DNA of 34,646 bases from a virus, in IMG/VR virus record IMGVR_UViG_3300006108_000004, positions 1-34,646 of that record. The stretch is one strand, 5' to 3'. Of this stretch, positions 1-34,646 are shown one piece after another. Within the stretch, counting starts at the first letter, position 1. Each line of letters begins with the position of its first letter. The translations under genes were made by a program, and so were the position numbers. The notes beneath the pieces were generated by a model. That model worked only from the letters and a program-made list of their open reading frames with translations, did no database searches and was not told the DNA's origin.

Positions 1-120
1 GTGACCGAACTTGGTTTAGGTATCGGTAAAGCAATTGGTAGCTCAGGTGGAAAACTAGGCCAGTTGTATAAGCGAATAAACCCGTCAAGCGCACTTGGGC
101 TTTTTGTGTATTTAAGATAA
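1..120. repeat. Terminal direct repeat, left copy
   Basis: These 120 bases are identical to 34527-34646, the last bases of the window. This is the usual mark of a circular or circularly permuted genome whose assembly ran past its own start. A P22-like headful-packaging phage would be expected to give it. A genuine short terminal redundancy cannot be excluded from sequence alone. The unique genome would be 34526 bp. Confidence 0.95.
81..105 (+). terminator. Probable rho-independent terminator
   Basis: CCC-gt-CAAG, loop CGCA, CTTG-GGG-like arm (81-99), then C and five T (101-105). The stem has a two-base bulge. It lies on the + strand upstream of the early operon, so transcripts from the repressor side would meet it before the first early gene. 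It also lies inside the 3' end of a possible 56-aa reading frame that crosses the circular join. Confidence 0.6.
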
Positions 121-130
121 ATTAAGATGA

Positions 131-202
131 ATGAAGATCAACAAAGATGCTGGAGAAGGTAGGTATATCCACCCTAGCATAACCTATGGAGAAATGAAAT
201 GA
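131..202 (+). CDS. Possible 23-aa leader peptide
   Basis: The frame starts ATG at 131 and encodes MKINKDAGEGRYIHPSITYG plus three residues. Its stop TGA (200-202) overlaps the ATG of the next gene (199) in an ATGA junction, the same coupling used throughout this operon. The ribosome site is poor (AAGATGA just upstream). A short alternative frame (127-162, 11 codons) overlaps it. The coupling is the only real argument; it could equally be an untranslated leader. Confidence 0.3.
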   Translation: MKINKDAGEGRYIHPSITYGEMK

Positions 203-426
203 ATAGCTTTGAACAATGGTGGGATAGTGTGGAATGGAGTTTTAGTATGCGTCTAATTATTAAACCATTAGTTGAACCATTTGCAAAAATGGCTTGGAAT
301 GTGGCTTTATTGAAAGAACGTGAGGATTGTGCAGAAAGGGCTTGGATTGCTTTGGTAAAGAATAGTCAACCTTGGAATGTCAGACGAGATGTAACAGAAT
401 CAATCAAAGCAGGGACACAAAAATGA
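199..426 (+). CDS. Hypothetical early protein, 75 aa
   Basis: This is the first clear gene of the rightward operon. A good ribosome site (GGAGAA, 188-193) precedes the ATG at 199. The product is Trp-rich near its start (EQWWDSVEWSF) and predicted mainly helical, with no motif I recognise. Its stop overlaps the start of the next gene in an ATGA junction (423-426), so the two are probably translationally coupled. It could be a small host-takeover or DNA-metabolism accessory protein, but the function is unknown. Confidence 0.75.
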   Translation: MNSFEQWWDSVEWSFSMRLIIKPLVEPFAKMAWNVALLKEREDCAERAWIALVKNSQPWNVRRDVTESIKAGTQK

Positions 427-776
427 CTTTTGAAGACTTTTGGAAATCATGGCCTAGATCAACCCGAAAAGGCGCTAAATCACAATGCTTCAAGGTTTGG
501 ATTAAAACTTACTGCGATTCCTGTGCAGACCAGATTATTAAGCATGTTGAATGGATGAAAACCACCGATCAATGGCGCAAAGACAACGGGGCTTTTATTC
601 CTGCGCCTTTAGTTTATTTAAACCAGCAAAGATGGGACGGGGCAGAGATTCCTGAGACTTCTACGATGGTTCAGGAACGTGATCCTTACCTTGTCAAGCT
701 GGAGGAGGAGAAATCTAAAGCTGTTCCTATGCCTGACTGGATCAGGGAGAAAATGAAAGGGATAGGCCGTGTTTAA
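423..776 (+). CDS. Replication-protein C-terminal-domain-like protein, 117 aa
   Basis: The start at 423 is preferred over an upstream in-frame ATG (372) because it makes an ATGA coupling with the previous gene; the upstream start would overlap by 55 bases. The protein begins FEDFWKSWPRSTRKG, then C..W, then NGAFIPAPLVYLNQQRWDG at about residues 57-75. This W..WP...RKG ... P.P..YLNQ.RW pattern is seen at the C-terminus of phage replisome-organiser (O-like) proteins. Here it stands alone, without the usual N-terminal winged-helix DNA-binding domain. No helicase loader, helicase or primase lies next to it. Recognition rests on motif memory, so treat the role in replication as probable rather than shown. 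Confidence 0.72.
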   Translation: MTFEDFWKSWPRSTRKGAKSQCFKVWIKTYCDSCADQIIKHVEWMKTTDQWRKDNGAFIPAPLVYLNQQRWDGAEIPETSTMVQERDPYLVKLEEEKSKAVPMPDWIREKMKGIGRV

Positions 777-915
777 AACGATCTGGCAACCCGTCCCGAA
801 GTGGGAAGTACCCGTCAAAGAACTTCAGAGAGCTAAGTTTCCGTTACGCAAAGACGAAAAAAAACGTGAACGGGTTAATCAAAACGAGACTAGAAAGTGG
901 ATTTTTAATGTTTGA
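769..915 (+). CDS. Small basic hypothetical protein, 48 aa (GTG start)
   Basis: A GTG at 769 overlaps the end of the preceding gene by 8 bases and has a plausible ribosome site (GAAAGGG, about 755-761). The frame stays open to TGA at 913-915, where it overlaps the ATG of the next gene (908). The product is strongly basic and polar (KDEKKRERVNQNETRKWIF). It fills what would otherwise be a 130-base hole in a densely overlapping operon, which is the main support. No family recognised. Confidence 0.5.
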   Translation: MFKTIWQPVPKWEVPVKELQRAKFPLRKDEKKRERVNQNETRKWIFNV

Positions 916-1096
916 TTGGGATGCTGAATACGCTTCGATTGTGAAGTTTTACTCTGAACTGGCGATGCGTACAGGCTGGAGGGATTACGTTAGAGATTTG
1001 GTTAAACAGAAGATGCAAGACCCGGTATTAAAAGATTTAGGCAAAGACGTAGCACAGAAAATTAAGGAGCTTGAGAATGACAAAACAGGAAATTAA
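908..1096 (+). CDS. Hypothetical protein, 62 aa
   Basis: I place the start at ATG 908 (MFDWDAEYASIVKFYSEL) rather than an upstream GTG at 866, because 908 overlaps the stop of the preceding small gene by a few bases as elsewhere in this operon. The ribosome site is weak (AGTGGA), suggesting coupling. The protein is helical and charged and ends KIKELENDKTGN. It overlaps the next gene by 20 bases. No function can be assigned. Confidence 0.6.
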   Translation: MFDWDAEYASIVKFYSELAMRTGWRDYVRDLVKQKMQDPVLKDLGKDVAQKIKELENDKTGN

Positions 1097-1229
1097 TTAT
1101 TACGATTTGAGACAATGGGAATATTTCTATTTGTCATTAGCTTACGATTGTAAAGACGAGGTTCTCCAATGGATGTATCTGTTTGACTATGCGTTTTATA
1201 AATACAGAGCTGATGGGATAAGGCCATGA
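1077..1229 (+). CDS. Small aromatic-rich protein, 50 aa
   Basis: ATG at 1077 follows a strong ribosome site (AAGGAG, 1064-1069). The stop TGA (1227-1229) overlaps the start of the PAPS-reductase-family gene (ATG 1226). The product is very rich in Tyr, Trp and Phe (EINYYDLRQWEYFYLSLAYD), with no recognised domain. Its position and coupling suggest it is a real gene expressed with its neighbour. Confidence 0.6.
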   Translation: MTKQEINYYDLRQWEYFYLSLAYDCKDEVLQWMYLFDYAFYKYRADGIRP

Positions 1230-1951
1230 GAATAGTTTGTTGGTTTTCCTGTGGAGCAGCTTCAGCCGTAGCAACCAAACTTGCAATTGCTGAAAATTCA
1301 GGCAAATTACCATTAATTATTGCTTACACCGAAGTCAAGGAAGAACACCCAGACAATAAAAGATTTCTGGCAGACTGTGAAAATTGGTTTGGGCAGAAAA
1401 TACAAATCCTTAGAAACGACTTTTATGATGGTTCAATCTACCGTGTGTTTGAAAAAAACTACATTCGGACACCCAAGGGAGCGCCTTGTACCCGAGCGCT
1501 AAAGAAACAAGTCAGAGAGCGTTTTGAGCTACCAAATGATCGTCAAGTGTTTGGATATACGGCAGAGGAAGAAAACCGTTTAAATCGCTTTATAGACGCA
1601 AATAACGATGTGGATATATGGACACCTTTAATTGACAAAGGATTGTCTAAAGAAGACTGTTTAGCCATGCTTAAAAATGCCAATATTGAGTTACCAGCCA
1701 TGTATAAACTTGGGTATCACAATAATAATTGCATTGGTTGCGTCAAAGGCGGAATGGGATATTGGAACAAAATTAAAATAGATTTCCCTGAACACTTTGA
1801 TCGGATGGCTAAGTTGGAACGGTTTAAGACACAGACTATTTTTAAAGATAGATATTTAGACGAGTTAAAACCTACGGACGGGAATTACCCTCAAGAACAA
1901 AATATTGAGTGTTCTATCTTTTGTCAAATGGCTGAGGAGGAATACAAATGA
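1226..1951 (+). CDS. Phosphoadenosine phosphosulfate (PAPS) reductase family protein
   Basis: 241 aa of the adenine nucleotide alpha-hydrolase/PAPS reductase superfamily. The N-terminus VCWFSCGAASAVA carries the PP-loop (SCGAAS, residues 8-13), a common variant of SGGxDS that binds the nucleotide phosphates. Conserved-looking cysteines follow at 88 (PCTRALK), 169 and 172 (CIGC), and 229 and 233 (CSIFC). These could hold a metal or Fe-S cluster or do thiol chemistry. Family members reduce PAPS in sulfate assimilation, but phage homologues are usually of unknown role and some relatives act in DNA phosphorothioation (DndC). It sits in an early operon between a small gene and a nuclease-like gene, with ATGA overlaps on both sides. 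Host-sulfur metabolism and nucleic-acid modification are both possible. Confidence 0.85.
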   Translation: MRIVCWFSCGAASAVATKLAIAENSGKLPLIIAYTEVKEEHPDNKRFLADCENWFGQKIQILRNDFYDGSIYRVFEKNYIRTPKGAPCTRALKKQVRERFELPNDRQVFGYTAEEENRLNRFIDANNDVDIWTPLIDKGLSKEDCLAMLKNANIELPAMYKLGYHNNNCIGCVKGGMGYWNKIKIDFPEHFDRMAKLERFKTQTIFKDRYLDELKPTDGNYPQEQNIECSIFCQMAEEEYK

Positions 1952-2229
1952 GGAGAGCTGCTAGACGAGACGAGAACGAAAAAGAGATCGTTGAGGCTTT
2001 ACGCGCGGTGGGTGCAACTGTTTATCTTTTAGATCAACCATGTGATCTTTTGGTGGGGTATCGAAACCAGACTATTTTGATGGAATTGAAAAATCCCAAT
2101 AGCAAATACGGTAAAAAAGGGTTCAACGAAAATCAAAAGCACTTTGTTGAGAACTGGAAAGGTGGGCCATTTTGCCTAGTTGATTCTGTAGACGCAGCGC
2201 TACGGATGTTAAAAATAATGATAAATTAA
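1948..2229 (+). CDS. PD-(D/E)XK (VRR-NUC-like) nuclease-like protein, 93 aa
   Basis: Starts at ATG 1948 with a strong GAGGAGG site and an ATGA overlap with the PAPS-reductase-family gene. The N-terminal helix (RRDENEKEIVEALRAVGATV) leads to CDLLVG (Asp33) and ILMELKNP (Glu46, Lys48), then ENQKHFVENWKGG. This D-x(n)-ExK arrangement plus a Q..F...W helix matches small phage restriction-endonuclease-fold proteins, often annotated VRR-NUC or Holliday-junction-resolvase-like. It is compact and single-domain. A role in branched-DNA processing alongside NinB is plausible; cleavage activity is inferred from the motif only. Confidence 0.72.
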   Translation: MRRAARRDENEKEIVEALRAVGATVYLLDQPCDLLVGYRNQTILMELKNPNSKYGKKGFNENQKHFVENWKGGPFCLVDSVDAALRMLKIMIN

Positions 2230-2230
2230 G

Positions 2231-2647
2231 ATGCAATACAAATTAATCAATGTCAAGCAGGGAACTGCGCTAATCAAAACGCTTTGGCCTAAGATGAAAT
2301 CAGCGCTTGAGGTTGGGAAAGAACTGTGCCTGACCGTTGAAGAAGCGCACCGATCTGACGATCAAAATAAGAAATATCACGCAATAATTGCTGAAATAGC
2401 CAAACAAGCGCAGCATATGGGCGCTCAATGGGATGCTGAGAGCTTTAAGCGGTTTTTAATAGATCAATTTGCCCATGAAACGGGGCTACAAGGCTCTAAA
2501 GTCGTACCGAGCTTGGATGGTACTAGGATTGTGCAATTAGGCTTCCAGAGCCGTAAATTCACTAAAGAACAAGGGTCTGAGTTTATAGAATGGTTATTGG
2601 CTTGGGCAGCAGATAAAGGAATTGAAATAAGAGGACAAGATGCCTAG
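2231..2647 (+). CDS. ninB: NinB-like recombination mediator
   Basis: 138 aa resembling lambda NinB/Orf, a DNA-binding recombination mediator that helps load annealing proteins on ssDNA-bound SSB. Visible family features are the central EAHRSDDQNKKYHAIIAEIA helix region, WDAESFKRFLI, and a C-terminal FTKEQGSEFIEWLLAWAADKG helix. Length is close to the lambda protein. It starts one base after the stop of the nuclease-like gene and overlaps the next gene by 8 bases. It would act with the DUF1071 annealing protein and YqaJ exonuclease encoded on the other strand (31970-33349). Confidence 0.85.
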   Translation: MQYKLINVKQGTALIKTLWPKMKSALEVGKELCLTVEEAHRSDDQNKKYHAIIAEIAKQAQHMGAQWDAESFKRFLIDQFAHETGLQGSKVVPSLDGTRIVQLGFQSRKFTKEQGSEFIEWLLAWAADKGIEIRGQDA

Positions 2648-2822
2648 AAAAATATCAGAAATAACAGATGGAGTATCCGTAACTATAAGGCTAAGTAAAG
2701 AGCAAAGGGATATGTATTATGATTTAGGAGGCCATGATTGGCTACGCAGATACATAGACCGCCAGATCAGATCAGAGGAGATTCAATTGGGTGTAAGAGA
2801 GGTAAAAAATGACAAAAGATGA
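2640..2822 (+). CDS. Hypothetical protein, 60 aa
   Basis: ATG 2640 lies in the end of the NinB gene with AGAGGACAAG as ribosome site. The region VSVTIRLSKEQRDMYYDLGG looks like a short beta-strand followed by a helix, reminiscent of ribbon-helix-helix DNA-binding proteins, and is followed by HDWLRRYIDRQI. The RHH resemblance is weak. It overlaps the next gene by 14 bases. Confidence 0.6.
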   Translation: MPRKISEITDGVSVTIRLSKEQRDMYYDLGGHDWLRRYIDRQIRSEEIQLGVREVKNDKR

Positions 2823-3012
2823 AGCAATAAATATCGTTCAGACGTTTTTAGATAAGAGCAGTCACGCTAAATGGAAGATCGTTCAAGATGCCATAGACTG
2901 TCTAAAAGAACCCGTCTATGTGGAGAGTAATTACAAGACTTGGAATAAGGCTTGGGCTAAAGGGTTTGACTCAGGTTTACAACAGGCTGAAAAGGATAGC
3001 AGAAAATGGTAA
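2809..3012 (+). CDS. Hypothetical protein, 67 aa
   Basis: ATG 2809 follows AGAGAGG and overlaps the preceding gene. The product (KDEAINIVQTFLDKSSHAKW..) is helical, with a Trp-rich middle (KTWNKAWAKGFDSGLQQAE). No family recognised. It overlaps the following gene by 7 bases, so it belongs to the same transcript. Confidence 0.6.
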   Translation: MTKDEAINIVQTFLDKSSHAKWKIVQDAIDCLKEPVYVESNYKTWNKAWAKGFDSGLQQAEKDSRKW

Positions 3013-3215
3013 TTGAGACGATCCGCTGTTACGAGGGACGAAATCACACCCGAGGTGAGGTAAAGCAGTTATTTACTAAGATTTATCGGTGCAAGCGTTG
3101 CACTACAACATGGGATTCAAAACCAAATGGTCACAATTGCAAAGACAACATACGTCCGTTCCAAGAAACTGCTGGAGAGGGCGAGGCTTATTCCGTGTCA
3201 AATTTGCGGATGTGA
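3006..3215 (+). CDS. Zinc-ribbon-like small protein, up to 69 aa
   Basis: ATG 3006 overlaps the end of the previous gene. Residues 29-45 read CKRCTTTWDSKPNGHNC, a CxxC...HxC cluster typical of a small zinc ribbon, with a further Cys at 8. The last 29 codons (3127-3215) run over the start of the HNH gene in another frame and look less protein-like (AGEGEAYSVSNLRM). The true product may end there, or the two genes may once have been one frame. See the finding on this overlap. Confidence 0.5.
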   Translation: MVIETIRCYEGRNHTRGEVKQLFTKIYRCKRCTTTWDSKPNGHNCKDNIRPFQETAGEGEAYSVSNLRM

Positions 3216-3486
3216 GGACGGTAGTGTTGTTGCAGCGCACAGCAATCAAGCTAAACACGGCAAAGGCCGAGGAATTAAGGCCTCAGACGTTTATATAGCT
3301 TCCCTTTGCTACGACTGCCATACGATGATAGATCAAGGCGCTGGGCTAACCCGTGAGCAAAAGAACCGCAGTTGGGACATGGCGCACTTAAATACCGTTT
3401 GGGCTTTGGTTTACCACGACTTTTGGCCTACGGAAATTCCCCTTCCAGACACTTACGAGGCTTGGAAAAGGGAATCCACAAACTGA
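3127..3486 (+). CDS. YbcO-like (DUF1364) HNH nuclease
   Basis: 119 aa with the layout of the lambdoid YbcO/DUF1364 nuclease family. A basic N-terminus (KTTYVRSKKLLERARLIPC) is followed by C24-x2-C27, H38 (VAAHSN), GKGRGIKASD, and C61-x2-C64-H65 (CYDCHTMID). The cysteines and histidines would form the zinc site and HNH/beta-beta-alpha metal active site. In lambdoid phages such nucleases sit with Nin-region recombination genes, as here. ATG 3127 lacks a good ribosome site, and the gene overlaps the zinc-ribbon gene by 89 bases. It is the last + gene and ends one base before the first leftward gene. Confidence 0.8.
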   Translation: MVTIAKTTYVRSKKLLERARLIPCQICGCEDGSVVAAHSNQAKHGKGRGIKASDVYIASLCYDCHTMIDQGAGLTREQKNRSWDMAHLNTVWALVYHDFWPTEIPLPDTYEAWKRESTN

Positions 3487-3690
3487 TTACTTACGCAGAG
3501 CAGGAATACCAGCGCTAGGTTGTTCTGTGCCTCTGTGGGCTTTTTCCATAGGTAGGCTCATGTGTTTGTCTAATTTCTTCTCAAGCCTGTGTAATTCGTT
3601 TTCTGAAGCTAGAGCGTGATCTCTTTCTACAACGTAATGTCCTTTTTTAGACTCGTGAGTTTTGCCCGTCATTTTAAAGTTTGTAGCCAT
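3487..3690 (-). CDS. Hypothetical protein, 67 aa
   Basis: The last gene of the long leftward operon, with an ideal ribosome site (AGGAGG) before ATG 3690, directly after the endolysin stop. It is hydrophilic (KMTGKTHESKKGHYVVERDH, then ELHRLEKKLDKHM) with a short coiled-coil-like segment. It converges on the HNH gene with zero spacing, so transcription from both sides must run into the opposing gene. Function unknown. Confidence 0.6.
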   Translation of the reverse strand: MATNFKMTGKTHESKKGHYVVERDHALASENELHRLEKKLDKHMSLPMEKAHRGTEQPSAGIPALRK

Positions 3691-4299
3691 TTAGCCTCCT
3701 AGTATTTGCATTGCGTGCTCAAAACGAGCCATTCTGTCTTCTAAGCCTATTGTCCAACCATTAATTGCTTTTGTTAAGCCCACAAAATCGTTGTTATCAA
3801 CAAGGCGATTTAGGTTGTGTTTCTCCCAAAATAACGCAGCTGAGATGGCTGAACCCTCTGGGGTAGCCACAGCATCAGGATTGCTTACAAAGTCGATCTG
3901 AGTAGCATCTGAGAGCTCCTCGTAGTTTGTTTTGCCTGTTGTTTCTAACCAACCACGGCCTCGGTAATTCCACCCGTCCCCTGATTCTTCGTCCCCGTTA
4001 CCCATGCGGTTGGCATAAGCCCGGTTTGCTATCTTTTCAGGCTGATGGGCATATTCTGAGGCGTTTTCTTCGTTGAAGTGGCTAGGCCAAGTCTTGCACA
4101 GAGATTCGGCTTTATAGTTTAAGTTTTCCTCCATAAACCGAAAGGAATCGGATTCGTGTCCGCATTGGGCGATAAACGCAGCGACACGGGCAGGAGTGGA
4201 TAGATCGGCCTTTTCGATTGCCATATTGACTGGTTCAATTAAAGCCTCGGCATGGCTTAAATCAATTTTTGCTATTTTAGCGAGGGTTTGGGAATCCAT
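3691..4299 (-). CDS. Endolysin, glycoside hydrolase family 19 (chitinase-like)
   Basis: 202 aa of the GH19 lysozyme-type endolysin family, which hydrolyses peptidoglycan glycan strands. Visible: AFIAQCGHESDSF (H48-E49-S50, Glu49 the likely catalytic acid), EENLNYKAESL (Glu57/58), IANRAYANRMGNGDEESGDG, YRGRGWLETTGKTNY. The usual GRGLIQLTG is GRGWLETTG here, a tolerated variant. There is no signal peptide, so export should need a holin. It overlaps the Rz end by 23 bases and closes the lysis cassette. Confidence 0.92.
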   Translation of the reverse strand: MDSQTLAKIAKIDLSHAEALIEPVNMAIEKADLSTPARVAAFIAQCGHESDSFRFMEENLNYKAESLCKTWPSHFNEENASEYAHQPEKIANRAYANRMGNGDEESGDGWNYRGRGWLETTGKTNYEELSDATQIDFVSNPDAVATPEGSAISAALFWEKHNLNRLVDNNDFVGLTKAINGWTIGLEDRMARFEHAMQILGG

Positions 4300-4747
4300 T
4301 AATCATTGTCCTTACTTGGTTATAGATTTGAAGACAGGCGTTGAGTTTCCTGATGGCTGAATCCCCGTCATCGGTGATCCTGACAAGACTTTCAGCAAAC
4401 GTTGAGTCAATTCGGGCGTAGCTGGGGTCAGATCCGCTGGTAGAGGGGGCATTTGAACAGCTAGAGTTGGGGGCGGTTTTGACGTAGAGCTGCAACTTGC
4501 CAGTAGCAATATCAGCATCACGCTTGGCAATCTCTTTTTTAGCATTGGTCTTCTCCTTTTGAAGCTCTGCATCCTTGTCGCTTATCTGTTGAACCAAGGT
4601 ATTTGTTTTCTGTGCGTTTTCTGCGTTAAGTTTGGCAATCTGAACAGCCGTTTCAGCGTCTCGTTCAGCATATCCTTGATGGTGTCCATATTCATAAGTA
4701 CTCCCAATAATTAATACGCTGATTAAAAATGCAAATATATAGTTCAT
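4277..4747 (-). CDS. Rz: Rz-like inner-membrane spanin
   Basis: 156 aa with an N-terminal membrane anchor (YIFAFLISVLIIGS), then a long charged coiled coil (about residues 28-80, with NAENAQKTNTLVQQISDKDA) and a periplasmic C-terminus. This is the Rz topology: with Rz1 it bridges inner and outer membrane for the last lysis step. The ribosome site GAGAGG precedes ATG 4747. A complete Rz1 lies inside it in another frame, which strongly supports the call. The start overlaps the holin-candidate stop in an ATGA junction. Confidence 0.9.
   Translation of the reverse strand: MNYIFAFLISVLIIGSTYEYGHHQGYAERDAETAVQIAKLNAENAQKTNTLVQQISDKDAELQKEKTNAKKEIAKRDADIATGKLQLYVKTAPNSSCSNAPSTSGSDPSYARIDSTFAESLVRITDDGDSAIRKLNACLQIYNQVRTMINGFPNPR
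4312..4545 (-). CDS. Rz1: Rz1-like outer-membrane lipoprotein spanin (nested in Rz)
   Basis: 77 aa fully embedded in Rz in a shifted frame. The start at ATG 4545 is preferred over an upstream ATG because AAGGAG lies seven bases before it. The signal MLKKRLPSVMLILLLASC ends in a lipobox with lipidated Cys18, followed by a Pro-rich stretch (SKPPPTLAVQMPPLPADL) typical of Rz1. It would be anchored in the outer membrane and pair with the Rz periplasmic tail. Confidence 0.9.
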   Translation of the reverse strand: MLKKRLPSVMLILLLASCSSTSKPPPTLAVQMPPLPADLTPATPELTQRLLKVLSGSPMTGIQPSGNSTPVFKSITK

Positions 4748-5160
4748 TTTGCCTCTCGCTCGTTAGGATTGCCAAAAGAAAATGATTTCTGAGGGCTTAT
4801 AGCCGTTATCAATTTTTCCTCTTGCTTAATTGTAGAGGTTAATGGGGGGCATTTGGCGGTAGTTGGTGGGGTACTTTTAGACAGAAAGTTAGCAAGTATT
4901 TGTAAAGCCTGCCCAGCGAGTAACGTAAGAACCGCAAATATGGCCTTGTCGGTAGGCGCTTCGTTAAATAAAGGTTGTTCTGTATATACAACGCTATAGG
5001 CAAACAAAAGAAGAACGCCTACAAGCCCCAAAGTCATTCCTCTGATGACAAACCTTTGAGTCTCAGCATGGAGTTGCTCAGTTGTTTTGGGTTTTCGGTT
5101 TAGAAAAGTATTCAGGGCAAGTCTGAGTAGCGACACAGATTGGCGGTTTACAGTCTTCAT
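4744..5160 (-). CDS. Two-TM membrane protein, holin candidate, 138 aa
   Basis: I choose ATG 5160 (MKTVNRQSVSLL) with GGAG/GGAACA upstream; a longer frame starts at 5223 but would overlap other genes further. Two hydrophobic helices are visible, about residues 40-60 (GMTLGLVGVLLLFAYSVVYT) and 72-93 (AIFAVLTLLAGQALQILANF), with a polar tail. It lies directly upstream of Rz, where a holin is expected. The amino-acid sequence does not match a holin family I know, and two other membrane proteins nearby compete for that role. Confidence 0.6.
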   Translation of the reverse strand: MKTVNRQSVSLLRLALNTFLNRKPKTTEQLHAETQRFVIRGMTLGLVGVLLLFAYSVVYTEQPLFNEAPTDKAIFAVLTLLAGQALQILANFLSKSTPPTTAKCPPLTSTIKQEEKLITAISPQKSFSFGNPNEREAK

Positions 5161-5287
5161 TGTTCCAATTCTCCGGGTTCTGGCAATGATATCGCCACCT
5201 GTCATGGCATCCATTAAGGGCAATACATAGGCAAATAGCCAGTCTGCTGAAAAATCTCAAAACATTCGATCTCTTTGGAATTAGCAT
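5078..5287 (-). CDS. Small Cys-rich phage lipoprotein, 69 aa
   Basis: The N-terminus MLIPKRSNVLRFFSRLAICL continues CIALNGC, a lipoprotein signal with lipidated Cys27. It is followed by HDRWRYHCQNPENWNNEDCK and PPICVATQTCPEYF. The pattern RW.Y.CQ.P.NW....C..P.C...G/TCP recurs in small lipoproteins of many podovirus lysis regions, so I consider it real although it overlaps the downstream holin candidate by 83 bases and the upstream frameshift extension by 74. The role is unknown, perhaps an auxiliary lysis or superinfection protein. Confidence 0.65.
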   Translation of the reverse strand: MLIPKRSNVLRFFSRLAICLCIALNGCHDRWRYHCQNPENWNNEDCKPPICVATQTCPEYFSKPKTQNN

Positions 5288-5468
5288 GGAATTTCCGCTT
5301 GAATTCTATGTGACTTTTATCACCCATTAAACTTCTTTGATAGTCTTGCTGAATGTAATAAAGCACACCGACTACCGTGAACACCACCACGAAGACTGCA
5401 ATACAAATTGCAATTCGTAGATTCCATCGCTCAATTCTTGCTGTTCTCTCTCTGGCTTCGTCTGCATC
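5214..5468 (-). other. -1 frame extension encoding a membrane segment (no own start)
   Basis: This 84-codon open frame has no usable start: a TAA sits just upstream of the A10 tract, and the first Met is in mid-frame. It encodes DADEARERTARIERW, then a TM helix (NLRIAICIAVFVVVFTVVGV) and a cytoplasmic or periplasmic tail ending LPMYCP. Read after a -1 shift from the coiled-coil gene 5372-5857 it gives a natural-looking 214-aa protein. It overlaps the lipoprotein start. Confidence 0.65.
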
Positions 5469-5857
5469 TTTTTTTTTTGCGCTTTATCAAACTTATCTTT
5501 GTCTGCCAAGAGCTTTGTCCGCTCTTTTTGAAAGTCCTCCCAAAGCGCCCCTAGTTCTGGTGGAGATTCGTAGATAAGGGCTTGTCTGAGGTCGTACTCT
5601 GCTTGCTCGAGTCTTTTCTTTCTGATGACGTTGTCAAGGGCAATGGCTTGAAGACTTTTGCCTTTAGGCGGATTTTTCTCAACTTCTTTAGCATGAGCGA
5701 TAGCCTTTTCTTGATGTTCAAAGAAAGAACCCAAACCATCAGCGATTTCTGTGATAACCCCAACTGCTTCCTTACCGACACTTTTAGCCTCTTTGTAGAG
5801 TGCTACTCCCGACTTTACCGCCCCCAATGCCATCATTGCTAGGGTAAACGGGTCCAT
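5372..5857 (-). CDS. Coiled-coil structural protein, 161 aa in frame 0; likely longer by frameshift
   Basis: Starts at ATG 5857 (MDPFTLAMMALGAVKSGVAL) with a short hydrophobic segment, then a long charged helical region (residues about 45-130: LRQALIYESPPELGALWEDF, then KERTKLLADKDKF). Frame 0 continues past the A10 tract for only 31 residues of unconvincing sequence (ELQFVLQSSWWCSR). A -1 shift at Lys129-Lys130 (A-AAA-AAG) replaces these with an amphipathic stretch and a TM helix, total 214 aa. The gene sits between the tail-collar/XhlA-like genes and the lysis genes. Function is unknown; a membrane-anchored coiled coil could aid DNA entry or lysis. Confidence 0.7.
   Translation of the reverse strand: MDPFTLAMMALGAVKSGVALYKEAKSVGKEAVGVITEIADGLGSFFEHQEKAIAHAKEVEKNPPKGKSLQAIALDNVIRKKRLEQAEYDLRQALIYESPPELGALWEDFQKERTKLLADKDKFDKAQKKKMQTKPEREQQELSDGIYELQFVLQSSWWCSR
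5468..5478 (-). other. Slippery A10-G tract (dnaX-type A-AAA-AAG)
   Basis: On the minus strand ten A are followed by G (A10 at 5478-5469, G at 5468). In frame 0 the codons are CAA AAA AAA AAG, so an A_AAA_AAG heptamer is in the exact phase of the E. coli dnaX frameshift site. The same run also allows RNA-polymerase slippage adding one A. No strong upstream Shine-Dalgarno-like stimulator is evident. Confidence 0.6.
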
Positions 5858-6084
5858 TATTTAAATGTAAGGTAATGAGATATGAACCCAACAAAGCTAG
5901 ACAGTCCTGAAATTACCATCATGCCAACCCAAAAACCACCTCTAGACTTGTCAGCCATAGAGATAAGTTTTTCAATAGAAGACTCAAGTTTGTCGATCTT
6001 CTTTTCCATCGAATCAAACTTTTTTTCGTAGTCCTCGACTTTCTGCCAAAGAACACCGTATTTGACAAGATCAATTTCACTCAT
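5857..6084 (-). CDS. XhlA-like coiled-coil/TM protein, 75 aa
   Basis: ATG 6084 makes an ATGA overlap with the tail-collar stop, so I prefer it to an upstream TTG (6102). Residues about 13-43 form a coiled coil (KVEDYEKKFDSMEKKIDKLE), and 52-72 a single TM helix (WVGMMVISGLSSFVGFISHY) with the tail KKS-free. This cytoplasmic-coil plus C-terminal anchor layout resembles haemolysin XhlA-type proteins that assist holins. Also plausible as a simple holin-associated protein. Confidence 0.6.
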   Translation of the reverse strand: MSEIDLVKYGVLWQKVEDYEKKFDSMEKKIDKLESSIEKLISMADKSRGGFWVGMMVISGLSSFVGFISHYLTFK

Positions 6085-6608
6085 GATTTCATTATGTAGC
6101 AAAGTGCGTAATAGTTTGGAGCGCTAGATCCTGAACCAAAAACTGTACCCGTAGCGTTTACGCTATAAGAGTTACCAGCGCCAATGATGAACGTATCTTC
6201 CAAATTAGGCGTTCCGTTTTGGCCATTACATAAATAATAACCTGAAGGAACAGAACCGATTGAGCCTGACCAAAGAATGATTGATCCGCTTGGAACGACA
6301 GTTCCTGAAGATGTAGAAGTCGGGATTCCGTATAAGTTGTCTAAAGTAAACAGTACGTTACTTGATGAATCAGCAACAACAAATTTATAAGAATACCCGC
6401 TATTGAGCCAAATTTCATTAGAAGAACGTCCGCTCGTACCCAAAACAATAGGATTTGAGTTAGCGACTGTTCCTGTGGAATCTGTGTAGGTAACTAAAGG
6501 AGTTGTCGATCCAGCTTGGTAAGTTGTGATCTGACCACCCGATAACGGAAGCCCGATGTTAGTAAAGAACTGTTGTCCGTTACCGATTGGTGATAGTAAG
6601 TAACTCAT
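6081..6608 (-). CDS. Tail-collar domain / receptor-binding tail protein, 175 aa
   Basis: The N-terminus (LLSPIGNGQQFFTNIGLPLS then GGQITTYQAGSTTPLVTYTD) is a virion-attachment module seen in many short tail fibres. The second half (residues about 105-145) carries a Phage_Collar signature: VPSGSIILWSGSIGSVPSGY, then YLCNGQNGTPNLEDTFIIGAG. A ribosome site AGGAAAA precedes ATG 6608. It lies downstream of the ejection-protein genes and is a candidate for the host-recognition tip. Confidence 0.8.
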   Translation of the reverse strand: MSYLLSPIGNGQQFFTNIGLPLSGGQITTYQAGSTTPLVTYTDSTGTVANSNPIVLGTSGRSSNEIWLNSGYSYKFVVADSSSNVLFTLDNLYGIPTSTSSGTVVPSGSIILWSGSIGSVPSGYYLCNGQNGTPNLEDTFIIGAGNSYSVNATGTVFGSGSSAPNYYALCYIMKS

Positions 6609-6610
6609 TT

Positions 6611-8686
6611 TTATTTTCCTAAGTCAGATAAGTTTCTAATTCCGGCAGTTGGAGACAATCTTCTTTGCGATAACTCATTTAGAACTTTTTGTTGTGCTTC
6701 AAGTGCTTGTTTTTCAGCCCTTCCTTTAAGCACATTTCTTAAAATAGTTCCACCAACACCAGTTTTGGCATTAATTGCTTGTTCAGCTGCGCTTGCACCC
6801 AAGTTGGAAATTGTTTCTTTTGCAGCATTGAGAGCGTTTTTTTCACGCAACAATTCAGTATTTGAAGTGTTAACGTGATGAACGCCTTTGGTATGTTCAC
6901 TTAAATTAGCCACATCTGCCAAGTCTTGCAAATCTCTAGTTACTTCGTTACCAAACATTGTTGGTAAATTAGAAGCGTGTTGGTGATAAATTTGTTTATT
7001 CAGATTAGCCTGACTAACTGTTCCTTTTTCATTTCTGATTCCTGAATTTAATTTAAACTCGTCAATTTTTAATTTATTGAGAGCTTGATGTTCAGCAGAA
7101 TCACGACCAACAATGTTCAACATTCTTTCAATGTTTAATGCCGGTGTCTTTGCAGAATAATGTGTCGCTACAAAATTATTAGCAGCTGGGTGCGGTATTC
7201 CAGCCAAAACTTCGTCAGGTGTTCTTGTGTCAGCAATAGCAGCAGCATAAGCGGGTATTTTTTCTTTTGCTTTTAAATCTACTACTTCTTTTCGAGCAGC
7301 ATCGTACAAAGGCTTATATTGAGCAAATTCATCTTTAATAGGTACTTGCTCTAACTTTTCTCTAATAATTGATGCTGCCTGTCTTTTTAACGGATCAGAA
7401 TTTGTTCTGGCAATAGTTGCTGTATCAGTCCTTAGATTTTCGTATTCTTGAGGAGTTAAATTACCTTTTCCAAGCAATTCATCCAAGTCTGATTGCAACT
7501 CAGCGGGTACATATTTAAGTTTACCCTTTTCTTTTAAACCATTTTGAATGTTTAATTGTAAAGCGCCCACATCAATCGGAGACTGTGATTCACCAGCAGC
7601 CTTATTTGCAATATCATAAGCCTGTGCAATTCTTGCTTGATGAGCGTCATAATCCGCTTTCATCTTATCAAGAGGCATTGATGCTAATCTTACAGGATCA
7701 TTTTCAAACACATCAGGAGAGATCTTTTCTTTGATTTGATTAAACCCCTCAATTAATTTAGGATCACGTTCTTCAAATCTTGCTTGTAAATTTGGGTCTT
7801 TTAAACGATCATTTTTTTCTTGTGACAATAATGTAGGATCACCTAATACTTCAGCTTCAGTTGGCAACATACCAAACTTAGCAAACTTAGTGTGTACTTT
7901 TATTGCTTCAACGTCTTTTGGTGATAATTGTGCAGGGTCAACATTAGACAATGCTTCTTGAATGTGTGGAGGAGCTTCAGCTAAAACCGCTCTGGCTTCA
8001 ACTGGAGTTGTTGTAGCAGCTGCCCCAGCACTTTGCAAAGTAGGTGTAATGCTTGGAATTTCTGTTGGTTTCCCAACTTTTTCAATTCTTACTTTAGGAA
8101 TACCGCCCTTTAATTGACCTATTGCTGGTTGAGCCAACGGGGCAAATGCTTGCAACTCAGGAACAGGGCCAACGCTACTTGCTAAGTTTCCAATAGCTTC
8201 ATTTACGGCTTTGCCGGGTTCTGATCTAGGCTGATAAGTAAGCGCTTGTTGAATGTTAGATGCAACATTTTTACCCTTTTCAATAGCTTCTTGACTACCA
8301 AATTTAGGGCTTATCATGGTGTTTAAAGCACCAAACGCAGCACCTACTGGAGCAGCTATGCTTCCGCTTATTGCACTTAAGACTGGTTCTACAACGCCAC
8401 CAATCTTGCTCATTAAATAATCTTCAGCCTTCTTGCGATCTTCAAGATGCTTCATTATCAAGTGATGAACTGGACTTGATTCACTCTTAGATTCTTCAGA
8501 AGTTTTAGTGGGTTCTTCAACCCTAATTGATTCAATATTAGGATGACTTTCGTAATCTGTGTATTGCAGATTAGGATTTTTACCGTACATTGAACTTTTT
8601 TTAGTTTCAATATCTGGTATTGCATTAACATTTGCCGATGGCAAGCTAATAGCAGTTATGTTGGGATCATTTTCATAATCTCTCAT
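6611..8686 (-). CDS. Large internal virion / DNA-ejection protein candidate, 691 aa
   Basis: No catalytic motif is recognised. The N-terminus is acidic and contains a tandem motif, DYENDPNITAI (residues 3-13) and DYESHPNIESI (44-54). A Gly/Ala-rich hydrophobic segment (about 97-125, VLSAISGSIAAPVGAAFGAL) is followed by a long, mostly helical, charged body. By size and place (third of three proteins after the hub) it corresponds to P22 gp16-type ejection proteins, whose amphipathic parts cross the host envelope. This assignment is positional inference. The start overlaps the preceding gene by 4 bases. Confidence 0.6.
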   Translation of the reverse strand: MRDYENDPNITAISLPSANVNAIPDIETKKSSMYGKNPNLQYTDYESHPNIESIRVEEPTKTSEESKSESSPVHHLIMKHLEDRKKAEDYLMSKIGGVVEPVLSAISGSIAAPVGAAFGALNTMISPKFGSQEAIEKGKNVASNIQQALTYQPRSEPGKAVNEAIGNLASSVGPVPELQAFAPLAQPAIGQLKGGIPKVRIEKVGKPTEIPSITPTLQSAGAAATTTPVEARAVLAEAPPHIQEALSNVDPAQLSPKDVEAIKVHTKFAKFGMLPTEAEVLGDPTLLSQEKNDRLKDPNLQARFEERDPKLIEGFNQIKEKISPDVFENDPVRLASMPLDKMKADYDAHQARIAQAYDIANKAAGESQSPIDVGALQLNIQNGLKEKGKLKYVPAELQSDLDELLGKGNLTPQEYENLRTDTATIARTNSDPLKRQAASIIREKLEQVPIKDEFAQYKPLYDAARKEVVDLKAKEKIPAYAAAIADTRTPDEVLAGIPHPAANNFVATHYSAKTPALNIERMLNIVGRDSAEHQALNKLKIDEFKLNSGIRNEKGTVSQANLNKQIYHQHASNLPTMFGNEVTRDLQDLADVANLSEHTKGVHHVNTSNTELLREKNALNAAKETISNLGASAAEQAINAKTGVGGTILRNVLKGRAEKQALEAQQKVLNELSQRRLSPTAGIRNLSDLGK

Positions 8687-10074
8687 TTATAGTCACCATT
8701 TTCTAGGCGCATTAAATTAGCTTGCTTTTTACGCAAGGTCACAACATCATCTTTAGTTAATCCTGCGTTTATTTCACGAATCATCTCATCTTTTTGCTTT
8801 TGAGGCAAATTAGATTCATTAATGTTTTGATACATTAATAATCTTGGATCGTAATTGTTAATCCAAGCATCTCTAAATTTAGTAGCATTGATGTTACCGT
8901 TGTAATCACCACGTTTACCAACGTAATTCTTTAGCCCTTGCTCAAATTTAATTGCGCCTGTTGCATCTGCTTTTGCCCTGTTGATAATGTCTCTTAATGC
9001 TTTTTCAGTAATATCTGCGCTACCTGAAGCGACTTCGGTTGTATGTCTTGATGCGTCAGTAGAAGTGCCCATTGTCATTGCGTTATCTAATTGCATACGA
9101 GCAATATTTTTAAGCAATTCATCATAATCAGCATCGCCTTTAATCCATTTCCCAGCACTTCTAAGAGCCTGACCGGGGGCGCTTCCAGCTGCTTTGTCAG
9201 CATATTGCTCAACTTTGCGAATGGTTTGCAAAGATTCCTGCGATTGTTTTGCAGCTCCAGCGCTTAAATCTTTTAACGCTTGCCCTTTTGTATAAGATGC
9301 TTTTTGTTGCTCATTAAGTTGAGGAATCTGAACGCCCGGTGGAATAGACATTTGTGGGTCTTCTTGAACCAATACAGGCATTTGACCTTGTGGTTGACCT
9401 TGCATTTGTCCTTGTGGTTGCGCTTGTGGTTGTACTTGAGGCTGTCCTTGTGGCTGAACTTGCTGTTGGCCTCCAACAGGAGTAATTTGCATGGTAGTTG
9501 GGTTAACAAAGTAACTAACACCGTTAATCTGCTGAACAGATGGTGTCATTAGATTTTGTCTGTTAGTTGCGCCCAACTGAGCTCTTTGTGTATTTTCTAA
9601 AGTTTGTCTAACATATGGCAAACCTTCTTTAGGGTCTTGCGCAGCATTTATTAATTTAGCAAATTCTTTTTCAGCAATATGCTTTGGCATACCTTGGTCA
9701 ATCAAACGATCTCTTTGATCTGCGACATGAGAAATAAATCCATTAACATCGCCTTCTCTCATTGACTTGCTTTGAAGCATACCAGTCATTGCATCATTTA
9801 ATTCATTAGCGTATTTTTTTCTTAATTCGTAAACTTCACCACCAGCTTTAGCAATTCCAGCTTCAATTTCGGGTTGTTGAAGTTCTCTTTGTTTTTGTAA
9901 TGCAAGATTACTTGTCTCAACTTTGTTTTGTGCTTCTTGTAGAGCCAATGGGTTGATTTGTTGAGCTTGCTGATAATTTTGAATTCCAGACGCAGTATTC
10001 ACCAAGTCCGCTAAACTTTGAGCTTTCGGAGCTGGTTGATTTAAAAATGAAGTGTCTACTGTGTAATTTGGCAT
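8683..10074 (-). CDS. Internal virion / DNA-ejection protein candidate, 463 aa
   Basis: The start is set at ATG 10074 (MPNYTVDTSFLNQPAP) because AGGA lies just upstream; an earlier in-frame start (10122) would overlap the previous gene. The protein is helical and Gln/Ala-rich, with a low-complexity linker at about residues 202-232 made of QPQ/QPQGQM repeats separating two helical parts. No enzyme motif. It lies between the 387-aa and 691-aa proteins, matching the gp7/gp20/gp16 trio of P22-like phages. Confidence 0.6.
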   Translation of the reverse strand: MPNYTVDTSFLNQPAPKAQSLADLVNTASGIQNYQQAQQINPLALQEAQNKVETSNLALQKQRELQQPEIEAGIAKAGGEVYELRKKYANELNDAMTGMLQSKSMREGDVNGFISHVADQRDRLIDQGMPKHIAEKEFAKLINAAQDPKEGLPYVRQTLENTQRAQLGATNRQNLMTPSVQQINGVSYFVNPTTMQITPVGGQQQVQPQGQPQVQPQAQPQGQMQGQPQGQMPVLVQEDPQMSIPPGVQIPQLNEQQKASYTKGQALKDLSAGAAKQSQESLQTIRKVEQYADKAAGSAPGQALRSAGKWIKGDADYDELLKNIARMQLDNAMTMGTSTDASRHTTEVASGSADITEKALRDIINRAKADATGAIKFEQGLKNYVGKRGDYNGNINATKFRDAWINNYDPRLLMYQNINESNLPQKQKDEMIREINAGLTKDDVVTLRKKQANLMRLENGDYK

Positions 10075-10102
10075 TTTTTTTCCTAAAATTTTGAATAATT
10101 TT

Positions 10103-11266
10103 TTATCCAAATAAACTTCCAATTAAACTGCCAACTGAAGAAGCAGCAGAAGTTATAGCACCAATTACTCCACCACCACTTGCATTTGATGTAACAGCAT
10201 TGGCAAGATTTGTTGCATTATTAATAGCACTATTTATGCCACCCGTTGAAGACCCTCCGGTGCTAGTTGCTCCACCAGTTGCATTGACTGTGATGTTTGG
10301 ATTACTTTTAGACAATAGTGTAGCCAATGTATTGTTATTGGCCACTTGATTAAGAGCGTTTGAGTACACATTCGCAGCGTTTGTTGTACCAGCCCCGGCA
10401 GCCTGAGCAGCCGTGAGACCAAGTTGAGCTCCTTGCTGGGCAGCGCCTGTGCTGATATTCGCTGTGTTTGTTCCAAGTCCAGAAACAAGATTTGACTGAC
10501 CAGTCAGGGCATTGTTTCCTACTCCTGCTATTCCAGACAAAGTATTGTAAATGTTTGTTCTTTGCGCTTGAGCGTTATTAAAAGCGTTCTGATAAGCGTT
10601 TCCTGCGTAATTCTGAGCGTAATTCTGTAACCCTTGAAGTGCGTTACCACCAACCAACCCGCCCAAAGCGTTCTGTTGATTTTGAACCTGACCAAGACCT
10701 TGCTGAAGCTGAAATTGATAATTAGGAGCTAATTGAGAATTTAAGTCTGCATTTGTGAATTGACTAGAAAGATAAGGTAAATTCTTTTGTAATGCTGTAG
10801 CGCCTTGTTGACCAGCCTGAATATAAGGAGAATACTGAGCCTCTTGTAATCCGTAGGCACTTTGTAAATTCCCAATATTTTGCTGGGCATTTGTACCAAT
10901 ATTTTGAGCAACATTTGTAGCAGCGTTTGCTATGTTATTAGCAGACCCTGTGATTGCGTTACCTAAATAAGCAGCGCCACCCACGTTTGCCAAGCTCTGA
11001 GTGCCTAAAGCGCCACCTAAAGCGTTATTAATACTATTGACACTTGAACCTAGTCCTGTAGCCAAATTAGCTAGAGTATTGGTGTTGTCTGTGGTAATTC
11101 CGTTTAAATTGACAGGATTAGCCGTTCCAACTGTGGAAGACGTAGTACCGTCACCAAAATTTAGATTTCCAGACTGATCGACTGAAAAGCCTTGACTGAC
11201 GTTACCTATCAATGATCCGTCTGTTGTGTCGTAAATATCGCCATTAGCGTCTGTTTGATATGCCAT
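10103..11266 (-). CDS. DNA-transfer/ejection-like protein, 387 aa
   Basis: A low-complexity Asn/Gly/Ala-rich protein. The centre (residues about 130-250) has the pattern AQYSPYIQAGQQGATALQKN, then FTNADLNSQLAPNYQFQLQQ, NALGGLVGGNALQGLQNYAQ, and QRTNIYNTLSGIAGVGNNAL. This is shared with phage proteins commonly annotated as DNA transfer or tail/injection proteins. The C-terminus is Gly/Ser/Ala-rich (GGGVIGAITSAASSVGSLIG), suitable for membrane interaction. GAGGT precedes ATG 11266. It is the first of three presumed ejection proteins. Confidence 0.7.
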   Translation of the reverse strand: MAYQTDANGDIYDTTDGSLIGNVSQGFSVDQSGNLNFGDGTTSSTVGTANPVNLNGITTDNTNTLANLATGLGSSVNSINNALGGALGTQSLANVGGAAYLGNAITGSANNIANAATNVAQNIGTNAQQNIGNLQSAYGLQEAQYSPYIQAGQQGATALQKNLPYLSSQFTNADLNSQLAPNYQFQLQQGLGQVQNQQNALGGLVGGNALQGLQNYAQNYAGNAYQNAFNNAQAQRTNIYNTLSGIAGVGNNALTGQSNLVSGLGTNTANISTGAAQQGAQLGLTAAQAAGAGTTNAANVYSNALNQVANNNTLATLLSKSNPNITVNATGGATSTGGSSTGGINSAINNATNLANAVTSNASGGGVIGAITSAASSVGSLIGSLFG

Positions 11267-11273
11267 TTTTACC

Positions 11274-11507
11274 TCATTGATTGTAGTAAGGCACTTTAAA
11301 AGGCTTACCGTTCACAGTCACATTGATAAAGCCCACAGGAGAAGCTGGAAGTTTCCCCGACCCCTGAGTGGCTGTAGTCGAACTGCTGAAATTTAACAAG
11401 TTTATAAAGAACTGTTGCCATGCCCGTGTCGGTCTTTTAGTGGTTGCGTCTAAAAACTCCGACTGCGGATACGGATTATTCTGAGTTGAGCCAAAAATGT
11501 TGTTCAT
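11274..11507 (-). CDS. Small virion-associated protein, 77 aa
   Basis: Starts in a TAATG junction with the hub stop. It ends in SPVGFINVTVNGKPFKVPYY, a short C-terminal motif I have seen in small proteins next to phage connector genes. Upstream is a low-complexity part (NFSSSTTATQGSGKLPAS). Likely a minor structural component of the tail/neck; no biochemical role known. Confidence 0.6.
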   Translation of the reverse strand: MNNIFGSTQNNPYPQSEFLDATTKRPTRAWQQFFINLLNFSSSTTATQGSGKLPASPVGFINVTVNGKPFKVPYYNQ

Positions 11508-13687
11508 TAATTATCCCCCGAACTTGCTTTTAAATTCGCAGAAATAATCACAGCATTGACAGGATCGGTCACAACGACCTCAAACACTCTGTCTCTGCCC
11601 CAACCCAAACGTCTCCAACGAGCTCTGTTGTAATACTTACCAATCGCACCAATTCCAGTCCAATGCTCGTTTGACCAAGTTGCGCCACCGTCATTTGACC
11701 ATCTAAGCATCGCTTGGGGATTTACCCCCGCAGGAGCGACATACGAGCCTCCAGCGACCGCATACCCTGCTATAGCGATTCCTGCCGTTGCGTTTGTGTT
11801 TTGTCTTTTCAAAACCCCGGGAACACCGACACCCGGCTGAAACTGAATCTGAAGTTCATCAAAAAACTGTCTTTGCAGATCAGTCGTGATGTGAGGAGTC
11901 CTTCTAACCCGTCTAATTTCTTGTCCGTCATCCGTGTAATTAGATGGGTCTAACTCGTAGATTTTACCGTTTTGCCAGTCTCCGACAAGCACTATTCCTT
12001 GGAATTGTGTAGCGCAATTGCCTCTGTGCCTGTGATAGACGTTCTGATTGTCAACCCAAAGCCATTTGTGCCACAAACCAGTTGCAGCATCAAAAGACCA
12101 AGTTAAGTCTAAAGTCGGGAAAGATACAACGTAACACTCGTGACCTTCTAATTGATAAGTCCAAGCAACCGCATCCCCAATGTATTTATTTACTAAAGTC
12201 TGCTCAACAGCGTGAGTTGAGATTCTCTGAGGGGTATACCCGTTCATCATGACGATCTCGCCCTGACCCCGTTGATTTCTAGCCACATAAGCAAAAGAAT
12301 CGCCTAGTCTAGAAACTGAGAATTTGGCCACGATACCGTGCTGGGTGTTAGTCCCGGGTATTCTTTGGAAAGGAAAAGGGAACGTACCCACATCCACCCA
12401 AACCTCAGAAGAAGCCTCACCGAGCAAATATATCTCTCTGTGGTCAACAATAATCGAGACTAGGTTATCAGGCGCACCGTCTTTTGAAGCGAATGATAAA
12501 TAAGTCGAGATAGGAGATAAAGCGTTTGTAGCCCCAAATTCCTGACTTCCGGGATTGTTATAGACAAAGTAGTTGTCCACAATATCCACGATATCCGCCC
12601 CCGGGAAAGCACCGTCTGAGCTTGGGATTACCGAGAAATCAAGAGCGTATAAAGTCTCTGAGCTAACAGTCTGTGAGCCTGAAACTGTATAAGTTCCTGT
12701 TCCTCCTGTACCCGATCCGAAAGTTAAATCTAATACAAGTCCCGTTCCAGCTCCGCTAGTCGTTGTCGTAACTGGGCTGACAGGAGTCGAAGTATATGAT
12801 CCGCTTGAAGTCTGCGTAATGGTCGTTACAGCGCCCGAAGACACGCCAGTCACTAAATAGGTTGCTGGTTGGGAATAAACGCCTCCTACGACCGTTACCG
12901 TGTCATTTACAGCGTATCCTGTACCGCCTGAACCTGAGTGAACTGCGCCAGAGAGGACAATCCCTGAACCGAGAGCAGTTATCACCGTGTTTGAAGTGAC
13001 TGTCGAGCCTTGAACAGTCTGGCCAACGTAAAGCGTACCAGAGCTTACCGCAGTTACCGTTAGAGTTCCTGACCCTAAAGAGCCCGTCACAATCGCACCT
13101 GAGTTGGCTGTGTTCATTTTCTCAAACGATACAGTCTGAGAGATATTGACAGTCCAAGTCGTACCGCTTCCGCTGACAATAACGGTCTCTGGCGTGACAC
13201 CGATTCCGAATACTTGCTGACCAATAGCCACCGCCCCTGTTGTCAGATTAGAAACAGATAGCGTTGTGCCGGAGATTGATCCTGAAAACGTAGCCGTACT
13301 AGGATTAGAAATGCGCCATGTGTAACGATGCGATCCGTCCACAATATAGACGTTCACTCCGTTATCAGAGATGCCGACTCGTCCTGTGGTGGTTAACAGT
13401 TGACCAACAAGTGAGGGCGTGAAATTAGAGGATAAGACGTAAACGTAAGGCCCAACAACGGCCATACATTGAGAACCACCTGAGAGAGTTCTAAGCCCTC
13501 TAACTTCTTGTTGATTTTGGGAGACGATCTTTGTCGTAAGTCCGGGAGTCGGATAGAGCGCAACTACACCTCGCTCACCTTGTGCTTTAGTCGGATCAAC
13601 TTCAGGTCTCCAGTTGATACATTCTTGAGCATCTTGGTAGATTGATGGTGCTTGATAAGCAGCTCCGACAAAGCCAAAATCGGCCAT
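11507..13687 (-). CDS. P22 gp10-like tail hub / packaged-DNA stabilisation protein, with inserted repeats
   Basis: 726 aa. The N-terminus FVGAAYQAPSIYQDAQECIN and LYPTPGL match P22 gp10-family hub proteins that close the portal after packaging. The later half (GEASSEVWVDVGTFPFPFQR, YVARNQRGQGEIVMMNGYTP, GHECYVVSFP) has the beta-propeller-like pattern of that family. Residues about 134-347 are an insertion of Gly/Ser/Thr-rich beta modules, which explains the large size (P22 gp10 is about 470 aa). One module is split by a different repeat (SGGTGYAVNDTVTVVGG). It follows the small 59-aa membrane protein closely. Confidence 0.85.
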   Translation of the reverse strand: MADFGFVGAAYQAPSIYQDAQECINWRPEVDPTKAQGERGVVALYPTPGLTTKIVSQNQQEVRGLRTLSGGSQCMAVVGPYVYVLSSNFTPSLVGQLLTTTGRVGISDNGVNVYIVDGSHRYTWRISNPSTATFSGSISGTTLSVSNLTTGAVAIGQQVFGIGVTPETVIVSGSGTTWTVNISQTVSFEKMNTANSGAIVTGSLGSGTLTVTAVSSGTLYVGQTVQGSTVTSNTVITALGSGIVLSGAVHSGSGGTGYAVNDTVTVVGGVYSQPATYLVTGVSSGAVTTITQTSSGSYTSTPVSPVTTTTSGAGTGLVLDLTFGSGTGGTGTYTVSGSQTVSSETLYALDFSVIPSSDGAFPGADIVDIVDNYFVYNNPGSQEFGATNALSPISTYLSFASKDGAPDNLVSIIVDHREIYLLGEASSEVWVDVGTFPFPFQRIPGTNTQHGIVAKFSVSRLGDSFAYVARNQRGQGEIVMMNGYTPQRISTHAVEQTLVNKYIGDAVAWTYQLEGHECYVVSFPTLDLTWSFDAATGLWHKWLWVDNQNVYHRHRGNCATQFQGIVLVGDWQNGKIYELDPSNYTDDGQEIRRVRRTPHITTDLQRQFFDELQIQFQPGVGVPGVLKRQNTNATAGIAIAGYAVAGGSYVAPAGVNPQAMLRWSNDGGATWSNEHWTGIGAIGKYYNRARWRRLGWGRDRVFEVVVTDPVNAVIISANLKASSGDN

Positions 13688-13867
13688 TTAGACGCCTTCC
13701 AAAAATTTAAGAAGAACTACGACAACTGAAATAGTCACACCAGCAATCATTTGATGGACTGGGGTTAGTGGGAATTCCATTACAAAACCTTGGAGTACGG
13801 ATAAAACCGCAACGACCAAAGCCCATTGAACTGACTTTGTTTTTAAAAGTGTAATTAATTTTTCCAT
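13688..13867 (-). CDS. Two-TM small membrane protein, holin-like, 59 aa
   Basis: Encodes MEKLITLLKTKSVQWALVVA and continues with two hydrophobic helices, about residues 13-30 and 39-55 (MIAGVTISVVVVLLKFLEGV). ATG 13867 shares a TAATG junction with the upstream fibre stop, and TAA lies next to the hub start, so it exactly fills the gap. Size and topology fit a small class II holin, but it lies far from the endolysin. It may instead be a virion-region membrane protein. Confidence 0.7.
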   Translation of the reverse strand: MEKLITLLKTKSVQWALVVAVLSVLQGFVMEFPLTPVHQMIAGVTISVVVVLLKFLEGV

Positions 13868-15348
13868 TATGCAACCTTGACAATTATTGTTGTTACATTA
13901 TTTTCAACAGAAATTACCTTGCCAACTGACTGCATATACTGCTGAAGTGTAATTGCAGATTCTGATACTGCCTCGCCACCAATAGAGCCATCTTGTTTTG
14001 CAATTGGGACAATGTACTGACCAGCAGTTGCTCCTGTTACATTAACTGGCACTTGACCGCTAAATGCAATACGGTCAACAAGTTGTCTTGCCGACTCTAA
14101 AGCGGTTGCAAGTTCAATTTTGTATGCAGACAAAGCTGTTTGATAATTTGCTTGAGCAGTTGCCCAATAAGCATCAGATTCACCGCTAGACCTTGTTGGT
14201 TCTTGAGGAGCAGTTAGGCCTAGAGCTTCTTCAGTTCCCCATACATCTCCACCAACAAGTCCGGGGTTGGTTGACTTAACTACAAAACTGATAGCATTTG
14301 CAAATACATTTGTTAATTTACCGTTTACATCAATACCGCAAATATCACCTTTGTTTATTGTGAAATTTCCTGCTTTGGTCATGTATTCAGCATAGTCAGC
14401 ACCATTTTGATTTACTGTTCCTGCTGCATTTATAGAACGACCAGTTCCACTATTTTTACCAATAATTTGTACTGTATTGGCTGAATTCCAACCTTGATTG
14501 TCTCCAGTAGCAAAGGCAACTGAAGTATAAGCTCCACTATTTTCACCTTGAAATGCAATAATTCTTGATGCTACCGCAGCATTTTTATAAATAATATGAT
14601 TAGAACCACTTGTAGTACCAACCAACAAATTACCACTATTATCTAGTGTCATTGCTTGGGTAAATGTAACAGAATTACCCGATGTTCCAGATGAAGCTAT
14701 TTGCCAATTATGAGTACCAGAATTTTGTGTGTAATAAGACGCTGGATTTGAAGATGTATATTTCCAAGCAGAACCGTTATAGTATGCGTTTTGTGAAATA
14801 AAGTTTTGACTTGCACTATACCCCCAAAAGGCATTTCCAGTATAGCCAATTTCAACAACTTTGCCTTGGCTCCAAGCACCAGGAGTAACTCCTATACCTA
14901 CGTTTTGACTTGTATCTATTGTTACCGCAGTAGTCGTACCATTAGTCTTTAATAATAAAGAACCTGAACTTTGAACAATAGGGGTAGTTGTGGATGTTGA
15001 ACCGCTTAAAGTCGTAAACGAACCCGCAGCAGCCGTTGTCCCACCGATTGCAGGAGGACTTGCTAAGTAGGTGCTGAATCCTGTTCCGCTGACAGTAGAG
15101 CTTGCAGAAAGAGTAGTAAACGCACCAGCAGCTGCGGTAGTGCCTCCAATCGCAGGAGGAGAAGCTAAATAAGTGCTAAACCCTGAACCTGAGATAGTCC
15201 CGTTAGCAGTAATAGCACCGCTAACCGTGATGTTGGTAGGACTCAGAGTAGTCGCTTGGAATGTACCGCTATAAACCGCTGAGTTGACATCGTTGAGCCA
15301 TCCAGCGTCTATGACGGTTTGATAATTGACGAATGTAGTTGATGCCAT
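13867..15348 (-). CDS. Tail fibre / spike protein with C-terminal DYAEY-type domain, 493 aa
   Basis: A beta-rich, Gly/Ser/Thr-rich fibre. Residues 56-81 and 90-115 are a near-perfect protein repeat (GFSTYLASPPAIGGTTAAAG then FTTLS). The middle has VTIDTSQNVGIGVTPGAW, a widespread fibre motif. The C-terminal part contains NGADYAEYMTKAG, resembling intramolecular-chaperone/peptidase-G2-like fibre ends, with KGDICGIDVNGKLTNVFANA and a helical segment. AAAGG precedes ATG 15348. It probably takes part in host recognition. Whether the C-terminus self-cleaves is unknown. Confidence 0.75.
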   Translation of the reverse strand: MASTTFVNYQTVIDAGWLNDVNSAVYSGTFQATTLSPTNITVSGAITANGTISGSGFSTYLASPPAIGGTTAAAGAFTTLSASSTVSGTGFSTYLASPPAIGGTTAAAGSFTTLSGSTSTTTPIVQSSGSLLLKTNGTTTAVTIDTSQNVGIGVTPGAWSQGKVVEIGYTGNAFWGYSASQNFISQNAYYNGSAWKYTSSNPASYYTQNSGTHNWQIASSGTSGNSVTFTQAMTLDNSGNLLVGTTSGSNHIIYKNAAVASRIIAFQGENSGAYTSVAFATGDNQGWNSANTVQIIGKNSGTGRSINAAGTVNQNGADYAEYMTKAGNFTINKGDICGIDVNGKLTNVFANAISFVVKSTNPGLVGGDVWGTEEALGLTAPQEPTRSSGESDAYWATAQANYQTALSAYKIELATALESARQLVDRIAFSGQVPVNVTGATAGQYIVPIAKQDGSIGGEAVSESAITLQQYMQSVGKVISVENNVTTIIVKVA

Positions 15349-15391
15349 GTTAAACCTTTATACCTATTTTACATTCAAAATTTAATACTAA

Positions 15392-16576
15392 TCACCTAAA
15401 GAAACCGCCACTCAAAATCCAACCAGCGTCACGAGAACGACTGGACGTAATAACTTCATCGTAGCGAGAAACTGGTGGAGGACGCATATTTGTACGCTTG
15501 AGTTCAGACTTTGCTTGAGCTGCGTAAGCCCCGATCATTTGGAGCTGAGTGCCATTAACTTTACCGAACATTGGCATTAGTCTTTCAGCAAGCAACCATC
15601 TGAGTGCGTTTGAAAATCCCTGTGGCAGATACATTGGGTCGGTCAGATTTGTGTATCTTGTGAATAAAGTATCTGCGAATAAGTGCATTTCACCCTGAGA
15701 TGGGTTAGGCCAAACAAAGATATTTCCGAGTTCTTCGCTTGGCTGATAATAAAACGCTTTAGGCCACGGGCCACTCAGAGTCTTTAGTCCGATCATTTGG
15801 TATTGCCCGTAATCAAGAACGGACAACGGATAATCCAGTCCACCCTGATAAACAGGCACACCATTGGAATTAGTGTTTACCCTGACAAACCCTGAATTAA
15901 TCGCTAAGGGTCTTTGGTAGTAAAGCTGGATAGTGATCGGTGTAATTGTCGCAGTCATTGACTCGCTGCCAACTGTCTGGCTGACACTCACCTGATAAGT
16001 TCCTGTGCCACCCGTTCCGCTAATCAGCCCTGAAATCGTAGTGCCTGTGGTCACTCCCGTGCCTGTAATCACCGCTCCAAGCCCGATATAGCCTTGAGAA
16101 ACCGCAGTTACAGTTAAAGTCGTTCCAGAAATAGACCCTGTAAACGCAGGAGCAAGCGTGTTTTGATTAATGTTAACCTGATACGTCCCTGCCTCGTTAA
16201 CTTGACCACCAGCACCCGTCAGAAAGCCTGTAATGGTCGTTCCTGTCGTAATTCCCGGGCCTGATAACATTTGACCGATTGCCACGCCACCTGAATTAAT
16301 GGTATTTATCGTTAAGACATTCCCCGTGATCGTGCCAGTTACTTGAGCACCGATTTGACCAGTTGGGCCAATCGTGTATTGAGTTTGACCGGGTACGATA
16401 GGGAAGATGATTTCAGTCTTGTAAAACGTCATCATTGACTCATTGGACAATTGATCCAATAAATCGTTAAGCATATCAAAAGCATCTTGCGCTTCGTCTG
16501 GGGTCGGTGTTTCTCCCGAGGCAATAGCCCCTATGTCTTTCATCGCCCTCGTAATAACATCTATTGGCACGGTCAT
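15392..16576 (-). CDS. P22 gp4-like tail accessory factor with inserted beta modules, 394 aa
   Basis: The N-terminus ([44 protein letters not shown]) matches P22 gp4-family head-completion proteins that extend the portal ring. The C-terminal half resumes with [26 protein letters not shown]-like helix [18 protein letters not shown]. Between them residues about 78-211 hold two copies of the same module ([15 protein letters not shown]..; [18 protein letters not shown]..) found in the hub protein. This insertion roughly doubles the protein. It overlaps the 104-aa gene by 4 bases. Confidence 0.85.
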
Positions 16577-16887
16577 AGGGACACCTTAAAAGTTTCAGCA
16601 GGAAGCCACGGCATCTTTACTTTTTCTTTTTTCAAGTTTGCCAATTGTTCTGCTAGACGAGATTTTATCGGATTTACTCCGTCTTGTGTACTATCTTCTT
16701 CGACCCAAGCGCAAACTTGTTCTTCCGTAATATCTTTAAATACGGGCATTGGAACTCTAGGCTTTAAAGGCCACCAGCCCTCAGTTTCTACAGAATTTGT
16801 GTCATCAGAAAGAATACAGGAATAATGAGCGCCCAAAATAACGTCATTTTCCACTTCCATGTCTTTAATTTTCCATGTATAGGTCAT
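16573..16887 (-). CDS. DUF7936-like small phage protein, 104 aa
   Basis: Starts [20 protein letters not shown] and ends PAETFKVSL; the middle [15 protein letters not shown] resembles a helix common to small phage proteins of the 'TWKI..L' type (DUF7936). Such proteins lie near structural genes, probably as virion or assembly factors. It overlaps both neighbours by 4 bases, consistent with co-translation. Role unknown. Confidence 0.65.
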
Positions 16888-19154
16888 CCGATATTCCCTA
16901 TATTTGTCGTGCCAAAGTCTGTAAATACAAAATTAGACCCAAGTAATGAAGTCACAGTCCCTGCGGAATCCGTCACTAAAAGCTGAAGTCTCATGTTTGC
17001 CGATGGAATGATGTCACCCTCAATATTGGCCACATAAGTTGTCGCATCCAAAAGCGAGAATGAGGCTTGGAATGTTGCGGTTGTCGCAGCTGCTGCGTAG
17101 GCGTTATAGTTCGCTGTAGTGCCATTATTTACCTGTATAAGCTGCATATTTGCGTCAAATACGGTGAAATTGGACGTAGCAGAGTTAGAAAACGATACTG
17201 TAACTGTCCCGGCAGTTGACTTTGTGAAGATCAATTTGTACTGAAATTTATACAAATGCCCTGAAATCAACTCAGGTCTGACGGTAGAAGTAAAGAATTG
17301 TCCGCCTGACGCCACACTTGCGCTAGTCGCTAACTGAGCCACTTGAGAGGCGTTAATTATCTGTCTGCCAGAGCCTGTGCTTGTATTTCCAGTAATGTAA
17401 AGCGATGACCCGTCAAACTCATGAGCTCCCTGAACCGGGGTTGTCAGGTTTGTGCCTGAAGTAAACGTCAAGGGCGCTAGGGTTGTTGTCCCAGTCGCTA
17501 GATTTATAGCATTATTAAACGTCCAAATCCCTGTTGAGGCAATCGTTGCGTTATCGGTTGTTGTTCCACTTGTAACAAAGTGAACAGCGTTTCCTGTGGT
17601 CGTTCCAATCGCTAAATCAGCAGTCGTAGCCGTTAAATACACCATATTAGGCGCATTAAATGACCCTGAACCGCTGAAATTAGAGCTGTTCATACCGAAA
17701 TCACCGTAATAGGTGGAGTCGGTAGAAAGATTATTGTTGACGATTACATCAGAGGAAGCCGTTGCCCCTGTGTTTGTATTCTGAATAATAAACTGGTTAT
17801 AAGTGCTAACCGAGTTTTGCAGATAAGCCAAAGCATTAGCCGGGGTGTAACTTAAAGTCCCGACCGCAAACTGTAAGGCACTAAAAGAGCCTGTGCTTGG
17901 GTTGTACTTTAAATTAGTCGAGCTCGTGTACTCTGTGCTTAGATTTCCGCTTGTCTGATTTGCAAATAACGGGTAACGAGTTGCGTTGGTGGTCGTGTCA
18001 TCAGTCACCGTTGCGTAGGCAGTCGGGGTAGTCCAAGTCAGCGCCCCACCCGAAATCCCCAAAACTTGCCCGTTTGAGCCAATTCCTAGAAAAGTCGTTG
18101 CGTTTGTTGCGGATTGATAGGGAAGCGATCCAGTCGCACCGCCCAGTAAATTATTCGCACTCGCCACGCTCAAAGAGTTTGCATTGACCCAAGTTGGGGC
18201 GCTTGTGCCGTTAGATTGAAGCAGTTGACCAGTTGTTCCGGCAGCGGTAAAGCTAGTTGCACCAATAGCAGTCTGGTAAGGAATTTGCCCAGCAGCGCCA
18301 CCGACTATATTAGAAGCAGACCCGACCGAAAGTGAAGACTGACTTACCCATTGTGGCGCAGACCCTGAACCCAGCGTTTGAAAGAGTTGTCCTGAAGTGC
18401 CCGAGCTAACGAACGAAGTCGTGCCAGAGCCCGTTTGGTACGGTATTGCATAAGCAGAGCCTCCAGCAAGATTGGTAGATGTAGTAGCAGTCGCAGCGTT
18501 TCCACCGATACTTAAAGCAGAAGCTGTGCCAGAAATGTTTGTTCCTACAAATGTAGGAGTTGTCGTAAAGCTAGGAGTCGATCCACCGACAAAAACCCCT
18601 GTTCCTGTCGCAAAAGACGTCGCACCTGAGCCAGTTTGATAGGGAACTGCCCCAGCAGACCCACCGCCCAAGTTTGTAGCCGTTGTAGCCGTAGTCGCAG
18701 TCGTTGCGGTAGTCGCAGTTGTAGCCGTTGTGGCAGTCGCAGCGTTACCCGAAATCGAGCCTGTAATCGTGTTTGTAACGCTTAAATTCGTGAATGATGC
18801 ACTCGTAGCACCTAGAGTAGTGAAAGCGCCTGTAGAGGGCGTTATATTGCCCACAGGGGTGTTATTTAGCGCAGTAATCGCTATGCTAACGCCCGAAATT
18901 GATCCGCCCGTAATGTTTACATTCGAACTAGACAAACTGGTAAACGCACCCGTTGAGGGCGTTGTCGCACCAATTGGAGAACTATCAATCGTGCTATTTG
19001 TGATCGTAGCAAAATTAATAATATCTGAAGAAAGAGGAGGAGAGAAAAACTCTCCCCCCGGGCCTACTAAACCAACGCAAACGCCATTGACATCAAATAT
19101 CGCCTGAACTGGGACAATATTTGTCGTTACGGTTTTTGCAGTTTGATTAGTCAT
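16884..19154 (-). CDS. Large repeat-rich tail fibre / virion appendage, 756 aa
   Basis: A beta-structured fibre. Its N-terminus (VPVQAIFDVNGVCVGLVGPG) is probably the attachment site. A low-complexity run of ATT units follows at about residue 145. Then four copies of a roughly 54-aa module occur, e.g. NLAGGSAYAIPYQTGSGTTS and NLLGGATGSLPYQSATNATT, most continuing G..GQLLQSNG..APTWV. The C-terminus forms a compact beta domain (HLYKFQYKLIFTKSTAGTVT). The module is common in fibres of aquatic phages. It lies unusually between head and connector genes. Confidence 0.7.
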   Translation of the reverse strand: MTNQTAKTVTTNIVPVQAIFDVNGVCVGLVGPGGEFFSPPLSSDIINFATITNSTIDSSPIGATTPSTGAFTSLSSSNVNITGGSISGVSIAITALNNTPVGNITPSTGAFTTLGATSASFTNLSVTNTITGSISGNAATATTATTATTATTATTATTATNLGGGSAGAVPYQTGSGATSFATGTGVFVGGSTPSFTTTPTFVGTNISGTASALSIGGNAATATTSTNLAGGSAYAIPYQTGSGTTSFVSSGTSGQLFQTLGSGSAPQWVSQSSLSVGSASNIVGGAAGQIPYQTAIGATSFTAAGTTGQLLQSNGTSAPTWVNANSLSVASANNLLGGATGSLPYQSATNATTFLGIGSNGQVLGISGGALTWTTPTAYATVTDDTTTNATRYPLFANQTSGNLSTEYTSSTNLKYNPSTGSFSALQFAVGTLSYTPANALAYLQNSVSTYNQFIIQNTNTGATASSDVIVNNNLSTDSTYYGDFGMNSSNFSGSGSFNAPNMVYLTATTADLAIGTTTGNAVHFVTSGTTTDNATIASTGIWTFNNAINLATGTTTLAPLTFTSGTNLTTPVQGAHEFDGSSLYITGNTSTGSGRQIINASQVAQLATSASVASGGQFFTSTVRPELISGHLYKFQYKLIFTKSTAGTVTVSFSNSATSNFTVFDANMQLIQVNNGTTANYNAYAAAATTATFQASFSLLDATTYVANIEGDIIPSANMRLQLLVTDSAGTVTSLLGSNFVFTDFGTTNIGNIG

Positions 19155-19513
19155 TAGTAGGGAATACAGTTAAACAATACTACGTCTCCAGCTGTCATTG
19201 GGGCAACTGAACCGCTTGTATTTGAGTAACTTGTAACAGTAATAGATGTTGTTGAAGATGCTGTTTGCAGAATATAAACACCGGTTGAGGTATTTAAATC
19301 ATTAGCAAAAGCAATCCATCCATTTGGTGCTGATGGTAATGTCAAGACTCCGTTATTAGATCCACCGCTTCCAATAGTTATTGCAAAAGCGTTTGGTGTT
19401 GCGCCCACGATTTTGGGTGCAGTACCGAATCCACTAGCAATAATTGGTTGAGCAGCGAAAGTGTTAACAGGAGTCGTGTTGGGAGTGCTTGTGTATGCAA
19501 CTTGGTTGGTCAT
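19154..19513 (-). CDS. Small virion protein, 119 aa
   Basis: Ser/Thr/Gly-rich beta-type protein (FAAQPIIASGFGTAPKIVGA, then NAFAITIGSGGSNNGVLTLP). It overlaps its upstream neighbour by 4 bases and abuts the fibre gene. This is the first of several small coupled beta proteins between coat and fibre. Similar proteins are often capsid decorations or fibre adaptors; no direct evidence here. Confidence 0.6.
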   Translation of the reverse strand: MTNQVAYTSTPNTTPVNTFAAQPIIASGFGTAPKIVGATPNAFAITIGSGGSNNGVLTLPSAPNGWIAFANDLNTSTGVYILQTASSTTSITVTSYSNTSGSVAPMTAGDVVLFNCIPY

Positions 19514-19872
19514 GATTGATCTGCCATAGGTGTTACATAAACAGTTGCTGTGTTAGCCCCACAAATAGCGCTTACCGCAAACCCGTTAGGGGGTACGGCA
19601 ATAACCATAGGACTAGACATGGAAACTCCAAGCATTACGACTTGTTGGGGCGTACCCGAAACAGGCATAACTGGAGTTGCTGTGGTTACGGTATTCAAAG
19701 CGTTAGCTTCGGAAATCGTAATAGCCACAGGATTTGTAGAAGTGTTCAAAAAACCACAAAAGTTGATTTGATCGTTACCCGTTGGGGTTACGGTCAAAGC
19801 GCTTGATGCGGTTGTAGACACCGATATAGCGTAGGACGGGCCAACTGGCCTAAAGACGCTTGTATTAGCCAT
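19510..19872 (-). CDS. Small virion protein, 120 aa
   Basis: Beta-rich (RPVGPSYAISVSTTASSALT, NFCGFLNTSTNPVAITISEA). Coupled to the next gene (4-base overlap) and to the previous (TAATG at 19872). No enzyme motif. By location it is a candidate decoration or head-tail adaptor protein. Confidence 0.6.
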   Translation of the reverse strand: MANTSVFRPVGPSYAISVSTTASSALTVTPTGNDQINFCGFLNTSTNPVAITISEANALNTVTTATPVMPVSGTPQQVVMLGVSMSSPMVIAVPPNGFAVSAICGANTATVYVTPMADQS

Positions 19873-20210
19873 TATGCTGCGTTCGTAGACTGTGGAGCGC
19901 CTTCAATGCGTACCACTTGGAACTGATAAACACCAGCAGCCGGAGTGATAGCAGTAGCAGCGCCTGAAGTGTTCTGGAACTGAACTGTTAAAACATTGGC
20001 AGTTGCAACATCAACGTTACTTACGATTACGTTGGAAGTTTGATTTCCTTGGTATTGTTGTAAAGAAACGATGTCAGTTGTCTGCAAACCCGGGATTGCA
20101 AATGTTTGTAAAGACTGAGTTGCTGATGTTGTTAGCGCAGCGGGAGTTATGTTGGGCGCAATGTAAAAGGTTTCGTGAGCATTGCCACGAGCGATTGTGG
20201 TAGAGGGCAT
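19872..20210 (-). CDS. Small virion protein, 112 aa
   Basis: Has AAAGGAAACATT before ATG 20210. Encodes ARGNAHETFYIAPNITPAAL, then beta-rich sequence ending YQFQVVRIEGAPQSTNAA. It is the first gene after a terminator (20240-20277), so its expression needs read-through or a nearby promoter. Presumed structural because of its position. Confidence 0.6.
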   Translation of the reverse strand: MPSTTIARGNAHETFYIAPNITPAALTTSATQSLQTFAIPGLQTTDIVSLQQYQGNQTSNVIVSNVDVATANVLTVQFQNTSGAATAITPAAGVYQFQVVRIEGAPQSTNAA

Positions 20211-20239
20211 AATGTTTCCTTTGAATTAATTGTAGCGAT

Positions 20240-20277
20240 AAAAACAGAAAAAGCCACCCCTTTTGGAGGTGACTTTC
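20240..20277 (-). terminator. Rho-independent terminator after the coat-proximal gene
   Basis: On the minus strand AAGTCACC-T-CC, loop AAAA, GG-GGTGGCTT, with one bulge, followed by a T-rich tract (CTTTTTCTGTTTTT). It lies between 20295 and 20210. Partial termination here would give the coat region more transcripts than the fibre and tail genes downstream. Confidence 0.75.
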
Positions 20278-20294
20278 CCCGGTTTTAACTGCGA

Positions 20295-20741
20295 TTAGCT
20301 GAAATCGTAGCCATAAACGTATACGTCACCAGTTCCAGTAGCGCCAGAAGCGACTGTAACGTCAACGTACAGAGTTTGGTTAGCTAAAGACAGGCTTGTT
20401 GAACTAGAGTCCAAGTAAGCTGTGCCTAAAGTTGATGTTGACAAAGCTGCGATTTGAGCAGTTGTCAACGCACCAAACAAGCTAGATGGTGATCCAGCGT
20501 TTGTGGTTGTGATACCTAAAGCTGTCGTTGTAGACAGAGATACAACTGAACCAGCGTTATTCACGTTGGTAACAATCAATTCTTTAGGTAAATAAGCTGT
20601 GGAGTTGTTAACTTGCACAGGAGTGAAAGCAACGGCATTTAAGTTTACGCCTTTAGCCACAGCGATCAAGCGGAGAGCTTGATTTGTGGTGACGTTACTT
20701 GGGTGTGCCGATACTGTGGTTGCTGGTCCGGGATTACTCAT
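20295..20741 (-). CDS. Small virion protein next to coat, 148 aa
   Basis: Ribosome site AAAGGAAAC lies upstream of ATG 20741. A Thr/Ser/Ala-rich beta protein (PATTVSAHPSNVTTNQALRL, ELIVTNVNNAGSVVSLSTTT) ending GDVYVYGYDFS. It sits directly after the coat gene and before a terminator, so it would be made in the same high amount as coat, which suits a capsid decoration protein. This is inference. Confidence 0.65.
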   Translation of the reverse strand: MSNPGPATTVSAHPSNVTTNQALRLIAVAKGVNLNAVAFTPVQVNNSTAYLPKELIVTNVNNAGSVVSLSTTTALGITTTNAGSPSSLFGALTTAQIAALSTSTLGTAYLDSSSTSLSLANQTLYVDVTVASGATGTGDVYVYGYDFS

Positions 20742-20761
20742 TTTTTGTTTCCTTTAAATGA

Positions 20762-22009
20762 TTAAGCTGCGATACGGCAAGCGAGTTCAGGATATAGCGG
20801 AGCCCAGCCATACAACACATCTAGACGAGTCGGGATTGAATCGTTGTTAATGGTGTACTGCCTCACAACACGCATGGAAAGACCGATTTCTTTGTCGCTT
20901 GCACGACCGGCAAAATGGACTCCCTCTGGCAGCTCCAAATCCGCAACGGCTAAGGTAAAAGCGTTCCTGTGCATCATGATATTTTGTGGAGACAAAGTAC
21001 CAGTGTTGTTGAAAGGAGTTACTGTTGCAGTTGTGGATGTAGCACCAATCACGATTGTGTTTTGGAACTGACCGCCTGTGATGATTGCAGGAGAAACTTG
21101 GATGTTTGTTGCGCCTGTAGTTACTGTAGTAGTAGCTTGAACAACAAAGTTACGGAGTTTGCCTGAACCATAAGCCTGGCGGTTTTGTGGGTTAGTTGCG
21201 TACAAACCAGCGATCTGAATAACGTCACCAGCGTTCAGCGTAGCTGTGCTAGATGCGGTATTCAATTGGATCGTTGAATATTGTGCCCAACCGCTTGTCA
21301 AGTAACCAACAGCAGCTGTTGTGTTAGCTTGCAAAGTTACACCAGAGTATGAACCAAATGTTTGGCTCACAACGTTTTGATCCAAACGCCAATTTACCCC
21401 AGCGGAATCCCGGCCCATCAGACCTTTGCGATACTGCTCACCGATGGCTTCTTGAGGAACAAAAAGTCCTTTCAAAGAGTCAACGATTGTTGCAGTTGTA
21501 AAAGGCTCAACGATACATGAACGACGGCCGTCTCTTGGTGCGCCTTCAGAATCAAGATAAGCACCAGCTGTTAAGAAAGTGATTAGTCCTGTTGGAGGTG
21601 TACCAGCAACGCCAACGATGTTAGCAGTTTGCAGAGCAGCCATGTTCAAACCATCACGATCAATCTTGTTAGCGATTGCTGCAACAGCGGGTTTCAACAC
21701 ACGGTCAGAGAACATATCAAGGCTTAATGCTAAGTCTTGGGTAGTAAATTGTGTGTCGACATGGAACTGCGTGCTTAGAGTTACTGGCACACTTGATTCG
21801 TTGAAGTCTTCAACGTTCAAAGCTGGGCCTGTAGTACCGATGAACCTACCGGGTCTGCGGACGTTCACAGTATTTCCTATCTTCGCACCAATGACCGCAA
21901 ACTGGTCATCATAATTGCGATCCACCTCGCTCGTAAATGTGAGTTCGTTCTCTAGAACCATCAACGCTTCGTTGGTGATTTTCGATATCGTCAAAAGATT
22001 ATTCGACAT
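20762..22009 (-). CDS. Major capsid protein, P22 gp5-like
   Basis: 415 aa resembling the P22 coat protein family (HK97 fold). Visible: MSNNLLTISKITNEALMVLE, GNTVNVRRPGRFIGTTGPAL, TTQDLALSLDMFSDRVLKPA (P-domain-like), and the C-terminal tail RLDVLYGWAPLYPELACRIA typical of the family. AAGGA precedes ATG 22009. It follows the scaffold gene as in P22. Copy number in the virion should be about 415 if T=7, by analogy only. Confidence 0.9.
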   Translation of the reverse strand: MSNNLLTISKITNEALMVLENELTFTSEVDRNYDDQFAVIGAKIGNTVNVRRPGRFIGTTGPALNVEDFNESSVPVTLSTQFHVDTQFTTQDLALSLDMFSDRVLKPAVAAIANKIDRDGLNMAALQTANIVGVAGTPPTGLITFLTAGAYLDSEGAPRDGRRSCIVEPFTTATIVDSLKGLFVPQEAIGEQYRKGLMGRDSAGVNWRLDQNVVSQTFGSYSGVTLQANTTAAVGYLTSGWAQYSTIQLNTASSTATLNAGDVIQIAGLYATNPQNRQAYGSGKLRNFVVQATTTVTTGATNIQVSPAIITGGQFQNTIVIGATSTTATVTPFNNTGTLSPQNIMMHRNAFTLAVADLELPEGVHFAGRASDKEIGLSMRVVRQYTINNDSIPTRLDVLYGWAPLYPELACRIAA

Positions 22010-22032
22010 GATATTTCCTTAAAGTTAAAAAT

Positions 22033-22923
22033 TTATCTGATCTTTCCTGCTTTGCGTGCTTCTTTCCATTGTTGATAAGTACCGTGAAACTGTCCATCAG
22101 ATCCAATCGGTGTATCAGCAGCGGATGAAGTCGCTTTAAGCGGAGAAATCGGCTTCGGTGCATTACTCTTTGTAACGACAGGCTTTTCTTCGGGCTTGGA
22201 TTCAAACTGCGCCTCAATCTTACCGAGTTCTTTCAATGCTTTAGTAAGTGGCATTTCCACGATCTTTTTTGCTAGATCAGGATTCTTGCCCAAGTGATAC
22301 AAAACTTCCGCTCCGAAATCACTTGTAAGAATTGCATCCTGTACTTCTTGCGAAGCCGGGAACTGCAACTGCTTAACTTTTTCTTCGTAATCAGGATTTT
22401 CAGACTTGAACTTGTTTTGCTTTTCATTCCAAGAGCTCATAACTCTGGCTTTCTCAGCATCCATTCTTGCCTGTAATTCTCGCTGGTCACGCTCTCGCAT
22501 CGCTTTGTCGGTATTCCACTCACTCAAGGCTTTATAGTATTCAACCATATCGCCAAATTGTGAGGGTTGAGGCTCTGGATCGACTTCTGCACCCTTTTTA
22601 GACTGCTCAGTACGAGTTTGAATTTCTTTAAGCTGGTTCTCTAACTCAATCCTTGCCTGACGCTCCCTATCAGCTTCCTGACGGGCCAATTCACGCTCTG
22701 AAGTAAGTTCTTTGAATCGCTTGTCAATACCCTTTTTCTTGCCTGTCGTTTTCGCTTCTTCTTCCGCACTAGGCTCGTCCTCAACTACTTCTTCTGTCGG
22801 CTCTGCAGGAGTTTCCTCGACCACAGCCTCAACAGGCGTTTCATTAGTTAAACCAAGTTTTTGCGAATAGAAATCCGCTGAATTTTCGCTTGTAACTACG
22901 TTACTTGCTTCTTTGTCGCTCAT
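22033..22923 (-). CDS. Scaffolding protein
   Basis: 296 aa, highly charged. An acidic N-terminal half (VVEETPAEPTEEVVEDEPSA) is followed by coiled coils (about residues 70-110 and 150-170, SERELARQEADRERQARIEL) and a basic C-terminus (YQQWKEARKAGKIR), the usual coat-binding end of a scaffold. Its place between portal and coat supports the call. GAGGT precedes ATG 22923; a hairpin lies just upstream. Confidence 0.85.
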   Translation of the reverse strand: MSDKEASNVVTSENSADFYSQKLGLTNETPVEAVVEETPAEPTEEVVEDEPSAEEEAKTTGKKKGIDKRFKELTSERELARQEADRERQARIELENQLKEIQTRTEQSKKGAEVDPEPQPSQFGDMVEYYKALSEWNTDKAMRERDQRELQARMDAEKARVMSSWNEKQNKFKSENPDYEEKVKQLQFPASQEVQDAILTSDFGAEVLYHLGKNPDLAKKIVEMPLTKALKELGKIEAQFESKPEEKPVVTKSNAPKPISPLKATSSAADTPIGSDGQFHGTYQQWKEARKAGKIR

Positions 22924-22943
22924 GAGTTACCTCAAGGATTTTC

Positions 22944-22981
22944 CCCGTCTACCTGACGGGTAAGGTTTTGGGCTTTTGCCC
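22944..22981 (-). other. Paired stem-loops between portal and scaffold
   Basis: CCCGTC-tacct-GACGGG (22944-22960) is a perfect 6-bp stem. A second stem, GGGC-tttt-GCCC (22970-22981), overlaps the portal stop. Neither is followed by a T-run on the minus strand, so they are not classical terminators. They may stabilise or process the mRNA between portal (low need) and scaffold/coat (high need). Confidence 0.5.
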
Positions 22982-25071
22982 TAAATTGCTCTCTCGATTG
23001 TCTGTTGCGTTGAAGCCTTCTCGCTCATTTTGTCCACCTGAGCCAACAATAAAGCCACCTGAGCTTTAATGTGCTCGACTTCCAACTGAGTCTGAGATTT
23101 CAAGTCCGCATCTTGTGCTTTTCCGTGAACATTGAGCTCTGCAACGTACTTACGCTCAGAGTCTCGCATCTCAATGTCGTGCGCTTTGGCAGTTTGACGC
23201 ATGAGTTCACGCTTGGTTTCTTCTGTTTCCTGCATTTGCTTGACAGACATTCCGTACTTCTGCTCAAGTTGCATTTGCTGGATTTGTTGTTGAAGCTGTT
23301 TAATAACTTGCTGAGACTGCGCCAATTGCATCTGAACTTGGGGCGGTACGTCAGACTTATCGTTGACCTGAGCCAAGGGGTTCGCAGCAGCCATTCTGTC
23401 GGCAATAACGTCTGAACCGGGGAAATCCATATTCCTAAAAATCAAATCCCCAGCGGTTTGCATCAGTCCGGGGTCTGCACTCAGTAAAGTCATCATGGAA
23501 TCTACGGCTTCCTGACGCTTGGAGTTGTAGCCCGGGCCTGTATCCATGACCACATCGTATTCACCGACTGTGACGTTGTTTAAGACTTCCTCAACGCCCA
23601 TTTCGTTGATCTTGCGCTCGTTCAGAGTCACTAGATCAGGTTTTCCGTCATCTCCGATAATCCTGAGCGTTCTTTGCGTGTCGTAAACCTTCGGAATCAG
23701 ATCGAGAATGATCTTTCCAGTCCAGCGCAGGGAGCGGGTAAAGTTGTCGTAATAGTGATAGTTAGTCAGGTCAATCTGTTGTTGCTGACCGTTTAATGCT
23801 TTACCTGAGATATTTCCGGTCGGTATTTGATTTGGATCAAAGACACCAAGCACAGACTTCAAATCTTGGTCAATAACGCCCATCGCACCCATAACCCCAG
23901 CTGGAGGAGGCTCAGGCTGAATCCTAGACGGTACTGGCGCAGGGATTCCCTCGATATCTTTCTGTTTATAGCGTAAGACAGGGAAAGCCTTTGTGTTGGC
24001 CTGTGCCCATTCCTGCTCGTGTCCTTCGTCTTGACCCTCTGCAATCAACCACTTAGCCTTTGGAGCTAGAGCGATAGACTCGGTCATTGACGTAGACCAG
24101 TAGTTGTACATTCTTTGAGGGTCTTTGGCCTGACGAATCAAACCAAAACGCTTACGCTTAGAGTCAACAATTAATTGCTGTCCGTAAACAGGAACAATTG
24201 GGATATATTTACCAGCCCAAACGCCTTCTTCTAAGATTTCCATAGCGGTGAGCTTGCACCAATGAATATCTTTTCGGACAGTCTCACGTTCTTCCATGAT
24301 TGTCAGACCTGAATCTTTGTCGTAATCTTCCTTGAAGACTTTAGACCCGTCTGAGAGCAAATAAAGAGTTGTCTGACTGCGAACGGTGTAGAAGTATTCG
24401 GCAATCCGAACATCCTCTTTCATCACCCACATCGCATCAGAATCGCCAGTTCCTCTGAGTGTGAAGTTTCCACCGTCATCAGCACCGGGATACATCACTC
24501 TAAACTGAGCTTTCGGGATAACCTCGGTCACCATACATTCTTCAGCATCTGAGCCATCAGGCATAACAGAGTTGGGATCAAAATATACGGTGAAAGGGTT
24601 TGTAATCTGCTTGATAAAGATTTCTTGATCGAAAGAATCGTCAGAAATATAGTCTGTCGTAACTCTCCAATAGCCCCAGCCCATGCGAACTTGGAAGTCA
24701 TTAGCGTTATCGTAGGCTTGGTCTGCGTCCGATTGAACTTCGATATGCCTAAATATCCCAGTAATTATCTCAGCGAGTTTTTTGTCGCTCTGAGAGTTCA
24801 TCCCGTGACATTTCATTCTCGGGCGCTGCTGACGGATTTGATTTGTGATCTGGCGTACAGACGGGTCAATCTTATTAATAGTCAGGCAAGGACGAGCTTC
24901 TAGGGTACGACTGTTTTGAATCTCGACTGGCCATTGATCTCCTGCGCCAAAACGTAAGTCTTCTAAGGCTTCAGAGCGATTTGTAGTGTCAGCCTCATTT
25001 GCAAGCCGTAAGAATTTCTTAGCCTGTTCAATGCGTGAGTCAAAATCTGCGCTCTGAGTATCTTCAGCCAT
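22981..25071 (-). CDS. Portal protein, P22 gp1-like
   Basis: 696 aa matching the P22-type portal family: DSRIEQAKKFLRLANEADTT, DLRFGAGDQWP, PCLTINKIDPSVRQITNQIR then QQRPRMKC, and NPFTVYFDPNSVMPDGSDAE. The C-terminal part is a long Gln-rich coiled coil (QVQMQLAQSQQVIKQLQQQI), comparable to the P22 portal barrel. It forms the dodecameric DNA entry and exit ring. GAGGT precedes ATG 25071. It is directly downstream of the large terminase. Confidence 0.93.
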   Translation of the reverse strand: MAEDTQSADFDSRIEQAKKFLRLANEADTTNRSEALEDLRFGAGDQWPVEIQNSRTLEARPCLTINKIDPSVRQITNQIRQQRPRMKCHGMNSQSDKKLAEIITGIFRHIEVQSDADQAYDNANDFQVRMGWGYWRVTTDYISDDSFDQEIFIKQITNPFTVYFDPNSVMPDGSDAEECMVTEVIPKAQFRVMYPGADDGGNFTLRGTGDSDAMWVMKEDVRIAEYFYTVRSQTTLYLLSDGSKVFKEDYDKDSGLTIMEERETVRKDIHWCKLTAMEILEEGVWAGKYIPIVPVYGQQLIVDSKRKRFGLIRQAKDPQRMYNYWSTSMTESIALAPKAKWLIAEGQDEGHEQEWAQANTKAFPVLRYKQKDIEGIPAPVPSRIQPEPPPAGVMGAMGVIDQDLKSVLGVFDPNQIPTGNISGKALNGQQQQIDLTNYHYYDNFTRSLRWTGKIILDLIPKVYDTQRTLRIIGDDGKPDLVTLNERKINEMGVEEVLNNVTVGEYDVVMDTGPGYNSKRQEAVDSMMTLLSADPGLMQTAGDLIFRNMDFPGSDVIADRMAAANPLAQVNDKSDVPPQVQMQLAQSQQVIKQLQQQIQQMQLEQKYGMSVKQMQETEETKRELMRQTAKAHDIEMRDSERKYVAELNVHGKAQDADLKSQTQLEVEHIKAQVALLLAQVDKMSEKASTQQTIERAI

Positions 25072-25092
25072 ATTACCTCGCTTCGCCCGATT

Positions 25093-26361
25093 CTATCCCA
25101 TCCAGTTAGAAACTGGCAACTGTATTTGTTTTTTCACTATCTTTTTCGGTTCTTGGATCATTAGCCCGATATACCTGAAAGCATCAGCCCCGTGCGACCA
25201 GATATCGTGCAAAGGGTTTTTAGAGAATTGCTTGGTGTCTGGATCGACCTCGTAACGATAGTGCCTGAGACATTGCAACCCTTGGTGACAATTTTCCCGG
25301 TCAAAATAACAATTAGAAAATATTGTCCGGGCAGCGTTGATCGAGTCCACGATTGGCACTTTAGGGATGATTCGAGTCTTGAATCCTGCGTTACGCACAA
25401 TCTCCTCAATCGAGCGCCCGTTCCCTGCGAGAGTCTTATTCTCAGCGTCATGAGGCAGCCAAAGCGTGTCAAAGACGTATCCAAAGGTCTGGCACTTAGC
25501 GAGAATATCCGTCATTTTGGTTTGATTGACCTCAAAGTAACGAATTAGCCTGTTTTCCATGCCGACAAACTGGAGAAACCAAACTGCCGTCATGTCTGAC
25601 CAGCCAAGATCGAAGATCATGTGTACGGGCTTCGTAGCATCGTAAGGAACTCGGGTAATTCTTTCCTCAAGCTCTGCCATGTTGATCTCTTTCTGGAAGA
25701 TCGCACCGTCCACGGTCTTACGGCATAAACCTTCCCAGACTGTGTTGTAGGCTTCTATGTCTCTAGCCCTGAGCTGATCTTTTTCCTCTTTTAGAGTCTG
25801 CGGAAACCATGGGTTATCGGACCAGTTTATTTTTTGAACAATAGAGTTTTGTGGTGGATTTAACACAAAGCGCACATAAGTCTCGTCCGTCTCGAGCTCA
25901 GGGTTAAACGTAATCCATATCTCAGACTTTTCTTTTCGGATGGTTGGGATTAATACGTCCCAACTCATTCGGCTCACCGTTTGACTTTCCTCTACCCAGC
26001 AGACATCAGCGCCTTCGTGCGACTTTACGTTGGCAACATTGTTCTTTAAGCCGACAAACGAAAATTCTGTGCCGTTTTTGCCACGAATAGAGTTTTGTGT
26101 GATCTCATAGAAACCGTCTAGCCCAAGCGCTAAGATTTGATCGCAAAGCAGCTTATGAACCGAGTCTTTCATGGAAATCATATATTCCCGGGCGCATAAT
26201 ATTCTGAGAGTTTTCTGAGCGCCTTTGATTAATAGAGCTCTGGCCACGCCCCAAGACTTCGCTCCTCCCCTTCCACCGTACAAGATTCGATACCTTGAAT
26301 AATCAGGATGGAACAAGCATTGCAGCTTTTGAGGAAATTCAACTTCCGCTAGGTTCTGCAT
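25093..26361 (-). CDS. terL: Terminase large subunit (ATPase/nuclease)
   Basis: 422 aa of the PBSX/Terminase_3 type. Walker A is GGRGGAKS (residues 29-36) and Walker B/catalytic carboxylate ADVCWVEES (Glu124/125). The nuclease domain is complete: FDLGWSDMTAV (Asp251), LPHDAENKTLAGNGRS, and HDIWSHGADAFRY near the end. It packages DNA through the portal and cuts the concatemer. The start overlaps the small-subunit gene by 23 bases and has no strong ribosome site, suggesting coupling. Headful (pac) packaging is likely by kinship. Confidence 0.95.
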   Translation of the reverse strand: MQNLAEVEFPQKLQCLFHPDYSRYRILYGGRGGAKSWGVARALLIKGAQKTLRILCAREYMISMKDSVHKLLCDQILALGLDGFYEITQNSIRGKNGTEFSFVGLKNNVANVKSHEGADVCWVEESQTVSRMSWDVLIPTIRKEKSEIWITFNPELETDETYVRFVLNPPQNSIVQKINWSDNPWFPQTLKEEKDQLRARDIEAYNTVWEGLCRKTVDGAIFQKEINMAELEERITRVPYDATKPVHMIFDLGWSDMTAVWFLQFVGMENRLIRYFEVNQTKMTDILAKCQTFGYVFDTLWLPHDAENKTLAGNGRSIEEIVRNAGFKTRIIPKVPIVDSINAARTIFSNCYFDRENCHQGLQCLRHYRYEVDPDTKQFSKNPLHDIWSHGADAFRYIGLMIQEPKKIVKKQIQLPVSNWMG

Positions 26362-26683
26362 TTTTAAACACTATTTGGAAACCTTCAATTGCAGAGCCAT
26401 CTGGGTTTGCTATCTTAGTCGTGTTGGTTTCTCCCCAACCCATCTGCGCTTTAGTCCACCAAATCATGGCGGTGGTGTCGCCCTTCTCAGCTTTGTTAAA
26501 CAGCGTCTGAGCAATACGAGCCGATGCTTGCGCTTTACCCAAAGCCAGTTCGGGAGCGTAATACTTGCGTAAAGTCTTATCACTAATGCCAATGAGCGCC
26601 CCGATCTGCTCGTGCGGAAGACCCAGACCAGCAGCTCTTTTTGCCGTTTTTCTTAGTTCATCGTTTGGTTCATGTTCAAGCAT
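26339..26683 (-). CDS. terS: Terminase small subunit
   Basis: 114 aa with an N-terminal helix-turn-helix (GLPHEQIGALIGISDKTLRK at about residues 21-40) and a helical region (ASARIAQTLFNKAEKGDTTA) typical of small terminases that recognise the pac/cos site. It is directly upstream of and overlaps terL. ATG 26683 lacks a Shine-Dalgarno site; a TATAAA element lies just upstream, so a leaderless start is possible. Confidence 0.85.
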   Translation of the reverse strand: MLEHEPNDELRKTAKRAAGLGLPHEQIGALIGISDKTLRKYYAPELALGKAQASARIAQTLFNKAEKGDTTAMIWWTKAQMGWGETNTTKIANPDGSAIEGFQIVFKNAEPSGS

Positions 26684-26718
26684 ATTTTTATAGGGGGTAA
26701 ATGTTTAGGACTATTTTA

Positions 26719-27783
26719 TTATGTTTTGTACTCAAATGTTGCCGTTAGTCTATCTACTGAATGTGATTTGCTGATAGCTAGACCATTGTTGGATTGTGGA
26801 ACTCTGCTAGGTTTTCGTGTCATTACCCAATTTTTACTGTGTTTCAGACCGTGAATAAACGCTGGAGAGCTTGTCACAAGGGAAATACGCATTTTCTGTC
26901 TTTTGTACTTCTTTGCGATCTCGCTCATAAACATCGTACCGAGCCCAATTCCTTGATAATCTGGCTTCACCACGATTCTGTGAATCTTTTTCATATTTTT
27001 AACAGAAGGGTGCGGAAAATGCAATACTGAACACCAAGCAACTGGATGATTCTTAATTTCACAAATATATTTATGGGCTGCTTTGTTGTGTTCATGACTC
27101 AAATAGTGAAAGTCCATGAATTGACCCCATTCTGACTGACTTGCTTCTCTGATCTTACATTCAATGAGTGGTCGACAAAGTGACCTCCGAGAAAATTGCA
27201 TCGTATTACAGTCAAATACCCAATCTGGCTCTAACCATTCTTCTATGTCATAGTGACAGGAAAGCGCTATAAACTGCTTATTCTGCTTCCTAATGAACTT
27301 TTGAATAGCAGCTGACCCTATACACGCTACTTGTCTGTCAACGACTGAGGTGAACTCGTCATAAATGAATGGCTCTTTGCAGTTTAAAATCAATCTGGCC
27401 AACTCAGCTCTCATTTTCTGACCGTTTGAAAGCACAGAAAAGGGCTTTAACCAGTCAGGGGGAGATGCAAACCCAACTTTTGACAGTATTTCTGTGATGT
27501 CTTTAGCTGAATGATCTCCAAAATCATCAATAATTGACTGCCCAACCCATTCAAAACCCTCAAAAAACTCATAATTCTTGAATATTTGCTTGGCAATTGT
27601 AGTTTTTCCAGTTCCTGACGCTCCGACAATCAATCCTATATTCCATTTAATATCTTCAATTGGAATATTTACATCAAAAGTTTTAGAAACAACGTTCATT
27701 TCACAGTCAAACATTGATTTGACTTTGTTTGCTTTAAATGAATCTGAGGTTTTAGACTCAATTACAAACTTTGCACTCGGCAT
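26719..27783 (-). CDS. ABC-type ATPase fused to a GNAT acetyltransferase domain, 354 aa
   Basis: Residues about 1-195 form a compact ABC ATPase: Walker A GASGTGKTT (54-62), signature LSNGQ (118-122), Walker B PFIYDEF (Asp142, Glu143) and H-loop His177 (LSCHYD). There is no membrane domain, so it is not a transporter. Residues about 205-354 resemble a GNAT domain: PLIECKIREASQSEWGQFMD, FHYLSHEHNKAA, HPVAWCSVL, and the acyl-CoA-binding motif VVKPDYQGIGLG (271-282). GAGGG precedes ATG 27783, which overlaps the ParB-like gene by 22 bases. Phage homologues of this fusion exist near terminases; a DNA- or nucleoprotein-modifying role (GNAT-fold Mom of phage Mu modifies adenine) is possible but unproven. 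Confidence 0.85.
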   Translation of the reverse strand: MPSAKFVIESKTSDSFKANKVKSMFDCEMNVVSKTFDVNIPIEDIKWNIGLIVGASGTGKTTIAKQIFKNYEFFEGFEWVGQSIIDDFGDHSAKDITEILSKVGFASPPDWLKPFSVLSNGQKMRAELARLILNCKEPFIYDEFTSVVDRQVACIGSAAIQKFIRKQNKQFIALSCHYDIEEWLEPDWVFDCNTMQFSRRSLCRPLIECKIREASQSEWGQFMDFHYLSHEHNKAAHKYICEIKNHPVAWCSVLHFPHPSVKNMKKIHRIVVKPDYQGIGLGTMFMSEIAKKYKRQKMRISLVTSSPAFIHGLKHSKNWVMTRKPSRVPQSNNGLAISKSHSVDRLTATFEYKT

Positions 27784-28301
27784 TTATAACCCTCAGTATT
27801 GAGTCGATTAAATATCTTCTCTTGCTCTGCCTCGTCTTCACATTCAACAATAATATTAAATACTTCGTTGTAATTTTGAGATTTTATATTGTCTTCTTCG
27901 TTCATTTCGTCAAACATCTTACCAAGCTCGATTTCGTCAAACCCTAGCAAAGTAATATCAAAATCATCGTCAGATAACGCTTGAATCTCAATTTTTAGTA
28001 ATTCTTGCTCCCAATCAGCATTTAATGCCAATTTATTGTCTGCAATGATTAATGCTTTCTTTTGTGTATGCGTTAAATGATTGAGCTCAATAACGGGAAC
28101 TTCTGACATTTCTAGCTTACGAGCTGCCATCAAGCGCCCGTGTCCAGCAATAATCCCTTTTTCCCCATCAATTAAGATGGGGTTTGTCCACCCAAACTCT
28201 TTGATAGAAGCAGCAATTTGAGCCACTTGCTCGTCTGAGTGCTTCCTAGAGTTGTTGACGTAAGGGATTAAGTCTTCAACTTTAAGCTGCTGGATTTGCA
28301 T
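27762..28301 (-). CDS. ParB/Srx-fold protein, 179 aa
   Basis: I start at ATG 28301 (MQIQQLKVEDLIPYVNNSRK); a longer start at 28346 overlaps the previous gene more. The ParB/sulfiredoxin domain is clear: SRKHSDEQVAQIAASIKEFG, NPILID, and the nucleotide-binding GHGR (residues 53-56). The HTH of chromosomal ParB is absent, and the rest is acidic (ALSDDDFDITLLGFDEIELG). Such phage ParB-like proteins usually lie near terminase or modification genes; some are nucleases or CTP/ATP-dependent DNA binders. It probably works with the overlapping ABC-GNAT protein. Confidence 0.88.
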   Translation of the reverse strand: MQIQQLKVEDLIPYVNNSRKHSDEQVAQIAASIKEFGWTNPILIDGEKGIIAGHGRLMAARKLEMSEVPVIELNHLTHTQKKALIIADNKLALNADWEQELLKIEIQALSDDDFDITLLGFDEIELGKMFDEMNEEDNIKSQNYNEVFNIIVECEDEAEQEKIFNRLNTEGYKCRVQSL

Positions 28302-28473
28302 CTGTTTCGGGCTTTTGGTTTGCTGGGTTCTCAGGATGAGCGTCAAACTGATCTTTTCCTTCTACGTTGAGTCTGTGATGTAAATCTGCAACAAGCTCAA
28401 ATGGTAGTTTTCTGAGTCCAGCTAGGATCAGGTCTAGTTCTTCTACTGTGTGTGATAAATCAATCTTAATCAT
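28282..28473 (-). CDS. Small hypothetical protein, 63 aa
   Basis: MIKIDLSHTVEELDLILAGL then RKLPFELVADLHHRL is a helix pair seen in small phage proteins near ParB-like genes; the C-terminus is disordered and Pro-rich. AAGGA lies before ATG 28473, which also couples (ATGA) to the preceding 44-aa gene. Function unknown. Confidence 0.65.
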   Translation of the reverse strand: MIKIDLSHTVEELDLILAGLRKLPFELVADLHHRLNVEGKDQFDAHPENPANQKPETDANPAA

Positions 28474-28604
28474 TTCTTTCCTTGTTTGTGTCTACGGCCC
28501 GGGCCTTTTTTGGTTGAGTGAAAGTTCTTTCCTGATCGCCATTTCATGAATAAATGCTCATCCACGCCCATAGCGATTAATAAATGTACGGCTAAAGTGC
28601 TCAT
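28470..28604 (-). CDS. Small basic protein, 44 aa
   Basis: MSTLAVHLLIAMGVDEHLFM, then a basic tail (KKGPGRRHKQGKK). ATG 28604 overlaps the stop of the upstream gene (ATGA), and its own stop overlaps the start of the next (ATGA). Both junctions support a real gene although it is very short. No family recognised. Confidence 0.6.
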   Translation of the reverse strand: MSTLAVHLLIAMGVDEHLFMKWRSGKNFHSTKKGPGRRHKQGKK

Positions 28605-28744
28605 TTCTTCTTTTTGGCCTTTTCAGCCTCACGTTTTTCGGAATAGGCTATTGCCACGGCTTGTTTAACAGGCTTTCCTGCTTTAACTTCGGCTTTGATG
28701 TTCTCTTTAAACGCTTTGGGTGATGTTGATTTCTTGAGTGGCAT
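28601..28744 (-). CDS. Small basic protein, 47 aa
   Basis: MPLKKSTSPKAFKENIKAEV, then AGKPVKQAVAIAYSEKREAE and a Lys tail. The pattern (K.G.....NI..E...GKP.KQAVAIA.S..R) is common in short phage proteins. ATG 28744 joins the previous stop as TAATG; its stop overlaps the next start. Probably nucleic-acid binding from its charge, which is inference. Confidence 0.72.
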   Translation of the reverse strand: MPLKKSTSPKAFKENIKAEVKAGKPVKQAVAIAYSEKREAEKAKKKK

Positions 28745-29016
28745 TAGCATTTCCAGTTCTTAAGTGATGCCTTGGCTCTCTCCGCTGGGCCTTTGGCGTT
28801 CTTTACAACTCCTTCCATCCTCGCACAGAAAGATGCCTTTCGGCCTTCGTCTTTCTTTGTTTTGGGGTTGGGAGCAGGCGGTTTCAAGTTTGATCCGTTC
28901 TTTGCGTTGTACTCAGCACGACCTTTAGCCGTCATTCCAGCGCCTTTTTCGGTAGGATTGTAGGTTTTACCCTTTCCCGTTGTTTTGTGCTCAATGGGTT
29001 TGTCGTGCTTTTTCAT
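28744..29016 (-). CDS. DUF6321-like small basic phage protein, 90 aa
   Basis: Contains GAGMTAKGRAEYNAKNGSNL and KASFCARMEGVVKNAKGPAE, then RAKASLKNWKC. This motif pair is characteristic of a small basic protein family present in many phages (DUF6321), function unknown. Translation is coupled to the upstream gene by an ATGA overlap; no strong ribosome site. Confidence 0.75.
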   Translation of the reverse strand: MKKHDKPIEHKTTGKGKTYNPTEKGAGMTAKGRAEYNAKNGSNLKPPAPNPKTKKDEGRKASFCARMEGVVKNAKGPAERAKASLKNWKC

Positions 29017-29174
29017 TTCTTTGCGGTCTTAGCAGACTCTTTAAATGCTTTTGCGGTCGGAGCACCCTTAGAACCTGGCTTTCTCATCTTTTCAACAGGC
29101 TTACCTTCTGCCTTTTCTTTGGCAATCCGTTCCTGTTTGGCATGAATATTAGCGTATAAACCGTTTTTAGGCAT
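29013..29174 (-). CDS. Small basic protein, 53 aa
   Basis: The start at ATG 29174 is chosen over an upstream in-frame codon at 29198 because GGAGG precedes it at good spacing. MPKNGLYANIHAKQERIAKE then EKMRKPGSKGAPTAKAFKES is a recurrent small phage protein. It is rich in Lys and probably nucleic-acid binding or virion-associated. It overlaps the GroES-like gene. Confidence 0.7.
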   Translation of the reverse strand: MPKNGLYANIHAKQERIAKEKAEGKPVEKMRKPGSKGAPTAKAFKESAKTAKK

Positions 29175-29448
29175 CTTGTTCCTCCACAAAACAGACATCT
29201 TGCCAAGACATAACGAGGAATTTCTCGTCCCCGTCCTTAAAATTGTGATATTTCAAATATTCGTCTTTATAGTCCTTGGCTAAAGTACCAAACCAGACTT
29301 TATCCCCGACTTTTAAACCCTCCTCAGCAGCCTCGTCCCCAACTGCGGTTACATAACCACAAGTATCCACCTCAGCCGTCTGAATGTAAAGGACTGATTG
29401 AATTCTAGGTACGGGTTTGACTATTATTTTGTCTTTTATGGGTTTCAT
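29167..29448 (-). CDS. GroES-like co-chaperonin, 93 aa
   Basis: MKPIKDKIIVKPVPRIQSVL, then CGYVTAVGDEAAEEGLKVGD and KVWFG match the GroES/Cpn10 fold with its N-terminal strand and G-V-x-A-V-G / VGDKV motifs. The usual mobile loop that contacts GroEL is short (IQTAEVDTCG). Phage GroES proteins replace the host cap for capsid protein folding, as gp31 does in T4. GGGAGA precedes ATG 29448. It could assist coat folding; not shown. Confidence 0.75.
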   Translation of the reverse strand: MKPIKDKIIVKPVPRIQSVLYIQTAEVDTCGYVTAVGDEAAEEGLKVGDKVWFGTLAKDYKDEYLKYHNFKDGDEKFLVMSWQDVCFVEEQDA

Positions 29449-29756
29449 GGGATTTGTCTCCCACTAAGTTTAGGTCTTCCGGGCTTTCTTTTGGCCTGTA
29501 TGTCCACAGGCTTGGCAATGTCCAAACCCTCTCTTTTCTCTGCTTCTGAGACCAAATTCTCTATCGTATCGGGTAGATCAGAAAAGACCGTAGGCAGATT
29601 ACCCACGGTCAAAGTTGTCTTTTCAACAACTGCAAATTCTCCGCACCACTCCGTAGCGTGACGGTTCTGATACGTTGGATAACGCCTACATTGGCCTAAA
29701 TCCTGATTCGGCTGTAGATCAAAATGTCTACATAATCTACAATTACTATTAGCCAC
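29445..29756 (-). CDS. Cys-rich zinc-binding protein with AT-hook-like tail, 103 aa (GTG start)
   Basis: GTG 29756 is preceded by AAGGAG at the right distance; an ATG two bases upstream is out of frame. The N-terminus has C6-x2-C9, C23 and C38 (NCRLCRHF, GQCRRYP, EWCGEF), a likely zinc site. The C-terminus KRKPGRPKLSG resembles an AT-hook (GRP), suggesting DNA binding. Similar zinc proteins occur in other phages. It overlaps the GroES-like gene by 4 bases. Confidence 0.65.
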   Translation of the reverse strand: MANSNCRLCRHFDLQPNQDLGQCRRYPTYQNRHATEWCGEFAVVEKTTLTVGNLPTVFSDLPDTIENLVSEAEKREGLDIAKPVDIQAKRKPGRPKLSGRQIP

Positions 29757-29783
29757 ATCAACTCCTTGATAGTTGTTTTGGTT

Positions 29784-29818
29784 AGTAGAGGCCCGTGTGC
29801 TCCCACGGGTTCTCTACG
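29784..29818 (-). terminator. Strong hairpin between 29821 and 29756 genes
   Basis: GTAGAG-g-CCCGTG, loop TGCTCC, CACGGG-tt-CTCTAC (29785-29817) makes a 12-bp stem with a small internal loop, just after the stop of the upstream gene. The minus-strand downstream sequence is TAACCAAAAC, with no T-run, so it is an atypical terminator or an mRNA-processing/stability hairpin. Confidence 0.5.
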
Positions 29819-29820
29819 CT

Positions 29821-30168
29821 TTACATTTCTTGGGCGTGACCTACACGAACGTGAGAATAACATTCTCTTTCTTTAGAACCATCGTTCATTTCGCCCATAC
29901 GGCCGTCATGGTGACCAGCGTGAGCAGCTGGGCGCATACCCATTCCGTCAGCCTTACCCATACCGACTCCACCCATGATCGGGGCTTTACGCTCTCCGCT
30001 GGTGTCGCTAGATGTTGCGCCTTTAGGAGATTTTGCGCCTGTTGTAGATGGAACGCCACCGTACTCTTTGTCAACTTTGGAAACACGAACTTTCTTTTCG
30101 CCAGTCATGTCGCTAGAAGTTGCACGCTTTGGGAGTTTTTCCCCTGATTCTGCACGAGTTGAATACAT
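29821..30168 (-). CDS. Gly/Met/His-rich hypothetical protein, 115 aa
   Basis: Start ATG 30168 is chosen because AAGGA is close upstream; a longer frame (30198) would run into the hairpins. Two similar segments occur: GEKLPKRATSSDMTGEKKVR and KSPKGATSSDTSGERKAP, an internal duplication. The C-terminus is Gly/Met/His-rich (GMGKADGMGMRPAAHAGHHD). It has its own likely promoter and 5' hairpins, and a strong hairpin after it, so it may be an independently and strongly expressed unit. Function unknown; possibly a virion decoration or metal-binding protein. Confidence 0.65.
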   Translation of the reverse strand: MYSTRAESGEKLPKRATSSDMTGEKKVRVSKVDKEYGGVPSTTGAKSPKGATSSDTSGERKAPIMGGVGMGKADGMGMRPAAHAGHHDGRMGEMNDGSKERECYSHVRVGHAQEM

Positions 30169-30187
30169 AATAATCCTTAAAAATAAG

Positions 30188-30215
30188 TTTTCTTGCAAGA
30201 AAAGCTCTTTCGAGC
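30188..30215 (-). promoter_or_regulatory. Two consecutive hairpins in the 5' leader
   Basis: On the minus strand GCTC-GAAA-GAGC (30215-30204, GNRA-type loop) is followed by a perfect 16-bp palindrome TTTTCTTGCAAGAAAA (30203-30188). Both lie between the promoter at 30222-30249 and the start at 30168. The palindrome could be an operator or an RNA hairpin. Confidence 0.5.
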
Positions 30216-30221
30216 ACAGTC

Positions 30222-30249
30222 ATTTTATCTGATTATTCTTTATTTTCAA
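30222..30249 (-). promoter_or_regulatory. Probable sigma70-type promoter (leftward)
   Basis: TTGAAA (-35, 30249-30244), 16-base spacer, TAAAAT (-10, 30227-30222): 5/6 matches to each consensus box. Transcription would begin near 30214 and read the 30168 gene. The -35 box lies inside the 3' end of the 35-aa gene. Confidence 0.6.
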
Positions 30250-30340
30250 CAAATATTTTAAACAGAATGACCAAGGAAAATCCCAAAAAAGCCACGCTTG
30301 CCCCCAAAACCAACAAAAAGTAAATGAGTAAGATGTTCAT
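30233..30340 (-). CDS. Single-TM micropeptide, 35 aa
   Basis: Encodes MNILLIYFLLVLGASVAFLG, then FSLVILFKIFVENKE. It is almost wholly hydrophobic, with one TM helix. ATG 30340 overlaps the lipoprotein stop (ATGA). It is a plausible small membrane protein partnered with that lipoprotein. Short length keeps the confidence modest. Confidence 0.5.
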   Translation of the reverse strand: MNILLIYFLLVLGASVAFLGFSLVILFKIFVENKE

Positions 30341-30600
30341 TGGAAGTACGACTGCCTCTTAGGTAAGCATTGAATATCTATCACAATATCGCTGTACATC
30401 CCACTAATAATGCGCTTAGACATGACCGGGACGGCTCTCAGCCCGTCTTGTTCGCATTGAATAGTGGCAGAAACGACCTCAGAGCGACTCATTTGCTGCG
30501 CTTGTGGCTCAACCCTCACAGGCACAATTGGCACGCCTAAAGGCTCTACCCGGGTCTGAGCGCACCCAGCTAACAGGGCAATAAGCAGTAAATATCTCAT
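30337..30600 (-). CDS. Small lipoprotein, 87 aa
   Basis: MRYLLLIALLAGC is a lipoprotein signal with lipidated Cys13, followed by a Pro/Val-rich stretch (VEPLGVPIVPVRVEPQ) and a soluble part with two more Cys (CEQDG, IQCLPK). GAGGAGA precedes ATG 30600. It is not in the lysis cassette and is expressed with early/middle genes, so superinfection exclusion or envelope modification is possible but unproven. Confidence 0.7.
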   Translation of the reverse strand: MRYLLLIALLAGCAQTRVEPLGVPIVPVRVEPQAQQMSRSEVVSATIQCEQDGLRAVPVMSKRIISGMYSDIVIDIQCLPKRQSYFQ

Positions 30601-30854
30601 TCTTTGATTCTCCTCAAAGCCTTGAGCTTCTGAGTTGTGCCGTCAAAGACAAACTCTACGTTGTGGTTTCCTATCTTAGAAAACTCTAAATAATCACCCT
30701 GAACGCCAAGTTTAAACTTTACACAAGCGCTGACGGCAAAGTCTTTTTTCTCCTCAGCCATGACTTCTACGCTAATTAGTTTGGTCTTGTCTTTATTCCA
30801 AACGGCTTTTACTTTGTTTTTCTCGTCAATTTTCCATTCTTCTGTGATATTCAT
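30597..30854 (-). CDS. Hypothetical protein, 85 aa
   Basis: AAGGAG precedes ATG 30854. A beta-rich small protein (EEWKIDEKNKVKAVWNKDKT) with no recognised motif and no signal peptide. It overlaps the lipoprotein gene by 4 bases and the upstream gene by 4 bases. Confidence 0.6.
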   Translation of the reverse strand: MNITEEWKIDEKNKVKAVWNKDKTKLISVEVMAEEKKDFAVSACVKFKLGVQGDYLEFSKIGNHNVEFVFDGTTQKLKALRRIKE

Positions 30855-31390
30855 TTATTTAGCTCCTTCAATTTATTTTCTATTGCTTTTGCTAATTTAG
30901 TTGGAAAACCTGCGTTTTTTATTACCAAATCAACAATTTGCTCATTAGTCAACTCTACCCATTCTTTAGTTTGTGGTGTGGTGTAAAGAGGCGTTTCATG
31001 CCATCCTTCACGACCTGACTTATCCCAACGACTCCAACTCAAAATAGGGTCATTGTCACCATTTCCGTAAACGTAAGCCACAGGATCATCTTGCTCTTGC
31101 TTTGGTTGTGGCTTGATGTAAAGAGGTATTTTTGGCAAATTAGCTACTGTTGGAGTTTCCCAAGATGTGTATTTAGCCCACTCAAGTTTACGTTGTTCAA
31201 CATTAATATATGCCACAGGCTCATCCTGCTCTTGCTTTAGTGCTTCTTCTAAAGTGAAAATAATTTCTTCTGTCATTGCAACGCAATCTGATGCTAAATT
31301 TTCTTGACCTTTAAATGGCTTTACGTTTCTCAGAAAGACTAAATTTATTTCCAATACCTCTAGCGCTTGTTGCATTGCTTCTTTAGTCAT
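30851..31390 (-). CDS. Ead/Ea22-like accessory protein, 179 aa
   Basis: N-terminal helices (EAMQQALEVLEINLVFL) are followed by two copies of a segment beginning QEQDEPVAYI / QEQDDPVAYV, each leading to a ..PLY..P motif (KIPLYIKPQ, ETPLYTTPQ). This 'EPVAY...PLY' unit is common in variable phage proteins of the Ead/Ea22/DUF551 type. The C-terminus (ELTNEQIVDLVIKNAG) is helical. GAGGG and an ATGA overlap mark the start. Its function is unknown in all such families I know. Confidence 0.65.
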   Translation of the reverse strand: MTKEAMQQALEVLEINLVFLRNVKPFKGQENLASDCVAMTEEIIFTLEEALKQEQDEPVAYINVEQRKLEWAKYTSWETPTVANLPKIPLYIKPQPKQEQDDPVAYVYGNGDNDPILSWSRWDKSGREGWHETPLYTTPQTKEWVELTNEQIVDLVIKNAGFPTKLAKAIENKLKELNK

Positions 31391-31713
31391 ACAGCCCTCA
31401 TCACTCGTTGGTTACGACCTGAGAAACCCGGGCGCTTCTCTCCTGTGTCAACAATCAATCCTTTCTTCATCAAAGGACGATAGCGAGGAGTAATTGAACT
31501 TGCCCGGTACTGCGCCAAAGCAGACTCTACGTCTTGGCTAATACACCCGTTAGGGAAGCTCTTAATCACGTCTAGGACGAGTTGTTCCATCTTGTTAACA
31601 TCTACTGTCTTTGCTGCCTCCTTTGACGTTTGTGGGTCTGTTTTACGGGCAAACGCCATCAAATCGTCAGGGAAGTAGGCTTTTAACGTCTCATATAAAT
31701 CAAATTTGTTCAT
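31387..31713 (-). CDS. Winged-helix-type DNA-binding protein, 108 aa
   Basis: KTDPQTSKEAAKTVDVNKME followed by LVLDVIKSFPNGCISQDVES and SITPRYRPLMKKGLIVDTGE resembles small phage winged-helix proteins ('DPxTSxxAA...' family, with the final G.I.DTG..R wing). AAGGA and the recurring AGATAAAT leader precede ATG 31713. It could be a transcription regulator or a replication accessory factor. Confidence 0.65.
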   Translation of the reverse strand: MNKFDLYETLKAYFPDDLMAFARKTDPQTSKEAAKTVDVNKMEQLVLDVIKSFPNGCISQDVESALAQYRASSITPRYRPLMKKGLIVDTGEKRPGFSGRNQRVMRAV

Positions 31714-31737
31714 AATTTATCCTTATTTATCTGTTTT

Positions 31738-31977
31738 TTAGAATCCAATATCGTCTTCTTCTTTCTTAAACTTCTTACCGTCTTTGGGTAATGGATCGTT
31801 GATATAGCACCATCCGTCCCATCCACCCTCTTTTAGCGGTAAATTGTCAATCTTGAGCATTTCCCCGTTTTTAGTCTCAATAATCATCCCAACCTTGTGA
31901 TAACGGTTCTTTTCCTCACCCTTGTCGTTTGTGTATTTACCCACGATGGTTGTGATTTCCTTCAATACTTTAGCCAT
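31738..31977 (-). CDS. Hypothetical protein next to exonuclease, 79 aa
   Basis: Start ATG 31977 chosen because GGAGA lies just upstream, within the end of the exonuclease gene. MAKVLKEITTIVGKYTNDKG, HKVGMIIETKNGEMLKIDNL and GWDGWCYINDP form a small beta-rich protein recurrent in phage recombination regions. It may bind ssDNA, but this is inference from its place next to an exonuclease/annealing pair. Confidence 0.65.
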   Translation of the reverse strand: MAKVLKEITTIVGKYTNDKGEEKNRYHKVGMIIETKNGEMLKIDNLPLKEGGWDGWCYINDPLPKDGKKFKKEEDDIGF

Positions 31978-32587
31978 TAATTTTCTCCAATTGTTTAATT
32001 TTCTGCTCAACTTCGTCTAAAAACTTGATTACTTCCTGCTCTAGCTCCGCAGCGTATTTAGGGTCGTACTCAACCCGTTTAATAAATAACTGAAGATTCT
32101 CAGGCAGTCTTGGGTCGTAAGACACAAAATCTGTCCAATGTCTGCCAGTACAGCACATCTGCCAAGTCATCTGGGTTAGATACTTTGTCGGTACTTTGCC
32201 TGATAACAATGTCTCAATATGAGTTGCTGTGTTTGGGCATTTAATCTCAATCATTCCTGAATCACCCACTAACCCGTCAGGGGAAGCGCCAGTCATCGCT
32301 ATGGATGGATGGTCAACAAACCCTACTTGATCGACTGTGAGCCCCGTCTTGACCTCATAGGCAGCCCTTGCTAGTGGTTCTGTCTCTGTTCCCCATGCCA
32401 TCGCTGAGTTGGAATAGGATTCTGCAACTTTTTGAGTCATCCTTTCGCACACCAGCTGTGCCATGTAGTTGTCCCGACTTGTCGAGTAGCCTGTCTTTGT
32501 CTTGGCAATAATGTCTGCAATCCTAGACCCCGTTGCCTTTCCTAGTCTTGCCTGAAACCATGCGTCTGTGCCTTGTTCTATATCCAT
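31970..32587 (-). CDS. YqaJ / lambda-type exonuclease
   Basis: 205 aa of the YqaJ/lambda exonuclease family of PD-(D/E)XK enzymes that digest dsDNA 5' to 3' to give 3' ssDNA tails. It begins EQGTDAWFQARLGKATGSRI. Catalytic residues are in SPDGLV (Asp104) and IEIKCP (Glu114, Lys116), with TQMTWQMCCTGRHWTDFVSY downstream. GAGGA precedes ATG 32587. It pairs with the DUF1071 annealing protein encoded just upstream, a classic synaptase-exonuclease module. Confidence 0.92.
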   Translation of the reverse strand: MDIEQGTDAWFQARLGKATGSRIADIIAKTKTGYSTSRDNYMAQLVCERMTQKVAESYSNSAMAWGTETEPLARAAYEVKTGLTVDQVGFVDHPSIAMTGASPDGLVGDSGMIEIKCPNTATHIETLLSGKVPTKYLTQMTWQMCCTGRHWTDFVSYDPRLPENLQLFIKRVEYDPKYAAELEQEVIKFLDEVEQKIKQLEKING

Positions 32588-32787
32588 GTTTTATCCTCGT
32601 CAAATTGTTTTTTTCTTTCAATCAAATGCTGCAATACGTCAACAAAGTCAATATCAATTTCCTCTGAAACTGTAAGTAGCATATCAACTGTGGCGCAATA
32701 TGTTACGTCCATCTTTTCATTAAGAAACGCATCAAGCATCTTTTCGTAAACTCTTACTACTTCTTTTCCAAATTTAGTCTTAGCCAT
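32578..32787 (-). CDS. Hypothetical helical protein, 69 aa
   Basis: KFGKEVVRVYEKMLDAFLNE then DVTYCATVDMLLTVSEEIDI: a predicted helical small protein with no motif. It overlaps the annealing-protein gene by 8 bases and the exonuclease by 10, so it is part of the recombination operon. Confidence 0.6.
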   Translation of the reverse strand: MAKTKFGKEVVRVYEKMLDAFLNEKMDVTYCATVDMLLTVSEEIDIDFVDVLQHLIERKKQFDEDKTWI

Positions 32788-33349
32788 TGTTGTTCTCCAT
32801 GAGTTTTTTCTTCATTGCGTCTTTTACCTTAATGATCTTCAGCTTCCATTCTTTATCGCCATCAGCTGCTGAGATTGCCTGTACAAAATTCTTTTGTAGA
32901 GTTTCTAAGTTTTCTGAGTCAGCTATAGCAGTTAACCAATCCATCATTTCAGATTCGTTTACAGTGCTTTCAGGTTCTTCGCTAGGCGGTAAATCTTCAC
33001 CAGCGTAAATATAAAGCCCAAGACCGTGAAGACTTAGCGCTTTAGTCATGCAACGCATAATCGAAGTATTGACTGCAAACGCATCGGGGTTCTGAATCGC
33101 TTTGTTTAAATGATTCATAACAGGGAGTTGGCAAGTCATTGGTTTACCAAACATCGTGACTGTGACCCAAACCATCGCAGTTCCGTTGATGTTCATAAAA
33201 CATTTATCACCAAACATCTGGACTTCAAATGTCGCAGTTGGGTCAACTTCTAATGCTTGTGCCCATGCCCATGCCCAAGAAAGATATGTCAGCTTGCCCT
33301 TTTTCTCGGTGTGATCGTTAACATTAAGTTTTAGTAAATCTTTAATCAT
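32780..33349 (-). CDS. DUF1071 (Sak3-type) single-strand annealing protein
   Basis: 189 aa. The start is ATG 33349 with a GGGGG-containing site; an upstream start (33400) is less likely. Family marks are KLTYLSWAWAWAQALEVDPT, CQLPVMNHLNKAIQNPDAFA, and RCMTKALSLHGLGLYIYAGE then DLP. It would anneal complementary ssDNA and protect tails made by the YqaJ exonuclease. It lies early in the leftward operon. Confidence 0.85.
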   Translation of the reverse strand: MIKDLLKLNVNDHTEKKGKLTYLSWAWAWAQALEVDPTATFEVQMFGDKCFMNINGTAMVWVTVTMFGKPMTCQLPVMNHLNKAIQNPDAFAVNTSIMRCMTKALSLHGLGLYIYAGEDLPPSEEPESTVNESEMMDWLTAIADSENLETLQKNFVQAISAADGDKEWKLKIIKVKDAMKKKLMENNNG

Positions 33350-33540
33350 ATTACCCCCAAGAAAATACAGCCAAACACAATAACGGCCAAAAGTACGCAA
33401 ATCACAATTACTAATTTATCTTCTTTGTCCATGTCAGTCTCGAAGGTTGGCTCAGGAGCTTCTGGGAAAGCCTCTGATAAAGTTCTAGGGAATTTTTTAG
33501 TGGTAGGGTTAATATTGCCCTTAATAAATTTAATTGTCAT
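33346..33540 (-). CDS. Small C-terminal-anchored membrane protein, 64 aa
   Basis: Start at ATG 33540 chosen because AAGGAG is six bases upstream; another ATG two codons earlier lies against it. It has the FPRTLSEAFPEAPEPTF motif seen in small phage proteins, then a C-terminal TM helix (LVIVICVLLAVIVFGCIFLG). An ATGA overlap joins it to the annealing-protein gene. Confidence 0.7.
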   Translation of the reverse strand: MTIKFIKGNINPTTKKFPRTLSEAFPEAPEPTFETDMDKEDKLVIVICVLLAVIVFGCIFLGVI

Positions 33541-33682
33541 TGTCATCTCCTTCGCAGTTCTCGCATCCGGGATGATCTGGGTCTTGACAGTTGGGGTATG
33601 CGTTTAATGCGCTATATCTGCGCTTTGCATAAAATATTTGTGCAGACATTTCTGCTATATCGTCATTTTCAAAGTAGTTCAT
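33530..33682 (-). CDS. Small Cys-rich acidic protein, 50 aa
   Basis: MNYFENDDIAEMSAQIFYAK, then NCQDPDHPGCENCEGDDNDN, with a C..(D/H)..C..C cluster that could bind metal. AAGGAAC precedes ATG 33682. It overlaps the start of the next gene by 11 bases. No family known to me. Confidence 0.65.
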   Translation of the reverse strand: MNYFENDDIAEMSAQIFYAKRRYSALNAYPNCQDPDHPGCENCEGDDNDN

Positions 33683-33688
33683 AATTTG

Positions 33689-33713
33689 TTCCTTAATTTA
33701 TCTAAATTCGTCT
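33689..33713. repeat. 25-bp leader repeat, copy A
   Basis: ttccttaatttatctaaatt-cgtct, 23/25 identical to 33946-33970. On the minus strand it reads AGAC-AATTTAGATAAATTAAG-GAA, just before the 33682 gene, and includes that gene's ribosome site. Confidence 0.8.
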
Positions 33714-33940
33714 TAATAAGAAATACCAACTTTAGCCATTTCTTTGCTAGATACGCCCATTTCAGACAATCTATATCCTACTGTGGCTTGAAATACTGTA
33801 CACATATTTGCCCAAAACTCTGCGGAATTATCATTAATGTGGTCACAGTTTTCTGCATCAACGCTCATATCTACTAAATGAGATCCATAAGCATCTTCTA
33901 CTAATTTTGTCATTGCTTTATATTTTTCATAATTTGTCAT
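33713..33940 (-). CDS. Hypothetical protein, first gene of leftward operon, 75 aa
   Basis: AAAGGAAAC precedes ATG 33940. The product (NYEKYKAMTKLVEDAYGSHL, then FWANMCTVFQATVGYRLSEM) is acidic and helical. As the first gene after the leftward promoter it is probably very early; function unknown. A 25-base leader copy lies both before and after it. Confidence 0.65.
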   Translation of the reverse strand: MTNYEKYKAMTKLVEDAYGSHLVDMSVDAENCDHINDNSAEFWANMCTVFQATVGYRLSEMGVSSKEMAKVGISY

Positions 33941-33945
33941 TTTGT

Positions 33946-33970
33946 TTCCTTTATTTATCTAAATTTGTCT
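33946..33970. repeat. 25-bp leader repeat, copy B
   Basis: Second copy of the 25-bp element, before the 33940 gene, differing at two positions. A shorter form (AGATAAATAAGGA) precedes the 31713 gene, and a related form occurs at 112-127 on the + strand. Confidence 0.8.
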
Positions 33971-34010
33971 GTATCAGTTTTTGTGCTGATAGACGTATTG
34001 TCTACGAAAT

Positions 34011-34039
34011 TTGACAAGATTTACAAATAATTCAATATT
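34011..34039 (+). promoter_or_regulatory. Candidate rightward promoter
   Basis: TTGACA (34011-34016), 17-base spacer, AATATT (34034-34039; 4/6 to consensus). It would start transcription near 34046, before the repressor-like gene. It overlaps the leftward promoter face to face. Confidence 0.45.
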
Positions 34040-34066
34040 TATTTAAAAGTGTTGCTTTTTTGTCAA
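34038..34066 (-). promoter_or_regulatory. Candidate leftward promoter
   Basis: On the minus strand TTGACA (34066-34061), 17-base spacer, AATAAA (34043-34038; 4/6). Predicted start near 34031, giving about 90 nt of leader before the 33940 gene. The leader contains the operator-like repeats. Confidence 0.5.
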
Positions 34067-34076
34067 CTTATGTAGA

Positions 34077-34082
34077 TATAAT
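34077..34082 (+). promoter_or_regulatory. Perfect -10 box next to the repressor ATG
   Basis: TATAAT at 34077-34082. The ATG at 34089 is where a transcript from this box would start, so it could be leaderless, like lambda cI from PRM. The best -35 is weak (TTGCTT, 34052-34057, 19-base spacer). Confidence 0.45.
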
Positions 34083-34088
34083 TATGGC

Positions 34089-34262
34089 ATGGATATATTT
34101 AAAGCAATCGAATTAGCTGGTTCTCAGTCTAAATTAGCCCGTATTCTAGATACTTCTAGAGCTGTAGTTCATTCTTGGACTAAGCGGGGAATACCGAAAA
34201 TGAGGATTTGGCAATTAAAAATGGTTAAACCTGAGTGGTTTGATGAAAAACCTCGTTTTTAG
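34089..34262 (+). CDS. Cro/YdaS-like repressor, 57 aa
   Basis: MDIFKAIELAGSQSKLARIL, then DTSRAVVHSWTKRGIPKMRI and KPEWF. This is the small Cro/YdaS pattern: A...aGSQSKLArIL.TSR.AV..W...GIP..R...L...(K/R)PEWF, a helix-turn-helix at about residues 11-31. It binds operator DNA in the switch region. There is no Shine-Dalgarno site, and the ATG lies at a predicted transcription start. No second (CI-type) repressor or integrase was found, so whether it controls lysogeny is open. Confidence 0.85.
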   Translation: MDIFKAIELAGSQSKLARILDTSRAVVHSWTKRGIPKMRIWQLKMVKPEWFDEKPRF

Positions 34263-34303
34263 GGTATATAATTCAAACCGTCTAGAGTGGCATCTAGGCG
34301 AAA

Positions 34304-34434
34304 GAACTGGTAAAGAACCCCGCAGAGTCCTGTGTGGTCTTGTCGTACAGCATGACGAGTCTTTTGACCAGTTCAATCGTCTTGTTGTTGCTCTCGCCAA
34401 GAGCCAAGACCACAGAGCATTTTGCGGGGTTTTT
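34304..34434 (+). ncRNA. Long structured RNA ending in a terminator
   Basis: Outer stem CCCCGCA (34318-34324) with TGCGGGG (34423-34429), then TTTTT. Inside are an 8x8 internal loop and a perfect 10-bp stem TGTGGTCTTG (34333-34342) with CAAGACCACA (34405-34414). Apical hairpins: GCTCT-cgcca-AGAGC (34390-34404) and CTTGTCGT-acagc-ATGACGAG. GAACTGG (34304-34310) can also pair with CCAGTTC (34368-34374), which would be a pseudoknot or an alternative fold. It may be a terminator with antiterminator, or a stable small RNA. Confidence 0.6.
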
Positions 34435-34475
34435 GCTTTTGGAGACCGTACTCCACACGAAAGCAGAGCGTTTGC

Positions 34476-34646
34476 ATGGACGGCTTGGAAGTAAACACCG
34501 CACACCTACACACCCGGGTGCAAAACGTGACCGAACTTGGTTTAGGTATCGGTAAAGCAATTGGTAGCTCAGGTGGAAAACTAGGCCAGTTGTATAAGCG
34601 AATAAACCCGTCAAGCGCACTTGGGCTTTTTGTGTATTTAAGATAA
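34476..34646 (+). CDS. Possible 56-aa protein across the circular join
   Basis: ATG 34476 starts MDGLEVNTAHLHTRVQNVTE, and the frame ends at TAA 34644-34646, which is also 118-120 of the left copy. The ribosome site is weak (GCAGAGCG), and the terminator at 81-105 falls inside the 3' coding end. The Gly-rich C-terminal part (LGLGIGKAIGSSGGKLGQLY) is protein-like but matches nothing I know. It might be an untranslated leader instead. Confidence 0.3.
   Translation: MDGLEVNTAHLHTRVQNVTELGLGIGKAIGSSGGKLGQLYKRINPSSALGLFVYLR
34511..34520. other. 10-bp perfect palindrome
   Basis: CACCCGGGTG, a perfect inverted repeat seven bases before the right copy of the terminal repeat. Possible protein-binding site or small hairpin; no further support. 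Confidence 0.35.
34527..34646. repeat. Terminal direct repeat, right copy
   Basis: Identical to 1-120. See the left copy for interpretation. Confidence 0.95.

Follow-up and report, generated by a model that had tools for sequence, protein, structure and literature searches.

What kind of element occupies the stretch between the Cro-like repressor gene and the rightward operon of the window, by which we mean the whole viral sequence of 34,646 nucleotides analyzed here? The initial annotation had described positions 34304-34434 as a long structured RNA with alternative pairings and had considered, among other readings, a terminator/antiterminator switch and a put-like antitermination element. 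Our analysis identifies 34304-34434, with near certainty, as the 5′ domain, pseudoknot included, of a single non-coding, folded RNA whose structure is conserved and covarying. From its sequence features, this RNA is predicted to be ∼430 nt long, starting at ∼34279, passing over the circular junction of the genome and ending at ∼188.

The record represents a circular or terminally redundant genome with 34,526 unique bases. Its ends are identical over 120 bases (1-120 = 34527-34646), so that the sequence runs on from 34646 into position 121, and it is this genome form that splits the RNA across both ends of the record. The RNA lies in the early region, 3′ of the Cro-like gene and adjoining the gene for a replication-initiator-like protein. 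The former (34089-34262, + strand, 57 aa) is found directly 5′ of the RNA and outside it, and its product matches phrog_8008 (6.5e-8) and Pfam YdaS (YdaS_toxin, 2.3e-8, above cut-off), with P22_Cro (9e-5) below the Pfam cut-off. The initiator-like gene (423-776, + strand, 117 aa), likewise outside the RNA, encodes a product matching phrog_9474 (1.2e-12) over profile positions 178-254 of 288. No tRNA was found in the window. Elsewhere in it we observed a PAPS-reductase-like protein (1226-1951; phrog_424) with a further match, to the PADLOC defence model for SspD (3e-15), and a weak GroES co-chaperonin-like match (29167-29448; phrog_3188, 1.1e-6).

The 5′ domain and its predicted promoter

The predicted transcript opens with H1, a hairpin of 8 bp with the loop GUGGCA (34279-34300, + strand), in which four of five counted pairs show two-sided changes and 93.5% of cells are paired. 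Upstream of H1 is a candidate promoter (34243-34272, + strand) composed of the −35-like box ATGAAA (34243-34248), an 18-nt spacer, and TATAAT (34267-34272). The −35 box is weak in the window, and −35 boxes are uneven among type-A loci. For the −10 box, 110 of the 118 agree with TATAAT in at least five of the six bases, as opposed to 14 of 118 in the control, and in 117 the box ends 12 to 14 nt before the first hairpin loop. Since this spacing is fixed, the transcript is expected to start at the first hairpin, that is, at ∼34279 in the window. We infer that the RNA has its own sigma-70-type promoter.

H1 is followed by T1, a long terminator-like hairpin that ends in TTTTT and at which termination is predicted (34316-34434, + strand). 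The outer stem joins 34316-34326 with 34421-34431 and consists of CCCCGC (34318-34323) paired with GCGGGG (34424-34429) plus flanking A-U pairs, while the ten-pair inner stem joins 34333-34342 with 34405-34414. Above it are a branch that pairs 34347-34358 with 34377-34388 and an apical hairpin that pairs 34390-34394 with 34400-34404. The TTTTT occupies 34430-34434, 3′ of the stem, and 116 of 118 type-A relatives likewise have at least four T in a row at this place. All stems of the hairpin are located as the initial annotation had claimed, and its predicted minimum free energy of −62.1 kcal/mol compares with a shuffle mean of −33.6 (z = −8.25), none of 200 shuffles being as stable. The remark that such a length is more than a plain terminator needs was also correct, the extra length arising because the hairpin is only the front part of a longer RNA. 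H1, the promoter, and the entire second domain 3′ of 34434 go beyond what had been annotated.

A further helix crosses T1. The strand GAACTGGT (34304-34311, + strand) pairs over 8 bp with ACCAGTTC (34367-34374, + strand) in the apical loop, forming pseudoknot 1. In an alignment-free comparison of 94 distinct relatives, drawn from 157 parsed occurrences with unparsed ones excluded, 84 had uninterrupted complementarity over 8 bp or more, as opposed to 3.5% of 5000 mismatched pairs, and 66 distinct 5′ strands were found among the relatives. This complementarity marks the crossing pairing GAACTGG/CCAGTTC as a genuine pseudoknot, one of the two meanings proposed for it. The other, a switch between terminator and antiterminator, had to be abandoned: the crossing helix 34304-34311/34367-34374 shares no base with the stem 34316-34326/34421-34431, so both can coexist in one molecule.

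A pattern built from the conserved apical part of the 5′ domain retrieved at least 120 stretches, with 109 unique among the matches listed. When 52 of the 5′ domains were aligned, 98.4% of the cells in stems paired compared with 93.6% in shuffles, and two-sided changes were present in 15 of 33 pairs, a further 14 of the 33 being invariant and hence uninformative. Type B is a different 5′ domain with a different pseudoknot, in which the loop of the first hairpin pairs inside the long hairpin. Here, a helix of at least 7 bp was found in 53 of 55 loci versus 8.8% of mismatched pairs, with seven more loci unparsed.

The class I 3′ domain and its covariation

Using a DNA pattern from the region of the 3′ domain, we found at least 119 viral stretches, which gave 91 unique loci among the matches listed, window included. 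The conserved 3′ domain of these loci, termed class I, spans 34446-34626 (+ strand) in the window and contains helices P1-P6 and pseudoknot 2. On the + strand, P1 pairs 34452-34455 with 34486-34489, P2 pairs 34469-34473 with 34478-34482, P3 pairs 34503-34506 with 34517-34520, P4 pairs 34530-34536 with 34546-34553, P5 pairs 34557-34565 with 34585-34593, and P6 pairs 34609-34610 with 34616-34617. In pseudoknot 2, the strand GGUUUA in the P4 loop (34539-34544, + strand) pairs with UAAACC (34603-34608, + strand); 100% of cells are paired and five of the six pairs show two-sided changes. A seventh helix, P7, extends over the circular junction, with GGC at 34624-34626 (+ strand) pairing with 149-151, and its pair 34626-34675 (numbered along the joined circle) is formed in 80 of 82 relatives. 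Its 3′ strand belongs to a third conserved segment (149-188, + strand), which continues with a hairpin before UAUCCACCCU and ends near AACCUAUG. This segment is conserved in 82 of the 91 class I loci, i.e., in those readable through.

In these 82 loci, the strongest covarying column pairs form P1-P7; the effective number of sequences is ∼32 for the 82, so that counts overstate independent events. A separate alignment of 47 of the 91 loci, from which near-duplicates and truncated loci had been removed, showed pairing in 94.9% of 1816 cells compared with 73.0% in shuffles, two-sided changes in 29 of 39 pairs, and a covariation score that 0 of 500 shuffles reached. Sliding the partners by one to three columns lowered pairing to 24 to 39%. 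Further pair types in the 3′ domain showed no excess over shuffles (93 of 500 reach the value). Pairing was lower in P1 (85.3%), owing to the L019 subgroup, which is apparently misaligned there, and in a two-pair helix, 34567-34568/34573-34574, only 45.7% of cells were paired. With RNAalifold, 85 loci yielded only part of a fold, and pair counting was used instead. Covariation across related phages, which had been named as the check on the structured RNA, is present in both domains, and the helices are supported by it.

An open frame of 56 aa (34476-34646) overlies much of this domain in the window, and in the phage MW202484 a CDS, UOF77725.1, is annotated over the same DNA. Both would suit an explanation in which T1 simply terminates cro and what follows is either some unconnected element or a gene for a small protein. 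As a query, however, the frame matched 23 IMG/VR loci in which the DNA is conserved but the frame has stops and frameshifts in many, and it has no match in PHROGs. Because it is broken in relatives, the frame does not represent a protein gene. The explanation is contradicted further by covariation that extends to either side of T1 and by a promoter placed at fixed spacing between cro and T1, and we give it very little credence. In MW202484, the annotated CDS (33533-33892) overlies a class I RNA (L076) and is probably no gene.

Inverted repeats are frequent at replication origins, and a DNA element, whether a cruciform or a set of protein-binding inverted repeats, might therefore be considered in place of an RNA. 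Against this, G-U cells outnumber A-C cells by 208 to 6 in the 3′ domain alignment and by 125 to 18 in that of the 5′ domain, which identifies the + strand as the RNA strand. Conserved G-U pairs on one strand, interlocked pseudoknots, and a promoter at fixed distance all argue against a DNA element, which we consider highly improbable. That the element is a conserved, folded, non-coding RNA we hold with high confidence.

Classes of 3′ RNA and their occurrence

Among the matches listed, 109 unique loci share the 5′ domain of the window; by motif, they were assigned to class II (66), class I (18), and class III (9), with 13 others and 3 too short. Upon reading, the 13 others proved to be four of class II, six of class I, one class I hybrid (L239), and two of a fourth class (L271, L282). 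In a selected set of 15 loci, the covariance model for class I found L076, L214, L229, L262, and L327, found L239 weakly, and gave no match in L217, L219, L237, L241, L271, L282, L378, L380, or L400. The class III 3′ RNA, which carries GACACAGGUAGACCGC...GCCGCCGUAACUGUGUU, is highly conserved and was found in L233, L235, L237, L241, L250, L255, L263, L306, and L320. As judged by these assignments, a single 5′ domain is combined with no fewer than four different 3′ RNAs (class I and at least three others), and class I 3′ domains occur behind at least two 5′ types.

Individual loci depart from these types. The L239 RNA (1542-1712, minus strand) combines a class I start (P1, P2) with a different middle, its weak model match scoring 53 bits. 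The fourth 3′ RNA type, behind the window's 5′ domain in L271 and L282 only, has GGGGGCAGUUCCCGAA...UGGUCGAAUCAUCA in common, and class III variants led by a type B 5′ domain occur in L378 and L400. A leader shared by L378, L381, and L400, of the form ...CCGAAAAGCG(A/C)ACCUCCCGCCUGCCG...UUUUUU..GGAGG, lies just 5′ of the initiator-like gene, with a similar one in L282; CCUCC in the leader of the former three could mask the ribosome site GGAGG.

Classes II and III contain a direct repeat. A variable segment that follows GGCUCC recurs in the same sense after CACCA, just 5′ of the first gene; the repeat is mostly 7 to 9 nt long, and the second copy lies mostly 71 to 82 nt on. At least 7 nt are common in 57 of 63 rows, which include three apparent chance matches (L186, L197, L262), versus 9% of mismatched pairs. 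The repeat differs between phages and is matched within each, as for instance in L213, L219, L224, L242, and L378, and there are at least 21 different cores among those listed. A third strand complementary to the repeat was not enriched (10 of 59 for the own RNA versus 166 of 1180 for others). The variable direct repeat was not found in class I, to which the window belongs. In classes II and III, such a repeat could allow annealing of the RNA to template DNA at the RNA's own 3′ end.

Among named phages, class I occurs in MW202484 only, and Blast with one class II and one class III RNA gave no match to named phages. On bacterial genome contigs, a first pattern gave no match and a second gave three, two of which (L325, L326) were read as chance. 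The third, L327, was read as a true RNA of class I. Its contig is short, phage-like, and part of a Comamonadaceae MAG, which is also the only one of 299 sampled Comamonadaceae genomes that was positive with the covariance model under stricter filters. These searches place the RNA with phages rather than with common prophage elements, and its carriers probably include phages of freshwater Comamonadaceae. The window genome has one RNA match. Across 18 long phage records, the class I model gave a single match in 11, while G000 and G005 add a partial match at the record end, with the end repeat checked for G000 only. The window RNA had no match in Rfam 15 at the gathering score or at E up to 10, nor was there an Rfam match in five relatives of other classes tested, L237 and L241 included. 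A literature search, with subscription papers mostly outside it, returned no title or abstract describing this RNA.

Genomic linkage, possible roles, and known systems

A search with the initiator-like protein found 519 relatives, and the best 80 were kept. The RNA lies within 4 kb in 69 of these best 80 of 519 loci (66 by motif, 3 by reading), and the initiator-like product is 115 to 134 aa in the 34 neighbours listed. The window protein appears to match only the C-terminal part of longer initiators, an N-terminal loss judged from profile coverage only. The 18 long records, which are author-chosen long records holding the initiator-like protein plus MW202484, all contain such an RNA: the covariance model identified class I in 13, a motif identified class II in 3, and reading identified class III in 2. 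Neither a DnaB-type helicase nor a family A polymerase was found in any of the 18.

On these grounds, we tentatively favor a role for the RNA at the start of phage DNA replication. The role is suggested by its presence in all long records and near most of the initiator-like genes kept, by the short initiator-like protein in phages that lack both replication enzymes, by a 3′ domain that is swapped while the 5′ domain stays, as with replicon types, and by the direct repeat through which the RNA of sister classes could anneal to DNA. Some of the transcripts would be released at T1, giving a short RNA of ∼156 nt, and the remainder would read through T1 to give the two-domain RNA, which may work as a folded origin transcript or primer precursor. 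In doing so, it would supply the origin-marking part apparently lacking in the phage protein, leaving the remaining steps to the helicase and polymerase of the host. A bolder version, which we think unlikely as it stands, makes the RNA itself the replication origin: a shared 5′ pseudoknot domain and one of several interchangeable folded 3′ domains would mark the DNA start site, in classes II and III partly through a copy of the DNA that adjoins the RNA's own 3′ end, and hand over to a protein without its own DNA-binding half. If so, the RNA type would define the replicon type.

Several observations count against a replication role. The GC-skew minimum of MW202484 (31136) coincides with the gene-divergence point and not with the RNA at 33673, 2.5 kb off, and that of the window (33958) is likewise at a divergence point, beside the RNA; in both genomes, GC skew as an origin marker is confounded by gene direction. 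The minimum of cumulative A-T skew in the window (34439) falls inside the RNA. Class I is without the direct repeat. The RNA of L358 and L360 is found behind Cro, with the initiator-like gene ∼4.4 kb away on the opposite strand. Gene neighborhood in a small phage genome is, moreover, weak evidence of function.

The placement between a repressor-like gene and a rightward operon, true of the window, fails in some relatives, and this bears on whether the RNA acts in cis, as a leader through which RNA polymerase is modified or the operon regulated (by processive antitermination, in a put-like manner, or by attenuation at T1). Such a leader would suit the window, where the RNA is between Cro and the early operon much as putR lies ∼270 nt 3′ of the PR start (PMC9378689), and the T-run of T1 in nearly all type-A relatives fits it as well. 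In two genomes, however, there is no operon 3′ of the RNA (L404/L405), only a 35-aa ORF and convergent genes, as seen in L360 and, as far as read, L358. This arrangement argues against a leader for that operon and for an autonomous RNA. The window genome holds a single copy, pseudoknot 1 and T1 have no base in common, and the elaborate 3′ domain, being 3′ of T1, cannot act on T1 in cis. We therefore rate a cis-acting leader as improbable.

An autonomous RNA could be a trans-acting folded molecule (a machine, cage, decoy, or agent of host takeover) made early in infection and similar in kind to GOLLD or ROOL, a reading that we judge nearly as likely as the replication role. It would be a free molecule whose place near replication genes only sets its timing. 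Its own promoter, its size and two pseudoknots, its survival as a unit with only the 35-aa ORF behind it in L404 and L405, and module swapping, as in an arms race, are all consistent with this; a free RNA would not need the linkage to the initiator-like gene, however, and the direct repeats of classes II and III suggest local action. Few large RNAs have several conserved pseudoknots, and those that do usually have demanding roles, such as catalysis, assembly, or replication control. Abundant in freshwater phages, without a match in Rfam, and built of recombining modules, this RNA offers domain swaps already performed in nature. Should it prove to mark replication origins, it would represent a new way for a phage to begin genome copying; should it be a free RNA machine, a new one would be opened to structural work.

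Among known systems, the put RNAs of HK022 resemble it in being phage early-region RNAs 3′ of an early promoter with more than one stem domain; as described in PMC9378689, they are ∼70 nt long, have two stem-loops, occur in two copies, one per early promoter, and act on RNA polymerase in cis. The RNA described here, in contrast, is ∼430 nt long with many helices and two pseudoknots, has one copy in the window genome, and has no operon behind it in two genomes, so the put-like element initially suggested does not fit. Like GOLLD and ROOL, it is a large, phage-borne RNA with multiple pseudoknots. Unlike them, the window RNA and the five other-class relatives match no Rfam family model, the RNA lies near an initiator-like gene and not in a tRNA island, and its 3′ part is exchanged; it is also shorter than GOLLD, ∼430 nt where many GOLLD RNAs exceed 800. 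ARRPOF RNA is a large structured RNA linked to plasmid replication, but is a different element in a different host, and did not match in the Rfam searches. ColE1 RNAII is a structured pre-primer of several hundred nt that is driven by a promoter and lies beside an origin, and a primer of this kind is cleaved and then extended by DNA polymerase at the origin. By description, the RNA resembles RNAII in being promoter-driven, structured, and several hundred nt long, here in a phage and not a plasmid.
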